Positions 1-64,000 of a stretch of DNA of 64,000 nucleotides are shown one piece after another. How positions within the stretch are numbered: position 1 is the stretch's first letter; each line of letters begins with the position of its first letter. The notes below the pieces were generated by a model that did not search any database, had not been told where the DNA came from, and worked only from the letters and a program-made list of their open reading frames with translations. Source of the DNA: an uncultured Pelagibacteraceae bacterium (GTDB lineage: Bacteria; Pseudomonadota; Alphaproteobacteria; Pelagibacterales; Pelagibacteraceae); assembly GCA_902618565.1 (NCBI GenBank), contig CACNAX010000001.1:62001-126000 (forward strand), written 5' to 3'. The position numbers were made by a program, and so were the translations under genes.

Positions 1-55
1 TTTAATGCTCATAAAGGTTTAATACATCATTATAAATTTTAATCTACGAAAAAAT

Positions 56-505
56 ATGCCAAATAAAGCTCCTAATTTCAAAATCCCATCAACCAATTCA
101 AAACTTTTAGAGCTAAAGAAAATCAAAAGTAAATATAAAGTTTTATATTTCTATCCAAAAGATAATACACCAGGGTGCACAGTTGAGACAAAAGACTTCA
201 ATTCTCTACTTTCACAATTTAAAAAATTAGACTGTGAAGTTATTGGTATTTCTAAAGATAGTATGGAAAGTCATGAAAAATTTAGAGATAAATTTAAAAT
301 TAATTTTGATTTGGTAGCAGACGTAAAAAAAGAAGCGATTAAAGCATACAAAGTTTGGGGTAAAAAAAAATTCATGGGTAGAGAATTTATGGGATTAATA
401 AGAAGTACATTTTTATTAAAAGATGACAAAATTATTAAAGAGTGGCGTTCAGTAAAAGTTAAAGACCACGCAAAAGAAGTGTTAGAATTTTTAAAAACAG
501 TTTAA
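56..505 (+). CDS. bcp: thioredoxin-dependent peroxiredoxin (Bcp/PrxQ-like)
   Basis: 149 aa ORF; YFYPKDNTPGCTVE motif typical of Bcp/PrxQ peroxiredoxins. Confidence 0.9.
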   Translation: MPNKAPNFKIPSTNSKLLELKKIKSKYKVLYFYPKDNTPGCTVETKDFNSLLSQFKKLDCEVIGISKDSMESHEKFRDKFKINFDLVADVKKEAIKAYKVWGKKKFMGREFMGLIRSTFLLKDDKIIKEWRSVKVKDHAKEVLEFLKTV

Positions 506-537
506 TAAAAAAAGGCCCCATTTACGGGGCCTTTTTA
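506..537. terminator. bidirectional intrinsic terminator between convergent genes
   Basis: AAAAAAAGGCCCC-attta-CGGGGCCTTTTT: GC stem flanked by A-tract and T-tract, between two convergent stop codons. Confidence 0.9.
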
Positions 538-563
538 GTTTAACTTAAGGGAGGGAGTTAAAT

Positions 564-1865
564 TTAGTCTCTTATAGCGTAAGCTATTACACCAGTTTCA
601 GTTACGTCTGTACCTTTCAGTTCAGCCTCTTTACTTAATCTGATACCCATAGTGTTTTTCATAATTGCCCATACAATGTATGATACTACAAAAACAAATG
701 CGTTGATCGAGATTACACCGATTAACTGTGCACTAAAGTTTGCATCAGAGTTTGTTAGTGGAACAGCTAATGTTCCCCAAACTCCAGCAAATAAGTGAGC
801 TGGTATTGCACCAACAACATCATCAATCTTAAATGAGAATAATAGTTTTGTTCCAAACACTACTATCAATCCACCGATTGCACCGATGAATATTGCTGCT
901 ATAGGTGCTGGCGCTAGTGGTTCAGCTGTTATTGCAACTAATCCACCAATCGCACCGTTAAGCATTTGAACTACATCAGTTTTACCATACATTAATCTAG
1001 TAATTACTGCTGCTGCTAAAACACCACCACACGCTGCTAAGTTTGTATTAATAAATATATTAGATACTGCTACTGCATCATCGAAAGTTCCCATTGCAAG
1101 CTGTGAACCACCGTTGAAACCGAACCAACCTAACCATAAAATAAATACTCCAACTGTTACCAAAGGTATAGAAGAAGCTGCAAATGGTCTCATTGGTTTT
1201 GCTTCACCTGATTTAGCAAATCTTCCTGTTCTCGCACCTAACAACATAGCTCCTGCTAATGCTGCAGCACCACCAGTTGAGTGTACAAGAGTTGAACCAG
1301 CAAAATCAGAGAAACCTAAAGCGGCTAACCAGCCACCACCCCACTGCCATCCCATGACAATTGGATAAATGATTCCTGATAAAATTGCTGCAAATAAGAA
1401 GAAAGGCCATAATTTAATTCTTTCTGCTAACGTACCAGATACAATTGATACTGTTGTTGCACAGAATACCATTTGGAAATACCAATCCGAACCATCTGCA
1501 TATCCTGTATCAACAGCACTTGCATCAGACCACGGAGTGAATGTTCCTATATAGCCACCTTCTGGAATTCCATATGCTAGATTATAACCAACCATCCAGA
1601 ACATAATTCCAGCGATAGAAAATAATCCTATATTTTTTGCACAAATTACAGATACACTTTTTGAAGTTACCATTCCTGATTCTAGCATCGCAAATCCGCA
1701 AGCCATAAACATGACAAGAAAACCACAAACTAAAAATAGAAATGTATTAAAAATAAATCCAACTTCTGCAGAGACTGTAGATTCGGCATAACCTACACTC
1801 GTCATATTCAGTAAGAAAAACAAACTTACTAAAGGACCGACAAGTTTTTTTAAATGTTTAGTCAT
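564..1865 (-). CDS. amt: ammonium transporter (Amt family) with signal-peptide-like N-terminus
   Basis: 433 aa; FMACGFAMLESGMV, VHSTGGAAALAGAMLLGARTGRF and AHLFAGVWGTLAVPL motifs of Amt proteins. Confidence 0.93.
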   Translation of the reverse strand: MTKHLKKLVGPLVSLFFLLNMTSVGYAESTVSAEVGFIFNTFLFLVCGFLVMFMACGFAMLESGMVTSKSVSVICAKNIGLFSIAGIMFWMVGYNLAYGIPEGGYIGTFTPWSDASAVDTGYADGSDWYFQMVFCATTVSIVSGTLAERIKLWPFFLFAAILSGIIYPIVMGWQWGGGWLAALGFSDFAGSTLVHSTGGAAALAGAMLLGARTGRFAKSGEAKPMRPFAASSIPLVTVGVFILWLGWFGFNGGSQLAMGTFDDAVAVSNIFINTNLAACGGVLAAAVITRLMYGKTDVVQMLNGAIGGLVAITAEPLAPAPIAAIFIGAIGGLIVVFGTKLLFSFKIDDVVGAIPAHLFAGVWGTLAVPLTNSDANFSAQLIGVISINAFVFVVSYIVWAIMKNTMGIRLSKEAELKGTDVTETGVIAYAIRD

Positions 1866-1961
1866 TTAACCTCCATTGTTAAAAAGAGGTTCTTATAATT
1901 TTAAAATAAATAAAAACTAATGATTGTTGTTAAAAATAGATATGCAGTTTTTGCATGCAGA

Positions 1962-2005
1962 AACAGCCTTTATTAAGAATTTTAGCATTCCTAATAAAGG
2001 CTGTT
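1962..2005 (-). terminator. long hairpin downstream of HU gene
   Basis: Perfect 14-bp inverted repeat AACAGCCTTTATTA / TAATAAAGGCTGTT with 16-nt loop, 10 bp past the HU stop codon. Confidence 0.7.
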
Positions 2006-2014
2006 AAATGAGAT

Positions 2015-2290
2015 TTACTTGTTAAATACTTCTTTAAGTGCTTTAGCAGGTAAAAACTTTACCTTTTGAGAAGCAGCGATTTGGATTTGCTCTCCAGTTC
2101 TTGGATTACGTCCAATTCGGGCTTTTCTTTTAGCCACTTTATATGTACCAAAACCTGCAATCTTTACAGAATCGTCGTTTTTCAACGCATCTAGTATAGT
2201 ATTCGTAATAGTATCAAAAGTACGCTCTGCATCAGCTTTACTTTGATTTAACGAACCAGCTAGCTTTGCTACTAATTGTTTTTTGTTCAT
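2015..2290 (-). CDS. hup: HU family DNA-binding protein
   Basis: 91 aa; GFGTYKVAKRKARIGRNPRTGEQIQIAASQKVKF is the HU/IHF signature. Confidence 0.95.
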   Translation of the reverse strand: MNKKQLVAKLAGSLNQSKADAERTFDTITNTILDALKNDDSVKIAGFGTYKVAKRKARIGRNPRTGEQIQIAASQKVKFLPAKALKEVFNK

Positions 2291-2442
2291 TTTAGCTCCG
2301 GTTTTAAAGGTTTATGAAACTATACTTAACAAAATCATTGATAATTCAAGCTTTTTTTTAGTATATATTTTTTTTTGAACAACAATATATAGTGGTAAAT
2401 AAAGTCAATAAATACAATGTTTTTCTAGCTATTAAAAAAGCC

Positions 2443-3552
2443 TTAAAATAAGCCTAAATCTTTAAGGTCGTTAAATGTTGCGAAAAACATCAAAGATAAC
2501 AACAAAAACATTCCGATTCGAAAAAAACCTTCCTGTGTTTTTTGACTTAAAGGACGACCTAATACTTTTTCAAATGCATAAAACATCAGATGTCCTCCAT
2601 CTAATAAAGGTATTGGAAACAAGTTAATTAGTCCTAAACTTATAGAAATATATGCCATCATACTGACAAAGGGTATAATTCCAAATTCTGCTACTTGGCC
2701 AGAAATTTTAGCAATTCTAATTGGACCACCCAATTGAGAACTGTCCCCTGCTCCTGTAAACATTGATCCAAGATATTTAAGTGATGAAGTTGTTACAAAA
2801 TAAACTTCATTAAATGATTGAAGTAAAGCTTGTGCAGGTCCAAGTTTTTTGTGTGTTATTTGATTGTTATAAGGACTAAGTTTAATGCCTACCATCCTTT
2901 TCTTTAATTTGTTTCCTAATTCATCAACGCTATCAACAAAATTTGGCTTTACTTTTAATATTATCTCCTGGTCATATCTTGAAACTTTAAAATCGATAAA
3001 TTCTGATGTTGACATTGCTATTAATTTAGAAACATCAAGAATACTCTCAACTTTTGTATTATCTATTTCAATAATAACATCATTTTTTTGCATACCGGCA
3101 ACTTCTGCTGGACTATCTTTTAATACTTCATCAATTACAGCTGGTGTAAAATCTTTACCTGCAAACATGTATATGAAAGTAAAAATGACTAAAGCTAAAA
3201 TAAAATTAGCCAATGGTCCTCCAGCAACAATTAAGGCTCTTTGGTAAAGAGGTTTTGTTACAAACAATTTGTGTTGGTCTTCTTTGCTATATTTTTTTAG
3301 TAGTTCCTCTTGATCTGCTTGTGAAAATACATTCCTATCTCCGAAAAATTTTACATAACCGCCTAGTGGTATCCAACAAACTTTCCATCTTGTCCCTGAT
3401 TTATCGTTCCATCCAAATAATTCTCGACCAAAACCTATCGAAAAATCTGTTACACCAACACCATATCTTTTTGCAAAATAATAATGTCCATATTCATGAA
3501 TGAAAACAACAACAACGATTAATACAATAAATGGTAATATAAAATTGAGCAT
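2443..3552 (-). CDS. rseP: RIP metalloprotease RseP (site-2 protease, M50)
   Basis: 369 aa; HEYGHYYFAKRYGV zinc motif, central PDZ-like segment, C-terminal NLFPIPLLDGGHL motif. Confidence 0.9.
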   Translation of the reverse strand: MLNFILPFIVLIVVVVFIHEYGHYYFAKRYGVGVTDFSIGFGRELFGWNDKSGTRWKVCWIPLGGYVKFFGDRNVFSQADQEELLKKYSKEDQHKLFVTKPLYQRALIVAGGPLANFILALVIFTFIYMFAGKDFTPAVIDEVLKDSPAEVAGMQKNDVIIEIDNTKVESILDVSKLIAMSTSEFIDFKVSRYDQEIILKVKPNFVDSVDELGNKLKKRMVGIKLSPYNNQITHKKLGPAQALLQSFNEVYFVTTSSLKYLGSMFTGAGDSSQLGGPIRIAKISGQVAEFGIIPFVSMMAYISISLGLINLFPIPLLDGGHLMFYAFEKVLGRPLSQKTQEGFFRIGMFLLLSLMFFATFNDLKDLGLF

Positions 3553-3593
3553 TTATTAAATTATACAATAATTAGGTTTTTAATAAACATCAA

Positions 3594-5024
3594 TTATTTC
3601 AATTTCCATGCAATTATTGGTGATAAAGTTGCCGCAATAAATGAACAAAATAAAAGAGATTGAGAAATATACGATGGTGCTAAATCCATTGGCAAAATTA
3701 TGCCAAATAGTATTGATTTAGAAAAATCAGGACTTGGAAAAAATAATAGTCCTGCAATTAATCCTATTAATATAGAAACATAAGCATTTTTTTCATCATA
3801 AGATTTTGAATAAAAAGTATAAAAAACACTTAGAACAGCCGCACAACAAAATAAATCTGCTATTAAGAATAAATAAAGAATACTAAATCCTTTTGATGCA
3901 ACAAAAAAAGCTATGACCGAAAGAAAAATAACAAATTGTTTTGAGATATTTAAATGATTATTTTTTAAATTTAATACTTTATCTACATCGACTATTACCA
4001 AACTTGAAATAGCATTTATTAAAGTATCAATACTACTTATTGTTAAAGAGATAGCTAAAATTATTACAATGACTGAAAATATTATTAAATTTTCTTTTAA
4101 TAAAATTGAGAAAAATGCAAGATCAGGTAATACATTAGTATCTTGAGAGACAGCCACTAAACCAGTAAATCCCATAAAAAAGACTATTGGTAATATTATT
4201 AAAAATGAAAATATTAAACTTTTTTTTAAAACTTCGTAATTTTTTGCAGCATAAACTCTCTGCCAATTACCTTGATGAAAAAGATTAGTTGCAGCAACAG
4301 CTATAAAGAAAGTTAAACCGGCAGTATAATTTGGGAGATAACTAAAACTTAACAAATGCGGATTATTATTTTTAATAATTTCAAAGTTAAAATCGTTTGT
4401 TTCAATTGAGGTAATAAAAATTAAACTAATTATTAAAAGTGCTGTAAATACAAAAAATTGAATATTATCTGTAATTAAGGATGCTCTTAAACCTCCATAT
4501 AATGTGTAAAGTAACGAACATGATATTACTATTAAAGAGGTAATCCACAACTCAGTACCAGATATGTAATTAATTAAAAAAGCTACAGCAGTAACTTCAG
4601 CAATTAAAAAGATTGTCATATAAAAAATGGAAAAAACTAAAATAAGTTTATAAAGATTTGGTCCAAATCTTAATCTTATTATTTCAATAATACTTTTGCC
4701 TTGCGGATAACTAGTTCTAAATTTTTTACCAAGATAAATTAAAATAAAGAGTGGAAATGCAGTTCCTAGTGAATAACCAATCACTGCACCAATTCCTCCC
4801 CATGTTGCTGCTGATGCCGGTCCAAATAAAATCCAAGCACCAAGTGCTGAAGCAACAAGACTTGTTGTTAAGGATAAAGTTCCAATCGAACGGTTTGCAA
4901 CTAAATAATTATTAAGTCCTTTAAATTTTTTTGAAAAATAAATTCCAACAAAAACAAATATTAAAGAAATTGAAATAATTAATATTATTGCTGATGATTG
5001 ATTGATTATATTTAAATTATTCAT
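3594..5024 (-). CDS. thiV: sodium:solute symporter (SSS) family transporter, probable thiamin/HMP-type transporter (ThiV-like)
   Basis: 476 aa multi-TM SSS protein directly preceded by a TPP riboswitch. Confidence 0.75.
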   Translation of the reverse strand: MNNLNIINQSSAIILIISISLIFVFVGIYFSKKFKGLNNYLVANRSIGTLSLTTSLVASALGAWILFGPASAATWGGIGAVIGYSLGTAFPLFILIYLGKKFRTSYPQGKSIIEIIRLRFGPNLYKLILVFSIFYMTIFLIAEVTAVAFLINYISGTELWITSLIVISCSLLYTLYGGLRASLITDNIQFFVFTALLIISLIFITSIETNDFNFEIIKNNNPHLLSFSYLPNYTAGLTFFIAVAATNLFHQGNWQRVYAAKNYEVLKKSLIFSFLIILPIVFFMGFTGLVAVSQDTNVLPDLAFFSILLKENLIIFSVIVIILAISLTISSIDTLINAISSLVIVDVDKVLNLKNNHLNISKQFVIFLSVIAFFVASKGFSILYLFLIADLFCCAAVLSVFYTFYSKSYDEKNAYVSILIGLIAGLLFFPSPDFSKSILFGIILPMDLAPSYISQSLLFCSFIAATLSPIIAWKLK

Positions 5025-5096
5025 TTTCCCTTTCTGAATTACCGGACAGGTTCTAAGGGTATTTCTCAGCCTTCTGGCACCCCATTTGCAACTTAT
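5025..5096 (-). promoter_or_regulatory. TPP (THI-box) riboswitch
   Basis: Minus strand reads GGGGTGCCAGAAGGCTGAGAAATACCCTTAGAACCTGTCCGGTAATTCAGAAAGGGAAAATG; conserved GGGGTGC, CTGAGA, ACCCTTxGAACCTG and GGTAAT blocks of the THI element; lies immediately 5' of the SSS transporter start. Confidence 0.93.
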
Positions 5097-5104
5097 TTCA
5101 AAGA

Positions 5105-5848
5105 TTAAATGAAATCAATTATTAACTTAGCGCTACTAACAAGAATTAAAGCGTAAATGATATTATAAAATAAATTTTCCTCAATTATTTTAAGTAATTT
5201 ATAACCTATAAATATTCCAATAAGCGCTAAGGGAAAGAGAGTAACTGATTGATATAAAGTATCAAAATTCATCATAGATAAATAAACATACAGAGGAAGC
5301 TTAATTAGATTGACGCAACTAAAAAAAATAATTCTTGTGCCAACATAAATTTCTTTTTTCATTCTTAGTGGAAGCAAATAAAGACTTGTTGGAGTTCCTC
5401 CCGCATGTACACAAAAACTTGAAAAACCAGCAATGGATGAACAAATAGCCCCTTTAAAAAAGTTTTTTTTTGCCGGTATAGTTTTTTCTTTTTTAAATAG
5501 AAAATAATGACCAGAAAATAAAAAACCCATTATTCCAACAATTAACTTAAGCAAATCCTCAGAAAAATAAGTAAATGTAAATGAGCCAATTATTATTCCA
5601 ATAGCTGCAAATGGAACTATTAATTTAAGTGTTCCAAAATCAAACTCTCTTCTAAATCTATAAACTGCAATAATGTCTGAAAAAATTAATATTGGTAAAA
5701 TAATTGCAAGTGCTTGATTTAATGGCATTACTACTGTCATTAATGGAACTGAAATTAATGATATTGATCCACCTAAACCTGATTTAGCAATTCCATATAA
5801 TACGATAGCTGGAACAACGCTAACAAAGAATAATAAATTTATCTCCAT
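5105..5848 (-). CDS. TSUP (TauE/SafE) family membrane permease
   Basis: 247 aa multi-TM; GLGGSISLISVPLM and AGFSSFCVHAGGTPTSLYLLPLRMKKEIYVGTRIIFF typical of the TauE/SafE family. Confidence 0.85.
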   Translation of the reverse strand: MEINLLFFVSVVPAIVLYGIAKSGLGGSISLISVPLMTVVMPLNQALAIILPILIFSDIIAVYRFRREFDFGTLKLIVPFAAIGIIIGSFTFTYFSEDLLKLIVGIMGFLFSGHYFLFKKEKTIPAKKNFFKGAICSSIAGFSSFCVHAGGTPTSLYLLPLRMKKEIYVGTRIIFFSCVNLIKLPLYVYLSMMNFDTLYQSVTLFPLALIGIFIGYKLLKIIEENLFYNIIYALILVSSAKLIIDFI

Positions 5849-5854
5849 TATAAA

Positions 5855-6019
5855 TTAGAAATATAGTAATAAAGATAAAACCACTAATATTAAAACTAAT
5901 ATGATGACAGCTATGTAATTGAGTTTAATTTTAAATTTGCTTAATAAAAATTCATTAATTTTTTCCCAGAAAATAATAATTAAAATTAATAGTACTGCTG
6001 GAAGAATAAATTTAATCAT
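5855..6019 (-). CDS. small membrane protein (MIKFILPAVLLILIIIFW...)
   Basis: C-terminal part of the 5855..6079 track ORF; internal ATG at 6019 fits better because the unlisted upstream ORF (6028..6195) would overlap the longer form; two hydrophobic segments. Confidence 0.6.
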   Translation of the reverse strand: MIKFILPAVLLILIIIFWEKINEFLLSKFKIKLNYIAVIILVLILVVLSLLLYF

Positions 6020-6027
6020 AAATCTAT

Positions 6028-6195
6028 TTACATCAAAAAATACATCAATCCAAATATAACAAGTATAATTATTATCCAAATTGAAAAATTAGATATCAAT
6101 TGTTTAATATTTGAGTTTGATCTGAGAAAATTAGGTAGAACTAATATTAAGACTAATATTAAAAATATTGCAGGAATTATCTGGTCAACAGTCAA
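6028..6195 (-). CDS. small membrane protein with TTG start, not in the ORF track
   Basis: Hand translation: LTVDQIIPAIFLILVLILVLPNFLRSNSNIKQLISNFSIWIIIILVIFGLMYFLM*; starts 2 bp after the ABC-2 permease stop; resembles the following 54-aa ORF (IIPAIFLILVLI vs ILPAVLLILIII). Confidence 0.6.
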   Translation of the reverse strand: MTVDQIIPAIFLILVLILVLPNFLRSNSNIKQLISNFSIWIIIILVIFGLMYFLM

Positions 6196-6196
6196 A

Positions 6197-6964
6197 TTAA
6201 TTTTTTATATTATAACCTTTTTTAAGTATAATTGAGACAAGAGTTACACATACAATTAAAAATATAAACATTGTTGAAATACTTATCCAAATATCAAAAT
6301 CAGAAACTCCATAAAATGCAAACCTCAGCCCATTAATTAAATATACAACAGGATTAAAATAAGTGACTGTTTGCCAGAAACTTGGGAGCATATCTAGCGA
6401 ATACAAACTTCCACCTAAGAATACCATTGGTGTTATGACAATTGTTGGTATTATAGACATTTGCTCGAAATTTTTACTAAGAAGTCCAATTAAAAACCCG
6501 AACAAAGCAAAAGTAAAAGCAACTAGAATTAATAAGAAAATCATTAGTAAAGGAAACTTTACATTTACTTCTGCAAAAAAAAGTGAAGTGCAGAAAATTA
6601 CTGCAGCAACAATTAAGGTTTTAGTTGCACCTGCACCAACATAAGCAATTACAATTTCTACAGTAGAAATTGGAGCTGCTAAAATTTCATAAATTGTTCC
6701 ATTAAATTTAGGAAAAAAAATTCCAAAAGAAGTGTTACTGATAGATTGCGTTAATAATGTTAACATCAATAATCCTGGAACTATATAAGAGCCATAACTA
6801 ATGCCATCAATTTTTTGTACATAATCACCGATTACCGAGCCGAATACTATAAAGTATAATGAAGTAGATAAAACTGGAGAAAGAAGAGATTGTATTAATG
6901 TTCTTCTAAATCTATCCATTTCATGAAAATAAATTGCTCTTAATGCGTAAAAATTAATCCTCAT
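6197..6964 (-). CDS. ABC-2 type transporter permease
   Basis: 255 aa; ABC-2 permease layout with SPVLSTSLYFIVFGSVIG and MVFLGGSLYSLDMLPSFWQTVTYFNPVVYLINGLR. Confidence 0.9.
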   Translation of the reverse strand: MRINFYALRAIYFHEMDRFRRTLIQSLLSPVLSTSLYFIVFGSVIGDYVQKIDGISYGSYIVPGLLMLTLLTQSISNTSFGIFFPKFNGTIYEILAAPISTVEIVIAYVGAGATKTLIVAAVIFCTSLFFAEVNVKFPLLMIFLLILVAFTFALFGFLIGLLSKNFEQMSIIPTIVITPMVFLGGSLYSLDMLPSFWQTVTYFNPVVYLINGLRFAFYGVSDFDIWISISTMFIFLIVCVTLVSIILKKGYNIKN

Positions 6965-7889
6965 TATTTTCCTTTACCAATGTCACAAAAATCTTTTCAA
7001 GATTATTTTGCTCTGTTTTTAAGTCTCTCATCCTCAAACCTGCATTTTTTAAATCTTGAAGCATCTTTGTAATACCTGTTCTTTCAGCATGTAAGTTATA
7101 GTTGTAAATTAATGAATAATTATCGTTAGAGATTGATAGATTATATTCATCAAGTTCTGATGGAATTTTTTCGACTTTATCCTGCAACTCAATAGTTAAT
7201 TTTTTATGACCCATCTTTTTTAATAAATCTATTTTATTATCAACAACAATGATTTCTCCTTGATTAATTACAGCAACTCGGTCTGCGATTGCCTCTGCTT
7301 CTTCAATATAGTGTGTTGTTAAAATTATGGTTACTCCAGTTTTCCTTAATCCCTCTACAACTTTCCACATATCTTTTCTCAATTCTACATCTACGCCTGC
7401 CGTTGGTTCATCAAGAAATAATATCGAAGGTTCATGAGATAATGCTTTTGCTATCATTACACGTCTTTTCATTCCTCCTGAAAGCTGATTTAACCTTAAA
7501 TCTTTTTTATCCCATAAACTAAAATCTTTTAGAACTTTTTCTATATGTTGCGGGTTTGGCTTTTTTCCGTATAAGCCTCTTGAATATGAAACATTGTTAA
7601 ACACTGTTTCAAATTGTTCTAGTGAAATTTCTTGGGGGACCAGTCCTATTCTTGATCTTGTTTCTCTATAATCTTTTATAATATCAAAACCATCTACTGT
7701 AATTACTCCAGAAGTTGGTTTAACTATACCACATACAATACTTATCAGTGTAGTTTTGCCAGCTCCATTTGGTCCAAGCATAGCAATAATTTCACCTTGC
7801 TTTATATTTAAATTAACAGTTTTTAAAGCGTTAAATCCATTGTCGTATACCTTTGAAAGGCTATCAATTGTTATTAAATCTTTAGTCAT
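6954..7889 (-). CDS. ABC-2 transporter ATP-binding protein
   Basis: 311 aa; Walker A GPNGAGKTT, signature LSGGMKRR, Walker B ILFLDEP; overlaps permease start. Confidence 0.93.
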   Translation of the reverse strand: MTKDLITIDSLSKVYDNGFNALKTVNLNIKQGEIIAMLGPNGAGKTTLISIVCGIVKPTSGVITVDGFDIIKDYRETRSRIGLVPQEISLEQFETVFNNVSYSRGLYGKKPNPQHIEKVLKDFSLWDKKDLRLNQLSGGMKRRVMIAKALSHEPSILFLDEPTAGVDVELRKDMWKVVEGLRKTGVTIILTTHYIEEAEAIADRVAVINQGEIIVVDNKIDLLKKMGHKKLTIELQDKVEKIPSELDEYNLSISNDNYSLIYNYNLHAERTGITKMLQDLKNAGLRMRDLKTEQNNLEKIFVTLVKENNED

Positions 7890-7922
7890 TATCTGAGGTC
7901 TTAATTTGATATAGAGATGTTT

Positions 7923-8366
7923 TTAGTGACAAGCAATATTATATTTTTTTAATCTCCAATAATTGTATGGCCATGGAGTTAAAAATCCAACTAAAAGCAT
8001 TATTGGTACTACCCACCAATTTAAAATAGCTCCACCTGTTAAAATTACATCTGTGAGGTTCATGGCTATTTCCATACTGACCATTGATATAAAGCTCATA
8101 CCAAGCGCAGTCTTTAATGCTTTGGAAAAATCAAGTTTTTGTCTTAGTAAAATTATAGTTTCTAAAATAATACTTGTAATCAAACCATTTATAATTGCTA
8201 AAGTCATGATGGCTAAAACAGGCCAGGGAATTCCTGTTATCTGAAAATACAATATAGTTCCAAAGTCACCAATTGCACAGCCTAGTAAACACCAAGCAGT
8301 ATTTTTTGCGCTTCTTTTCCAAGTATGCTTGCATGACCAATTAAAATTAATTGCTTCTGAACTCAT
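7923..8366 (-). CDS. DUF4396-like membrane protein
   Basis: 147 aa; WKRSAKNTAWCLLGCAIGDFGTI ... TPWPYNYWRLKKYNIACH resembles the DUF4396 family (recalled, not searched). Confidence 0.6.
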   Translation of the reverse strand: MSSEAINFNWSCKHTWKRSAKNTAWCLLGCAIGDFGTILYFQITGIPWPVLAIMTLAIINGLITSIILETIILLRQKLDFSKALKTALGMSFISMVSMEIAMNLTDVILTGGAILNWWVVPIMLLVGFLTPWPYNYWRLKKYNIACH

Positions 8367-8791
8367 TGTTTGCTCATTTCTAAATGATATTCATAAATAT
8401 CATCTTTCCAATAAGATTTAATGTACGAAAGAATGTTATCAATACCTTCATCACTTATTTTGTCACCAAAACCCATCATCTTGCCTTCATAATTTTTTAT
8501 CAATTTAGCAAATCCATACTTTATCATTCTATGTAGTAACTCATCTGTATGATGCCAAGTATGACCAGTTCCATTTAAAGGCGGTGCTTTTCTATGCCCA
8601 TCTTCATCTAAACCTTGCCAATTTGTAGCTCCAGCTAAATTTGCTTGGTGACAAGAAACACAATATTGATTGTATAATATCTTGCCACTTTTAATTGCTT
8701 CTAATGAATCTCTAGTTATGGGGTAGTGCGAATGAGAGAAAGCAGTATCTGCATAAAATAAAACAATAAAAATAAAAAAATACTTTTTCAT
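8363..8791 (-). CDS. periplasmic c-type cytochrome
   Basis: 142 aa; N-terminal signal peptide, single heme motif CVSCH, conserved Met-containing C-terminal half. Confidence 0.85.
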   Translation of the reverse strand: MKKYFFIFIVLFYADTAFSHSHYPITRDSLEAIKSGKILYNQYCVSCHQANLAGATNWQGLDEDGHRKAPPLNGTGHTWHHTDELLHRMIKYGFAKLIKNYEGKMMGFGDKISDEGIDNILSYIKSYWKDDIYEYHLEMSKQ

Positions 8792-9255
8792 TAGTGTGGA
8801 GCCCTATATCTGCTATGACAAGCTTTACAGCTCGACCACATATATTGTTTCAAAGCTGCTCTAAAATCATCTTGGTCTTCTATAATTGAGGCTAGTTTTA
8901 TCATTTGATCAGATGATTTTTTCATTAGAGCATTAAATTCATCTTTTTCTTCCCAAATAATTGGTAAAGCCTCTGTTCCATGTCCCTCTTTTGTATTTTC
9001 TGGAAATAAATTTAGTAATTCTAAATAATTATCACTCATTCTAATCATTAGTTTTTTTGAGTCCTCAATTTCAACTTCGTTAAGCAAAATACTAATTCTT
9101 TTTGCTAGTTTATAATTTTGACTGAATAAAGATTTTCTTTTCTTTATTGTGTCTTTTGCGCTTTCTTCTGATAAAACATTAGAGTTAAATGAAAAAGAAA
9201 GTGCTACAATAAACATTATTTTGAAAATATTATTTATTTTTATAAAATAGCTCAT
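8791..9255 (-). CDS. cytochrome c'/c-556-like protein
   Basis: C-terminal heme motif CKACHSRYR, helical body; start refined from 9312 to the internal Met (MSYFIKINNIFKIMF...) giving a signal peptide. Confidence 0.75.
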   Translation of the reverse strand: MSYFIKINNIFKIMFIVALSFSFNSNVLSEESAKDTIKKRKSLFSQNYKLAKRISILLNEVEIEDSKKLMIRMSDNYLELLNLFPENTKEGHGTEALPIIWEEKDEFNALMKKSSDQMIKLASIIEDQDDFRAALKQYMWSSCKACHSRYRAPH

Positions 9256-9781
9256 GTCGAATAGTATAGCATTACAATATAGTTGGTTAGCAAAATTTTT
9301 CCATTGGTTCACTTTGCTCCTTCTAATTGCTCAGATACCAATGGGGTTTATTTTAGTCAGATTGGATTTTTCAGATTTAAGAATAACTATAGAAAATGTG
9401 CACGTAATTGTTGGAATATCTATATTTTACATAACCTTATTTAGGTTAATTTATAAATTTTTTAGCAAGTCCCCAAAACTAATGCCTGAGGCATTCTTTG
9501 GACAAAACTTGATTGCGAAATTGAATCATTTCGCTCTTTATGTCGCACTTTTAACAATAACAACATCAGGAATTTTAAAAAAGCTATTTAATGGTGAAAA
9601 ACTAAATTTTTTTATTTTTAAATTAAGGATTGAAGATAACTTTGATTTAGCAGATCAATTTTACAATGTTCACGTTATTTCAAATTACACATTAATAGTT
9701 TTAATCTCATTACATATTTTTGCTGTTTTGTTTCATCAAATATTTTTGAAAGAAAACATCTTGAAAAGAATGACCAGATAA
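9254..9781 (+). CDS. cytochrome b561 family protein
   Basis: 175 aa; YSWLAKFFHWFTLLLLIAQIPMGF, His-containing TM helices, HVISNYTLIVLISLHIFAVLFH. Confidence 0.85.
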   Translation: MSNSIALQYSWLAKFFHWFTLLLLIAQIPMGFILVRLDFSDLRITIENVHVIVGISIFYITLFRLIYKFFSKSPKLMPEAFFGQNLIAKLNHFALYVALLTITTSGILKKLFNGEKLNFFIFKLRIEDNFDLADQFYNVHVISNYTLIVLISLHIFAVLFHQIFLKENILKRMTR

Positions 9782-9794
9782 TTAAATAGAGCCC

Positions 9795-10169
9795 ATGAAA
9801 AAATATTTTGTCTTTTTTATTTTATTCTTGATACCAAATATCTCATTTAGTTTTGAAAAAACCACAAACTTTGATCTGAAAAAATTATTTAAAATTCAAA
9901 AATCTGGTAAAACAATTGTTATTAATTCTTGGAATGAATATTGTTCAACTTGCGCAGCACAAACAAAGGTTTTCGATCAAGCAATGAAAGATTTTAAGGA
10001 TGTAGAATTTTTATTCTATGAGCAAACAGAACATGAAGATATTGCTAAAGCTTTAGGTGTAAATTATTGGACTACAATAGTAGTTTTTAAAGGTGAAAGT
10101 GAAGTAGCAAGAGAAATTGGTTTAACTGACAAAGACCAAATATATAATTTAATAAACAAAGGGATATAA
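9795..10169 (+). CDS. exported thioredoxin-like protein
   Basis: 124 aa; signal peptide, CSTC in a thioredoxin-fold context (VINSWNEYCSTCAAQTKVFDQA). Confidence 0.8.
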   Translation: MKKYFVFFILFLIPNISFSFEKTTNFDLKKLFKIQKSGKTIVINSWNEYCSTCAAQTKVFDQAMKDFKDVEFLFYEQTEHEDIAKALGVNYWTTIVVFKGESEVAREIGLTDKDQIYNLINKGI

Positions 10170-10224
10170 TTCCTTTTTACCTCCCCTTTCGAGGAGGTGA
10201 ATTCAACAAAAAAGAGAGAAATAA

Positions 10225-10332
10225 ATGAATGTTAAATTCAGGAATAATTTTTTAAATTATGACTGCTATATAGAATTAATTTTTTTTTTGTCAATTTATG
10301 AAAAAGCAAGAAAAATTAGGGATTTTAATTAA
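10225..10332 (+). CDS. candidate 35-aa small ORF, not in the ORF track
   Basis: ATG after AAAAAAGAGAGAAATAA (similar to other RBS regions in the window); MNVKFRNNFLNYDCYIELIFFLSIYEKARKIRDFN*; 3' end overlaps the convergent ald gene. Confidence 0.25.
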   Translation: MNVKFRNNFLNYDCYIELIFFLSIYEKARKIRDFN

Positions 10333-11443
10333 GCAATGCCTTTTCAGCTGGCAAATAATCATGACCAAATACATCAGCAACAGCTTTATGAGTAACACCT
10401 CCTTTAAATACATTTAATCCTGCTTGAAAATTTTGATCATCATTTAAAGCTTTTAAGTACCCATCTTTTGCTAGTTTAGATAAAAAAGGAAGAGTTGCTT
10501 TATTCAATGCAATTGTTGATGTTCTAGGAACACCACCGGGCATATTTGCAACACAATAATGAATTATATCATCTATTATAAAAGTTGGTTCTGCAAAAGT
10601 AGTCGGTTTACTGGTTTCAACACATCCTCCTTGATCAATTGCAACATCTACAATTACTGATCCCCTTTTCATTTTTTTTAACATATTCTTTGTAACTAAT
10701 TTTGGTGCCTCAGCACCCGGTATCAAAACTCCACCTACTAACAAATCACATTCAGAAATTAATTTTTCTAAATCAGTTTTGTCGCTTAAGTTGGGAATTA
10801 TTTTGTCTCCAAATATTTGGGAAAGTTCGTTTAATCTTTTTTCAGATTTATCTACAATATTAACCTTGGCTTTCATGCCTGTTGCAATTATAGCAGCATT
10901 TTCTCCTACTACTCCACCTCCAAGTATAACTACATTTCCAGGCTCTACACCAGGAGCTCCTCCTAACAAAAGACCACGGCCTTTTTGATTTTTTTCTAAA
11001 CAATGTGCACCTGCTTGAACTGACATTCTTCCTGCTACTGCACTCATTGGTGCTAGCAATGGAAGTCTTCCGTTGTTATCTGTGACTGTTTCATAAGCGA
11101 TGCATATTGATTTGCTGTCTATTAAGCCTTGTGTCAGTTCCTTAGCTGCAGCAAGATGAAGATATGTAAAGACAACTTGATTTTCTCTTATCATTTTTAC
11201 TTCACTAGATTGTGGCTCTTTAACTTTAACGATGATGTCAGAGTCGTTAAATATATCTTCAGCTGTATTAACTATTTTTGCTCCGCTTGATACGTAATGA
11301 TCGTTTTCAAATCCTGCTTCAAAACCTCCATTATTTTCAATTAAAACTTCATGGCCATTAGAGGTTAATGTCTTTACACTTTCCGGAGTGAGTCCAATTC
11401 TATTTTCTTGAGGCTTTATTTCTTTTGGAACCCCGATTTTCAT
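10325..11443 (-). CDS. ald: alanine dehydrogenase
   Basis: 372 aa; MKIGVPKEIKPQENRIGLTPESV, VILGGGVVGENAA, PGGVPRTSTIALNKATLPF. Confidence 0.93.
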   Translation of the reverse strand: MKIGVPKEIKPQENRIGLTPESVKTLTSNGHEVLIENNGGFEAGFENDHYVSSGAKIVNTAEDIFNDSDIIVKVKEPQSSEVKMIRENQVVFTYLHLAAAKELTQGLIDSKSICIAYETVTDNNGRLPLLAPMSAVAGRMSVQAGAHCLEKNQKGRGLLLGGAPGVEPGNVVILGGGVVGENAAIIATGMKAKVNIVDKSEKRLNELSQIFGDKIIPNLSDKTDLEKLISECDLLVGGVLIPGAEAPKLVTKNMLKKMKRGSVIVDVAIDQGGCVETSKPTTFAEPTFIIDDIIHYCVANMPGGVPRTSTIALNKATLPFLSKLAKDGYLKALNDDQNFQAGLNVFKGGVTHKAVADVFGHDYLPAEKALLN

Positions 11444-11452
11444 AGAATTAAA

Positions 11453-12814
11453 TTAATTTTTTTTGCTTTTTGAATAGTTGGTAATACCAGTTCTTAGTTT
11501 CTCGATTATTTCATCAATATGTTTTTTTTCACAGATAAACATTGGAGCAATAATTAAACAATCTCCAGTCGCTTTAAAGTTAACTCCTGCATCATAACAG
11601 TGTTTGAAACATGTAAATCCTGCTGCGCCAGGTTTTTTATGCATTTTAATATCAATACCACCCATCATTCCATAACCTCTTATGTTATCAACAACATCAA
11701 TATCTTTTAAAGACATTAAACCTTCTTGGAAATATGGAGATAAATTTTTTGCTCTATTAAAGATATCATCTTTTTCAAAAATATCTTGAACCGCTAAGCC
11801 TGCAGCTACTGAGACAGGAATTCCAGAGTAAGTGTAACCATGAAATAATTCTATTGTTCCTTTTGGAGATCCATCCATAACTGTGTCATAAATTTCTTCT
11901 TTACACGCAACTGCACCTAAAGGACTTATTCCATTTGTTGTAGCTTTAGCCATTGTTATAATATCAGGTGTAACTCCGTATTCTTGAGATGCAAAAGGCG
12001 AACCAGTTCTTCCCCAACCTGTAATAACTTCGTCAAAAACTAATAAAATACCATGCTTATCGCAAATTTCTCTTAGTCTTTGTAAATATCCTTTTGGTGG
12101 AACTAAAGTTCCTGTTGATCCAGCAATTGGTTCAACAATGCAAGCTGCAATATTTTCTGAACCAAAATTTGTACAAATTCTCTCAAGATCTTCTGCCATC
12201 TCTGCGCCAGTTTCAGGTTGACCTGAAACAAATTTATGTTCTGGTAAATGTGTATGTCTCATGTGAAGAACACCTGGCATCAAAACATTGGCAAATGTTT
12301 TCACGTTGTTAATCATTCCGCCAACAGAAGTAGCTCCAATATTCATTCCATGATAGCCTCTTTCTCTTCCAACAAACCTAAATCTATGTCCTTCACCTCT
12401 TGCTTTATGATATGCAACTGCAATTTTAATTGCTGTTTCAACAGCGGTAGATCCACAAATTGTATAAAAAATTCTATTTAAATTTCCTGGTGTATGTTTA
12501 GAAATTTTTGTTGCAAGTTCAAATGAACCACCAAAACCTTGTTGAAATGGTTGAGCATAATCTAATTTTTTTAACTGATTTGTAATTGCATTAATAATTT
12601 CTTCTCTTCCGTGTCCTAATGGATTGCAAAATAATCCTGAGCTTGCATCTATCTGAGTTTGGCCTTGATGATTTTTTAAATAAACACCTTTTGCTTCTAC
12701 AATTAATCTTGGAGACTCTTTAAAATCTCTATTAGATGTAAATGGCATCCAATGTTCATTTAAAGAATTTGGTATTTGAGGTTTTTCTGAACTCATAATT
12801 ATGTTTCGATTCAT
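11453..12814 (-). CDS. class III omega-amino acid:pyruvate aminotransferase (taurine/beta-alanine--pyruvate type)
   Basis: 453 aa; HWMPFTSNRDFKESPRLIVEAKGVYL, LLVFDEVITGWGRTG, PLP-Lys region ITMAKATTNGISPLGAV. Confidence 0.85.
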   Translation of the reverse strand: MNRNIIMSSEKPQIPNSLNEHWMPFTSNRDFKESPRLIVEAKGVYLKNHQGQTQIDASSGLFCNPLGHGREEIINAITNQLKKLDYAQPFQQGFGGSFELATKISKHTPGNLNRIFYTICGSTAVETAIKIAVAYHKARGEGHRFRFVGRERGYHGMNIGATSVGGMINNVKTFANVLMPGVLHMRHTHLPEHKFVSGQPETGAEMAEDLERICTNFGSENIAACIVEPIAGSTGTLVPPKGYLQRLREICDKHGILLVFDEVITGWGRTGSPFASQEYGVTPDIITMAKATTNGISPLGAVACKEEIYDTVMDGSPKGTIELFHGYTYSGIPVSVAAGLAVQDIFEKDDIFNRAKNLSPYFQEGLMSLKDIDVVDNIRGYGMMGGIDIKMHKKPGAAGFTCFKHCYDAGVNFKATGDCLIIAPMFICEKKHIDEIIEKLRTGITNYSKSKKN

Positions 12815-12846
12815 AGACTAATTATATAAATTAACCAGTAAATTTT

Positions 12847-12898
12847 AGTCATACTTGCTATGTTAAATGACCGCAACTATAGGTTGTAAGTTATGACT
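12847..12898. promoter_or_regulatory. dyad-symmetric element in the divergent aminotransferase / tauA promoter region
   Basis: Outer arms AGTCATAcTT ... AAGTTATGACT; inner CAAC-TATAG-GTTG; lies in the 173-bp intergenic gap. Confidence 0.4.
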
Positions 12899-12987
12899 TT
12901 TGAAGCCTGTGTAATTTATTCATCATTTACTTAAAAGAAAATTTAAACTTAAATATCGATAATTAAATTTAATTAACAGGAGATGAA

Positions 12988-13929
12988 ATGAAAAAAATAA
13001 TTAGTTTCATTTTAGGAAGTTTATTTGCTCTAAACTTAACAATCACAGCAGCAAACTCTGCTGCGAACGAGGTTAGAGTTGCATACTTTCTAGAGTGGCC
13101 AAGTCCAAATTTAGAGGACATGCAAAAAAAGAATTTTGCTAAAGCTTTAGGAGTTCCAGTAAAATGGACAAACTTCACAAATGGTGGGGCAATGACAGAT
13201 GCTATGTTAGCAGGAGATATTGATATTTCTTACTCACAAGGTTTAGTACCATTTATTAATGCTGTAAAATCAAATGCACCTATCAAATTAGTTGATATTG
13301 CAATGGAGTACGGAATGGGTGGAACAACTTGTGTAACATCTAATGCTTCAGGAATAACAAAAGCTAATGCAACAGAATTAGAAGGTAAAAAAGTTGCTGT
13401 TCCGTTAGGTACTATGGCTGAGTACGTTTTCGACGAAAGTATGAAAGTTGTCGGAGCTGACAGAAGCAAAATGGATATAATTCAAATGGACCCTGAAGAA
13501 GGTGCGGCTGCATTAGTAAGTGGAGATGTAGTAATGGCATGTCTATTTGGTGGTAATTCTATCAAAGCTGCAGTTGCTGTAGGATCAAGACTTTTAACTG
13601 TTCAAGAAGCAAGAGATGCAGGTATTTTAGGAATAGATATTACTTCTGTAACAGACAAGTTTATGAAGGAAAATCCTGGAATGTTGAGAACTTTTATTGA
13701 AGTAACTCATGAAGCAAATGAAAGATATAGAAATGGAAAAAGTGATATGAATTCTATGTCAAAAGCTTCAGAGATGAAAATTGCTGATATGAAAGACACT
13801 TTAAGTGGTTTTAAATTCTTAACTCCAGAAGAAACTAAAAAATCTATGGAAAGCGGAAACTTAGATGCATTCTTAAAAGGAATGGGAACTCCAGGTGGAG
13901 CAGTAGACACTAGTTTCTTACCTTTATAA
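12988..13929 (+). CDS. tauA: ABC transporter substrate-binding protein, TauA/SsuA-like
   Basis: 313 aa; signal peptide; RVAYFLEWPSPNLEDMQ, GGAMTDAMLAGDIDISYSQGLVPFINAV. Confidence 0.85.
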   Translation: MKKIISFILGSLFALNLTITAANSAANEVRVAYFLEWPSPNLEDMQKKNFAKALGVPVKWTNFTNGGAMTDAMLAGDIDISYSQGLVPFINAVKSNAPIKLVDIAMEYGMGGTTCVTSNASGITKANATELEGKKVAVPLGTMAEYVFDESMKVVGADRSKMDIIQMDPEEGAAALVSGDVVMACLFGGNSIKAAVAVGSRLLTVQEARDAGILGIDITSVTDKFMKENPGMLRTFIEVTHEANERYRNGKSDMNSMSKASEMKIADMKDTLSGFKFLTPEETKKSMESGNLDAFLKGMGTPGGAVDTSFLPL

Positions 13930-13949
13930 TTTAAAGATTAGAATAATTA

Positions 13950-13984
13950 AATAGGCGCCAATTTTATTGGTGCCTATTTTTTTA
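13950..13984 (+). terminator. intra-operon hairpin after tauA
   Basis: AATAGGCGCCAAT-ttt-ATTGGTGCCTATT followed by TTTTT. Confidence 0.85.
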
Positions 13985-14011
13985 AGTAAATATTTTATAT
14001 AAAGTCAGCTA

Positions 14012-14809
14012 ATGAGTGATTTGATATCTCAAAATCTAAACATGATTTTCAAAACTCCAAAAGGAGAGACTGTTCATGCTTTAAAAGATTTAAATTTCAA
14101 ATTAAAAAAAGGAGAACTTCTAACAGTTCTTGGGCCTTCTGGTTGTGGAAAAACAACTTTGTTAAATATTGCAGCTGGTTTCTTAAGACCAACATCTGGA
14201 AATATAACTTTGAATGGTAAAGAAATTGATGGACCTGGAGTTGAAAGAGGCATGGTTTTTCAACAAGGTGCATTATTTGAATGGTTGACTGTTGCAGAGA
14301 ACGTAAACTTTGGTCTTAGAATGAAAAAAAAAGATACTATAGAAACTTCAAAAAAAGTTGATGAGTGGCTAGAGATTGTTGGCTTAAAAGGATTTGGAAA
14401 TACCCCAACATATCAATTGTCTGGAGGAATGCAGCAAAGAGTAGCTCTTGCAAGGTGTTTAATCAATGATCCTGATTTGATTTTAATGGATGAGCCTTTA
14501 GGTGCTCTTGATGCTCTAACAAGAGAAAAAATGCAATCTTTAGTTTTGAAAATTTGGAAAGAAACTGGAAAAACAATTATTTTAATTACACACTCGGTTG
14601 AGGAAGCACTACTGCTTGGTGAAAGGTTGTATGTAATGGCACCAAGACCAGGTAGGATACATAAAGAATATAATCTTCCATTTGCAGAGATGGGTTTAAA
14701 AGAAGATTTAAGAGAAATAAAAAAAAATAAAGATTTTTCGTCAAAAAGAGAAGAAATTTTATCCATGATTTGGAACATGGAGGAAGAAATTATGGGAAAA
14801 GAAAATTAA
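14012..14809 (+). CDS. tauB: ABC transporter ATPase, TauB-like
   Basis: 265 aa; GPSGCGKTT, LSGGMQQRVALARC, LILMDEPLGALDALTRE. Confidence 0.9.
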   Translation: MSDLISQNLNMIFKTPKGETVHALKDLNFKLKKGELLTVLGPSGCGKTTLLNIAAGFLRPTSGNITLNGKEIDGPGVERGMVFQQGALFEWLTVAENVNFGLRMKKKDTIETSKKVDEWLEIVGLKGFGNTPTYQLSGGMQQRVALARCLINDPDLILMDEPLGALDALTREKMQSLVLKIWKETGKTIILITHSVEEALLLGERLYVMAPRPGRIHKEYNLPFAEMGLKEDLREIKKNKDFSSKREEILSMIWNMEEEIMGKEN

Positions 14810-16735
14810 ATGTTTACTCAAATAATAACAATATTAATTGTCGTATCAATTATCGGGTGCATACTTTATGGAAGACGTTTAATAAAAACTGAAAAAGTTG
14901 ATGCAGTTTTTGGAAATCCAGAAAGAGCAAAAGGTGGAACTCATTGGATAATTGTCGGAAGCAGTGCAATATTGTTAGTTTGGCTTTATTATTCTTGGGA
15001 TATTGCAAAAGGATTTTATCCAAAATCAGCAAATGAATTATGTCAGGTCGCAAAAATAAATGAGTCTTTATTAGGATTAAAATATCAATTTCCAATTGAA
15101 GAAAGAGAATTCAAAAGTACTTCAATAATAAAAATAGAAAATAAAAATCTTAAAAAAATAAGTTTAGAAATTCAAAATTCGCCAGATTTAAGCAACATAC
15201 AGAAAACTGCATTAGTTGGTTTTATTAATAAAACAAACAAATTAATTCCATTACTTACTAACGATAATCTAATGGAGATTAACACAAAAATTAAAATAGA
15301 TGAGATGACTGATGAAATTAGATTGTTAAGCACTAATTTTCAAAAGAAAGATTATCCATTTGAAACACCAGAGCAAAAAAATGAAAGACAAAAAGCAATT
15401 GCTGAGCAAGGAAGCTGGGGCATAGTAACTGTAAGTGCCGGAACAGGATCAATAGAAAATACTATTGAAGTGCCTTTAGTGCCTGAAACAGATAGAGGAT
15501 TAAAATTTCACGCTGCAGCAGAACAATTAAAAAAAATTAACGATAAATTTTTTAAATTAAGAAACCATAATCCTCAATTCAAAAATGCAATAAAAGAACT
15601 TAAATCAGAGATAAAATTATATAGAAAAAATTTAGATGACACTGAGGAAGTGGCATCTACTTACGCAAAAAACATTGTAAAAATTGCAAGAAGAATTGAA
15701 TTTGCAAGTATTTATCCACCAAATGCTCTTAATGAAATGCAAAATGCAATTATTGAATTTGATAATCTTCAAAAAACTGAGCAAGGGGGTTTAAGATTAA
15801 TTGACATTCTTTTATTCCCTGCAGGAACTATAGTTGCAAGTGGTCCTAGTTGTTCTGAGCAAGGTTCAGGTAGATGGTTACCAAAACCCTCAGATACACT
15901 TAATAAATTTATTTTAATGTCTAAGCCAAGTGTAGGTTACAAAAATATCCCACTTCTTTGGATTGATATGATGGATGTAAGCCAAATAATTGGCTTTATA
16001 TTGCCAGATTGGATAGCTGATGTTTTGCCAGGAGAATATCCGGTTCACACTAAAGATGGTGTGGTTAAGCAAAATTTTAAAGGTAAAGTTTTAAAAATTG
16101 TTACAGGTGATTTTAAATTATTTAAAATTCCTGTTCCATATGGACATATCTGGGATTCATTTTTAAGAGTTTTTCTTGGATTAGTTTTTGGAATATTGAT
16201 TGGTGTACCATTAGGACTTTTCATGGGCTTAAATAGATTTGCTAAAGGTTTCTTTGATCCATTAATTGAACTTTATAGACCAGTACCTCCACTTGCGTGG
16301 GCTCCTTTAATAATCTCGGTTTTAGGTATTGATAATACTGGAAAAGTATTTTTATTATTTATGGTTTCATTGTCTATAATGATCATTTCAGCTAGAGCTG
16401 GAGCATCAGGTACACAGCTATCTAAAATACATGCAGCACATTCTCTTGGTGCTTCTAAAAGACAAATACTTAGATATGTTATTTTTCCAAATTCTTTACC
16501 TGAAATTTTAACAGGTATTAGAGTGGCGGTTGGTATGTGTTGGGGAACTTTGGTTGCAGCAGAATTTTTAGCAGGTACAACTGGAATTGGATTTGTTGAA
16601 AATGTTGCCAAAAAGTATTTTCAATATGAAGTAATTTGGATCACAATTTTTATAATGGGTATGTTGGGTCTTCTTTTTGACGTAACTTTGAGAAAAATTA
16701 TAGATAAGACTATACCTTGGAGAGGTAAAGGTTAA
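14810..16735 (+). CDS. tauC: ABC transporter permease, TauC-like, with about 400-aa N-terminal extension
   Basis: 641 aa; C-terminal about 210 aa is a TauC/SsuC-type permease (ELYRPVPPLAWAPLIISVLGI, HSLGASKRQILRYVIFPNSLPEILTGIRVAVGMCWGTLVAAEFLA); preceded by TM helices and a hydrophilic domain. Confidence 0.85.
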   Translation: MFTQIITILIVVSIIGCILYGRRLIKTEKVDAVFGNPERAKGGTHWIIVGSSAILLVWLYYSWDIAKGFYPKSANELCQVAKINESLLGLKYQFPIEEREFKSTSIIKIENKNLKKISLEIQNSPDLSNIQKTALVGFINKTNKLIPLLTNDNLMEINTKIKIDEMTDEIRLLSTNFQKKDYPFETPEQKNERQKAIAEQGSWGIVTVSAGTGSIENTIEVPLVPETDRGLKFHAAAEQLKKINDKFFKLRNHNPQFKNAIKELKSEIKLYRKNLDDTEEVASTYAKNIVKIARRIEFASIYPPNALNEMQNAIIEFDNLQKTEQGGLRLIDILLFPAGTIVASGPSCSEQGSGRWLPKPSDTLNKFILMSKPSVGYKNIPLLWIDMMDVSQIIGFILPDWIADVLPGEYPVHTKDGVVKQNFKGKVLKIVTGDFKLFKIPVPYGHIWDSFLRVFLGLVFGILIGVPLGLFMGLNRFAKGFFDPLIELYRPVPPLAWAPLIISVLGIDNTGKVFLLFMVSLSIMIISARAGASGTQLSKIHAAHSLGASKRQILRYVIFPNSLPEILTGIRVAVGMCWGTLVAAEFLAGTTGIGFVENVAKKYFQYEVIWITIFIMGMLGLLFDVTLRKIIDKTIPWRGKG

Positions 16736-16748
16736 TTTCATTCTATTA

Positions 16749-17759
16749 ATGTCTGTAAATAATACAAAAATTAAATCTATTATTAAAAAAATTTTTATAA
16801 AAAGAGGGTTGAAAACAAATCATGCTATTATTTGTGCAAATGCAATTATCAATGCAGAGCTTGTAGGTGCGCCTTCTCATGGATTGTCTCGTTTAAAAAT
16901 GTATTGTGAAAGAATCTCAAAAAAAGTCATTAATCCGAGACCTAAAATAACTGTAAAAAATATATCAAAATCTATATCAATAATTGATGCTGATAATTCT
17001 ATTGGTTTTGTTGCAGCAGATGAGGCTATTAAAAAAACTATTCAAAATGCAAAAAAAACAGGGATTGGTTTAGTTGCTGTAAAAAACAGCGGACATTACG
17101 GTCTATCTGGATACTACGTCGAGCAAGCGGTTAAAAAAAATTTAATAACATTCGCATTTACAAATGCTCCTCCAGCTATTGCGCCTTTCGGTGGAAAAAA
17201 ATCAGTCTTTGGAACTAATCCAATATGTTTTGGAACTCAAACAAATAGTAAGGTTCCATTTATACTGGATACATCAATGTCAATGATTAATAGAGGTAAA
17301 ATTAGGATTGCAGAAAAGTTAGGAAAAAAAATACCATATGGCGTTGCTTTAAACAAATTTGGTAAACCAACTACAAATGCAAAAGAAGCTCTAGCTGGGG
17401 TACAACTTCCAATAGCTGGATTTAGAGGATCTGGATTAGCTTGGATGGTAGATATTTTAACTGGAGTATTTGTTGGAAGTAATCATGGTGGCAAAGTAAA
17501 AGACCCATTTGATGATTTCTCTGGGCCACAAAATATCGGTCACTTATTTTTAGCATTTAAAGACAATCTATTTGTTAAAGATTATAAAAAAGAGATAAAA
17601 AAAAATATTAAAAGAATAAAAAAAATACCTAATTTAAAAGGACAAAAAATCTTTTATCCTGGCGAGCAAAAGTTTTTAAGAACAAAAACAAACTCTGAAA
17701 AATCTATAAAAATTCCAAAAAATATTAAAAAGGATTTAGATATTCTATTAGCTAATTAA
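16749..17759 (+). CDS. Ldh2/MdhB family malate/L-lactate/sulfolactate-type dehydrogenase
   Basis: 336 aa; GAPSHGLSRLKMYCERI, NSGHYGLSGYYVEQA, APFGGKKSVFGTNPICFG. Confidence 0.85.
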   Translation: MSVNNTKIKSIIKKIFIKRGLKTNHAIICANAIINAELVGAPSHGLSRLKMYCERISKKVINPRPKITVKNISKSISIIDADNSIGFVAADEAIKKTIQNAKKTGIGLVAVKNSGHYGLSGYYVEQAVKKNLITFAFTNAPPAIAPFGGKKSVFGTNPICFGTQTNSKVPFILDTSMSMINRGKIRIAEKLGKKIPYGVALNKFGKPTTNAKEALAGVQLPIAGFRGSGLAWMVDILTGVFVGSNHGGKVKDPFDDFSGPQNIGHLFLAFKDNLFVKDYKKEIKKNIKRIKKIPNLKGQKIFYPGEQKFLRTKTNSEKSIKIPKNIKKDLDILLAN

Positions 17760-17962
17760 CCTGCAAAATAACCTAGTATTCCAATAGATAAACAGACTGA
17801 AAGTATTATTATTTTTGACTGAAGTGCCTCTTTTTTCTTTTCAGTGATTACTCGTTTCTTTAGAACATCTATATTTACTTTACGAGGGGACATTCGAATT
17901 ACTCTTGGTTTTTTTTCAGGTATTTCAATATTAGATGTTCTGTTTAAGCTTTCAGTACTCAT
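17756..17962 (-). CDS. small tail-anchored hypothetical protein
   Basis: 68 aa; basic N-terminal part and single C-terminal TM segment (IIILSVCLSIGILGYFAG). Confidence 0.6.
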   Translation of the reverse strand: MSTESLNRTSNIEIPEKKPRVIRMSPRKVNIDVLKKRVITEKKKEALQSKIIILSVCLSIGILGYFAG

Positions 17963-18006
17963 TAAATTATTTAATCATATAGTAAAAAAAATTTACAGAA
18001 TTTAAC

Positions 18007-18055
18007 TGTTCAAAATGGGTTGACTCAACTTTTAAAATTGTTCAAATTGGGTTTT
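18007..18055 (+). promoter_or_regulatory. two direct-repeat boxes TGTTCAAA(A/T)TGGGTT upstream of winged-helix gene
   Basis: 18007..18020 TGTTCAAAATGGGTT-like and 18039..18052 TGTTCAAATTGGGTT-like copies, 32-bp period; second copy ends 8 bp before the ATG at 18064. Confidence 0.6.
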
Positions 18056-18063
18056 GATACATT

Positions 18064-18555
18064 ATGAAGCAGCTACCAAGTGTAAATTCCGAACTAGATG
18101 ATGAGCTGATCGATAAAATTTTCAAAAATCATTTTGATATTTTAAGTCCTTTTTTTTTAAAACTTATGTCTGAATGGACAATCGGTGCTTATAAAGTGTT
18201 CAAAGATATAGATACTTACACAATTCTAATTTATTTGATTAGTAAGCAGTTTGATTTTTACAGACGAAATAATTTAAATATTACTTTCAATAATTTTTAT
18301 AATGATAAAACATTAGAGATTGAGAAAATTAACCTTATAAGAATATCAAAGGATCTTCAAATTCCAAAAGAGAGCGTAAGAAGAAAGGTTAAATACTTAG
18401 AAAAAAAAGGAATAATTAAAAAAATAGGTAAGAAGATTAAAATAGATAGAAGTGCTTACAATTCAACACAGCCAAATGATACATTAAAAAATATATGCAC
18501 ACTTTTGTCTGTTTTTAGTCAAATTTTAAAAGAAGAAAAAAGTTATAAAAAATGA
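18064..18555 (+). CDS. winged-helix DNA-binding regulator
   Basis: 163 aa; ISKDLQIPKESVRRKVKYLEKKGIIKKIGKKIKI is a wHTH recognition-helix/wing pattern. Confidence 0.7.
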   Translation: MKQLPSVNSELDDELIDKIFKNHFDILSPFFLKLMSEWTIGAYKVFKDIDTYTILIYLISKQFDFYRRNNLNITFNNFYNDKTLEIEKINLIRISKDLQIPKESVRRKVKYLEKKGIIKKIGKKIKIDRSAYNSTQPNDTLKNICTLLSVFSQILKEEKSYKK

Positions 18556-18556
18556 A

Positions 18557-19027
18557 ATGTCCAGTAATGAAATTAATAACTTAATAAAACATAATTTCTC
18601 ATTTTGCTGGTATCAATTTTATAAATTTTTATTCCCTTATTGCTTAAGGTGGAAAAATTATTTTGGTGATATGGAAATATTTACTATTTTAGCAACTATA
18701 ATTTTAAATAATAATTCAAAAATTGGAAGGCAATTAAAAGGAATTGATAGTTATTTAGATAAATGGAGAGATAAAATTATCAATAAAAAAATAAAAGGAA
18801 TTAATGCAATGTCTATTTCTGAAATAACAGGTATACCAAGACCAACTGTTGTAAGAAAAATTAAAAAATTAACAAAAAACAAATTTATTTCTTTAGACAA
18901 AAATAAATTGATAAATTTTGATGTCAGTAAACAAAATTTTAAAGATATGTCAAAAATTCAAGATGAAAATATAAAATCAATAAATGTTTTTATAAAAAGA
19001 ACCTATAATCAAATAAATCTTAATTAG
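18557..19027 (+). CDS. winged-helix DNA-binding regulator, divergent paralog of the preceding gene
   Basis: 156 aa; ISEITGIPRPTVVRKIKKLTKNKFISLDKNKLI aligns with the wHTH of the upstream gene; 1-bp gap between genes. Confidence 0.7.
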   Translation: MSSNEINNLIKHNFSFCWYQFYKFLFPYCLRWKNYFGDMEIFTILATIILNNNSKIGRQLKGIDSYLDKWRDKIINKKIKGINAMSISEITGIPRPTVVRKIKKLTKNKFISLDKNKLINFDVSKQNFKDMSKIQDENIKSINVFIKRTYNQINLN

Positions 19028-19868
19028 AATTTTTAAGAATGTATATAAATATAAATCCAGTTATATACATTATTAAGGCATAAGCAGCTGTGGGAACCAT
19101 GTAAGCGACATCATTGAAAATTTGTGTTGCTACGAATACAGCTAAAGTTCCATTTTGTAATCCACATTCTAAAGAAATACATTTTCTCTGTGGTATTCCA
19201 GTTGCAAAACCTTTTGCAATGTAAAATGCCAAAGTCATCATGACTACGTTTAATATCAAAACAGCTAAACCCGCTTGACCTAAGTATGATATTATATTTT
19301 CTCTTTCCTCAATCCATATTGCTGCAAATACAACAATAAATAAAATACCTGTAATTCTATTTACAATATTAATATTAGAGGAAATAAAGTTTTCAGCGAA
19401 TCTTCTAATTATCATTCCTAGAATTACTGGCACAGATACAACTAGTGCCATTTTAAGAGCAATACCAGTCATTGTAATATCTGAGGATAAATCAGTTACA
19501 CCTAATAATTTTGCTGAAGTAAAAACAATAAATGGAACAGAAAAAATACTAATTAAACTAACTATTGCTGTTAACGAAATAGATAATGCAACATCTCCAT
19601 TCGCAAATTTTGTTAAAACATTTGATGTTACTCCTCCAGGAGCTGCAGCAATAATCATTAATCCTAATGCTAATTCAACTGGTAATCTTAATATTAAAAG
19701 TAAAATATAAGCGACGATTGGGAGAAGGATTAATTGACAAATTATTCCGACTGTAAAATCTTTTGGATTATTTATAACTCTTAAAAAATCTCTAGTTGAT
19801 AAGCCCAATCCAAGACCTAACATTATAAGGGCTAACGCTATAGGTGCAATTTTTGTAACTATCTCCAT
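19020..19868 (-). CDS. bile acid:sodium symporter (BASS) family transporter
   Basis: 282 aa multi-TM; AAPGGVTSNVLTKFANGDVALSISLTA and ECGLQNGTLAVFVA motifs. Confidence 0.88.
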   Translation of the reverse strand: MEIVTKIAPIALALIMLGLGLGLSTRDFLRVINNPKDFTVGIICQLILLPIVAYILLLILRLPVELALGLMIIAAAPGGVTSNVLTKFANGDVALSISLTAIVSLISIFSVPFIVFTSAKLLGVTDLSSDITMTGIALKMALVVSVPVILGMIIRRFAENFISSNINIVNRITGILFIVVFAAIWIEERENIISYLGQAGLAVLILNVVMMTLAFYIAKGFATGIPQRKCISLECGLQNGTLAVFVATQIFNDVAYMVPTAAYALIMYITGFIFIYILKNSN

Positions 19869-19953
19869 CGTTTGTTCAATTTTAAACTATTTTTATATCG
19901 AACGTAATAAAAAAATATTGATATTTAGAACCATAACAAATATTTAAACTCAT

Positions 19954-20865
19954 ATGTTATCTGATAAATCCACAGTTTGTCCTGTAAATCTACTTAATAT
20001 AGCTCATCAAAAAAGAGGTGTAAAAGCAGCCATTGTAAATGCAGGTAAAAAATTACCAATGATGTCAGTAATGGATGCTGTCTCTGAAAAATTGATCACC
20101 CCAATATTAATAGGTGATAAACAAAAAATACAAGAATGCGCAGATGAGCTTAAATTTGACATATCAAATTTTGAAATAATTAATGAGCCAGTTGAAAATA
20201 ATACAGCAGGAATTGCAACAAAACTTGCATCGGAAGATAAAATAAAAATTATTGTAAAAGGACATATTCATACTGATATATTGATGAAAGAAGTTCTTAA
20301 AAGAGAATATAAATTAATTGGAAAAACAAGACTAAGTCATATTTGGCATATGACATTACAAAAAGATGATAAACCATTAATCATAACCGATGGAGCATTG
20401 AATGTTTCTCCTAACCTAAAAACTAAAATGCATATTTTAAAAAATGTTATAGATTTTAGTCATAGAATTAATATTCCAAGACCAAAGATTTCTGTCCTTT
20501 CAGCAACAGAAGAAGTAATTGATAGTGTACAGAGTTCGGTTGAAGCTAAAGAATTAACTGAATTGGCAAGTAAAGAAAATTTTAATGCTGATATTTTTGG
20601 ACCCTTAGCATTTGACAATAGCATTTCAAAAAAATCTGCCTCTATTAAGGGAATTGAGAATATAGTTGCTGGAGAAGCTGATGTATTATTAGTTCCAAAT
20701 GTCGAAACTGGAAATGCGCTTGTAAAAATGATGATTTATTTTATGGGAGCATGTGCGGCAGGCGTAGTTGTTGGAGGTAAAGTACCTGTTGTCATAACAA
20801 GTAGATCAGATGATGCGACAGCAAGACTTGCTTCTATAGCTGCAGCCGTTGTTGCTTTAGATTAA
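19954..20865 (+). CDS. pta: phosphate acetyl/butyryltransferase family protein
   Basis: 303 aa; KGHIHTDILMKEVL, ITDGALNVSPNLKTKMHILKN, CAAGVVVGGKVPVVITSRSDDATARLASIA. Confidence 0.88.
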   Translation: MLSDKSTVCPVNLLNIAHQKRGVKAAIVNAGKKLPMMSVMDAVSEKLITPILIGDKQKIQECADELKFDISNFEIINEPVENNTAGIATKLASEDKIKIIVKGHIHTDILMKEVLKREYKLIGKTRLSHIWHMTLQKDDKPLIITDGALNVSPNLKTKMHILKNVIDFSHRINIPRPKISVLSATEEVIDSVQSSVEAKELTELASKENFNADIFGPLAFDNSISKKSASIKGIENIVAGEADVLLVPNVETGNALVKMMIYFMGACAAGVVVGGKVPVVITSRSDDATARLASIAAAVVALD

Positions 20866-20924
20866 ACTTCTGTTGAATAAACATCTTTTATAATTTAAAC
20901 ATTTATAAAATTAGAGGAAAGATA

Positions 20925-22211
20925 ATGGCAATTACTTATATAAAAAAAGCTGAAAAAACTGCATTTACAGGTGAAGATGAAACAAGAACAAAAGTAAGTT
21001 CTATTTTAAAAGATTTAGAAAAAACAAAGGATCAAGGGGTTAAAGATATTTTAAAAAAATTTGATAATTATGAAGGTGATATAATTGTTAGCAAAGAAAA
21101 AATTGAAGAAATAAATAAAACTTTAGATCAAAAGATTAAAGACGATATTCAGTTTTCTCATGAAAGAGTAAGAAAGTTTGCAGAACATCAACTTGAAAAT
21201 CTTGGAAAAGATTCAGAAGTTGAATTATCACCTGGTTTAATAGCAGGACAAAAATTAATACCTGTAAATACTGTTGGGTGTTACGTACCCGGTGGAAGAT
21301 ACAATAATATCGCCTCTGCTATAATGAGTGTGACAACTGCAAAAGTTGCAGGAGTAAAGAATGTAATTGCAACAAGTCCACCAAAAGATTCAAATGGTGC
21401 AAACCCAATTATAATTTACACAGCTAACCTATGTGGTGCAGATGTAATTATGAATATAGGTGGAATAGGAGCAATTGGTGCGCTTGCATATGGTTGCTTT
21501 GGTAATCCAGAAGTAGATATGATTGTTGGACCTGGAAATAAATTTGTAGCAGAGTCTAAAAGAATTTTATTTGGAAAAGTTGGAATTGATTTATTTGCTG
21601 GACCGACAGAAATAGGCATAATTGCTGATCATACAGCTGATAAAGAAATAATTGCTTATGATTTAGTTGGACAGGCTGAACATGGTCCTGACTCTCCTGC
21701 TTGGTTATACACGACAGATAAATCTTTATGTGATTATGTAATGAAAAGAGTTCCAGAAATTATTCAAGAACTACCTGAACACAACAGAAATAATGCTGAT
21801 GCTGCATGGAGAGATTATGGAGAAATAATTATGTGTGATACCAAAGAAGAAATGTTAAAGGTTAGTGATGAATATGCTCCTGAACATTTAGAGGTTCAGG
21901 CTGAGAACTTAGATTGGTATTTAAAAAATTTAAAAAATTACGGTTCATTATTTTTAGGTGAGGAAACAACAGTTGCATACGGTGATAAATGTTCTGGACC
22001 AAATCACATTTTACCAACAAAGGGAGCAGGAAAATATACTGGTGGCTTATACGTTGGAAAATTTATAAAAACTGTTACTTACCAAAAAATGAACAAAGAA
22101 TCTAATAAAGAAGTCGGTGCTGCTGCAGCTCGAATTTCAAGGTACGAGGGAATGGAAGCGCATGCTAGAACTGGTGATGTTAGACTTCGAAAATATGGTT
22201 TTTCAAACTAA
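20925..22211 (+). CDS. hpsN: histidinol dehydrogenase superfamily protein, most similar by eye to sulfopropanediol dehydrogenase HpsN
   Basis: 428 aa; HisD catalytic features GQAEHG, APEHLEVQ, GPNHILPT, EGMEAHARTGDVR; no other his genes nearby; sits with sulfonate-type genes. Confidence 0.7.
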   Translation: MAITYIKKAEKTAFTGEDETRTKVSSILKDLEKTKDQGVKDILKKFDNYEGDIIVSKEKIEEINKTLDQKIKDDIQFSHERVRKFAEHQLENLGKDSEVELSPGLIAGQKLIPVNTVGCYVPGGRYNNIASAIMSVTTAKVAGVKNVIATSPPKDSNGANPIIIYTANLCGADVIMNIGGIGAIGALAYGCFGNPEVDMIVGPGNKFVAESKRILFGKVGIDLFAGPTEIGIIADHTADKEIIAYDLVGQAEHGPDSPAWLYTTDKSLCDYVMKRVPEIIQELPEHNRNNADAAWRDYGEIIMCDTKEEMLKVSDEYAPEHLEVQAENLDWYLKNLKNYGSLFLGEETTVAYGDKCSGPNHILPTKGAGKYTGGLYVGKFIKTVTYQKMNKESNKEVGAAAARISRYEGMEAHARTGDVRLRKYGFSN

Positions 22212-22236
22212 AAGAATGATGTAGTCTTTCCTCTAT

Positions 22237-23778
22237 ATGAGTAAAGAAAAAACAGTAAAAAACTCATTCAAAGATTTTGCCCAACAAAACGGCGAATATT
22301 ACAGTAAAGTTTTCAGTTTAATTCAAAGAAACCAATTAAAATTATATCACATCAACTACTCGGCTCTTTTAGGAGGTTTTTTTTGGTGTGCTCTAAGAGG
22401 GAACTGGTTTCTTTTTTTTCTGAGTTCATTTTTAGATTTAATAGCTGCGGTAAATATTACTTTATATTTTAGATATGGCGCTGGTATTGAGCAAGCAATA
22501 TTAGATAAAAAAGATTTTTTGGTTGATAGATACTCAACCTGGCAAGATAGTTCTTTAATTTATGCAATTTTAACTATTATTATAGGAAGAATATTAATTG
22601 GTTGGTTAGCAGATAGAGTTTACATCAAACAATTTGATAAGTGGCAAATAAGTAAAAAAACATCATCAGGTTTTAACTTCTCGAGACTTATAAACGTTTT
22701 TTTAGTTTTAGCATTAATTTGGCCTTTAACATTATATAGATCATCACAATTCGCTCCTGATGAAAGAACTTGTATCAAACAACATAGAGCAATGGAAAAA
22801 GGTGCTGAGGTATCTTTTAAAAAAAGATTTGATTGTTTCTTTATATCTGAATTTCCTATTTTAATTTGGATAGATAGACCTGTTAAAGTTAGCTATCCAA
22901 GAAATGAGGACGGCACTAGATATGTAAAGAAAAAACCTCCTAGAGAAGGAATGCCTACAATTACTCTTAATAAATATGTTTCACAAAAAATTGAAGAAAA
23001 AGTTGGTTATTTAACTGCATTTCACGGATATGTTTTTGATGCTGCAACCGATGGAATAAGGTCATTATTAAAAGGAATATCTGCTTTATTTGTTGGAACA
23101 CCGTGGATAATCACGGGTGGAATATTTTTACTTGTAGCTCATAAGATTGCAGGATTTAGAGTTACCATGTTTGTGGCTTTTGCATTGATCTATCTCGCTT
23201 TGTTTGGTTTTTGGAATACAGCAATGGATACTATGGCTTTAGTATTAACCGCTACTTTAATATGTTGTGCTATTGGACTGCCTTTAGGGGTTTTGGTTGG
23301 AAAATCAAATAGAGCTGAAACAATTACAAGGCCTATTCTAGATGTTATGCAAACGATTCCTTCATTTGTATATTTGATACCGGCAGTTGCTTTTTTCTCT
23401 GTTGGAAAACCACCAGGAATTATTGCAACTGTAATATTTGCAATGCCCCCAATAGTAAGATTAACAGCTTTAGGAATTAGACAAGTTCCATCAGAAATTA
23501 AAGAAGCAGCTCTCGCTTTTGGTTCTACTGAAAGACAACTATTGTATAGTGTTGAGTTACCACTTGCCCTTCCCTCAATAATGGCTGGTATAAATCAAGT
23601 AGTCATGATGTGTTTATCAATGGTTGTTATTGCTGCTTTAATTGGTGCCGGAGGAATGGGTCTAATAGTTGTTGAGGCTTTAGCGAACACAAAAATTGGA
23701 AGAGGAATTTTAGCAGGTCTTGCAATTGCTTTTATAGCTATGATCATTGATAGAGTTGTACAGAAAGCTACAAAATAA
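22237..23778 (+). CDS. ABC transporter permease, glycine betaine/proline (ProW/OpuAB) type, long N-terminus
   Basis: 513 aa; C-terminal LDVMQTIPSFVYLIPAVAFFSVGKPPGIIATVIFAMPPIVRLTALGIRQVP is ProW-like; N-terminal about 290 aa carries extra TM helices. Confidence 0.88.
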   Translation: MSKEKTVKNSFKDFAQQNGEYYSKVFSLIQRNQLKLYHINYSALLGGFFWCALRGNWFLFFLSSFLDLIAAVNITLYFRYGAGIEQAILDKKDFLVDRYSTWQDSSLIYAILTIIIGRILIGWLADRVYIKQFDKWQISKKTSSGFNFSRLINVFLVLALIWPLTLYRSSQFAPDERTCIKQHRAMEKGAEVSFKKRFDCFFISEFPILIWIDRPVKVSYPRNEDGTRYVKKKPPREGMPTITLNKYVSQKIEEKVGYLTAFHGYVFDAATDGIRSLLKGISALFVGTPWIITGGIFLLVAHKIAGFRVTMFVAFALIYLALFGFWNTAMDTMALVLTATLICCAIGLPLGVLVGKSNRAETITRPILDVMQTIPSFVYLIPAVAFFSVGKPPGIIATVIFAMPPIVRLTALGIRQVPSEIKEAALAFGSTERQLLYSVELPLALPSIMAGINQVVMMCLSMVVIAALIGAGGMGLIVVEALANTKIGRGILAGLAIAFIAMIIDRVVQKATK

Positions 23779-23850
23779 TAGAAAAATAGTAATTGATTAT
23801 AGTATTTAAAAATTAGATAATTCTTTCATTAAATTAAAAGAGAGGGAAAA

Positions 23851-24807
23851 ATGAAAAAACTAATATTAGGTTTAATATTTTCTTCAATAATGCTTGTTAC
23901 AACTTCAGCTAAAGCTGCAGGTGAGAAAGTAATGATCTCAGACTTAAGTTGGACTGGTGCAAAAGTTATTGGACACATTATTAAAGCTGTCATTAATGGA
24001 CCTCTGAATTCTGAAGCAGAAATTGTTCAGGGATTATCAGATGGTAACTTGATAATGGCTGGAATGGACAAAGGTGATGGAAAAATTGATGTTTATACAG
24101 ATTTGTGGATGCCGAATAGACAAGGTATTTGGGATCAATATATTGATGGAAACAAAACTGTAGCTGTCAACACACCTTATAAAGGAACTCAAGATATGTA
24201 TGTTCCTGCATTTTTAAAAAGCAAAGTTCCAGATGTTGCAGCAATGAAAGATCCAAACGTTGCAGCGATGTTTGATACAGACGGTAATGGTAAAGGTGAA
24301 TACTGGGCTGGTGATGCTGGATGGAAATCTACAAAAATGTGGCAAGTTAAATTTAAAAGTTATGGTTTAACTGACCTTTGGGAACCAAATATTATTCCAC
24401 AAGATACTTTTAAAGCACAATTAAAAGATGCAATTGATAATCAAAAGCCAATATTATTTTATTATTGGACACCAGAATGGTTACATGCAGCTTATGACTT
24501 ACATGAAATTGGTGAGCCTGCTTACACTGAAGGATGTGATTCAAATATGAACTTAGATGCTGAAGATTGGTTAGAAGTATCAGAGTTTCCGTGCAAAAGT
24601 AGACAAGCGACTATTTATGTAGCTTATTCAAAATCTTTGGAAAAAAGAAATCCAAAAGCTGCTAAATTTTTAAGTCAAATGGCTATGGACCCTAAAGTAA
24701 TCAACCAATGGATATTAAAAGTTGGAAGAGATGAAATGGATGCTGACGATATGGCAGAAGAATGGGTTAAAAATAATATGTCTACTGTAAATAAGTGGAT
24801 AAACTAA
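23851..24807 (+). CDS. ABC transporter substrate-binding protein, ProX/OpuAC type
   Basis: 318 aa; signal peptide; DVYTDLWMPNRQGIWDQYI and LFYYWTPEWLHAAYDL are OpuAC-like. Confidence 0.88.
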   Translation: MKKLILGLIFSSIMLVTTSAKAAGEKVMISDLSWTGAKVIGHIIKAVINGPLNSEAEIVQGLSDGNLIMAGMDKGDGKIDVYTDLWMPNRQGIWDQYIDGNKTVAVNTPYKGTQDMYVPAFLKSKVPDVAAMKDPNVAAMFDTDGNGKGEYWAGDAGWKSTKMWQVKFKSYGLTDLWEPNIIPQDTFKAQLKDAIDNQKPILFYYWTPEWLHAAYDLHEIGEPAYTEGCDSNMNLDAEDWLEVSEFPCKSRQATIYVAYSKSLEKRNPKAAKFLSQMAMDPKVINQWILKVGRDEMDADDMAEEWVKNNMSTVNKWIN

Positions 24808-24820
24808 AATCTTAAATTTT

Positions 24821-24844
24821 TGAGGCCGTTAAACTACGGCCTCA
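24821..24844. terminator. bidirectional terminator
   Basis: TGAGGCCGT-taaact-ACGGCCTCA with flanking T/A tracts between convergent genes. Confidence 0.85.
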
Positions 24845-24860
24845 TTAAAATAAATTCTTA

Positions 24861-25934
24861 CTATTTAAAAATGTCTACTCCAATCTGGCTGAGTATGTGT
24901 GCCAAATCTATTGGCACCCAATTTTCTCTAATTTTTCCCTCATCATGATGGTAAAAATCCATAACTCTCATGGTTACTTTATTTTTGTTTGAATTATATC
25001 CTAGCCAATCATTTGAACCATACACTGCTTGTATACTGTGCCATCCAGCAGTAAGTGAAAATTTACCATCTCCTAACTCACAATAATGTCCTAGTTCCCA
25101 GTAATTTCTCTCTTTAAATGTTTTTCTAAAAGGAAGTTGATGATGGTCAATGAAACCTTCCAAAGAGCGCGCCGTACCTATACCGCTAGGTCCATACCAA
25201 ATCATTTTTTCATGCCAAAAATCTTTTTGTGGGTGATTAAGAAGTTTTTCTTTTAAATCAGAGTCAGATGATGCTTCTAATTCTGGTTTAATGTTTAAAC
25301 TTCTTTGCATGGTAAGAGATTGATCTAGAGTAGCTTTAGAAACTTCTAAATTATTTTCGTAAAAATTTACACCATCTGTGTTTATTGGTGTCATCCAAAT
25401 GCCCTCATACCCTCTTGAAGGATTTATTGGAAACTTCCCTACTTGATTTAGAAAATTTATTGTGTCGATTAAAATGTGACTTTCAATAATTTTATCGTTT
25501 TTTAATTCGTGTATCTCGCAGCATCTTAAATTTACCATTTTAAAATTTGGCTCTACATTAAGCCATTTCTTTTTAAAAATTCCTGATAAGGTAGATATTG
25601 TTCCAACTTGAAATTTATCTCTAAAGGCTCCACCTATAACGAGTTGTTCTCTTCTCTCTAAATCAGGAAACGCATCAAAAAGTGGTGTCCAAAATTTATC
25701 TCTAAAATTAGACAAACCTTTAAATTCATTTAATGGAAAAAAACATTTAATGTTTACATCTTCGCTAAAATATTTGCTTAAATTTTCTTCTATATTAGAT
25801 GGTCCAAGCTTGTAAGTATTGTTCAAATAATTTCTAACTATTTGTTTATTTTGTTTATTTTCTTTAGCTGTGATTTTTAATTCTTGAAAATTATTTTGAT
25901 TTTTAAGTCCTGTATCAAATTGTTCTATTTGCAT
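24861..25934 (-). CDS. SnoaL/NTF2-like protein with two tandem NTF2-like domains
   Basis: Start refined to MQIEQFDTGLK; two NTF2-like halves (FPDLERREQLVIGG... and WYGPSGIGTARSLEGFIDHHQLPFRKTF...). Confidence 0.7.
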   Translation of the reverse strand: MQIEQFDTGLKNQNNFQELKITAKENKQNKQIVRNYLNNTYKLGPSNIEENLSKYFSEDVNIKCFFPLNEFKGLSNFRDKFWTPLFDAFPDLERREQLVIGGAFRDKFQVGTISTLSGIFKKKWLNVEPNFKMVNLRCCEIHELKNDKIIESHILIDTINFLNQVGKFPINPSRGYEGIWMTPINTDGVNFYENNLEVSKATLDQSLTMQRSLNIKPELEASSDSDLKEKLLNHPQKDFWHEKMIWYGPSGIGTARSLEGFIDHHQLPFRKTFKERNYWELGHYCELGDGKFSLTAGWHSIQAVYGSNDWLGYNSNKNKVTMRVMDFYHHDEGKIRENWVPIDLAHILSQIGVDIFK

Positions 25935-25975
25935 AAGTTGCAATTTATATTTAAATAGACATAAATAACAAGAAT

Positions 25976-26914
25976 ATGATTGATAGATTGGCAAAATTTA
26001 ATGAACTGGTTCCAAGCAGTCTTCCTTTTGTAGAAGGTAGGCTAGAAGGTCATAAAGAAAGAAAAAATTATACAATTATTGGACGTGGAGTTGCTGAAGA
26101 CACCAAACAATTAATAAAAATACAGTCTTTACACGGGTATAATTTAGGAGCTGTGAGTGCTATGCCAAAAAACGGATCTGGTCTTCACAGTCATACTACG
26201 GCTGAAGTGTTTGTAATTTACTCAGGTAAATGGAGATTTTATTGGGGTGCTGATGGAAAACAAGAAACAATATTAGAGGCTGGCGATATAATCTCAATGC
26301 CTACAAATATGTTCAGAGCATTTGAAAATGTTGGAGATAAAGAAAGTTTGATGTTCGTTGTATTAGGCGGAGATGATCCTGGTATAATAACATGGGTTCC
26401 AGAAATTTTAAAAAAGGCAAAAGAGACTGGTATGGCATTGCTTGATGATAATTCGTTAATTGATTTAAAAAAGGTTGAAGTACCTAACGGTAGAAAGATG
26501 ATAGAGCCTATCACTCAAGATGAATTAGAAAGATTTGATAATTATTTGCCAGAAGAATTAGAAAAAAATATTTATAGAACTAAACAAAACAATATCAGCG
26601 ATGAAGTTAATGGTATTAAATTATATCAAGTATTAGGAAACAAATTTAATAAAAAAACTTATGAACCTTCAATCAAACAAGATACTGGATTTAATTTAAC
26701 AACATTAAATTCTATATCTGGTGAAATTAAAGATATTGAATGTGTAAAGCCAACCGTTCTTTTTGCTCAAGAAGGTAATTGGAAAATAGTAATAGGAAAC
26801 TCAAATATAAAATTAGAAAAAGGAGATACTTTTTCAGTTCCTTTGAATAGCAAAATAGATATCTCTTGTAATAATTCAGAAATTAGTATTTTAAATTTTG
26901 TTAGTCAGATCTAA
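25976..26914 (+). CDS. double-cupin protein
   Basis: 312 aa; SGLHSHTTAEVFVIYSGKWRFYWG ... LEAGDIISMPTNMFRAFENVGDKESLMFVVLGG; second cupin-like half at C-terminus. Confidence 0.85.
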   Translation: MIDRLAKFNELVPSSLPFVEGRLEGHKERKNYTIIGRGVAEDTKQLIKIQSLHGYNLGAVSAMPKNGSGLHSHTTAEVFVIYSGKWRFYWGADGKQETILEAGDIISMPTNMFRAFENVGDKESLMFVVLGGDDPGIITWVPEILKKAKETGMALLDDNSLIDLKKVEVPNGRKMIEPITQDELERFDNYLPEELEKNIYRTKQNNISDEVNGIKLYQVLGNKFNKKTYEPSIKQDTGFNLTTLNSISGEIKDIECVKPTVLFAQEGNWKIVIGNSNIKLEKGDTFSVPLNSKIDISCNNSEISILNFVSQI

Positions 26915-27873
26915 TGAAAGGATTTGATAGTAATTATAAAAATTTAACTGATTACATTTTAAAAATTACTAAACAAATTTGGGAAGGCAAAGATGTTGAG
27001 TCAATATCCAAATATTATTCAGAGAATATCCCTGTAAGATCACCTTTTGGAATAACCTATGGTTTTAAACCTGTTATTGATGCAACTTATAAAACTTTAG
27101 ACGAATTTCCAGACAGACAATTATTAGGTGAAGATGTAATTTGGAGTGGAAATGACGATGAAGGATATCATTCATCTCACAGAATTCTGAGCAAAGCTAC
27201 ACATTTAAATGACGGATATTACGGAAAAAAAACTGGAAACAAAATTGTTTATAGAGTTATAGCTGACTGTGCATGTAAAAATAATCAAGTTTATGATGAG
27301 TGGATTGTGAGAGATCAAGGTGCAATGGTTCGACAGCTAGGTTATACACCTGAGAAATTTGCAAGGCATTTAATTGATAAAGAAGGTGGCGTATCAAAAG
27401 CTATCAAAGTTTTTGATAGATCTTCTGATAAAAAGTCAGAGTATACTCCAGTAAAAGTTAATGAAGTTTCATCAGGCTATATATATTCTAATATTTTAAA
27501 GAAGATATTTAATAACGATTATGATTTTGAAGATTATGATAGAGCAGCCAGTCTATTTTGGCCAAGTAATAAAGTAGGAAATGGCAGTGAAGATATAATT
27601 AAATATTGGAGCTCTTTAAAAAATATATTTTCTGAAATAAAATTTACAATCGAACATGTTGCATCATTGGATGAAAAAAATAACAATCAAAAAGCTACGA
27701 TCAGATGGTTTTTAAGTGGGAAGCACTCTAAAGACAGTGAAGAATTTGGAAAAAAGACTGACAAAGATTTATTTATAATGGGTATAAATCATGCAGAATT
27801 AAGAGATGATAAAATAATAAGAGAATGGGTATTGTTTGATGAAGTGGCTATTTGGAAACAAATATTAATGTAA
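26914..27873 (+). CDS. SnoaL/NTF2-like protein with two tandem domains
   Basis: 319 aa; start overlaps preceding stop; two NTF2-like segments (DATYKTLDEFPDRQLLGEDVIWSG; YWSSLKNIFSEIKFTIEHVASLDE). Confidence 0.7.
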   Translation: MKGFDSNYKNLTDYILKITKQIWEGKDVESISKYYSENIPVRSPFGITYGFKPVIDATYKTLDEFPDRQLLGEDVIWSGNDDEGYHSSHRILSKATHLNDGYYGKKTGNKIVYRVIADCACKNNQVYDEWIVRDQGAMVRQLGYTPEKFARHLIDKEGGVSKAIKVFDRSSDKKSEYTPVKVNEVSSGYIYSNILKKIFNNDYDFEDYDRAASLFWPSNKVGNGSEDIIKYWSSLKNIFSEIKFTIEHVASLDEKNNNQKATIRWFLSGKHSKDSEEFGKKTDKDLFIMGINHAELRDDKIIREWVLFDEVAIWKQILM

Positions 27874-27878
27874 AAACT

Positions 27879-29006
27879 ATGAATAAAATTAAAACCACAC
27901 ATGTTGGAAGTCTGCCAAGATCAAAAAAGCTATCTGAGATGCTATTTAGAAAAGATAAAAATGAATTATTCGATCAAGGAGAACTTGATAAGATAATTGA
28001 AGAAGATGTAAACAAAATTGTAAAAAAACAAATTGATATCGGGATTGACATTATAAGTGATGGTGAAATGTCAAAAATAAGTTACGCCACTTATGTCAAG
28101 GATCGATTACATGGCTTTAGTGGTGAAAGTGTGAGAAGAGCCCCTAAAGACTTAGATGATTTTCCATCATATAAAGAAAAAATTGCAAAATCAGGGGGTA
28201 CGCCTACTTATACAAGACCATGTTGTACTGCTGATCTAAAAATTAAAGATACTAAATCTTTAACTAAAGATATCATTAATTTAAAATCAGCGTTAAAAAA
28301 AAATAACCATCCTCAAGGATTTATTAACTCTGCTTCGCCAGGAGTAATTTCAAATTTCCTTCCAAACAAATTTTATAAAAATGATGATGATTATTTAGAA
28401 GCATTATCAAAAATTATGAAAACTGAATATGATGAAATAACAAAGAATGATTTATTATTGCAAATTGATTGCCCAGATCTTGCGCTAGCAAGACATATGA
28501 CTTTTAAAAATGTATCAGATGAAGAATTTTTAGTAAGAGCTGAAAAACAAATCGAATGTCTTAATGAAGCAATCAAAGATATCGATGCCTCTAAGTTAAG
28601 AATGCATATCTGCTGGGGAAATTATGAAGGACCACATATTCACGATATTGGATTAGAAAAAATATTACCTATTGCTTTAAAAGCAAATATCCAAACTTAT
28701 TTAATCGAGGCATCCAATCCAAGGCATGCTCATGAATGGAAGGTATTTGAGAACATAAAACTTCCTAATGACAAAGTAATAGTTCCTGGTGTAATAGACT
28801 CAACCTCAAACTTTGTAGAGCATGAAGAGTTAGTAAAAAATAGAATAATTCAGTATTCAAAAGTAATTGATAAAAACCAATTAATGGCTGGAAGTGATTG
28901 TGGATTTAGTACTTTTGCTGGCTTTGGAAATGTTGATGAAAATATTGTTTACAAAAAATTTGAATCTTTGGTCGCAGGTGCAGAGCTTGCGTCAAATGCG
29001 ATTTAA
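27879..29006 (+). CDS. MetE C-terminal-like / cobalamin-independent methionine synthase superfamily protein
   Basis: Start refined to MNKIKTTHVGSLPRS; HVGSLPRS, DGEMSK, LQIDCPDLAL, HICWGNYEGPH, AGSDCGFSTFAGFG zinc/substrate motifs. Confidence 0.85.
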   Translation: MNKIKTTHVGSLPRSKKLSEMLFRKDKNELFDQGELDKIIEEDVNKIVKKQIDIGIDIISDGEMSKISYATYVKDRLHGFSGESVRRAPKDLDDFPSYKEKIAKSGGTPTYTRPCCTADLKIKDTKSLTKDIINLKSALKKNNHPQGFINSASPGVISNFLPNKFYKNDDDYLEALSKIMKTEYDEITKNDLLLQIDCPDLALARHMTFKNVSDEEFLVRAEKQIECLNEAIKDIDASKLRMHICWGNYEGPHIHDIGLEKILPIALKANIQTYLIEASNPRHAHEWKVFENIKLPNDKVIVPGVIDSTSNFVEHEELVKNRIIQYSKVIDKNQLMAGSDCGFSTFAGFGNVDENIVYKKFESLVAGAELASNAI

Positions 29007-29079
29007 AAAATACTTTTAAATTCCTTTTGGAATATATATCCTTCTAATCATAAATTTAAATTTAATGAGGGAAACAAAT

Positions 29080-30300
29080 ATGAAAAAAATATTAATTTCT
29101 TTATTGCTTCTTCTTTTTGGAACTTCTGCTTACGCAGATTGTAACATTAAGAGTGGATCAATAAATATTTTAGCTAATGATTTTCCAGCTTTAAGAACTT
29201 TCGTGGAAACGGCTAAAGGATGTAAAGGAAGTGCAGATTTTAAAGTCACACACTCATCTGAGCACAATAAAATTGCTGTGCCAGCTTTAACTGCAAATCC
29301 ATCAGAGTTTTCTGCAAGAATTGCAGCAAATAGCTCTATTGTTCCTTTGATGAACCAAGACTTAATTAGACCACTAGATGATCTTGTTAAGAAATATGGA
29401 AAAGGAATTCAAGATTCTCAATTGATAACAATTGATGGAAAAATAATGGCAGTTGCTTTTATGGCAAATACTCAGCACTTATATTACAGAGAAGATGTTT
29501 TAAAAGAATTGGGTATAGCTGTTCCTAAAACATATGAGGAAGTAGTAGCGGCATCAGAAAAAATAAGAGCATCTGGTAAAATGCAATATCCATACGCAGC
29601 AGCATACAAAGCTGGTTGGAATTTAGCAGAAGAATTCGTTAACATGTATATTGGACATGGAGGAGAATTCTTTAAAGCAGGAACTGCTCAACCAAGCATT
29701 AACAATGCAAAAGGTGTAGCAACATTAAATATGTTAAAAAAATTAGCAGGTTTAAGTAACCCAGATTATTTAACTCACGATAGTGAAGCTATTAAAGTTG
29801 AATGGGAATCTGGAAATGTTGCATTAATGACTCTTTGGGCATCAAGATCAGGAACATTGCTTGATGATGATGGTGATGCAAAAATTACAGCTGCAACTAA
29901 ATTAACTGGACCAGCAACAGTTGCTGGAGGAAACATACCAGCGGCGACTTTATGGTGGGACGGTTTCACATTAGCAAAAAATAGATCTGACGCTGATGCT
30001 GAAGCAACATTTAGAGCTTTGGCACACGCAGCTGCTAACAAAAAGATGGTTGCAGATGCAGCGGATCAAGCTGTTTGGTTAATTGAAGGTTTTAAGCCTG
30101 GACCAAAATCAATTGGAGTTATCGAAGCTGTTAAAATGAAAGCTAAACCATATCCAATGTTACCACAAATGGGTTTAATGCATGGTGCATTAGGAAGTGA
30201 GATTGTTGAATTTTTACAAGGTAAAGAGTCAGCAGAACAAGCTTTAAAAGATGTTGAAGCAGCTTACATGAGTAAAGCAAAAGAACAAGGCTTTCTATAA
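29080..30300 (+). CDS. ABC transporter extracellular solute-binding protein family 1 (sugar type)
   Basis: Signal peptide MKKILISLLLLLFGTSAYA; MAVAFMANTQHLYYREDVLKELGI and LWWDGFTLAKNRSDADAEATFRALAHA. Confidence 0.88.
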   Translation: MKKILISLLLLLFGTSAYADCNIKSGSINILANDFPALRTFVETAKGCKGSADFKVTHSSEHNKIAVPALTANPSEFSARIAANSSIVPLMNQDLIRPLDDLVKKYGKGIQDSQLITIDGKIMAVAFMANTQHLYYREDVLKELGIAVPKTYEEVVAASEKIRASGKMQYPYAAAYKAGWNLAEEFVNMYIGHGGEFFKAGTAQPSINNAKGVATLNMLKKLAGLSNPDYLTHDSEAIKVEWESGNVALMTLWASRSGTLLDDDGDAKITAATKLTGPATVAGGNIPAATLWWDGFTLAKNRSDADAEATFRALAHAAANKKMVADAADQAVWLIEGFKPGPKSIGVIEAVKMKAKPYPMLPQMGLMHGALGSEIVEFLQGKESAEQALKDVEAAYMSKAKEQGFL

Positions 30301-30310
30301 TCAATAAATT

Positions 30311-30338
30311 TTAAGTGGGGATTAAAATCCCCACTTAT
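30311..30338 (+). terminator. intra-operon hairpin between binding protein and permease
   Basis: AAGTGGGGAT-taaa-ATCCCCACTT. Confidence 0.75.
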
Positions 30339-30345
30339 TACATTA

Positions 30346-31374
30346 ATGCCTAATAAAACTTTTTTTTGGTTTTTCTTGCCAACTGGATTGGCAATGATTT
30401 TATTTATAGGTCTTCCTATCATTTCAACAGGGATACAATCATTTTATGCGCAGCACGACCAAGTTGTTAAGGAAGTAAAAAAATGTGATCCTTTTGGATG
30501 TACAGTTTCAATAGTTGTTGACCAAGAAAAAACCTCTAAAATTCGAGAAGAAAAGCCTTTAGGAAAATTCAATGGATTTGGGACTTATGTAGATAGAAAT
30601 CATCTTGCAATAAAAGAAATTGGAAAATTTTGGGACGAAACAAATAGTTTTGGGGAATTTGTAGATCAAGTTACCAACCTCCCCTTTTACAAGGCTCTAA
30701 TTTTTACTTTAACTTATTGCTTATTTGTAACGCCTAACGTCTTACTTTTGGGTTTTATAATTGCTTTAAGTCTTAATGCAGTAACTAGAAGAATTAGAGG
30801 ACCATTAATATTTGGAACCATATTGCCGATGATTGTTACTCCATTGGTAGGTTCTTTAGTTTTATTTTGGATGATAGATGCAGAAGGAATTATTGGCGCG
30901 AATTTGCAAATGTTAATGGATGACCCTTATTTATCGTTAAAATCCTCAAAAACTCTTACTTGGATAACTATAATAATATATGGAATTTGGCACCATTCAC
31001 CATTTGCTTTTGTAGTATTTTATGCAGCTTTACAAACTGTTCCCCAAGAACCTGTTGAAGCAGCTATTATTGATGGAGCATCAAGATGGCAGAGAGTAAG
31101 ACATATTGTTTTGCCTCATATTTATCCCGTAGTTACATTTGTTGCTCTTATTTCATTGATGGATAATTTTAGAGTTTTTGAGCCTATAATTGGTTTCAGT
31201 GCTGAAGGAAGCGCTCAGTCTTTGTCTTGGTTGATTTATGACAACCTGGTAAATGAGGAAGTAATATTATTTGGTTCAGCCGCTGCCACTTCAATGATGA
31301 CAATTGTTGGGATAGCGATACTTTTAGCACCAGTTTTAATAAGAACTTGGAAAGAATTTAGGACAGCGAGATAA
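30346..31374 (+). CDS. sugar ABC transporter permease (MalF/UgpA-like)
   Basis: 342 aa; EAAIIDGASRWQRVRHIVLPHIYPVVTFV EAA loop; periplasmic insert containing CDPFGC. Confidence 0.88.
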   Translation: MPNKTFFWFFLPTGLAMILFIGLPIISTGIQSFYAQHDQVVKEVKKCDPFGCTVSIVVDQEKTSKIREEKPLGKFNGFGTYVDRNHLAIKEIGKFWDETNSFGEFVDQVTNLPFYKALIFTLTYCLFVTPNVLLLGFIIALSLNAVTRRIRGPLIFGTILPMIVTPLVGSLVLFWMIDAEGIIGANLQMLMDDPYLSLKSSKTLTWITIIIYGIWHHSPFAFVVFYAALQTVPQEPVEAAIIDGASRWQRVRHIVLPHIYPVVTFVALISLMDNFRVFEPIIGFSAEGSAQSLSWLIYDNLVNEEVILFGSAAATSMMTIVGIAILLAPVLIRTWKEFRTAR

Positions 31375-32256
31375 ATGGAATACGGACTTGATAAAAGATC
31401 GAATGCTTTAAAAATTTTTAATACAACCTTTATAATAGTTTGGTTGTTGGTTGCATGCTTTCCCTTTATTTGGACTTTCTGGGGGTCATTTAAAGTTAGA
31501 GCTGACTTTTTTTCAAGAGCTGACTGGTGGTATGCTATTACAGCATTCAATACGTTGCTAGAAACTGGAGGAAAGTTTACAACAGATGCTTATAGTCAAG
31601 CATGGACTGAGGGAGAGTTTTGGAAAGCATCTAGGAATACAGTTATAGTTACATTTTTTGTTGTAACCATTTCTCTGTTCCTCGGGACCTTAGGAGCTTA
31701 CGCTTTATCTAGGTCTACAAGAAATTATGCATTTTGGATTTTAATTGCAGCATTAATTTTTAGAGCAATGCCGCATATTACATTAGTCTCTGGTTATTTA
31801 TTTCCGTTTTTTCAATTACAAATTTGGGGAATACTACCGACGACCATCGTTGTTCTTGTTGCAATAAATCAACCATTTACTTTGTGGTTATTGTATTCAT
31901 TTTTTAAAACTGTTCCTAAAGAACTTGATGAAAGTGCTTTAATTGATGGCTGCTCTTATTTTCAAGCATTTAGACATATCATTATGCCAGTTATGTGGCC
32001 TGGAGTAATAACTGCTGGATTATTTAGTTTAATGCTTGCGTATAATGATTTTACAGTGACAGCTCTTTTATTAAATCAGGAAAATCATACTATGGTACCC
32101 AAAATCCAAAGTTATCTTGGAACAAATCAACATGAAGGTAATTTGATGTGGGCTGTTTCTGCAGTTGTTTCGGCTACTGCTCCTTTATTTATGTTAGTTA
32201 TGTTTTTCCAAAGACAAGTAATCAGTGGATTAACAGCTGGTGCTGTGAAAGGATAA
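31375..32256 (+). CDS. sugar ABC transporter permease (MalG/UgpE-like)
   Basis: 293 aa; ELDESALIDGCSYFQAFRHIIMPVMWPGVITAG EAA loop. Confidence 0.88.
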   Translation: MEYGLDKRSNALKIFNTTFIIVWLLVACFPFIWTFWGSFKVRADFFSRADWWYAITAFNTLLETGGKFTTDAYSQAWTEGEFWKASRNTVIVTFFVVTISLFLGTLGAYALSRSTRNYAFWILIAALIFRAMPHITLVSGYLFPFFQLQIWGILPTTIVVLVAINQPFTLWLLYSFFKTVPKELDESALIDGCSYFQAFRHIIMPVMWPGVITAGLFSLMLAYNDFTVTALLLNQENHTMVPKIQSYLGTNQHEGNLMWAVSAVVSATAPLFMLVMFFQRQVISGLTAGAVKG

Positions 32257-32915
32257 TGAGTTACAAAGCTGTTTTATTTGGTTCAATTGGAACTTTAGCT
32301 GAAACATCAGATCTTCAAAGAGATGCATTTAATGAAGCGTTTAAAATAAGTGGATTAGACTGGTTCTGGGATGAAGATATATACAGAAAACTATTGTCAA
32401 AATCAGGTGGAACTTCAAGAATTAATGATTACGCAAAAGATACTAGTATTGAAATAGATGGAAAAAAAATAAGAAATTTAAAAACCAAAATTTTTAATGA
32501 ATATTTAAACAAACACAAAGTTGAGCCTAGAGACGGTGTAAAAGAAATAATTCAATTTTGCAAAAAGAACAAAATAAAAATTGGACTTGCTAGCTCAACA
32601 ACGAGTAACAATATCAATTCTATTTTTAACTCGTTAAGAGGAAGAATTGAAAAGAAAGATTTTGATTTTATCGGCAATAATGAATTCATATTAAGAGAAA
32701 AACCATATCCCGATATTTATAATTATGCTTTAAAATACTTGAATATTAACTCAGACGAATGTGTGGCAATTGAAGATACAGAAGAAAGTTTAAATTCTGC
32801 TTTAAGTGCAGACATAAAATGTGTTGCATTTCCTGGAAAATATCACACTCAATACGGATTTGATGGGAACCATTTAAAGGTTAATAAATTATCAAAAAAA
32901 ATCTTTAATAAATAA
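32256..32915 (+). CDS. HAD superfamily hydrolase (beta-phosphoglucomutase/phosphatase-like)
   Basis: Start refined to MSYKAVLFGSIGTLAETSD (ATG overlaps permease TAA); CVAIEDTEESLNSALSADIKCVAFPGKYH. Confidence 0.8.
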   Translation: MSYKAVLFGSIGTLAETSDLQRDAFNEAFKISGLDWFWDEDIYRKLLSKSGGTSRINDYAKDTSIEIDGKKIRNLKTKIFNEYLNKHKVEPRDGVKEIIQFCKKNKIKIGLASSTTSNNINSIFNSLRGRIEKKDFDFIGNNEFILREKPYPDIYNYALKYLNINSDECVAIEDTEESLNSALSADIKCVAFPGKYHTQYGFDGNHLKVNKLSKKIFNK

Positions 32916-33519
32916 TATCTCTAATAATGTAAAAAACTATACCTGACATAAATATTATAATAAAAATATTTATGTATTTCCAAAAGCTTCTATTATTTAA
33001 TTTGTTTGAAAAAATCTTAGATAAGTATCCTAAAGAAAAGAAAAATAAAAAAGAAGCTATAGAAGCGCCTATTCCAAAGTAAATTTTGTTTTCAATATTA
33101 AAGGATTTTGAGAAATTTCCTAAAAAAAATACTGTATCAGAATATACGTGAGGATTTAAATATGTAAAACCTAAGGTCTTAATAAAGATATCAAATGAGC
33201 TCTGTGCTATGACATTATTTTTAAATTCTAAAGATCTAAATTTAAATATTTCTTTAATTTTTCCATAAATAAAAAAAGATAAAAAAATAATTAAAAGGAT
33301 ATTTAAAATCAGCTCCACTACATTATTATAATAATAAGAAAAATAATTAAATAAAAAGATACCTAAAAAAATTAAAATCAAATCAGATAATGCACAGACT
33401 AAGCAAACTAAAAATATATATTGTTTCTTTAGTCCTTGCTCTATTACAAAAACATTTTGTGGTCCTATTGCAAAAATTAATGTTAAGCCCGTCAAAAAAC
33501 CTAAAAAAATAAAAGACAT
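32905..33519 (-). CDS. LysE/ArgO family amino acid exporter
   Basis: 204 aa; GFLTGLTLIFAIGPQNVFVIEQGLKKQY, TYLNPHVYSDTVFFLGNFS. Confidence 0.8.
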   Translation of the reverse strand: MSFIFLGFLTGLTLIFAIGPQNVFVIEQGLKKQYIFLVCLVCALSDLILIFLGIFLFNYFSYYYNNVVELILNILLIIFLSFFIYGKIKEIFKFRSLEFKNNVIAQSSFDIFIKTLGFTYLNPHVYSDTVFFLGNFSKSFNIENKIYFGIGASIASFLFFFSLGYLSKIFSNKLNNRSFWKYINIFIIIFMSGIVFYIIRDIIY

Positions 33520-33521
33520 GT

Positions 33522-34691
33522 TTAAGAAACTGATTTTTTATCAGCCATAAAACTTACTAAAATAATTAATACTAAAAAAGGTATGCAAATAAGATTCATC
33601 ATTTTCCATCCAATAGAATTTAGTAAAATTCCAGCAGATAAACTGGCCAAAGCCATAGTTGAAAAAACAATTAAGTCATTTATCCCTTGCACTTTAAATT
33701 TTTCTTCTTTGTTATAAGTCAAAACCACTAAGCTAGTGCCTGATATAAATAAAAAATTCCAACCGAGGCCTAAAAAAATTAATGAGATCATATAATTGAG
33801 ATATGTCTGTTCAAATAAACTTAAAAGAACTGTAATAAAAAAAAATAAAACTCCACCATAAATTATTGTACTGTGTCCATATTTTTTTATTAAATTACCT
33901 GTTACTAGCGAAGGTAAAAACATTGCAACCACATGAAATTGTAATACTAAGCCAGTTTCTTTTAAGCTCATATTTTCCATAACATGCATACTTAAAGGAG
34001 TTGCTGTCATTAAAAATGACATTATTGCATAAGCAAAAGCAGCTGCAGTAATTGCTTGTAAAAATCTTGGTTGTAATACAATATATTTTAGATTTCTTAT
34101 ATTCCCTTCCTTTAGACTATCCTCTTGAATATTTTCTACATTTTTAAAAAAAAATAAAAAAACTCCAGGCATGAAAGATAGGAAAGATAACAAAAGATAA
34201 GAACCAACATACAATTGATCTTGAATTAAATCTTTAGTGTAATTTGCAAGACTTATGCCTAAAAATGCTGAAACAATCCCTGCCAATAGAAGAGTAGAAA
34301 TTGCTTTTGGTATTTTGTCTTTTTCAACACTTTCAGCTGCTGCAAATCTATATTGATGATTAAATGCAGCTCCCATTCCAAGAATTAAGCAAGATAAACA
34401 AAATAAATTAAAACTTTTCTGACTGATTGCAAAAGCAGCAAGTAGTGCAGAACATGAACTTCCTATAGCCGCAAATACAAAACCATTTCTCCTTCCAATT
34501 TTACTCATAATATTTGCCGCTAAAACAGTAAAGCTTGCTGTTCCAACTACGAATAAAGCGGTTGGTAAAGTTGATAAAGACTGATTTGAGCTAATTTGAG
34601 AACCAACTATTCCGCTAAGAAATACTGTTATTGTTGCTGTGGTAAAACCAAATATCTGACTTAACGTAAGTAAGGATAAATTTCTGTTCAT
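33522..34691 (-). CDS. MFS transporter
   Basis: 389 aa, 12-TM pattern; GRRNGF and LGLGWNFLFISGTSLV. Confidence 0.8.
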   Translation of the reverse strand: MNRNLSLLTLSQIFGFTTATITVFLSGIVGSQISSNQSLSTLPTALFVVGTASFTVLAANIMSKIGRRNGFVFAAIGSSCSALLAAFAISQKSFNLFCLSCLILGMGAAFNHQYRFAAAESVEKDKIPKAISTLLLAGIVSAFLGISLANYTKDLIQDQLYVGSYLLLSFLSFMPGVFLFFFKNVENIQEDSLKEGNIRNLKYIVLQPRFLQAITAAAFAYAIMSFLMTATPLSMHVMENMSLKETGLVLQFHVVAMFLPSLVTGNLIKKYGHSTIIYGGVLFFFITVLLSLFEQTYLNYMISLIFLGLGWNFLFISGTSLVVLTYNKEEKFKVQGINDLIVFSTMALASLSAGILLNSIGWKMMNLICIPFLVLIILVSFMADKKSVS

Positions 34692-34774
34692 ATTTAGCGA
34701 TAATATATTTCTGCTGTTATTTAAATATCTATATAGATGTTTTGAATTTTAATATAGAAGATATTATTTAAATT

Positions 34775-35476
34775 ATGATTGGAATATTAGGTGGCATGGG
34801 AACTCAAGCGGGCTTAGACTTTTGTGATAAGCTTGCAAAATTAAACAGAGGAAAATTAGATCAAAAATATCCGATGTTTGTCCTCTATAATAAATCAAAT
34901 ACACCACGAAGAGCAGAGAATTTAAAGCAATACAAAAATGTTTTAAAAGAATTAATTGCTGGTTGTCGAATGCTGGAAAAAAATAAATGCAAGTTTATTG
35001 TAATGCCTTGTAACACAGCACATTACTGGCATGAAGATATTCAAAAAAAAATATCAGTGCCATTTCTTAGTATGCCAAAAGAGGTATATTTAAACACAAA
35101 AAAAAAATTTAAGAAAAATTCAACTATAGGATTATTATGTACTGAAGCTACTTTAGACACAAAAATCTACCATAAGTATTTTGAAAAAAATTATAATTTG
35201 ATAAGTCCGAGTGAAAGGTTACAAAAGAGTTCAGTAAATACTGCAATTAAATATGTGAAAAAAGGTAAAGTAAAAGATGCTGAAAAAGCTTTAAGACCAG
35301 CAGTTAAATTTTTAATGAAAAAAAAATGTAAAAAAATAATTCTTGGTTGTACAGAACTACCAATAGCTATTTTTTCATACAAATCTTTTAAAAAAGCAAA
35401 AGATTCAAAATTATTTATAGACCCAAATCTTTTGTTAGCTCAAGTTTGCATGAAAAAATACAAAAATTTAAAGTAA
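34775..35476 (+). CDS. aspartate/glutamate racemase family protein
   Basis: 233 aa; MIGILGGMGTQAGLDF, MPCNTAHYWHEDI, ILGCTELPI. Confidence 0.88.
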   Translation: MIGILGGMGTQAGLDFCDKLAKLNRGKLDQKYPMFVLYNKSNTPRRAENLKQYKNVLKELIAGCRMLEKNKCKFIVMPCNTAHYWHEDIQKKISVPFLSMPKEVYLNTKKKFKKNSTIGLLCTEATLDTKIYHKYFEKNYNLISPSERLQKSSVNTAIKYVKKGKVKDAEKALRPAVKFLMKKKCKKIILGCTELPIAIFSYKSFKKAKDSKLFIDPNLLLAQVCMKKYKNLK

Positions 35477-35478
35477 AT

Positions 35479-36132
35479 TCAATTTTTTTTATTACAAATA
35501 AAATATAATTTTCTTGGAAATGATCCTTCTTCAAAATACTCAATATTTAAGTTTTTAAATCCATTTGTTAAATTCAGTATTTTATCTTTAGAAAAAAAAT
35601 GAATAATAAAACCATCTATTTCGTATAGATCTTCTCCTCTATGAATTCCTTTTTTATAGTCTCCATCATCAGTATTTCTGACTGTGTAAATATTTAATCC
35701 TCCAGGTTTTAAAATTCTATGAATTTCGCTATTAAGTTTGTCCAAATCTTTCTGGGTTAAAGCCATGCAATAAAGCATATGTGAATAACAAGCGTCAACT
35801 GAATTAGTTTCAAATGGCAAGTCTTCTCTTATGTCAAATTTTAATGTTGAAATTGAAGATGTTAAATTTTCTTTTTTTATTTTTTCATTGATAATTTTAA
35901 TTCCATTTTCACTATAGTCTAATGCTGTCACATTTATCGAATTCTTTCCAAAGTAAATGCTATCTCTTCCTAGACCTGCTCCTAGCTCAACAATTTTAGA
36001 ATAATTATTTTCTTTGAAAATATTTAAAGCTTTTTTTGCAGGTAAACTTGGTTCTAAACCAAACATCTCAGGCTTATTTGAGAAATTAGTTTCCCAATGC
36101 TGAGATTGTCGGTTTAAAATATTTTTATCCAA
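35479..36132 (-). CDS. class I SAM-dependent methyltransferase
   Basis: 217 aa; KIVELGAGLGRDSIYFG, IHRILKPGGLNIYTVRNT. Confidence 0.85.
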   Translation of the reverse strand: MDKNILNRQSQHWETNFSNKPEMFGLEPSLPAKKALNIFKENNYSKIVELGAGLGRDSIYFGKNSINVTALDYSENGIKIINEKIKKENLTSSISTLKFDIREDLPFETNSVDACYSHMLYCMALTQKDLDKLNSEIHRILKPGGLNIYTVRNTDDGDYKKGIHRGEDLYEIDGFIIHFFSKDKILNLTNGFKNLNIEYFEEGSFPRKLYFICNKKN

Positions 36133-36133
36133 T

Positions 36134-36793
36134 TTACTTAGAAGGATCTGGAACCTTTCTTAGATAAGGTTTTACAGTTTCCCATCCATCTGGATATATT
36201 TTTTTAGCTTCGTCATCTTTAATCGCTGGCAAAATAACAACATCCTCTCCCTTTTTCCAATTAGCAGGAGTAGCTACTTTATGTTTAGCTGTTAGCTGCA
36301 TAGAGTCTATTGCACGCAAAATCTCTAAAAAGTTTCTTCCAGTTGCCATAGGATATGTAAGATATAATCCAATTCTCTTATCAGGTCTGATTACAAAAAT
36401 AGTTCTTACAGTTTCATTATCAACTGCAGTTCTACCCATTGAGGTTGTTCCAGCATCTGCTTCCAACATATTAAACAATTTTGCTACTTTTAAATCTTCA
36501 TCAGCAATAATTGGATAATTTGGTTTTGTACCAGATACATCTTTAATATCATCTAACCATTTTTTATGATCCTCTATTCCATCAACACTTAAACCAATCA
36601 CTTTTACATTTCTTTTATCAAATTCATCTTTCATTAATCCTAAAGCACCAAGTTCTGTAGTACAAACTGGTGTAAAATCTTTAGGGTGTGAAAAAATAAC
36701 TCCCCAACTATCACCTAACCATTCGTGAAAAGAAATATCTCCTTCAGTTGTTTTAGCTTGAAAATCAGGACACATACTATTTATTTTTAACAT
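36134..36793 (-). CDS. 1-Cys-type peroxiredoxin (Prx6/AhpC-TSA)
   Basis: 219 aa; SHPKDFTPVCTTELG, FVIRPDKRIGLYLTYPMATGRNF. Confidence 0.92.
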   Translation of the reverse strand: MLKINSMCPDFQAKTTEGDISFHEWLGDSWGVIFSHPKDFTPVCTTELGALGLMKDEFDKRNVKVIGLSVDGIEDHKKWLDDIKDVSGTKPNYPIIADEDLKVAKLFNMLEADAGTTSMGRTAVDNETVRTIFVIRPDKRIGLYLTYPMATGRNFLEILRAIDSMQLTAKHKVATPANWKKGEDVVILPAIKDDEAKKIYPDGWETVKPYLRKVPDPSK

Positions 36794-36867
36794 TGTCTCC
36801 TCCTTATAAAAAAAATATTATATGAAAGATTGTTTTACTAAGCAAACTTTTATAAAGTTAAGTATTT

Positions 36868-37563
36868 ATGATATTTGAACAACTTTTCGATCAAAAATCT
36901 TCTACATACACTTATATAATTGCAAGTGGTGAAGGTAGAGAAGCATTAATAATTGATCCAGTCATTGAACATTCTGATGAGTATTCAACTATATTAAATA
37001 ATTTAGATCTTAAACTTGTAAAAGTAATTGATACTCACATTCATGCTGATCACATCTCAGCATTAAATGAATTAAATAAAAGAACAAACTGTATAAGAGT
37101 TATGGGAGAAAAATCTAAATCAGAAGTGATAGATCTAAGAATTAAAGATGGTGAAAAAATTAAAGTTGAAGAAGTTGAACTTCAAGCAATTTATACTCCT
37201 GGTCATACTGACTGCTCTTATAGTTTTTTGATGAATGATAGAGTTTTTACTGGAGATACACTTTTAATAAATGGAAGTGGTAGAACAGATTTTCAAAATG
37301 GTAATGCTTACGATGCTTATGATTCTATATTTAATAAATTATTAAAATTACCCGAAAAAACTCTCGTATTTCCAGCTCATGATTATAATGGCAAGAAATT
37401 TTCCACTATTGAAAATGAAAAAAATAATAATCCAAGATTACAAGTAAGCTCAAAGGAAGAATATGCGGACATAATGAATAATCTAAATCTTGCAAATCCA
37501 AAAATGATGGATGTCGCAGTACCTGCTAATGTAAAAGGGCTTACTTTAGACAATATTAATTAA
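36868..37563 (+). CDS. MBL-fold persulfide dioxygenase (ETHE1-like)
   Basis: 231 aa; DTHIHADHISAL, YTPGHTDCSYSFLMNDRVFTGDTLLINGSGRTDFQ, FPAHDYNG. Confidence 0.88.
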   Translation: MIFEQLFDQKSSTYTYIIASGEGREALIIDPVIEHSDEYSTILNNLDLKLVKVIDTHIHADHISALNELNKRTNCIRVMGEKSKSEVIDLRIKDGEKIKVEEVELQAIYTPGHTDCSYSFLMNDRVFTGDTLLINGSGRTDFQNGNAYDAYDSIFNKLLKLPEKTLVFPAHDYNGKKFSTIENEKNNNPRLQVSSKEEYADIMNNLNLANPKMMDVAVPANVKGLTLDNIN

Positions 37564-37600
37564 CTTTAAATTCCAACATTAATAACTATATAGGCAGTCT

Positions 37601-38176
37601 ATGAATGACTATTTGCAATCAATTATTGATAGGGATCCAGCAGCAAGATCTAAGTTAAGTGTAATATTAACGTACCCTGGCGTTAAGGCTGTATTTTTTC
37701 ACAGAATTGCAAATTTTTTTGCTACTGCAAAATTTGATCTTATCGCAAGAATAATTTCTCAATTTTCGAGATTTTTAACTGGTATTGAAATTCATCCAAG
37801 AGCTAAGGTAGGTAAAAATTTATTTATTGATCACGGTATGGGCGTTGTTATAGGTGAAACTTCTGACATTGCAGATAACGTAACAATTTATCATATGGTT
37901 ACTTTAGGTGGAATATCTCCAAGCATAAATTCCAATGATCAAAGAGAAATTAAAAGACACCCTACTCTTCATGATAATGTAGTCGTTGGTTCGGGTGCAC
38001 AGATTTTGGGGCCTGTAGTTGTAGGGAAAAATGCAAGAATTGGAGCTAATGCAGTTGTAACAAAAAATGTTCCTGAAAATGCTGTTATGGTAGGAATACC
38101 TGCTAAGAATGTTGGAACAGCAACTGAAGAATTTAAACCTTATGCTGTTACAAATGGTAATGAGGAAAAAGAATAA
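37601..38176 (+). CDS. cysE: serine O-acetyltransferase
   Basis: 191 aa; left-handed beta-helix; [43 protein letters not shown]. Confidence 0.93.
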
Positions 38177-39177
38177 TGAAAAATTACAAGGATGATTTTA
38201 TCCAATCAATTGGAAATACTCCTTTAATAAAACTAAAAGCTGCATCTGAAATAACTGGCTGTAACATTTATGGTAAAGCCGAATATTTAAATCCAGGAGG
38301 ATCTGTAAAAGACAGAGCAGCACTAGCTTTAATAAGGGATGCTGAACAAAAAAAATTAATATCTAAAGGTGGAATAATTGTAGAAGGAACTGCAGGAAAC
38401 ACTGGTATTGGTTTATGCCTTATTGGAAATTCACTTGGTTATAAAACGATTATTGTAATGAATGATAATCAAACTCAAGAAAAAAAAGATACATTAAGAA
38501 ATATTGGTGCAGATTTAAAATTAGTTCCACCAAAACCTTATAAAGATGAAAATAACTTTGTTAAGGTTGCTGCCAGAATGGCTGAAGAGCTAAAAAGTTC
38601 AAATAATCACGGAGTTGTTTGGGCTAACCAATTTGATAATACCGCAAACTCTAAAGGTCACTACCATACAACGGGTCCTGAGATATGGGAGCAAACGGAG
38701 GGAAAAGTTGATGGATTTGTATGTTCTTCTGGAACTGGTGGAACTATTGGTGGAGTAAGTAGTTTTTTAAAAGAAAAAAATAAAGATATAAAAATTTATC
38801 TATCAGATCCAAAGGGATCATCTCTTTACAATCACATTGAAAACGGCGAGTTAAAAGCTGAAGGTGGATCAATAACTGAGGGCATTGGATCCAGCAGAGT
38901 AACTGCTAATTTTGCAGAAGCAAAAATAGATGGAGCTTTTTCAATTGAAGATAAAGAATCTTTGCCAATACTATATGATTTAATCAAAAATGAAGGTTTA
39001 AGTCTTGGAACAAGTTGTGGAGTAAATATTGCAGGTGCAATTAGATTAGGGAAAAAATTAGGACCAGGTAAAACTATTGTCACTATTCTTTGCGACAAAT
39101 CAGACAGATACAACTCAAAGATGTTTAATAAACCTTTTTTAATTGAAAAAGGTTTGCCTTATCCCGACTGGATATAA
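38176..39177 (+). CDS. cysK: cysteine synthase A
   Basis: 333 aa; NPGGSVKDRAAL, EGTAGNTGIGL; overlaps cysE stop. Confidence 0.92.
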   Translation: MKNYKDDFIQSIGNTPLIKLKAASEITGCNIYGKAEYLNPGGSVKDRAALALIRDAEQKKLISKGGIIVEGTAGNTGIGLCLIGNSLGYKTIIVMNDNQTQEKKDTLRNIGADLKLVPPKPYKDENNFVKVAARMAEELKSSNNHGVVWANQFDNTANSKGHYHTTGPEIWEQTEGKVDGFVCSSGTGGTIGGVSSFLKEKNKDIKIYLSDPKGSSLYNHIENGELKAEGGSITEGIGSSRVTANFAEAKIDGAFSIEDKESLPILYDLIKNEGLSLGTSCGVNIAGAIRLGKKLGPGKTIVTILCDKSDRYNSKMFNKPFLIEKGLPYPDWI

Positions 39178-39259
39178 TCACGCATACCAGCACTGTAATA
39201 AAACCATTACATTTTTAATTTAGAATGAATAATAATTATCTAATAATTAAAGGAATTTT

Positions 39260-39634
39260 ATGAACGCAAAAGAAGTAGTAAAAAAAGGATATGAACTTTT
39301 TGGCAAAGGGGATATGGAGGGATTTATGGAAATGGTACATGATGATATCACTTGGATTTATCCTGGAGATAAGCATCCAATGTCAGGAACTCATAAAGGC
39401 AAAGAAGCATATATGAAAACCATGATGCAAGTTCCAGATCTATGGAGTAATTTTTCAGTAACCCCTGATATGATGATAAGTGAGGGGAATAAAGTGTTTG
39501 TTAAAGCAATTGCTAAGGCAGATGGCATGGATACTATTTTTGGTCATTATTTTGAAGTAAGCGATGATGGTAAACTGACATTGTTTATTGCGTTTGACGA
39601 CACATTGAGCATGTTCAATGCAATGAAAAAGTAA
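39260..39634 (+). CDS. SnoaL/NTF2-like protein
   Basis: 124 aa; KKGYELFGKGDMEGFMEMVHDDITWIYPGDKHPMSGTHKGKEAYMKTMMQVPDLWSNF. Confidence 0.75.
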   Translation: MNAKEVVKKGYELFGKGDMEGFMEMVHDDITWIYPGDKHPMSGTHKGKEAYMKTMMQVPDLWSNFSVTPDMMISEGNKVFVKAIAKADGMDTIFGHYFEVSDDGKLTLFIAFDDTLSMFNAMKK

Positions 39635-39640
39635 TAGTTT

Positions 39641-40108
39641 ATGAAAAAATTATATTTTTTTTTAATTATCATATTTATGTCGAGCACAGCTTTTGCTGAA
39701 CAAGGACAAATTAAACAAAACGGTTTTTTTGCAGGTACATCAAAGGTTTTAGGTGACGATAAAGGTAATTTTACAATTATCTATGATGGTATGTTGGGTT
39801 TAAAAGCATTAGATGGAACGACTTTTGGAGATAAATCTTCAATGAGATGCGTAGGTTCAATAGTTGTTTTTGCAGGAAAAGGATATGAAAGTGGTACTTG
39901 CGTAAATAAATTTGAAGATGGTGGAACAGCAACTTCGCAATATAAAGGTGTTTTTGGAAAAATGTTGAGATGGAAATATGTAAGTGGAACTGGAAAGTAT
40001 GAAAATATATCAGGTGGTGGAACTGCGACTATAAAAGGTATGAATTCTGCACAAGAAGGGATAGTTCATTCTTACAATGAAATTACAGGAAATTATAATT
40101 TAAACTAA
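39641..40108 (+). CDS. exported Gly-rich beta-strand protein of unknown function
   Basis: 155 aa; signal peptide MKKLYFFLIIIFMSSTAFA; two Cys; repeated Gly/Thr beta pattern. Confidence 0.6.
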   Translation: MKKLYFFLIIIFMSSTAFAEQGQIKQNGFFAGTSKVLGDDKGNFTIIYDGMLGLKALDGTTFGDKSSMRCVGSIVVFAGKGYESGTCVNKFEDGGTATSQYKGVFGKMLRWKYVSGTGKYENISGGGTATIKGMNSAQEGIVHSYNEITGNYNLN

Positions 40109-40116
40109 GGAGAAAT

Positions 40117-40446
40117 ATGTCAATTTTAGAAAAACTTAATAAAGCAATTTTGGAAAAGGATGGGGCTGCAGCTGGAGAGTTAGTGCATGAAGAATATAAG
40201 ATGTTTTCTCATCTTAAAGGCGAATATGTGCATATGGGTAAAGAAGGTATGATAGAGGCTGTAAGTAAAGGAATGATGAGTCCTGTTAAACATAGAATTC
40301 TTTTTGAAAATGATGAGATAGGTTTTGATCATTCTTATGTGACTTATCAAGATGGAAACACAGAGGCGTTAATGTGTTGTTGGAAGTTCAAAGATGGAAA
40401 AATCATCGAAGTAGAAACAGGCGCAACAAAATTACCAAAAGAATAA
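40117..40446 (+). CDS. NTF2-like protein, paralog of 42755..43075
   Basis: 109 aa; MSILEKLNKAI...ENDEIGFDHSYVTYQDGNTEALMCCWKFKDGKIIEVETGATKLPK; AAGGAGAAAT RBS. Confidence 0.7.
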   Translation: MSILEKLNKAILEKDGAAAGELVHEEYKMFSHLKGEYVHMGKEGMIEAVSKGMMSPVKHRILFENDEIGFDHSYVTYQDGNTEALMCCWKFKDGKIIEVETGATKLPKE

Positions 40447-40459
40447 ATTAAGGAAGATT

Positions 40460-40816
40460 ATGAGTGGCGCAGAAACAAAAAGTTTTGATAAACCAGATCA
40501 GGAATTTAAACAATTTGACAATGCAGACATGTACCATGTGAATGTTGGTGGACAGAGGTTAGTACAAATTAAACTTCAACCAGGTTGGAAATGGTCAAAA
40601 GATGTTAAACCAAAAATAGACTCCGACGCTGCAAGTTGTCAGGCAAATCATATTGGGGTTATTGTAAAAGGAACTGTGTGTGCAAAACATGACGATGGAA
40701 CAGAAATTACTTATACCGCCGGTAGCGCTTACTCAGTTAAACCAGGTCATGATGCATGGGTAGTTGGTGATGAGCCAGTTATTGCATACGAGTTTGGTGG
40801 AGTGTGGGGCGAATAA
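40460..40816 (+). CDS. cupin-fold protein
   Basis: 118 aa; LQPGWKWSKDVKP ... QANHIGVIVKGTVCAKHDDGTEITYTAGSAYSVKPGHDAWVVGDEPVIAYEF. Confidence 0.75.
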   Translation: MSGAETKSFDKPDQEFKQFDNADMYHVNVGGQRLVQIKLQPGWKWSKDVKPKIDSDAASCQANHIGVIVKGTVCAKHDDGTEITYTAGSAYSVKPGHDAWVVGDEPVIAYEFGGVWGE

Positions 40817-41085
40817 TGGTGAAGATGGTAGGTAGTTTTGAAGTAAAAGATTGGGATCACTGGAAAAAATCTTTTGATGCCCATAAAGAACCTAGGGAAG
40901 CTGCTGGTATAAAAACAGTTTATGTTGGAAATGAAATAGATAATCCAAATAAAGTTCATATAGTCATGGAGACTCCCGCAGCAGATACAATGCAAAAATT
41001 TATGCAAGACCCAGATAATGCTAAAGTAATCGAAGAATCTGGACACAAACAAGAAACAACAATGATGAGCGTTTGCTCAGATTAA
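40816..41085 (+). CDS. small alpha/beta-barrel-like protein
   Basis: 89 aa from refined ATG MVKMVGSFEVKDWDHWKKSFDAHKEPREAAGIKTVYVGNE; ATG overlaps cupin TAA. Confidence 0.65.
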   Translation: MVKMVGSFEVKDWDHWKKSFDAHKEPREAAGIKTVYVGNEIDNPNKVHIVMETPAADTMQKFMQDPDNAKVIEESGHKQETTMMSVCSD

Positions 41086-41103
41086 AACAAACTGAAAGGT
41101 AAT

Positions 41104-41391
41104 ATGAAATACTATATGGTAACTCACACGTTTAAATCTAAAGAAATGAAAAAAAAATTTAATGAAACTTTAGGCGGAATGACTAGAGAACAAATAATTG
41201 AATCATCAACAAGTGATAAGGCCAAATGTCAAATGACATACTACACTCCTGATGAGACAATGACTATGTTCTGTCATTGGATGGCTGAAAGCACCGATGC
41301 TATTAATGAGCAACTTTCTGCTATGAATGATTTTTTTGAACCACATCAATTTACAGAGGTAAAAGAGGAAGTATTCAATTTTAATAGTTAA
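41104..41391 (+). CDS. small alpha/beta-barrel-like protein
   Basis: 95 aa; MKYYMVTHTFKSKEMKKKFNETLGGMTREQI... Confidence 0.6.
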   Translation: MKYYMVTHTFKSKEMKKKFNETLGGMTREQIIESSTSDKAKCQMTYYTPDETMTMFCHWMAESTDAINEQLSAMNDFFEPHQFTEVKEEVFNFNS

Positions 41392-41408
41392 ACAATATAG
41401 GAAAATTT

Positions 41409-41807
41409 ATGAAAAAAATTATAGTCGTATTATTCTTAAGTATCTTTACTTCAAATTGCTTTGCAGATGGTCATGTAAAGAGAATATTATCAACAAGTGA
41501 AACTGGTATGGGAAATGAAATTGTTTATCCATCGGGTAAAGCAAAAATAACAGCTTTTGAATTTACTGTCCCTGTAGGAGCTCCAGTAAAACCTCACACA
41601 CATTCCTTTCCAGTATTAATAATGATCCAACAAGGTGAAATTGAGCTTACGATGGATGGCAAAACCAAAGTTTATAAGGCTGGTGATGCATTTGTTGAAG
41701 ATGTCGGTATTGCACATGAATCTCGAAATATAGGAAATGTGCCTGCTAAAGCAATAGTGGTTGCAATCGGTGTTGAAGGTCAGAAGATTGTAAATCCAGT
41801 TAAATAG
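41409..41807 (+). CDS. exported cupin protein
   Basis: 132 aa; signal peptide; VPVGAPVKPHTHSFPVLIMIQQGEIELTMDGKTKVYKAGDAFVEDVGIAHESRNIG. Confidence 0.85.
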   Translation: MKKIIVVLFLSIFTSNCFADGHVKRILSTSETGMGNEIVYPSGKAKITAFEFTVPVGAPVKPHTHSFPVLIMIQQGEIELTMDGKTKVYKAGDAFVEDVGIAHESRNIGNVPAKAIVVAIGVEGQKIVNPVK

Positions 41808-41820
41808 AGAGGAAACAGAA

Positions 41821-42111
41821 ATGATAATTAAAATAGAAGAAAATATAAAATCACTTTCATCATGGATGAATATGGTAAAAGCGAATGCTGAAAAAATTAA
41901 AGGATTTGGTGCTACGATTATTTTTGCAGGTGTATCAAAAGAAGACCCTACAAAATTTACTGTAATCGTTAAGTATGCAACCATGGAAGGTTTTGAAGCA
42001 TTTAAAAATGACAAAGAACTTCATGCAGCAAGAGCTGAAGCAGGCGTGGATTTAGATTCAGCAAAGGTTACACCGATGCATGAAGATTTTATGGAAAATT
42101 TTAGTGGATAA
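41821..42111 (+). CDS. small alpha/beta-barrel-like protein
   Basis: 96 aa; KFTVIVKYATMEGFEAFKNDKELHAARAEAG; RBS GAGAGGAAACAGAA. Confidence 0.65.
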   Translation: MIIKIEENIKSLSSWMNMVKANAEKIKGFGATIIFAGVSKEDPTKFTVIVKYATMEGFEAFKNDKELHAARAEAGVDLDSAKVTPMHEDFMENFSG

Positions 42112-42138
42112 ACAATCAATATAAAGAAAGGATAAAAT

Positions 42139-42429
42139 ATGGAAACAGAAACACTAGTAGTAGCTCATTTAAAAGAAGGTATGTTAGAAAAATTTATGGG
42201 CTTTATGCAATCAGATGCTGGTATGGCAGAAAGATCGAAAGTTGCAAATGTATCAAAAACAATTGGAACAGTTGCACCTGACAAAAAAACAGTAATGTTT
42301 AAAATTTTTGTGACCGATAAAGCTGCCCTTAAAGCTTTTATAGATGGAAGCAATCCAGTATCAGCTCCAGTTATGAAAGAAGTTATGGAAAGTTACAGTG
42401 TCTACGAATTAAATAAAGTAGATATGTAA
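42139..42429 (+). CDS. small alpha/beta-barrel-like protein
   Basis: 96 aa; KKTVMFKIFVTDKAALKAFIDGSNPVSAPVM; RBS AAAGAAAGGATAAAAT. Confidence 0.65.
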   Translation: METETLVVAHLKEGMLEKFMGFMQSDAGMAERSKVANVSKTIGTVAPDKKTVMFKIFVTDKAALKAFIDGSNPVSAPVMKEVMESYSVYELNKVDM

Positions 42430-42452
42430 TAATTTTTGTAATAAGGTTTGTA

Positions 42453-42743
42453 ATGCCTTCAGGATATATCATATTAAATATTAATGTGTTAAATCCTGAA
42501 AATTACAAAGAGTATTTGGAAAAAGCTCCTCCAACTGCTCGAATGTTTGGTGGCGAATACATTATAAGAGGTGGCGAAAATGAAGTCATTGAAGGTGAGT
42601 GGAAATATCCAAGAACTGTTGTAATTAAATTCCCATCTTATGAAAAAGTTTTTGAGTGGTACAATTCCGAAATATATAAACCTATCAGACAGATTAGATT
42701 AGATAATACTGTATCAAATACATTAATAATTAAAGGAGCATAA
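42453..42743 (+). CDS. DUF1330-like small protein
   Basis: 96 aa; GYIILNINVLNPENYKEYLEKAPPTARMFGGEYIIRGGE...VVIKFPSYEKVFEWYNSEIYKPIRQIR. Confidence 0.8.
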   Translation: MPSGYIILNINVLNPENYKEYLEKAPPTARMFGGEYIIRGGENEVIEGEWKYPRTVVIKFPSYEKVFEWYNSEIYKPIRQIRLDNTVSNTLIIKGA

Positions 42744-42754
42744 AGGAGAAAAAA

Positions 42755-43075
42755 ATGTCAATATTAGAAAAATATAGTGCTGCAATTAAAAATAAAGATG
42801 AAGCAGCAATGAATGAACTTTTGCATGATGATTTTAAATTCACAATGCATAAATCAGGGAGTGTTTTAACTAAAAGTGATGTTATCAAATGGGCAATGAG
42901 TGGTGACATTAAGCAAGATAAAACTAGAATTGTTTATGAAAATGATGAAGTTGGTGTTCACCATGCGTTTGTAACATTTGATGACGGTAATGTAGAAGCA
43001 GTTATGGCAGTCTACAAATACAAAGATGGCAAAATGATTAGTTTAGAAACTGGCGCAACGCCAATGCCAAAATAA
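42755..43075 (+). CDS. NTF2-like protein, paralog of 40117..40446
   Basis: 106 aa; MSILEKYSAAI...ENDEVGVHHAFVTFDDGNVEAVMAVYKYKDGKMISLETGATPMPK; RBS AAAGGAGAAAAAA. Confidence 0.7.
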   Translation: MSILEKYSAAIKNKDEAAMNELLHDDFKFTMHKSGSVLTKSDVIKWAMSGDIKQDKTRIVYENDEVGVHHAFVTFDDGNVEAVMAVYKYKDGKMISLETGATPMPK

Positions 43076-43672
43076 GTGAACAACATAGATTTTTATTTTT
43101 CTATTGGAAGTACTTATACTTATCTTTCGGTTACTCGAGCACTAGAAGCAGAAAAACAACATCAAATTAAGTTTAACTGGACTCCTTTTAGTGTGAGAGC
43201 AATAATGAAAGAAATGAACAATGTTCCCTTTCCTAAAGAAAAAAAAAATAAAGTAGATTACATGTGGAGAGACATAGAAAGACGAGCAAAAAATTATGGA
43301 TTTTTTGCCAAAACACCTGTTCCTTATCCTTTAACAGAATTTGATTTAGCTAATAAAATTGCAATATTAGGTTTAAAAAATAATTGGGGTGTAGATTACA
43401 TTCAGCTTACGTATAAACGATGGTTTCAAGAAGGAAAAGAGCCTGCTGTTGAACCAAACTTGAGTGAAATCTGCGAAAAACTAAGCTTAGATAAAGAAAA
43501 GATTGTTTCAGAGGCAAGCTCTGAGGAAGTTAATAATATTTATTTATCAAATACAGAAAAGGCTAGAAAAAATAAAATATTTGGAAGTCCGTCATTTATT
43601 GTAAAAAATGAAATATTCTGGGGAGATGATAGAATGGAAGATGCAATCAAATGGTCGAAGGCAAATGAATAA
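43076..43672 (+). CDS. DsbA-fold 2-hydroxychromene-2-carboxylate isomerase family protein (GTG start)
   Basis: 198 aa; DFYFSIGSTYTYLSVTRALE, KIFGSPSFIVKNEIFWGDDRMEDAIKW; GTG directly after the preceding TAA. Confidence 0.85.
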   Translation: MNNIDFYFSIGSTYTYLSVTRALEAEKQHQIKFNWTPFSVRAIMKEMNNVPFPKEKKNKVDYMWRDIERRAKNYGFFAKTPVPYPLTEFDLANKIAILGLKNNWGVDYIQLTYKRWFQEGKEPAVEPNLSEICEKLSLDKEKIVSEASSEEVNNIYLSNTEKARKNKIFGSPSFIVKNEIFWGDDRMEDAIKWSKANE

Positions 43673-44000
43673 TATAACTGCTTATATAATTTTATTAATC
43701 GCAGTAATTCTTGGAACAGCTTCAAATAGTTTTGCTAAAAGTGCTCAAGGTTTTACATTATTAATACCTAGCATAATCACAGCAGTAACAATTGTTGGAT
43801 GCATGTATACTTTGTCTTTAGTTATGAAAAGTATACCAGTTGGAATAACATATGCCTCTTTTGCAGGCTTATGTATAATTGCAACAGCTGCCGTTGGTGT
43901 TATAAAATTTAATCAAGTACCAAATTTTTATACAATAATTGGATTGATTTTAATTATCTCGGGTGTCTTAATAGTTAACTTATTAGGAACAAATAAGTGA
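43665..44000 (+). CDS. small multidrug resistance (SMR) transporter subunit 1
   Basis: 111 aa from refined ATG MNNITAYIILLIAVILGTASNSFAKSAQGFT; four TM segments; overlaps preceding stop. Confidence 0.85.
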   Translation: MNNITAYIILLIAVILGTASNSFAKSAQGFTLLIPSIITAVTIVGCMYTLSLVMKSIPVGITYASFAGLCIIATAAVGVIKFNQVPNFYTIIGLILIISGVLIVNLLGTNK

Positions 44001-44332
44001 AACCGTTATCTGGTTACATTTATTTAGTATTAGCTATATCAACAGGAATAGCTGCAAATAGTTTTGCTAAAATTTCAGATGGATTTTCAAAATTAACCCC
44101 AACGATATTATCAATAGCTTTTATGTGTATAACTATGTATGGACTTGCAAAAGCTATGTCTATGATACCAGTAGGTTTTACTTATGCTACTTATAGTGGG
44201 ATAACAGTGGCTGCTATTTTAGTTTTCGGAATGATTAAATATAACCAGATACCAAATATATACGGTTTAATTGGGATTTTTTTAATTATTATTGGTGTTG
44301 TAATGGTTAATTATCTTGGAAGAATTAATTAG
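43997..44332 (+). CDS. SMR transporter subunit 2 (GTG start, overlaps subunit 1)
   Basis: 111 aa; KPLSGYIYLVLAISTGIAANSFAKISDGFSKLTPTILSI; GTGA overlap with preceding TGA. Confidence 0.85.
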   Translation: MKPLSGYIYLVLAISTGIAANSFAKISDGFSKLTPTILSIAFMCITMYGLAKAMSMIPVGFTYATYSGITVAAILVFGMIKYNQIPNIYGLIGIFLIIIGVVMVNYLGRIN

Positions 44333-45228
44333 CTCTTATTAAGTAATAAAATTAGTACACCTACTACAAATATAATTATCCCTAAAATTTCTGTAATTTT
44401 GACTTTTTCTTTAAACATATACTTTGAAGACACATAACTAAATAATAATTCTATTTGGCCGATAGCTCTAACAAATGAAGACTGTATTAACGTAAAAGCA
44501 TAAAACCAAGATAATGTTGCAAGAAATCCAGCTAACCCTGCTGTCAAACATTCATACTTGTTCTCATATAATTTTTTAAACTGCGACTTTTCAAATATAA
44601 TTAAATAAATAGTAACTAATGTTGTTTGTATAACTAGACCAAAAAATAGTGTTGCTATAGCTTTTTCAAAGTTATTACTAAAATTTTCCAATGTTAATGC
44701 TGCTGCTCTAAAATATACAACACTTAAACCTAAGAATAGTCCTGCGGATAAACCAATTAAAGTTGTTTTTGAAAATAAGTTTTTTAGAAATAAACTTAAA
44801 TCTTTAATCGATAATATAATTACTCCAATTGTAGATACAATAATTCCTGTTATTCCAAATTTATTTAATTTATCCCCTATTATTAAATATTCAAAAATTG
44901 CGACTTGAATAACTTCAGTCTTGCTCAATGAAGTTCCAACTACAAAATTAGCAAATCTAAATAAATAGAGTAAAACAAATGTAAAAATTATTTGGAAAAT
45001 TGAACCTAATAATACGTTAAATATAAATTTTTTTTGACTTAGAATTTCAGGAATTACATTTAAATCTTGGAAATACAAAAAAAATAAAATAGTCCCGAAT
45101 GGTAACGCAAAAGCAAATCTTACATAAGTTGATGCAATAGTAGATACTTTTTGATTAAGTTTTTTCTGTAAAGTTGATCTAAGATTTTGAAAAAAAGCCC
45201 CAGAAATAGCTACAATTATCCAATTCAT
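44329..45228 (-). CDS. EamA/DMT family transporter
   Basis: 299 aa, about 10 TM, two EamA-like halves. Confidence 0.8.
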   Translation of the reverse strand: MNWIIVAISGAFFQNLRSTLQKKLNQKVSTIASTYVRFAFALPFGTILFFLYFQDLNVIPEILSQKKFIFNVLLGSIFQIIFTFVLLYLFRFANFVVGTSLSKTEVIQVAIFEYLIIGDKLNKFGITGIIVSTIGVIILSIKDLSLFLKNLFSKTTLIGLSAGLFLGLSVVYFRAAALTLENFSNNFEKAIATLFFGLVIQTTLVTIYLIIFEKSQFKKLYENKYECLTAGLAGFLATLSWFYAFTLIQSSFVRAIGQIELLFSYVSSKYMFKEKVKITEILGIIIFVVGVLILLLNKS

Positions 45229-45303
45229 TGATGATTATTAATATTGTATTTAATTTTAAAGTCGACTTAAATAGTCTCATTTAACAAAAAAGAGGGAAAT
45301 AAC

Positions 45304-46293
45304 ATGAAAATCTTTAAAAGAATAATATTTTCTCTAATTTTCGTTTCTTTTGCCAGTGCAAGTTTGGCGGAAACAAAAATGAGAATTACACTTCAATTAC
45401 CATTAAAGGCTCACTTAGGTCAGAACCTTTTGGTATTTAAAAAAGAATTAGAATCAAGATCAGACATTAAAGTAGAGATTTACGACTCCGCACAACTTTA
45501 CAAAGATAAAGAGGTTCCGCAAGCTGTAGGTTCAGGAGCGATCGAAGCTGGTGTTGCATCTATAACAAGATTTGCAGGAACTAATCCTGAAGTTGATGTT
45601 TTCTATCTTCCATTCTTATTTGACTCAGAACAAAAAGTAAGAAAAGCAACTCAAGCTGGATCTGAGATAAGAGCTATCCTTGATCCTGCAATAGCAAAGA
45701 CTGGAGCAGTTCCACTTTATTATCAAGCTTATGGATCAGCAATAATGTTATCTAATGGTGGTCCGATGAAAACTCCGGGTGACTTTAAAGATAAAAAAAT
45801 TAGAGTATTTGGAAAAACACTTGGAGCTTTTGTGAGTTCTTTAGGTGGTAAACCAGCATTAATATCTGGATCTGAGCAATATTTAGCTTACCAAAGAAAT
45901 ACAGTTGATGCAGGTATGACTGGTGTATCTGGTGTAAAATCTAGAAAATTATATCAAGTAATGGATACTTTAACAGTTACAAATCATGGCGATATCGAAT
46001 TCGTTGTTGTTGCTAATGATAAATGGCTAAGCTCATTAACTCAAAAACAAAGAGACGCTATAGCTGAAGCATCAAAAGTAGCTGAAAAAGCTGTTAGAGA
46101 TGACATGGCTAACATCGAGGCTGGCGCTTACAAAGAAGCAAAAGCAAATGGAATGAACATTGTAAACCTAAGTAGTTCTGAAGTTTCTGCTCTTAAAAAA
46201 GCATCGTCATCTGTTATTGATGATTACATTTCTAGAACAGGTGGAGCTGGTGGAGTTGGTGATCAACTTGTAAAAGCTGCAAACAAACTTTAA
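45304..46293 (+). CDS. dctP: TRAP transporter substrate-binding protein (DctP family)
   Basis: 329 aa; signal peptide; KKIRVFGKTLGAFVSSLGGKP, GDIEFVVVANDKWLSSLTQKQRDAIAEAS. Confidence 0.9.
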   Translation: MKIFKRIIFSLIFVSFASASLAETKMRITLQLPLKAHLGQNLLVFKKELESRSDIKVEIYDSAQLYKDKEVPQAVGSGAIEAGVASITRFAGTNPEVDVFYLPFLFDSEQKVRKATQAGSEIRAILDPAIAKTGAVPLYYQAYGSAIMLSNGGPMKTPGDFKDKKIRVFGKTLGAFVSSLGGKPALISGSEQYLAYQRNTVDAGMTGVSGVKSRKLYQVMDTLTVTNHGDIEFVVVANDKWLSSLTQKQRDAIAEASKVAEKAVRDDMANIEAGAYKEAKANGMNIVNLSSSEVSALKKASSSVIDDYISRTGGAGGVGDQLVKAANKL

Positions 46294-46304
46294 ATCGTAT
46301 AAAT

Positions 46305-46330
46305 ACCCCGCACTTAAGTGCGGGGTTTTC
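46305..46330 (+). terminator. intra-operon hairpin between dctP and dctQ
   Basis: ACCCCGCACTTAAGTGCGGGGT is a 22-nt perfect palindrome followed by TTTC, ending 6 nt before the dctQ ATG. Confidence 0.85.
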
Positions 46331-46332
46331 AA

Positions 46333-46809
46333 ATGAATACCTACGACAAAATTGTAAAATATTCTGGCTATTTAGCTTCAGCATTATTTATTATGATAGG
46401 CTTCATAGTTTCTTATGAAGTTATCATGAGATACATATTTAATTCACCTACTATTTGGGTAAACGAAATTTCTCGATTTTTACAAATTTGGGCTACTTAT
46501 TTAGCTTTAACTTATACTTTTCATAAAAATGATTTTATCAGAATAACCGTTATATATGACAAAGTAGGAGATAAAGGAAAAAAGATATTAGATTTAATAA
46601 GTGCAATATTCATTTTAATTTTTAGTGGATTTGTACTTTATTATGGATGGTTAATTGCTTACGACTCTCTTAAAGTTGGAAGAACAAGCTCTACAATTTT
46701 AGATGTTCCATCCTTTCTTACAGAATTTGCGATACCATTATGTTTTGCATTTTTGGTATTAAGAGTGCTTTTCGAAGTACCTAAATACATCAAAGATATA
46801 ATTAAATGA
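46333..46809 (+). CDS. dctQ: TRAP transporter small permease (DctQ)
   Basis: Start refined to MNTYDKIVKYSGYLAS; four TM; YEVIMRYIFNSPTIWVNEISRFLQIWATYLAL. Confidence 0.9.
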   Translation: MNTYDKIVKYSGYLASALFIMIGFIVSYEVIMRYIFNSPTIWVNEISRFLQIWATYLALTYTFHKNDFIRITVIYDKVGDKGKKILDLISAIFILIFSGFVLYYGWLIAYDSLKVGRTSSTILDVPSFLTEFAIPLCFAFLVLRVLFEVPKYIKDIIK

Positions 46810-48077
46810 CAGTAGCAATAATCTTATTTTTGTTATTTTTTGTGCTTTTTTTAGGAGTGCCAATAGCATTTGGTTTAGGTTCTATAGGATTGGGTTTAAT
46901 GTTATTTGGAGATATTTCTCCTTTAATGATCCCACAAACTTTTTACAGTGTGGCAGATAACTTTATTTTATTGGCTGTTCCGATGTTTTTGATGATGTCT
47001 AATATATTATTAAAAGCAGGTGTTGGAGAAGATCTTTTTAATTTTGCTCAAAGCTGGGTTGGAAATTTTCCAGGCGGTTTAGCAATAGCAACTATAGTTT
47101 CTTGCAGTATTTTTGCTGCTATATCTGGATCATCAGTGGCTACTGCAGCAACAATCTCAACTGTAGCATTTCCTGCAATGATTAATAGAGGTTATCACAG
47201 AAACTTTACTTTAGGTATTTTGGCAGCGGGAGGAACTTTAGGGATTTTAATTCCTCCATCAATTCCAATGATTGTTTATGCATTTGTTGTTGAAGAGTCT
47301 GTACTAAGTATGTTCCTTGCAGGAATTGGGCCAGGAATAGTTTTAGCATTATTTTTTATTATCTTTTCAGTTTTTTACGTGAAATTTTTTAATAAAGAAG
47401 TTCAAAATGTATCCAGTACTTTAGAAGAAAAAATTAAATACACAAAAAGAGGTTTGCCAATATTATTAATGGCCTTCATCATGTTAGGTGGAATTTATGC
47501 TGGAATTTATACACCAACAGAAGCAGGTGGTATTGGTTTTTTAATATCATTTATCTATGTTGTGGCTAAAAAAAGATTAGATTTTAAAGGTTTTATCGAA
47601 GCTGGTTTGGAGACAATGAAAACTACAGTTACTATATTTATAATTATTGCAGGAGCTAAAGTTTTTGGTAAAGCAATTTCTCTTTATAGAATTCCTCAAG
47701 ATTTATCATCTTTCATAGTTACAAATATTAATGAGACTGGTTTATTTATACTTGTTGTTTGTATTACTTTGTTAATCTTAGGATTTATAATGGAAACCCT
47801 GTCATTAATTTTAATCATGATGCCTATATTTTCGATTTCAATTGCTGCAATGAATATTGATTTAATTTGGTTTGGAATAATTTTTACGTTAATGATTGAG
47901 TGCGCATTAATTACACCTCCGGTTGGACTAAATATTTATGTTCTCCAAGCAATTGGTAAAGCAAAAATGTCAGAAATAGCTAAAGGTGTGATACCTTTTG
48001 TCATTATAATGTTATTTACAGTATTTGTTATTTACTTATTCCCTGACCTAGCATTATATATACCTTTTAAATTATAA
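46806..48077 (+). CDS. dctM: TRAP transporter large permease (DctM)
   Basis: 423 aa; LGILIPPSIPMIVYAFV, GIYTPTEAGGIG, ALITPPVGLNIYVLQ. Confidence 0.95.
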   Translation: MTVAIILFLLFFVLFLGVPIAFGLGSIGLGLMLFGDISPLMIPQTFYSVADNFILLAVPMFLMMSNILLKAGVGEDLFNFAQSWVGNFPGGLAIATIVSCSIFAAISGSSVATAATISTVAFPAMINRGYHRNFTLGILAAGGTLGILIPPSIPMIVYAFVVEESVLSMFLAGIGPGIVLALFFIIFSVFYVKFFNKEVQNVSSTLEEKIKYTKRGLPILLMAFIMLGGIYAGIYTPTEAGGIGFLISFIYVVAKKRLDFKGFIEAGLETMKTTVTIFIIIAGAKVFGKAISLYRIPQDLSSFIVTNINETGLFILVVCITLLILGFIMETLSLILIMMPIFSISIAAMNIDLIWFGIIFTLMIECALITPPVGLNIYVLQAIGKAKMSEIAKGVIPFVIIMLFTVFVIYLFPDLALYIPFKL

Positions 48078-48079
48078 AT

Positions 48080-48955
48080 ATGTTTTCAAAAATAAAATCA
48101 AAAGATAAAGCAGAACAATTAAGACAACTATTAAATGGACCAGAAATAATTGTAATGCCTGGATGCTTTGATGCATTATCAGCAAAATTAATTGAAAGAG
48201 AAGGTTTGAAAGTTGGATTTATGTCTGGCTTCAGTGTTTCATCTACAAAGCTTGGTATGCCGGACACAGGTTTAATTTCTTTTTCTGAAATGGCAGAACA
48301 AGTAAGAAATATATGTAATGCTACATCAATTCCAATAATATTTGATGGGGATACTGGATATGGAAATTCAGTAAACGTATTTAGAACTGTAAGAGGATAT
48401 GCGGATGCAGGAGCAGCTGGTGTGATGATTGAAGACCAAAAGTGGCCAAAAAAATGTGGTCACACAAAAGGTAAAGATGTTGTCGATCTTGATGAGGCAA
48501 ACTCAAGAATTAAAGCTGCGGTGGATGCAAGAGAATATGGAAATAAAGATATCTTAATAATGGCAAGAACTGATGCCATAGCAACTAGAGGATTAGATGA
48601 TGCAATTAAAAGAATGCAATCGTTTTCAAAACTTGGCGTTGATATTTTATTTATTGAAGCTGTTAAAAATAAAGAAGATATGAAAAGAATTATCAAAGAA
48701 GTTCCAGGTCATCATATGTTAAATTTGATCGAAGATGGTGAAACCCCATTATTAGAAATTAATGAAATAGAGGAAATTGGTTATAAAATTGCTGTAATGC
48801 CTCTAACCCTAATGAGTGCATCAGTAAAAACGATGCAAGAATGTTTGAATAATATGAAAAATAAAGTTTATAATAAAAATGTTTCTAAATTTTCAGACTT
48901 AAGAGATATAGTTGGCTTCAACGAATATTACGATATTGAAGACAAATATAAATAA
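48080..48955 (+). CDS. isocitrate lyase/PEP mutase family protein
   Basis: 291 aa; DGDTGYGN, GVMIEDQKWPKKCGHTKGKDV, IMARTDAIATRGLDDAIKR. Confidence 0.88.
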   Translation: MFSKIKSKDKAEQLRQLLNGPEIIVMPGCFDALSAKLIEREGLKVGFMSGFSVSSTKLGMPDTGLISFSEMAEQVRNICNATSIPIIFDGDTGYGNSVNVFRTVRGYADAGAAGVMIEDQKWPKKCGHTKGKDVVDLDEANSRIKAAVDAREYGNKDILIMARTDAIATRGLDDAIKRMQSFSKLGVDILFIEAVKNKEDMKRIIKEVPGHHMLNLIEDGETPLLEINEIEEIGYKIAVMPLTLMSASVKTMQECLNNMKNKVYNKNVSKFSDLRDIVGFNEYYDIEDKYK

Positions 48956-49176
48956 TGTTTCCAAAAAAATTCTCTAAAATTCTTTTCGTTTTTTTTATGG
49001 GTTTAGGAATGAGTTTGTTAATGACCCTAATTATTACATTTATAAATACAGGTTATGATGAATTTTATTATAAAAGATTTTTCAAAGCTTGGTCTATTAG
49101 TTTGCCAGTTGCATTAGTTGCAACAACTTTTGTTGCACCGTTGGTTAATAAATTAGTGGAAAAAATTACTAAATAG
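48955..49176 (+). CDS. DUF2798-like small membrane protein
   Basis: 73 aa; two TM; FMGLGMSLLMTLIITFINTGYDEFYYKRFFKAWSISLPVALVATTFVAPLV. Confidence 0.7.
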   Translation: MFPKKFSKILFVFFMGLGMSLLMTLIITFINTGYDEFYYKRFFKAWSISLPVALVATTFVAPLVNKLVEKITK

Positions 49177-49188
49177 AGAGGATGTCAT

Positions 49189-50103
49189 ATGAGTGAAAAT
49201 ATAGCTTTTATAGGAGTTGGTAATATGGGAAACCCAATGGCCTGTAATTTAAAGAACGCAGGGAAAAAGGTTAAGGTTTTTGATGTTTCTAAAGAAATGA
49301 TTGATAAAGCAGTTGAAAATAATCTTGATGTTGAGAAGGATTTTGGAAAACTAATCAATAGTGAAACGTCTGTAGTAATCACTATGTTACCCGAGGGAAA
49401 ACATTCAAAAGAAGTTTATTTAAAAGAAAATGGTGTTCTAGATAAAGTTTCTAAAAATTGTCTACTAATAGATTGTTCAACAATTGATATAAATACCTCT
49501 AAAGAAATAGGAAAGAAAGCAAATGAAAAAGGTATTAAGATGATTGATGCACCAGTAAGTGGTGGTGTGATGGGTGCACAAAAAGCAACTTTAAATATTA
49601 TGGTTGGTGGATCAAATGATGCATTTAATCAAGCTTTACCTATTTTAAAATTAATGGGTAAAAATATTTATCATGCTGGAGAGATAGGAAGCGGAAACGG
49701 TGCAAAGATTTGTAACAACATGTCTCTTGGAATAACAATGATTGCTGCTTCAGAGTCATTAATGTTAGCAAGAAGATTGAATATAGATATAAAGAAAGTT
49801 CATGAAATTATGAAAAATGCTTCCGGAAATAGTTGGCCTATTTCAGTTTATCCACCTTTACCTGGATTAATTGAAGGAACTCCATCTAACAATAAATATA
49901 AGCCAGGCTTTTCTGCAGGTATGATGAACAAAGATTTAAAACTTGCAAATGAATGTGCTAAAAATGCAAATGCATCTACTCCATTAGGAGAGATGGCATT
50001 AGAAATATATTCAAAATTTTGTGAGGATGGAAACAGTTCGAAAGATTTTTCTGCTATATCAAAGGTAATTGGTGGAGATGCTTGGGATTATCCAATAGAA
50101 TAA
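49189..50103 (+). CDS. 3-hydroxyisobutyrate dehydrogenase family NAD(P)-dependent oxidoreductase
   Basis: 304 aa; GVGNMGNPMACNLKNAGKKVKVFD, DAPVSGGVMGAQKATLNIMVGG, GSGNGAKICNNM. Confidence 0.92.
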   Translation: MSENIAFIGVGNMGNPMACNLKNAGKKVKVFDVSKEMIDKAVENNLDVEKDFGKLINSETSVVITMLPEGKHSKEVYLKENGVLDKVSKNCLLIDCSTIDINTSKEIGKKANEKGIKMIDAPVSGGVMGAQKATLNIMVGGSNDAFNQALPILKLMGKNIYHAGEIGSGNGAKICNNMSLGITMIAASESLMLARRLNIDIKKVHEIMKNASGNSWPISVYPPLPGLIEGTPSNNKYKPGFSAGMMNKDLKLANECAKNANASTPLGEMALEIYSKFCEDGNSSKDFSAISKVIGGDAWDYPIE

Positions 50104-50676
50104 TTACCAAGAGGAATTTGGACTCTCCAAAAATTTTAACTCATCCGGTGTAGATTTTCTCCCCATAACTTTATTTCGATGCGGATATCTATGAAATCGT
50201 TTAATTGCAGCGGTATGATCTTTCCAAAATTTTTTTATCTCATTATAGTTTGGATGATTAGATAAATAATTATCTAACAATTTATATGCTCTATCATGAT
50301 CTATAACTTCTTCACTGTGGATGTATGGCAATAGCATGAAAAAACGTTGATATTCATCCATTTGATCAAGATACCCGTTATAGACTGCATCATTTACAAT
50401 CAGTCTTGCTTTATGATCAAACTCAAAAGCTTTTTTATCATCTCTATATAAATTTCTTGAAAATTGATCCAATAAAATAACTAAAGCTAGAGTGCTTAAT
50501 GGTTCATCTTGCCAATCATCATATTCATTTAAAGTAGCTTTTTCATGATCATCTTTGAATTTGTCTCTAATCAATTGATCAAAATTATCATCTCTTTTAA
50601 ATCGCTTTTCAACGACCATATCATCAAACCAAAAATCTAATATTGCTTTGGCTCTATCATTCATAAACTTTGTCAA
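50104..50676 (-). CDS. DUF924 family protein
   Basis: 190 aa; AILDFWFDD, TLALVILLDQFSRNLYRDDKKAFEFDHKA, FMLLPYIHSE. Confidence 0.88.
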   Translation of the reverse strand: MTKFMNDRAKAILDFWFDDMVVEKRFKRDDNFDQLIRDKFKDDHEKATLNEYDDWQDEPLSTLALVILLDQFSRNLYRDDKKAFEFDHKARLIVNDAVYNGYLDQMDEYQRFFMLLPYIHSEEVIDHDRAYKLLDNYLSNHPNYNEIKKFWKDHTAAIKRFHRYPHRNKVMGRKSTPDELKFLESPNSSW

Positions 50677-51049
50677 CTTTTACCTGATATGATTCAACAA
50701 GTCTGTTAGTTTCATTTGCCATTGCAACAACTGCAATAAGTTCGCTTAACATCTCTGTAGTAGCACCTTTAGATTTAGCAGCGATACTGTGAGATTTAAT
50801 ACAATACTCACAACTATTTGTCATTGAAACTGCAACATAAATAAGCTCTTTTGTCATTTCATCCAAAGCACCTTTTTTCATCACTTGCTGTATAGAAGTC
50901 CAAGTTCTCTCTAAAGTTTCTGGGTTGTTGGCTAACATTTTCCAAAAATTGTTTATGTAGTCTGTATTTCTCTTCTTTTTTATATCTTCAAATACCTCTT
51001 TCACTTTTCCTGTAGCATCAGCTTCTTCAATCATATTAAAAACTGCCAT
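50657..51049 (-). CDS. carboxymuconolactone decarboxylase/AhpD-like protein
   Basis: 130 aa; ELIYVAVSMTNSCEYCIKSHSIAAKSKGA. Confidence 0.88.
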   Translation of the reverse strand: MAVFNMIEEADATGKVKEVFEDIKKKRNTDYINNFWKMLANNPETLERTWTSIQQVMKKGALDEMTKELIYVAVSMTNSCEYCIKSHSIAAKSKGATTEMLSELIAVVAMANETNRLVESYQVKVDKVYE

Positions 51050-51058
51050 TTCACCTCC

Positions 51059-52741
51059 TTAATTGTAAATTGTTTCTATTTTAGGCATTAATCTTAATAA
51101 TTCCTTAGTATATTCATGATTTGGATTTTTAAACAACTCTTCCGTCTCAGACACTTCGCATAGTTTTCCATTCCTTAAAACTCCAATATCATCACACATT
51201 TGTCGAACAACTGGTAGATCATGACTTATAAAAAGGATAGTTAAATTAAGTTGTTCTTGTAAATCTTTAAGTAAATTTAGTATTTGAGCCTGAATACTCA
51301 CATCCAAAGCAGATGTTGGCTCATCACAAACTAATAACCTTGGTTTTGTTGCTAATGCTCTTGCAATAGAAATTCTTTGTCTCTGTCCTCCTGAAAACTC
51401 ATGAGGATATCTTTCGGCTGAAGACTTGGATAACTCCACAGAGTCTAAGAGATCATTTATATACTCATTTAATTCATTAGAGCTAATATTTGCATCATGT
51501 AACTTTATAGGTTCAGCAATGATATCTTTAACCTTAAGCCTACCATTCAACGAAGAGTAGGGATCTTGGAATATCATTTGAATTTGTTTTCTAAATTTAA
51601 GTAATTCTTTGTTACTTTTTATATTATTAATACATACATCATCAAAATAAATTTCACCTGAGGTGGGTTTAAATAAATTAACAATCATTTTTGCAATTGT
51701 AGTTTTTCCACTGCCACTTTCACCAACAAGTCCAAAAGATTTTCCTTCTTGTATATTAAATGAAACAGTATCAACTGCTAATACATTATTTTGAGACTTT
51801 TCTGTAAAAAAACCTTCATTAAAAGTTTTACAAAGATTTTTTATTTGAACTAAATCTTTTTTTAAAATCTCTCTTTTATTCCATCTATTTAAAATTTTTA
51901 AATTAATATTTTCCTGGTTATTATTTTCTTTTTCTATAATTTTAAATCTGGATATCTTTTTATTTGTGGGAGGAACAGAACTAACTAAACTTTTTGTATA
52001 AGTTTCTTTTGGTTCTGTTAATATTTGCTTTGTTGTTCCCAATTCTACCAAATTACCATTTTTCATTACAGCAACTCTATTGGTAGTCTCTGCTATAACT
52101 CCCATATCATGTGTAATTAAGATAACTGCTAAATTTCTTTCTTTAGTCAGCTTTTTGATAAGTTCTAATATTTGTGATTGTATTGATACATCAAGTGCAG
52201 TTGTGGGCTCATCTGCAATTAACAACTCTGGTTCGCAACATAAAGAAAGTGATATAACAACCCTTTGTCTCATACCCCCTGAGAATTGATGAGGATAATC
52301 ATCAAATCTTTTTTCAGCATCTTTTATACCTACTTCTTTTAAAAGATTTATTGATTTTTCTTTTGCTTCTGAGTTACTGAGGTTTAGATGAGTTTGGATT
52401 GTTTCAATAAGTTGTTGTCCAATTGTTAAGATAGGATTTAAAGATGTCTGAGGATCTTGAAAAATAAATCCGATTTTTTTTCCTCTTAAACTTAGAATAT
52501 TTTTTTTATTTTCATGAATATTTATATCACTTAAATAAATTGATCCTTCAGATACTTTCCCTGGTTCATCAATTAAATCAATTATTGCATTTGCTACAGT
52601 ACTTTTCCCAGACCCAGATTCCCCAACTAATCCTACAATTTCGCCGCTTCTTATCTCAATATTAATATCTTTTGCTGCATGAACCGTCTCTTTTCTCAAT
52701 TTATAATCCACACTTAAATTTTGTATTTTTAAAAAACTCAT
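51059..52741 (-). CDS. dipeptide/oligopeptide ABC transporter ATPase, two fused ATPase domains
   Basis: 560 aa; two Walker A (GESGSGKST, GESGSGKTT) and two signature motifs (FSGGMRQRV, FSGGQRQRI). Confidence 0.93.
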   Translation of the reverse strand: MSFLKIQNLSVDYKLRKETVHAAKDINIEIRSGEIVGLVGESGSGKSTVANAIIDLIDEPGKVSEGSIYLSDINIHENKKNILSLRGKKIGFIFQDPQTSLNPILTIGQQLIETIQTHLNLSNSEAKEKSINLLKEVGIKDAEKRFDDYPHQFSGGMRQRVVISLSLCCEPELLIADEPTTALDVSIQSQILELIKKLTKERNLAVILITHDMGVIAETTNRVAVMKNGNLVELGTTKQILTEPKETYTKSLVSSVPPTNKKISRFKIIEKENNNQENINLKILNRWNKREILKKDLVQIKNLCKTFNEGFFTEKSQNNVLAVDTVSFNIQEGKSFGLVGESGSGKTTIAKMIVNLFKPTSGEIYFDDVCINNIKSNKELLKFRKQIQMIFQDPYSSLNGRLKVKDIIAEPIKLHDANISSNELNEYINDLLDSVELSKSSAERYPHEFSGGQRQRISIARALATKPRLLVCDEPTSALDVSIQAQILNLLKDLQEQLNLTILFISHDLPVVRQMCDDIGVLRNGKLCEVSETEELFKNPNHEYTKELLRLMPKIETIYN

Positions 52742-53667
52742 TTTTTCAATTTAGGATTAAGTGTGTCTCTCATCCAGTCTCCTAATAAATTAATGGAAAA
52801 AGCTAAAACAACTAAGAATATTGCTGGGAAAAAGGTAATCCACCACTCACCAGAAAATAAAAAGTCATTTCCAAGTCTAATTAAAGTTCCTAAAGAAGGA
52901 GTAGTTGGAGGAACGCCAACACCCAAGAAACTAAGTGTAGCCTCTGCAATGATTGCTAATGCAAGACCTATAGTTCCTATAACAAGAACTGGTCTCATTA
53001 TATTTGGAAGAATATGCTTAAACATTACTATAAAATTAGAAACTCCAATAATTGTTGAAGCTGAAACATAATCTTTATTTTTTTCAACTAAAGTTGCTGC
53101 TCTTGATACTCTTGCAAACTGTGGCCACTCTGAAATACCAATTGCAAAAATTAAAACATATATTGCCATCTCGTCATGAAGTTCACGCGAAATTATACCT
53201 CGTGCAATACCATCAACCAGAAGTGCCATCAAAATACTTGGAACTGTTAACTGAACATCAGTTAATCGCATAACAATCATTTCATACTTGCCACCAAAAA
53301 AACCAGCAGTAAGACCTAATCCAACTCCTAAAATTAAACTAAATAAAATTGCTGAGAAACCAACAATCAAAGATATTCTAGATCCATAAAGAATAGTTGA
53401 TAACATATCTCTTCCTTGTCCGTCAGTACCAAGTAAAAATTCTACTTTTCCATCACTAGTCCAAGATGGTGGAGTGAATGCATCCATTAAAGATAAAGAT
53501 GATGGATCGAATGGATTATAAGGTGTGATAAATTCTACAAAAAATGAACAGAAAAATATTATTACTAATAAAATCGATGAAACTATTGCTGTAGGAGATT
53601 TTATAAAACTAAAATAAATTTCACTATCTTTTATTTTATCCCAAGTTGTTAAAGCTTTATTATCCAC
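52738..53667 (-). CDS. dppC: dipeptide-type ABC transporter permease (DppC-like)
   Basis: 309 aa; LLGTDGQGRDMLSTILYGSRISL, FLGVGVPPTTPSLGTLI. Confidence 0.92.
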   Translation of the reverse strand: MDNKALTTWDKIKDSEIYFSFIKSPTAIVSSILLVIIFFCSFFVEFITPYNPFDPSSLSLMDAFTPPSWTSDGKVEFLLGTDGQGRDMLSTILYGSRISLIVGFSAILFSLILGVGLGLTAGFFGGKYEMIVMRLTDVQLTVPSILMALLVDGIARGIISRELHDEMAIYVLIFAIGISEWPQFARVSRAATLVEKNKDYVSASTIIGVSNFIVMFKHILPNIMRPVLVIGTIGLALAIIAEATLSFLGVGVPPTTPSLGTLIRLGNDFLFSGEWWITFFPAIFLVVLAFSINLLGDWMRDTLNPKLKK

Positions 53668-54643
53668 TAGCTGAATCTCCTTTAACTCTAATTCTTGGGT
53701 CTATAAAGTAATACAAGATATCGACTATAAAATTTATCATTACAAAAACGAATGCTATAAATACTAAATATGCTGACATAATTGGAATATCTACAAACTG
53801 AACAGCTTGAATGAAAAGAAATCCCATACCTGGCCATTGAAATACTGTTTCCGTAATAATTGAAAATGCAATTAATGTTCCAATATTTATACCAGCAATA
53901 GTTATTACTGGAATTAGTCCATTTTTAAGTGCGTGCTTATAATTAATACTTTTTTCATTAATGCCTCTGGCTCTTGCAAACTTTATGTAATCAGTCTGAA
54001 GTATTTCCATCATTTCAGCTCTAACAAGTCTTATTATATAGGTCATTTGGAAAAGACTTAAAGTAACTGATGGTAATATGATTGCTTTTAATCCTGATAT
54101 GGTTAAAAAGCCTGTCGACCAAAATCCTAGATCTACCACCTCGCCTCTTCCAAACGATGGTAGAACGCCCAATATAACTGCAAAAAGATAAATAAATAAA
54201 ATACCAATTACAAAAGTTGGAAGAGAAACACCTAATAAAGAAACTGCCAAGATAAAATCACTCAAAAAACCTTTTCTTTTTATGCCTGTATATACTCCCA
54301 ATAAAGTACCAGAAACCAATGCAATTAGAGCAGATATTAAAACTAATTCAATTGTTGCAGGTAATCTTTCAATGATTAATTCTGATACAGGTCTTCTTAA
54401 TTGATAAGATATTCCAAATTCTCCTTTAGAGGCATTAATTATAAACCTAGTAAATTGTACATGAATTGGGTCCATTAAACCCAAAGTTTCTCTTAACTCA
54501 GCTCTTTCTTCATCTGATGTTTCCTCACCTACCATGTTATTTATTGGGTCTCCTACAAAATTAAAAAGAGAAAAAGATACAAAAGCTACGACAAGCATAA
54601 CCATTGCAGATTGAAACAATCGTTTAAAAAAATACTTTATCAA
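53660..54643 (-). CDS. dppB: dipeptide-type ABC transporter permease (DppB-like)
   Basis: 327 aa; RLFQSAMVMLVVAFVSFSLF, EMMEILQTDYIKFARARGINEKSI. Confidence 0.92.
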   Translation of the reverse strand: MIKYFFKRLFQSAMVMLVVAFVSFSLFNFVGDPINNMVGEETSDEERAELRETLGLMDPIHVQFTRFIINASKGEFGISYQLRRPVSELIIERLPATIELVLISALIALVSGTLLGVYTGIKRKGFLSDFILAVSLLGVSLPTFVIGILFIYLFAVILGVLPSFGRGEVVDLGFWSTGFLTISGLKAIILPSVTLSLFQMTYIIRLVRAEMMEILQTDYIKFARARGINEKSINYKHALKNGLIPVITIAGINIGTLIAFSIITETVFQWPGMGFLFIQAVQFVDIPIMSAYLVFIAFVFVMINFIVDILYYFIDPRIRVKGDSASG

Positions 54644-54663
54644 TTTATGAAATTTTATTTTTA

Positions 54664-54693
54664 TACAAGCCCTTTAATTAAAAAGGGCTTGTA
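54664..54693 (-). terminator. intra-operon hairpin between dppA and dppB
   Basis: TACAAGCCCTTT-aattaa-AAAGGGCTTGTA, 12-bp stem. Confidence 0.8.
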
Positions 54694-54702
54694 ATAAATT
54701 AT

Positions 54703-56265
54703 TTAGTCAAAGCTCGCAAAACGGAATAGCGGTTCGTTATTCGGTCTTATCGGAACATTAACATCTTTTTTTGCAGCCCAAGATATAACTTGGTGATGTA
54801 AAGGAAGATAAGAAATATCATCTTTTACTATTTTCCAAGCTTTAGCTATCGCAGCATTTCTTTTGTCTAGGTTAACTTCTCCTTCCATAACTCTTATAGC
54901 AGCATCTACATCAGAATTACTAAAGTTAACTCTGTTCCAGCTTGCTCCACTTTCATATAAGTAATGGAAAACATAATGACTATCTAAAGTTGGAACTCCC
55001 CAACCTAACATATAAAAGTCACCTTGATTATCTTTTAGTTCTTTAAAGTGCTTACTTTTTGTTTGGGCAAATAAATTTACTTTAACACCGATTTTACCTA
55101 ACATACCAACAACAGCTGTACATATAGCTTCATCATTTACATACCTGTCATTTGGACATCTAAGCTCAACTTCAAATCCATTTGGATATCCAGCATCAGC
55201 TAAAAGTTTTTTTGCAGCAGCTACATCATAAGGAAGTCTCTTATCAAGTTCCTCTGTGTATCCATTAACACCTGGAAAAGTAATTATTCCAGCTGGTTCA
55301 CTTAAACCTCTCATTACTTTTTTCTTAATAGCCTCAATATCTATTGCTTGATAAAGAGCTTGTCTAACTGCTTTCTTTTTGAATGGATTATCACCTGTAT
55401 TACCTGTTCTAAGTTTATCTGCTCCTTGATCCATTCCTAGGAATATAGTTCTCATTTGAGCAGTGCTTTCAACTTTGTGAGCAGGTGAATTTTTAATTCT
55501 AGCCAAATCTTGCACGGGTGCATCAGTAACGACATCAATTTCACCAGATAAAAGAGCTGCAACTCTAGTAGCAGCATTTTTTATAGGTAGTAGATGAATT
55601 TCTGTTACTTTGTCATCTTTCATAGTACCCCACCATTTTTTATTACGTTTGAAAACTGTTTTAGTGTTTGGTTCTCTTAATGTAATTTTAAATGGTCCAG
55701 TTCCCATAGCATTTGTTGCTGAAAATGTTTCTTGTCCAGCATCCCAGTTCTGTGCCATAACTGCAAAATTCTTTTCACTCCATTTTTTTGACATTATAAA
55801 GATGTTTGAAAGTTGGTTTAAAAGAATTGGATTTGGTTTACTTGTTGTTATTTCTACTGTGTAGTCATTAACTGCTTTTACACCTGATACTGTACTAATA
55901 TATTCTTTAAAATCAGACGTTCTTTGTTTTGCTCTTAAAATACTAAATACAACATCTTCAGATGTAAATGGAGTTCCATCAGAAAATTTAACATCTTCTC
56001 TTAATTTAAAGATCCAAGTATTAGGACCTTGAGTTCTCCACTCTGTTGCTAGTTGAGGTCCAATTTTCATATCTAATCCTCTAGTAACTAGAGCTTCGTA
56101 TACTTGTCTAGATACTTGAGTGGTAGGACCTTCGTTTTGAGCATGAGGATCAAGTGTTAAACTATCACCCTGCATTGACCATTTAATAGTTTTTGCAAAT
56201 GTTTGTGTTGGAGCAAAAGCTAGAAAAAAAGCCAATAAAATTTTTATAAAATACCCATACTTCAT
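54703..56265 (-). CDS. dppA: dipeptide-type ABC transporter substrate-binding protein (SBP family 5)
   Basis: 520 aa; signal peptide; SLTLDPHAQNEGPT, KLREDVKFSDGTPFTSEDVVFS. Confidence 0.93.
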   Translation of the reverse strand: MKYGYFIKILLAFFLAFAPTQTFAKTIKWSMQGDSLTLDPHAQNEGPTTQVSRQVYEALVTRGLDMKIGPQLATEWRTQGPNTWIFKLREDVKFSDGTPFTSEDVVFSILRAKQRTSDFKEYISTVSGVKAVNDYTVEITTSKPNPILLNQLSNIFIMSKKWSEKNFAVMAQNWDAGQETFSATNAMGTGPFKITLREPNTKTVFKRNKKWWGTMKDDKVTEIHLLPIKNAATRVAALLSGEIDVVTDAPVQDLARIKNSPAHKVESTAQMRTIFLGMDQGADKLRTGNTGDNPFKKKAVRQALYQAIDIEAIKKKVMRGLSEPAGIITFPGVNGYTEELDKRLPYDVAAAKKLLADAGYPNGFEVELRCPNDRYVNDEAICTAVVGMLGKIGVKVNLFAQTKSKHFKELKDNQGDFYMLGWGVPTLDSHYVFHYLYESGASWNRVNFSNSDVDAAIRVMEGEVNLDKRNAAIAKAWKIVKDDISYLPLHHQVISWAAKKDVNVPIRPNNEPLFRFASFD

Positions 56266-56326
56266 TTCTCTCTCCTATATTATTAAAATAAAAATCTAAC
56301 TTATTAATTATGTAAACTAAAGTGAT

Positions 56327-57052
56327 TTAATTCACTATTTTTTTGAAGTTTTCGTAAAGAATTTTTGAATATTTGTTCATAGATTGAATATTGTCCTTCG
56401 CATCACTATCAAATTTATCAAGAGCTCCTTGTCCTAACTGACTCTCTAAAGCAGACTTATATTCAGGCACACATCCCCATTCTCCTACGGTGGTATCTTT
56501 TATCTCTATATGAAATTGAATACCGTAAGCATGGTTTTTGTATTTAAAAATTTGGTACTTGGTTTCAGGAGATGACGCTAAAAGAGTTATATCATTATTA
56601 TTTTCTAGATTTTGAACTTCATATGAGTGCCATTGGAGTGATTTAATAATATCAGGATACTCTTTAAATAATAAATCGTCCTTTTTACTATTTAAAAAAT
56701 TAATATCTAAAATACCTATTTCTGGATTTTTTGATTTAACTACTTTACCTCCAACTGCCTCTCCTAATAATTGACAACCTAAACAAAAACCCAAATATGG
56801 TTTATTTAAGTCTACTACAAATTCTTTGATTTTTTTTTTCTCCTCTATTAACCACGGGTAATCTTTTTCCATCCAAGTATCCATTGGTCCACCCATACAA
56901 AACATTGCATCAAATCCAGATAGATCATCAGGTATTTTTTCTCCTTCGTCGAGTTCTACAGTTTTAATATGAACTTTATCCTCTAACATTAAATCTTTAA
57001 TATAACCGGGATCCTCAATTTTAATGTGTTGAAGAACAATTATATTTTTCAT
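56327..57052 (-). CDS. class I glutamine amidotransferase-like protein
   Basis: 241 aa; MGGPMDTWMEKDYPWL, LGFCLGCQLLGEAVGGKV, YGIQFHIEI. Confidence 0.88.
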   Translation of the reverse strand: MKNIIVLQHIKIEDPGYIKDLMLEDKVHIKTVELDEGEKIPDDLSGFDAMFCMGGPMDTWMEKDYPWLIEEKKKIKEFVVDLNKPYLGFCLGCQLLGEAVGGKVVKSKNPEIGILDINFLNSKKDDLLFKEYPDIIKSLQWHSYEVQNLENNNDITLLASSPETKYQIFKYKNHAYGIQFHIEIKDTTVGEWGCVPEYKSALESQLGQGALDKFDSDAKDNIQSMNKYSKILYENFKKIVN

Positions 57053-57852
57053 GTGGCTGGCTTGAGCAATTTTAAAATTTTTTTATGATTTGATAAATTA
57101 TTTGAAACAATTATTTTTCCACCCAATGAAGCATCCCTATTATCCCATGTAGTAATTATTCCACCTGATGCTTTAATAATTGGTATTATTGGATGTATAT
57201 CCCAAATTTTGTTTGCGCATTGAGCTACAATATCTAGTCTTCCCTCTGCTAATTGGCAATATGTTAGTGCATCGAAACATGGAAACTGCATTCTCTTAAT
57301 AAATTTCGTTATTTTTTTTTGTTTTTGAAAAGACAAAGTTCCATGAAAAGCAGCGGCTACTTTTAAATAATTAAATTTTATTTTTTTGTTTACTTTTAAT
57401 TTTCTTTTTTTTCTGCCTTCAAATACAAAAGCAGATTTATCATTTTGATTTAAATAGTATCTTTTCATTCTTGGGAAATTAGCTAGCCCGACTATTGGTT
57501 TATTCTTATAATTTAGAGAAATTAAATTGCTCCAAGTAGGATTTCCAGCAACGAATGATCTTGTCCCATCAATTGGATCAATTATCCATGAAAATAGACT
57601 TTTCGTCTTTTTTACCCCAAACTCTTCACCAATAATTTGATGATCTGGGAACTTATCATTAATTTTTTTTCTTATAAATTTTTCAAAAGCTTTATCGGCA
57701 CTGGTAACGGGATCATAACCTTTACCTTTTAACTTGTTATTAATTGTAAAAGTTTTGTTAAGTTTAGTGTAATAAAAATTAGTTAAATCCTTAGCAAGTT
57801 TATTCAAAAAGGTGTAATAAATCTTGAAATCTTTTGTTTTTTTGAAGGTCAT
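57049..57852 (-). CDS. inositol monophosphatase family protein (histidinol-phosphatase-like)
   Basis: 267 aa; DPVTSADKAFEKFIR, IIGEEFG, WIIDPIDGTRSFVAGNPTW. Confidence 0.88.
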   Translation of the reverse strand: MTFKKTKDFKIYYTFLNKLAKDLTNFYYTKLNKTFTINNKLKGKGYDPVTSADKAFEKFIRKKINDKFPDHQIIGEEFGVKKTKSLFSWIIDPIDGTRSFVAGNPTWSNLISLNYKNKPIVGLANFPRMKRYYLNQNDKSAFVFEGRKKRKLKVNKKIKFNYLKVAAAFHGTLSFQKQKKITKFIKRMQFPCFDALTYCQLAEGRLDIVAQCANKIWDIHPIIPIIKASGGIITTWDNRDASLGGKIIVSNNLSNHKKILKLLKPAT

Positions 57853-57939
57853 TTATCTGATGAGTAATAATTAAAATATACAACTAGTTCAAATAAAATA
57901 TCTTGAAAATTTTAGAATTTGATAGAAGAATCCAAGTAG

Positions 57940-59043
57940 ATGAAAATAGAAACCGATTCTAAAAAAGTATTTATAAATAGTGGAAATAATAAAGAAGAAA
58001 TACATCCATTTTGGCTTAGAGAAAGAATAAATAACGAAGATGCTCTGGATAAAGGAAATCAACAAAGATTATTTGATCCAAATTCTATAAATACTAACAT
58101 TGATATAGAAAAAATTGAGAATGAAGATGGATTACTTAATTTATTTTTCAATGATGGAACCAATTATAAAATAAAAGAAGATCAAATATTAAATGAGTAT
58201 AAATCACAAAATCTTGATCCTATTTCAATTGATAAAATTAAATGGGATTCAAATTTTAATAATTTTCAAAAATTTAAATTTGAAAATGATATTTTTGAAA
58301 AAAAAATCATGTATGATTTATTAGTATCATTCTATAAATATGGTTTTGTAGTTCTAACTAATGTACCAACTGAAGATAATTTTATTATTAAATTTGCAAA
58401 TTCAATTGGGAGTGTCAGAAGAACAAATTTTGGGGAATTTTTTAATGTAAGATCTGTGCCTAATCCAAATGATTTGGCTTATACATCATTAGCATTATCT
58501 CCGCATACAGATAATCCGTATAGAAAACCAGTTCCTTGTGTTCAATTATTGCATTGTATTATAAATAATGTGAGTGGAGGAAATTCTACCTTGGTTGATG
58601 GTTACACAGTAAGTGAAAAAATCAAAGAGGATTATCCAGAATATTATGAAATTTTATCTTCAGTTAAAGTAAAATTTAAATTTATAGACAATACAGTTGT
58701 TCTAGAAGATATGTCTGAGTTAATTAAATTGGATGAAAAAAATAATTTTAAACAAGTTAGATTTAGTCCAAGATTAGATTATGCTCCGATATTAGAAAAA
58801 TCAAAATTGGATTTATTCTATAAAGCTAGAAATAAAATTTCTGAATTATATAACTCTGATAAATATAAAGTTGAATTTAAATTAGAAACTGGAGATTTAT
58901 TAATGATGGACAATCATAGATTACTTCATGGAAGAACAAAGTATGATGTTAACGAAGGTGATAGATATTTACAAGGATGCTATATTGATTTCGACAGTAC
59001 AGAAGGTAAACTTAGACATTTAAAAAGAAAATTTAATCTTTAA
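57940..59043 (+). CDS. gamma-butyrobetaine hydroxylase/trimethyllysine dioxygenase-like 2OG-Fe(II) oxygenase
   Basis: 367 aa; N-terminal IHPFWLRERI segment; TauD-like LSPHTDNPYRKPVPCVQLLHC and MMDNHRLLHGRTKYD. Confidence 0.85.
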   Translation: MKIETDSKKVFINSGNNKEEIHPFWLRERINNEDALDKGNQQRLFDPNSINTNIDIEKIENEDGLLNLFFNDGTNYKIKEDQILNEYKSQNLDPISIDKIKWDSNFNNFQKFKFENDIFEKKIMYDLLVSFYKYGFVVLTNVPTEDNFIIKFANSIGSVRRTNFGEFFNVRSVPNPNDLAYTSLALSPHTDNPYRKPVPCVQLLHCIINNVSGGNSTLVDGYTVSEKIKEDYPEYYEILSSVKVKFKFIDNTVVLEDMSELIKLDEKNNFKQVRFSPRLDYAPILEKSKLDLFYKARNKISELYNSDKYKVEFKLETGDLLMMDNHRLLHGRTKYDVNEGDRYLQGCYIDFDSTEGKLRHLKRKFNL

Positions 59044-59620
59044 ATAATTCTTTTATTTTTTCTTCAGCGTTTTTTATCGACTTTTCATAATCTAAAGCCA
59101 TTTGATCTGCTGCAACTATATCGATTTTTTTAATACCAAAAAAATTTAACATATGTATCAACCACGGGGTTAAAAAGTCTTCTTCACCTTGTATTTTTGT
59201 TCCGCCAGAAGTAATTACTAAATATACCTGCTTATCTTCTAATAAACCTTTTCTTCTTCCGTCATCCCCATATTTAAATGTCAATTTTACTCTGGCTGCA
59301 AGATCAGCCCAAGCTTTAAGGGTTGCTGGTGGGCCAAAATTATAAATTGGCACTGATATAATAATTACATCACATTCTTTTAACTCCGATACTAACTTAT
59401 CAGATAATTCAAACATTTTCTTATGTTCATCTGTTTGCTCATTCTCCGGAATTTTCATTCCAGACTCAGTTAAGCCAGATATAAAAAGCATTTCGTCATC
59501 TAGGTCTCTATAAATGACCTCATCATTATCTTTTTTAACTTTATCAAGTATTTTTTTTGCAAGCATCCTTGAGGTAGAACCTTCTTTTCTAGCACTGCAA
59601 TCGATTTGGTATATTTTCAT
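59033..59620 (-). CDS. FMN-dependent NADH-azoreductase/flavodoxin-like oxidoreductase
   Basis: 195 aa; VPIYNFGPPATLKAWADLAARVKLTFKY. Confidence 0.85.
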   Translation of the reverse strand: MKIYQIDCSARKEGSTSRMLAKKILDKVKKDNDEVIYRDLDDEMLFISGLTESGMKIPENEQTDEHKKMFELSDKLVSELKECDVIIISVPIYNFGPPATLKAWADLAARVKLTFKYGDDGRRKGLLEDKQVYLVITSGGTKIQGEEDFLTPWLIHMLNFFGIKKIDIVAADQMALDYEKSIKNAEEKIKELFKD

Positions 59621-59622
59621 TT

Positions 59623-60330
59623 TTATCCAAGTTTTTGAAGTATAGGAAAATACTTTAATATGTAAAATCCTAAAGCTTGCAACTGGTTTGTAATCATTAA
59701 TATTCCTGTTATCAATAATAATCCTCCACCAACTCTTGAAATAGTTATCATTTTTGATTTTAGATTTTTTGTAACAACCATAAAACGTTGAATCAAATAA
59801 CCTGATGCAATAAAAGGCAGTGCTAAACCAAGTGAATAGAACACAAGTAACAATATACCTCGGTTCAAACTTTGCTCAATTGATGCTAGAGCTAATATTG
59901 ATCCTAAAATAGGTCCAATACATGGAGTCCATCCAAATCCAAATGCCATACCAACTAATATTGAGCTAAAATTTCCTGATTTAATCTCAGTATTAATTCT
60001 TTTTTCATAATTTAAAAACTTAATATTAATTAATCCCATAATATGAAGGGAGAAAATAATTATAATACTTCCTGCAATAATTCTTAGTTCAAAAGAGTTA
60101 CTTAAAATTAAAGAACCTAAAAAAGTTGCGGTAGCTCCAAAGCTTATAAAAACAATTGAAAAACCAAAAGTAAATAAAACTATAGGGAATATATTAATCG
60201 TTTTTTTTTCTAATAATTCATTTAAAGAGCTTCCAGAAATATAAGATATATATCCAGGTATTAATGGAAGTACACATGGAGACAAAAAGCTTATCAATCC
60301 AGCTCCAAATGCAACAAATAATTCTATCAT
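59623..60330 (-). CDS. ccdA: cytochrome c biogenesis protein CcdA
   Basis: 235 aa; FGAGLISFLSPCVLPLIPGYISYISG, AFGFGWTPCIGPILGSIL. Confidence 0.92.
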   Translation of the reverse strand: MIELFVAFGAGLISFLSPCVLPLIPGYISYISGSSLNELLEKKTINIFPIVLFTFGFSIVFISFGATATFLGSLILSNSFELRIIAGSIIIIFSLHIMGLINIKFLNYEKRINTEIKSGNFSSILVGMAFGFGWTPCIGPILGSILALASIEQSLNRGILLLVFYSLGLALPFIASGYLIQRFMVVTKNLKSKMITISRVGGGLLLITGILMITNQLQALGFYILKYFPILQKLG

Positions 60331-63012
60331 TTAACCAGTATTTTTCATTGCAGCTGAAATACCTGCAATAGATGTTAATAATGCATCATTAAGATCATTT
60401 TTTTTATCTGAATTTAATTTTTTGTTTTTAATTTTATTCATAACTACTGCTTGAATTATATTTAATACCTCTGTGTAAATATTTCTTACAATAACTCCTG
60501 ATCTAAATTTTTTTCTTTCATTTATAATTTCTTTTGGCGTAATCTTTTTATTTAATTTTTTAATAACTTCGAATTGGAACCTAAGTTTTTTTCCAACTCT
60601 TTTTAAATCTTTGTCAGCTAAATACTCCTCATATATTTTTGAAATATCTGGGTCCACTTTTGAAATTACCATATCCAAGATATCCATCATTGAATTGAAG
60701 AAAGGCCAGTTTTTTTCCATATCTATTAGTGTTTTTTCAAATTTATTAATTGATGAATATCTTAAAGCTTCTGCACTTCCAAGCCATGCTGGGAGCATTA
60801 GTCTTATTTGTGTCCAAGCAAATACCCAGGGTATTGCTCTTAAACTTTTGATATTATCAATATTCTTTCTTTTAGACGGTCTTGATCCAATTGAAAGTTT
60901 TCCTAAAGACACATGTGGCGTAACGGTTTTAAAATATTTAATAAAATCTGAACTTTGATTAATATTTTTTCTATATGAGCTTTTTGAAATATCAGACATT
61001 TTTTCAATTAGATTTCTCCAATCTTTCTTAGGGACTGGCGGTGGGGTTAATGTTGCCTCCATTACCGCTCCTATATAGCTACATAAATTATAAATTGCTA
61101 AAGGCTGATATCCATATTTCTGTTGAATTACTTCTCCTTGATCTGTTATTCTGATTTTTCCATTTACAGTATTTGGTGGTTGAGATTTTAAAGTAGCTTG
61201 AATTGGACCTCCTCCTCTACCCGCAGAACCTCCTCTTCCATGAAAGAACGTAACATCTATGTTATATTTTTTAGCAATTTTAATAATTTCTTCTTGAGCC
61301 TTATATTGATGCCAACTTGCACAAATTTTTCCAGCATCTTTGCTTGAGTCTGAATATCCAATCATGACTTCTTGTTTATTTTTTATTAAATCTCTGTACC
61401 ACTTTAATGAAAACAAACTGGCCATTATTGATTTTGCGTTAATTAAGTCATCTAATGTTTCAAATAAAGGGACAACTCTTAATTTGTTTTTAATATTTGC
61501 TTCTTTTTGCAAATATAAAACAGAGAGAATGTCAGATGCAGATGATGTCATTGAAATAACATAAGCTCCTAAACATTCAGGCGGCTCTTCAGATAAAATT
61601 TTAAATGTTGACCAAACTTCTTTATTTTCTTTATTTTTAAATTTAAAGTTTTTTATGAAATTTGATTTTTTTTTCATCTTAGAAGATAAAAATTTAATTT
61701 TTTCCTCCTCACTCCATTTTAAATAATTAAGTTTATTTTTTTTCTTAATAAGTTCATTAATTAACTGTGAATGTCTAGTTGACTCTTGTCTAATATCTAG
61801 TTTTGCAAGATTAACTCCAAAACATTTTGCTCTTCTCATTAAGTCTAATAATTCGCCACTTGCTATATTTTCACTTTGATTTTCCTCTAAAGACTCACGG
61901 ACAATTCTAAGAGGTTTTAAAATTTCCTCTTTTGAGTTTAGCAATTTTTTATAGTCCAAAGGTTTTTTATTGACTATGAACTGTTCAATTGCTCTGTGAG
62001 TAAATCTCATTTTATCCCTTAGAGGTCTTAAGAAAACTCTGTAAGGCTCAAATGATTTTCCTGTTATTTTTTGAATTTTTTTTGAACATTTTCTCATTGA
62101 ATACGATCTAATTAATTTAGTAAGTTCTTTTTCATACAATTTTGCTGCTTCCCATCTTGATAATAACAAAACTTCTTTGGTTACTTTTGAAGTTACATTT
62201 GGATTTCCATCTCTATCACCTCCCATCCATGAACCAAACTCAATAGGATTAAAATTTTTTGGCAAACCTTTACCCATATTTTTCAAAAATATATCATTGA
62301 GTCTTCTGTAGACTTTTGGAATAGTTTCCCAAAGACTATCCTCTATTATTGCAAGACCCCATCGCGCTTCATCGGCTGGAGACGGTTTTGATCTTTTTAA
62401 GTCATCTGTATTCCAGATAATGGTAAATTCATCATGAATTTTTTTATTTAAAGATTTTATTTTTAAAGCGTGATCTTTAAATAACTCTCTTTCTTCAAGT
62501 ATTTCTGTAATTTTATGATATTTTTGAATTAAAGTTCTTCTTTTGACCTCTGTTGGATGAGCTGTCAAAACTATTCCAATATTTAAATTTTTCGCAAAAT
62601 TATATATTTTATTATTATTAATTATTTTATTTTTAAATAATTTCTCAAAAATTTCTTCTATAAAAATATTTTTTTGATTTTTACCGTCTCTTTTATTTTC
62701 ATATTGGTTGAGTTGTCTAGATGCATCAATAGACTCGGCTAGATTTATAAAATTCATAAAATGATTAAATGCTCTTGCAAGCTTGTAAGTATTTTTAGGA
62801 TTAATACTTTTTATTTCACTAGAAATTTTTTTATATGATCTTTTTTGGATTTTATTTGCTTTTGATAACTTTCTAATTTTCTCAACAAGATTATAAAAGC
62901 TTTTACCTTCTTGTTCTTTAATTACATTTCCTAATGAATTTCCTAAAAACCTAACATCCTCTCTTAAAGATTTTGTTGGAATTCTCTCATAATATAAGTC
63001 TCTTTTGATCAC
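60331..63012 (-). CDS. ppc: phosphoenolpyruvate carboxylase
   Basis: 893 aa; VLTAHPTEVKRRT, GSWMGGDRDGNP, FHGRGGSAGRGGGP, ends in MKNTG. Confidence 0.97.
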   Translation of the reverse strand: MIKRDLYYERIPTKSLREDVRFLGNSLGNVIKEQEGKSFYNLVEKIRKLSKANKIQKRSYKKISSEIKSINPKNTYKLARAFNHFMNFINLAESIDASRQLNQYENKRDGKNQKNIFIEEIFEKLFKNKIINNNKIYNFAKNLNIGIVLTAHPTEVKRRTLIQKYHKITEILEERELFKDHALKIKSLNKKIHDEFTIIWNTDDLKRSKPSPADEARWGLAIIEDSLWETIPKVYRRLNDIFLKNMGKGLPKNFNPIEFGSWMGGDRDGNPNVTSKVTKEVLLLSRWEAAKLYEKELTKLIRSYSMRKCSKKIQKITGKSFEPYRVFLRPLRDKMRFTHRAIEQFIVNKKPLDYKKLLNSKEEILKPLRIVRESLEENQSENIASGELLDLMRRAKCFGVNLAKLDIRQESTRHSQLINELIKKKNKLNYLKWSEEEKIKFLSSKMKKKSNFIKNFKFKNKENKEVWSTFKILSEEPPECLGAYVISMTSSASDILSVLYLQKEANIKNKLRVVPLFETLDDLINAKSIMASLFSLKWYRDLIKNKQEVMIGYSDSSKDAGKICASWHQYKAQEEIIKIAKKYNIDVTFFHGRGGSAGRGGGPIQATLKSQPPNTVNGKIRITDQGEVIQQKYGYQPLAIYNLCSYIGAVMEATLTPPPVPKKDWRNLIEKMSDISKSSYRKNINQSSDFIKYFKTVTPHVSLGKLSIGSRPSKRKNIDNIKSLRAIPWVFAWTQIRLMLPAWLGSAEALRYSSINKFEKTLIDMEKNWPFFNSMMDILDMVISKVDPDISKIYEEYLADKDLKRVGKKLRFQFEVIKKLNKKITPKEIINERKKFRSGVIVRNIYTEVLNIIQAVVMNKIKNKKLNSDKKNDLNDALLTSIAGISAAMKNTG

Positions 63013-63046
63013 AATTTATTATACCAAAAAAGAGATTATATTTGGA

Positions 63047-63889
63047 TTAAATTGCTACTACTTTTGATTTTTGTTCACCAAGAAGTTCAATTGAAAGCCT
63101 CATTTCATCACCTGCTTTTAAAAATTTTTGTGGCTTCATTCCCATTCCAACTCCTGGGGGTGTTCCTGTGGTAATGATATCTCCTGGTTGAAGGGACATA
63201 TATCGACTAACATATGAAACAATATGATCTACATTAAAAATCATTGTTTTTGTATTACCTGTTTGCATTCGTTCACCATTTAAATCTAATTCCATGTTTA
63301 GGTTATTTACATCATTAATCTCATCTTTGGTCACAAGGTATGGACCAATAGGACCAAATGTATCGTGCGACTTACCTTTTACCCACTGTCCCATTTTTTC
63401 TATTTGCCACTCTCTTTCACTTACATCATTCACTAAACAATAACCTAAGATATAATCTTGTGAATTTTTCTCTGGGATATTTTTAGCATTTTTTCCTATA
63501 ACTAAACCTAGCTCAACTTCCCAATCTAGTTTTTTTGAATAGCTTGTAATTTCAATATCATCATTTGGTCCATTGATTGAACTACTGGCTTTCATAAACA
63601 CAATTGGTTCTGTTGGTGGTTTTGCTCCAGTTTCCACTGCATGATCAGAAAAATTTAATCCAATTGCAATAAATTTTCCTGGTTTAGTTATGCATGAACC
63701 AATCCTTGTATTATTTGAAATCACAGGCAAGGATGATAAATCAATTTGTTTAATTTTTTCAATTGTTTCAAAATTTAAATTAGTTGGATCTAAATCATTT
63801 ATATGTTTGGATATATCTCTCAACTTTCCATCTTTATCTAATATAGCTGGCTTTTCTTGACTTTTTTCTCCCACTCTTAGTAATTTCAT
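63047..63889 (-). CDS. fumarylacetoacetate hydrolase family protein
   Basis: 280 aa; GLNFSDHAVETGAKPPTEPIVFMKASSS, DWEVELGLVIGKNAKNI, PGDIITTGTPPGVGMG. Confidence 0.92.
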   Translation of the reverse strand: MKLLRVGEKSQEKPAILDKDGKLRDISKHINDLDPTNLNFETIEKIKQIDLSSLPVISNNTRIGSCITKPGKFIAIGLNFSDHAVETGAKPPTEPIVFMKASSSINGPNDDIEITSYSKKLDWEVELGLVIGKNAKNIPEKNSQDYILGYCLVNDVSEREWQIEKMGQWVKGKSHDTFGPIGPYLVTKDEINDVNNLNMELDLNGERMQTGNTKTMIFNVDHIVSYVSRYMSLQPGDIITTGTPPGVGMGMKPQKFLKAGDEMRLSIELLGEQKSKVVAI

Positions 63890-63903
63890 TTTATCTCCAA
63901 TAA

Positions 63904-64000
63904 TTATTTATAGCTTTTGTATAACGAACTATGATCATAATTACCCAATCCTTTTTTAACGAGATTATTATACATTTTTTTAACTATTTTAGATAAAGGT
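63904..64000 (-). CDS. 3' end of a gene truncated by the window edge, possibly HIBADH-family oxidoreductase
   Basis: Open frame to the edge: ...PLSKIVKKMYNNLVKKGLGNYDHSSLYKSYK*; C-terminus resembles HIBADH-family ends; not in ORF track. Confidence 0.55.
   Translation of the reverse strand, partial: PLSKIVKKMYNNLVKKGLGNYDHSSLYKSYK

Follow-up and report, generated by a model that had tools for sequence, protein, structure and literature searches.

SAR11 are the most abundant bacteria in the ocean and their genomes are extremely streamlined. The window analysed here, a stretch of 64 000 nucleotides from a SAR11 genome, includes a row of very small genes, which raises the question of whether these genes belong together and what they might do. 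All eleven same-strand open reading frames of the original prediction were present, on the + strand at positions 39260–43075, where ~96 % (96.5 %) of the sequence is coding. The predicted proteins are of 89–155 aa, as had been claimed, and most genes follow a purine-rich Shine-Dalgarno-like stretch; the gaps between genes measure −1 to 27 bp rather than the 6–32 bp given earlier. Outside the array, runs of small genes in the window were no longer than 2. Genes of ≤160 aa make up 28 % of the genes outside array genes in the SAR11 stretches compared, giving p^11 ~ 1e-6. On the grounds of both small-gene frequency and the next-longest run, the length of the array exceeds chance expectation. The features of the locus, with the array genes numbered g1 to g11, are as follows.

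39183..39211, +, cis element CATACCAG-CAC-TGTAAT-AAAACC-ATTACA, 42 distinct versions; the palindrome part is 39194–39211
39221–39226, −10-like hexamer TAGAAT
39260..39634, +, g1, SnoaL/NTF2-fold, 124 aa (Pfam SnoaL_2 1.3e-11); 20 distinct homologues, minimum identity 59 %
39641..40108, +, g2, exported allene-oxide-cyclase/dirigent-type barrel, 155 aa (AlphaFold and Foldseek); Cys70 and Cys87 invariant
40117..40446, +, g3, NTF2-fold, 109 aa, a paralogue of g11 with ~47 % identity to it (weak DUF4440, 3.9e-4, and SnoaL_2)
40460..40816, +, g4, cupin-type, 118 aa (weak Cupin_2, 0.0056); PGHD conserved close to the C terminus
40816..41085, +, g5, DUF3764 alpha+beta-barrel-type, 89 aa (Pfam DUF3764 6e-12); its start and the g4 stop share 1 bp
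41104..41391, +, g6, SCO4226-like alpha+beta-barrel-type, 95 aa (Pfam 3.1e-4, below the cut-off); 15 distinct homologues
41409..41807, +, g7, exported cupin, 132 aa (Pfam Cupin_2 2.8e-14); His63, His65 and His103 invariant
41821..42111, +, g8, DUF3764-like alpha+beta-barrel-type, 96 aa (Pfam DUF3764 4.8e-5, just under the cut-off)
42139..42429, +, g9, alpha+beta-barrel without a named family, 96 aa (AlphaFold and Foldseek)
42453..42743, +, g10, DUF1330 alpha+beta-barrel-type, 96 aa (Pfam 5e-29; PDB 2fiu 2.6e-13)
42755..43075, +, g11, NTF2-fold, 106 aa (Pfam DUF4440 1.9e-7, also SnoaL_2); D15, H24, H32, K40, R58, E62, H70 and D77 invariant; usually the final small gene of the row
43076..43672, +, HCCA-isomerase (GST-kappa-type) relative, DsbA-fold (Pfam DSBA 6.7e-26; PDB 2imd 1e-13)
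43665..44000, +, SMR transporter 1, 111 aa (Pfam Multi_Drug_Res 2.7e-15)
43997..44332, +, SMR transporter 2, 111 aa (Pfam Multi_Drug_Res 1.1e-18)

Pfam, together with AlphaFold and Foldseek, agreed with the folds predicted at the outset, namely three NTF2/SnoaL, two cupins (one exported) and five dimeric alpha+beta-barrel-type proteins, one of them DUF1330-like. The remaining protein, g2, had been described as an exported Gly-rich protein; the export stands, and the model is that of a cyclase/dirigent-type barrel. Pfam gave no match for g2 or g9. The g2 model (pLDDT 87) is an 8-strand barrel, and its best Foldseek matches in the PDB were dirigent proteins, Diels-Alderases and allene oxide cyclases (6ooc at 1.1e-5, 7x80, 4h6a), which at the level of fold assigns the predicted structure to the allene-oxide-cyclase/dirigent barrel. 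The g9 model (pLDDT 95) matched 2bbe (1.5e-4), NIPSNAP proteins and LsrG with probability 1.00, and is predicted to be a ferredoxin-like fold of the dimeric alpha+beta barrel family, and may form a dimer. The protein encoded at 43076, which like the SMR pair had been correctly foreseen after the array, is related by sequence to solved HCCA isomerases and is a putative isomerase; it lacks a CXXC and has an invariant SIGST stretch at the position of the CXXC of DsbA. PDB sequence searches with the g2, g4, g6, g9, g11, GYD and c45 families returned nothing useful.

The eleven genes are packed as in a single operon, behind a shared putative promoter region, and they appear to have one promoter in common, from which co-transcription is predicted. 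The cis element precedes the first array gene, whichever gene comes first. With a strict pattern, all 27 of 27 unique sites in 1.94 Mb scanned lay between cysK and an array. One of the 42 distinct versions precedes an array that has relocated in another genome (L252), where it is found ~64 bp upstream. An Rfam search over 36000–48200 gave no match, so there is no known RNA family at the element, and the palindrome is a candidate operator or RNA hairpin. Other matches to the palindrome in its own genome (C1:54485 and C27:5123) were inside genes and without the CATACCAG flank, and the pattern thus revealed no wider regulon. In one SAR11 group, the region separating the array from a divergent mem138 gene contains a different conserved stretch.

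If the row were a chance juxtaposition, its genes should not co-occur in relatives. The synteny comparison found the opposite, and the array families behave as one unit, a conclusion that is well supported. The array occupies a fixed slot, cysE-cysK-[array]-HCCA-isomerase/SMR, and ~46 (46–47) cysK-anchored slots, many from related genomes, were picked without regard to the array. At least three genes from one pool of ~16 families were carried by 35 of the 46, in 32 compositions, and 242 of 251 genes were ≤160 aa. Concordance of gene order was 0.916 against 0.617 when shuffled (maximum 0.667 in 1000 shuffles). The g4 sequence as query led to 80 named SAR11 loci. Some slots lack the HCCA isomerase or SMR, and in some the array is wholly absent. 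The relocated array of L252 lies away from cysK and comprises seven pool genes, one of which encodes the HCCA-isomerase relative. A GFA gene adjoins the second SAR11 home of cupin4.

Smaller arrays of the same families, again without cysK, were found in other Alphaproteobacteria. One family (f32) has a g9-CUP4-c45-NTF2 cluster, while a second (f110) and others have clusters of GYD, DUF3764, ABM, DUF1330, SCO4226 and cupin genes. CUP4 and DUF3764 occurred together in 5 of 385 genomes (hypergeometric 1.3e-6, a value that ignores genome kinship). The same families thus share one slot across SAR11, have relocated together in one genome and form clusters in further families of Alphaproteobacteria, as expected of the operon-like unit originally proposed.

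These data bear on whether the slot is simply a recombination-permissive site beside cysK at which unrelated small genes pile up without a shared pathway. Turnover is indeed high, with a four-gene difference between genomes whose flanks are 96–98 % identical and a probable deletion scar in the slot of one pair (G013/G011). However, the pool is narrow and its order is kept, the cis element moves with the array, a block has relocated intact and the families recur without cysK elsewhere, and we consider this explanation improbable. An integron cassette array was also considered and rejected, because attC sites would not fit into gaps of only −1 to 27 bp; gene order is also conserved (0.92).

Among six full-array genomes, diversity falls to 0.1–0.5 % over g2–g6 against 2–8 % in the flanks, and segregating sites number 29/2167 in g2–g7 against 403/5417 in the flanks (Fisher 2.6e-31). 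This collapse of diversity therefore indicates recent spread by recombination. Comparison with divergent SAR11 gave dN/dS of ~0.04–0.4, values indicative of purifying selection on the array genes where divergence suffices. The high turnover, varied compositions and recent sweep would also suit a phage-defence or conflict island, but PADLOC models found no match among 10 proteins, viral contigs contained no g9 homologues and one weak g4 relative, and purifying selection also counts against it; we regard this possibility as very remote.

Flexible genomic islands of SAR11 have been described as four hypervariable regions, HVR1–HVR4 (PMC2217521), and as replacement islands (PMC11898729). The slot resembles them in its fixed position, its content that varies among close relatives and its horizontal exchange by recombination, and differs in its narrow pool of small enzyme folds, kept gene order and conserved cis element. 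It does not correspond to any of HVR1–HVR4, its flanking genes mapping instead to approximately SAR11_0785–0791, as judged from gene names in PMC2864753. The published SAR11 papers on structured RNAs and hypervariable regions do not name cysK, and no description of this locus was found in the literature. The fixed slot with kept order, the cis element, the recent spread and the recurrence outside SAR11 are new here.

What the unit does we infer from folds and neighbours. Enzymes with these folds often work without an organic cofactor. Foldseek matches across the array folds include the polyketide cyclase OAC, ActVA-Orf6, SnoaB, LsrG, Diels-Alderases and allene oxide cyclase; TM-scores were mostly 0.5–0.7, so the matches inform on fold but not on reaction. 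The likeness to cofactor-independent cyclases and monooxygenases (SnoaL/KSI, ABM/ActVA-Orf6, OAC, allene oxide cyclase/dirigent, PyrI4/PloI4) is accordingly at fold level, and the array differs in having eleven such proteins in one operon and no biosynthetic synthase. The cyclase members among the folds, and the resemblance of g2 to Diels-Alderases and allene oxide cyclase, might suggest tailoring enzymes for the last steps towards a polyketide- or oxylipin-like compound that is produced elsewhere. With no synthase near the array, a gene set that varies between genomes and, to our knowledge, no such secondary-metabolite pathways in streamlined SAR11 genomes, this seems quite improbable.

The earlier statement that no large catalytic gene is present holds for the array in the window, but not for a few relatives, in which the slot includes an FMN-dependent alpha-hydroxyacid dehydrogenase (three relatives), a sugar-acid dehydratase-like gene of the enolase superfamily, placed between GYD and NTF2 (two), or a glutathione reductase (one). 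The dehydrogenase and the dehydratase-like gene would fit a catabolic toolbox, in which auxiliary isomerases, mutarotases and lactonases feed a range of dissolved organic compounds, such as sugar acids, lactones and aromatics, into central metabolism and genes are swapped according to diet. The fold of g9 also resembles YiiL, a rhamnose-binding structure, and a TRAP transporter lies downstream within the window. Yet only a few slots hold large catabolic enzymes, TRAP genes are not found near the slot outside close relatives of the window and the terminal genes encode SMR-type transporters, making this alternative unlikely.

Electrophile-response genes are found under HxlR-type regulators, alongside GFA or glyoxalase genes. 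The f110 clusters share this arrangement, with small barrel proteins and adjoining HxlR-type regulators and a GFA gene; the SAR11 array shares glutathione-linked neighbours but differs in having no HxlR gene. Such chemical hints (the HCCA-isomerase relative, glutathione reductase, HxlR/GFA neighbours and Foldseek matches) come from a few relatives. The first proposal, that a small molecule is processed or detoxified and also exported, is consistent with the folds, with the HCCA-isomerase relative and with the SMR pair, and is a predicted function.

Our preferred reading, held tentatively and at somewhat less than even confidence, is an operon that is regulated and open to exchange, whose small isomerase/cyclase-type proteins handle reactive small molecules and whose membership is tuned by recombination within SAR11. 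These single-domain proteins would form one operon behind their own conserved promoter region. The cytoplasmic NTF2 and alpha+beta-barrel proteins would need no organic cofactors to isomerise, cyclise or hydrolyse reactive small metabolites, possibly electrophilic carbonyls, enones, quinones or lactones. Glutathione-dependent isomerisation would fall to the GST-kappa-type protein, the periplasm would be the site of action of the exported cupin and of the cyclase-type barrel, and the SMR pair would export the product or toxicant. The subset of genes in each cell would be the one that fits the compounds it encounters.

It is possible, if rather doubtful, that SAR11 and relatives have a mix-and-match pathway, dedicated and regulated, built solely from tiny enzymes that need no organic cofactor, with the gene set exchanged between cells to match reactive metabolites in surface seawater. 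The array offers a compact, testable gene set, a candidate regulatory site and, for every gene, natural variants that carry or lack it. Because SAR11 genomes are so extremely streamlined, the retention under selection of eleven genes for unassigned small enzyme-like proteins, with a conserved regulatory site and a recent spread among lineages, points to a trait of these bacteria that has so far gone unrecognised.

The original prediction of a series of eleven small genes holds: the array occupies 39260–43075 on the + strand, encodes proteins of 89–155 aa (g1–g11) and is 96.5% coding. The packing is tight, but the spacing is −1 to 27 bp rather than the 6–32 bp first given. The next longest series of genes of ≤160 aa in the window is two. 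Because such genes make up 28% of those outside array genes in comparable SAR11 stretches, the naive probability of eleven occurring consecutively is near 1e-6. The surrounding features are as follows.

34775–38176, upstream genes of a sulfur/thiol character: amino-acid (cysteate-type) racemase, methyltransferase, 1-Cys peroxiredoxin, GloB/persulfide-dioxygenase-like hydrolase and cysE, joined in some relatives by an SQR-like gene
39183–39211, conserved palindromic element
39260–43075, + strand, g1–g11
43076, DsbA-fold protein
43665 and 43997, SMR transporters
45304–50103, TRAP transporter, then methylisocitrate-lyase-like and 3-hydroxyisobutyrate dehydrogenase genes, a block that follows the array in the window's close relatives but not in more distant ones

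The predicted three NTF2/SnoaL proteins (g1, g3, g11), two cupins (g4, g7) and five alpha+beta-barrel-type proteins (g5, g6, g8, g9, g10) were recovered by Pfam for all but g9, with several matches below the curated cut-off. Structure models were made for g9 and g2, the two proteins without a family. The g9 model (pLDDT 95) has a ferredoxin-like fold resembling dimeric alpha+beta-barrel proteins, with matches including NIPSNAP proteins, LsrG, the polyketide cyclase OAC, ActVA-Orf6 and SnoaB. The protein described as exported and Gly-rich, g2, is exported, and its model (pLDDT 87) adds an eight-strand barrel whose top structural matches were dirigent proteins, the cyclases PloI4 and PyrI4, and allene oxide cyclases. 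TM-scores were mostly 0.5–0.7, and the g2 and g9 matches therefore indicate fold, not reaction. Outside the array, the same genome has another DUF1330 gene, with 57% identity to g10 (contig C1, 28626–28871; L061:8621–8911).

Close relatives of g4 were found in named Pelagibacteraceae single-cell genomes, which places the window in SAR11. Across the genus, the array occupies a single slot with the arrangement cysE-cysK-[array]-HCCA-isomerase relative and/or SMR transporters. As the first set of slots had been chosen mostly via g4 and represented some genomes twice, a second was taken through cysK. Genes were called mechanically, and families were defined through single-linkage clustering or with profiles made for the analysis. 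Among the 46 cysK-chosen slots uncut by contig ends, which include related, non-independent genomes, several of them incomplete, 35 held at least three genes from a pool of about sixteen families, in agreement with the expectation that the families co-occur in SAR11. These slots had 32 compositions, and 242 of their 251 array genes were ≤160 aa. When each of the 40 distinct compositions of the first set was counted once, pairwise family order was concordant at 0.916, against 0.617 for shuffled orders. An integron model was not supported, given the close spacing and conserved order; a defence model and a viral origin were also examined and found unsupported.

A search of the open literature, with most subscription-journal papers outside its reach, found no paper on the array locus. 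None of the four hypervariable regions published for HTCC1062 includes the slot, which probably corresponds to about SAR11_0785–0791, judging by the flanking genes named in PMC2864753. According to PMC5069961, sulfur limitation induces neither cysK nor cysE.

Directly 3' of cysK is the element CATAcCAG-N3-TGTAAY-AAAACN-RTTACA, followed by a TATAAT-like hexamer and read in 42 distinct versions. Complementarity is almost always kept in its five outer pairs, where one double change was seen, and extends to the sixth pair in half of the versions. The 27 unique strict-pattern sites in the 1.94 Mb of DNA examined all lay between cysK and an array, whichever gene came first. In one genome (L252), seven pool genes, the HCCA-isomerase relative among them, are found at another place without cysK and are preceded by the same element, which thus goes with the array, not cysK. 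No Rfam family matched. An operator is suggested by where the element lies relative to the −10-like hexamer, an RNA hairpin being a possible alternative. In one SAR11 group (L046, L054, L088–L101 and others), a gene for a 138-aa membrane protein is opposed to cysK; the interval between that gene and the array contains another conserved stretch, around GCATAnCTGTCGCGCG-n-TATAAACAC.

The array content turns over. Genes g3–g6 are absent from three genomes (G039, G013, G011) with flanks 96–98% identical, and in G013 the first part of g2 is fused to a stretch resembling the end of g5, probably a deletion scar. In six full-array genomes, nucleotide diversity was 0.09–0.5% over g2–g6, compared to 2–8% in genes and spacer outside g1–g9, and segregating sites numbered 29/2167 in g2–g7 and 403/5417 in the flanks (Fisher 2.6e-31). 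It is therefore most likely that recombination has recently spread the g2–g7 segment. Comparison of array genes with divergent SAR11 gave dN/dS of about 0.04–0.4.

Among 385 alphaproteobacterial genomes, g9 was limited to SAR11 and one other streamlined family, where it forms operons of g9-cupin-c45-NTF2 (c45 being a further gene family), g9-cupin-NTF2 or g9-NTF2. The g4-type cupin and DUF3764 shared five of these genomes against 0.3 expected, a figure that ignores kinship. Further alphaproteobacterial families carry clusters of GYD, DUF3764, DUF1330, ABM, SCO4226-like, NTF2 and cupin genes; two of these adjoin HxlR-type regulators and one a GFA gene. At L226:4276–8773, an HxlR-type regulator separates two divergent groups of small genes, one of DUF3303, GYD, ABM and DUF3764, the other of a 94-aa gene, DUF1330 and GFA. 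The g4-type cupin also has a second home, divergent from LexA/UmuD-like and DinP-like genes, beside GFA and near recA, in L047, L049, L108 and about 30 other SAR11 loci; some genomes have both copies.

We conclude with good confidence that the array is one functional unit. The predicted lack of a large catalytic gene holds for the array in the window but not for the slots of a few relatives, which contain a sugar-acid dehydratase-like, an alpha-hydroxyacid dehydrogenase or, in one relative, a glutathione reductase gene. Because a few relatives do have the dehydratase-like or dehydrogenase genes, a catabolic role is the main rival to the reading we favour, in which the array would deal with reactive carbonyl compounds. 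The HxlR and GFA neighbours in other families point to such compounds. Further hints are that enzymes with the array folds frequently work without an organic cofactor, that the 43076 protein resembles the glutathione-dependent HCCA isomerase, that the array terminates in SMR transporters, and that the glutathione reductase gene occurs in a relative's slot. Together, the small enzymes, the 43076 protein and the SMR pair may handle reactive carbonyl-type compounds.
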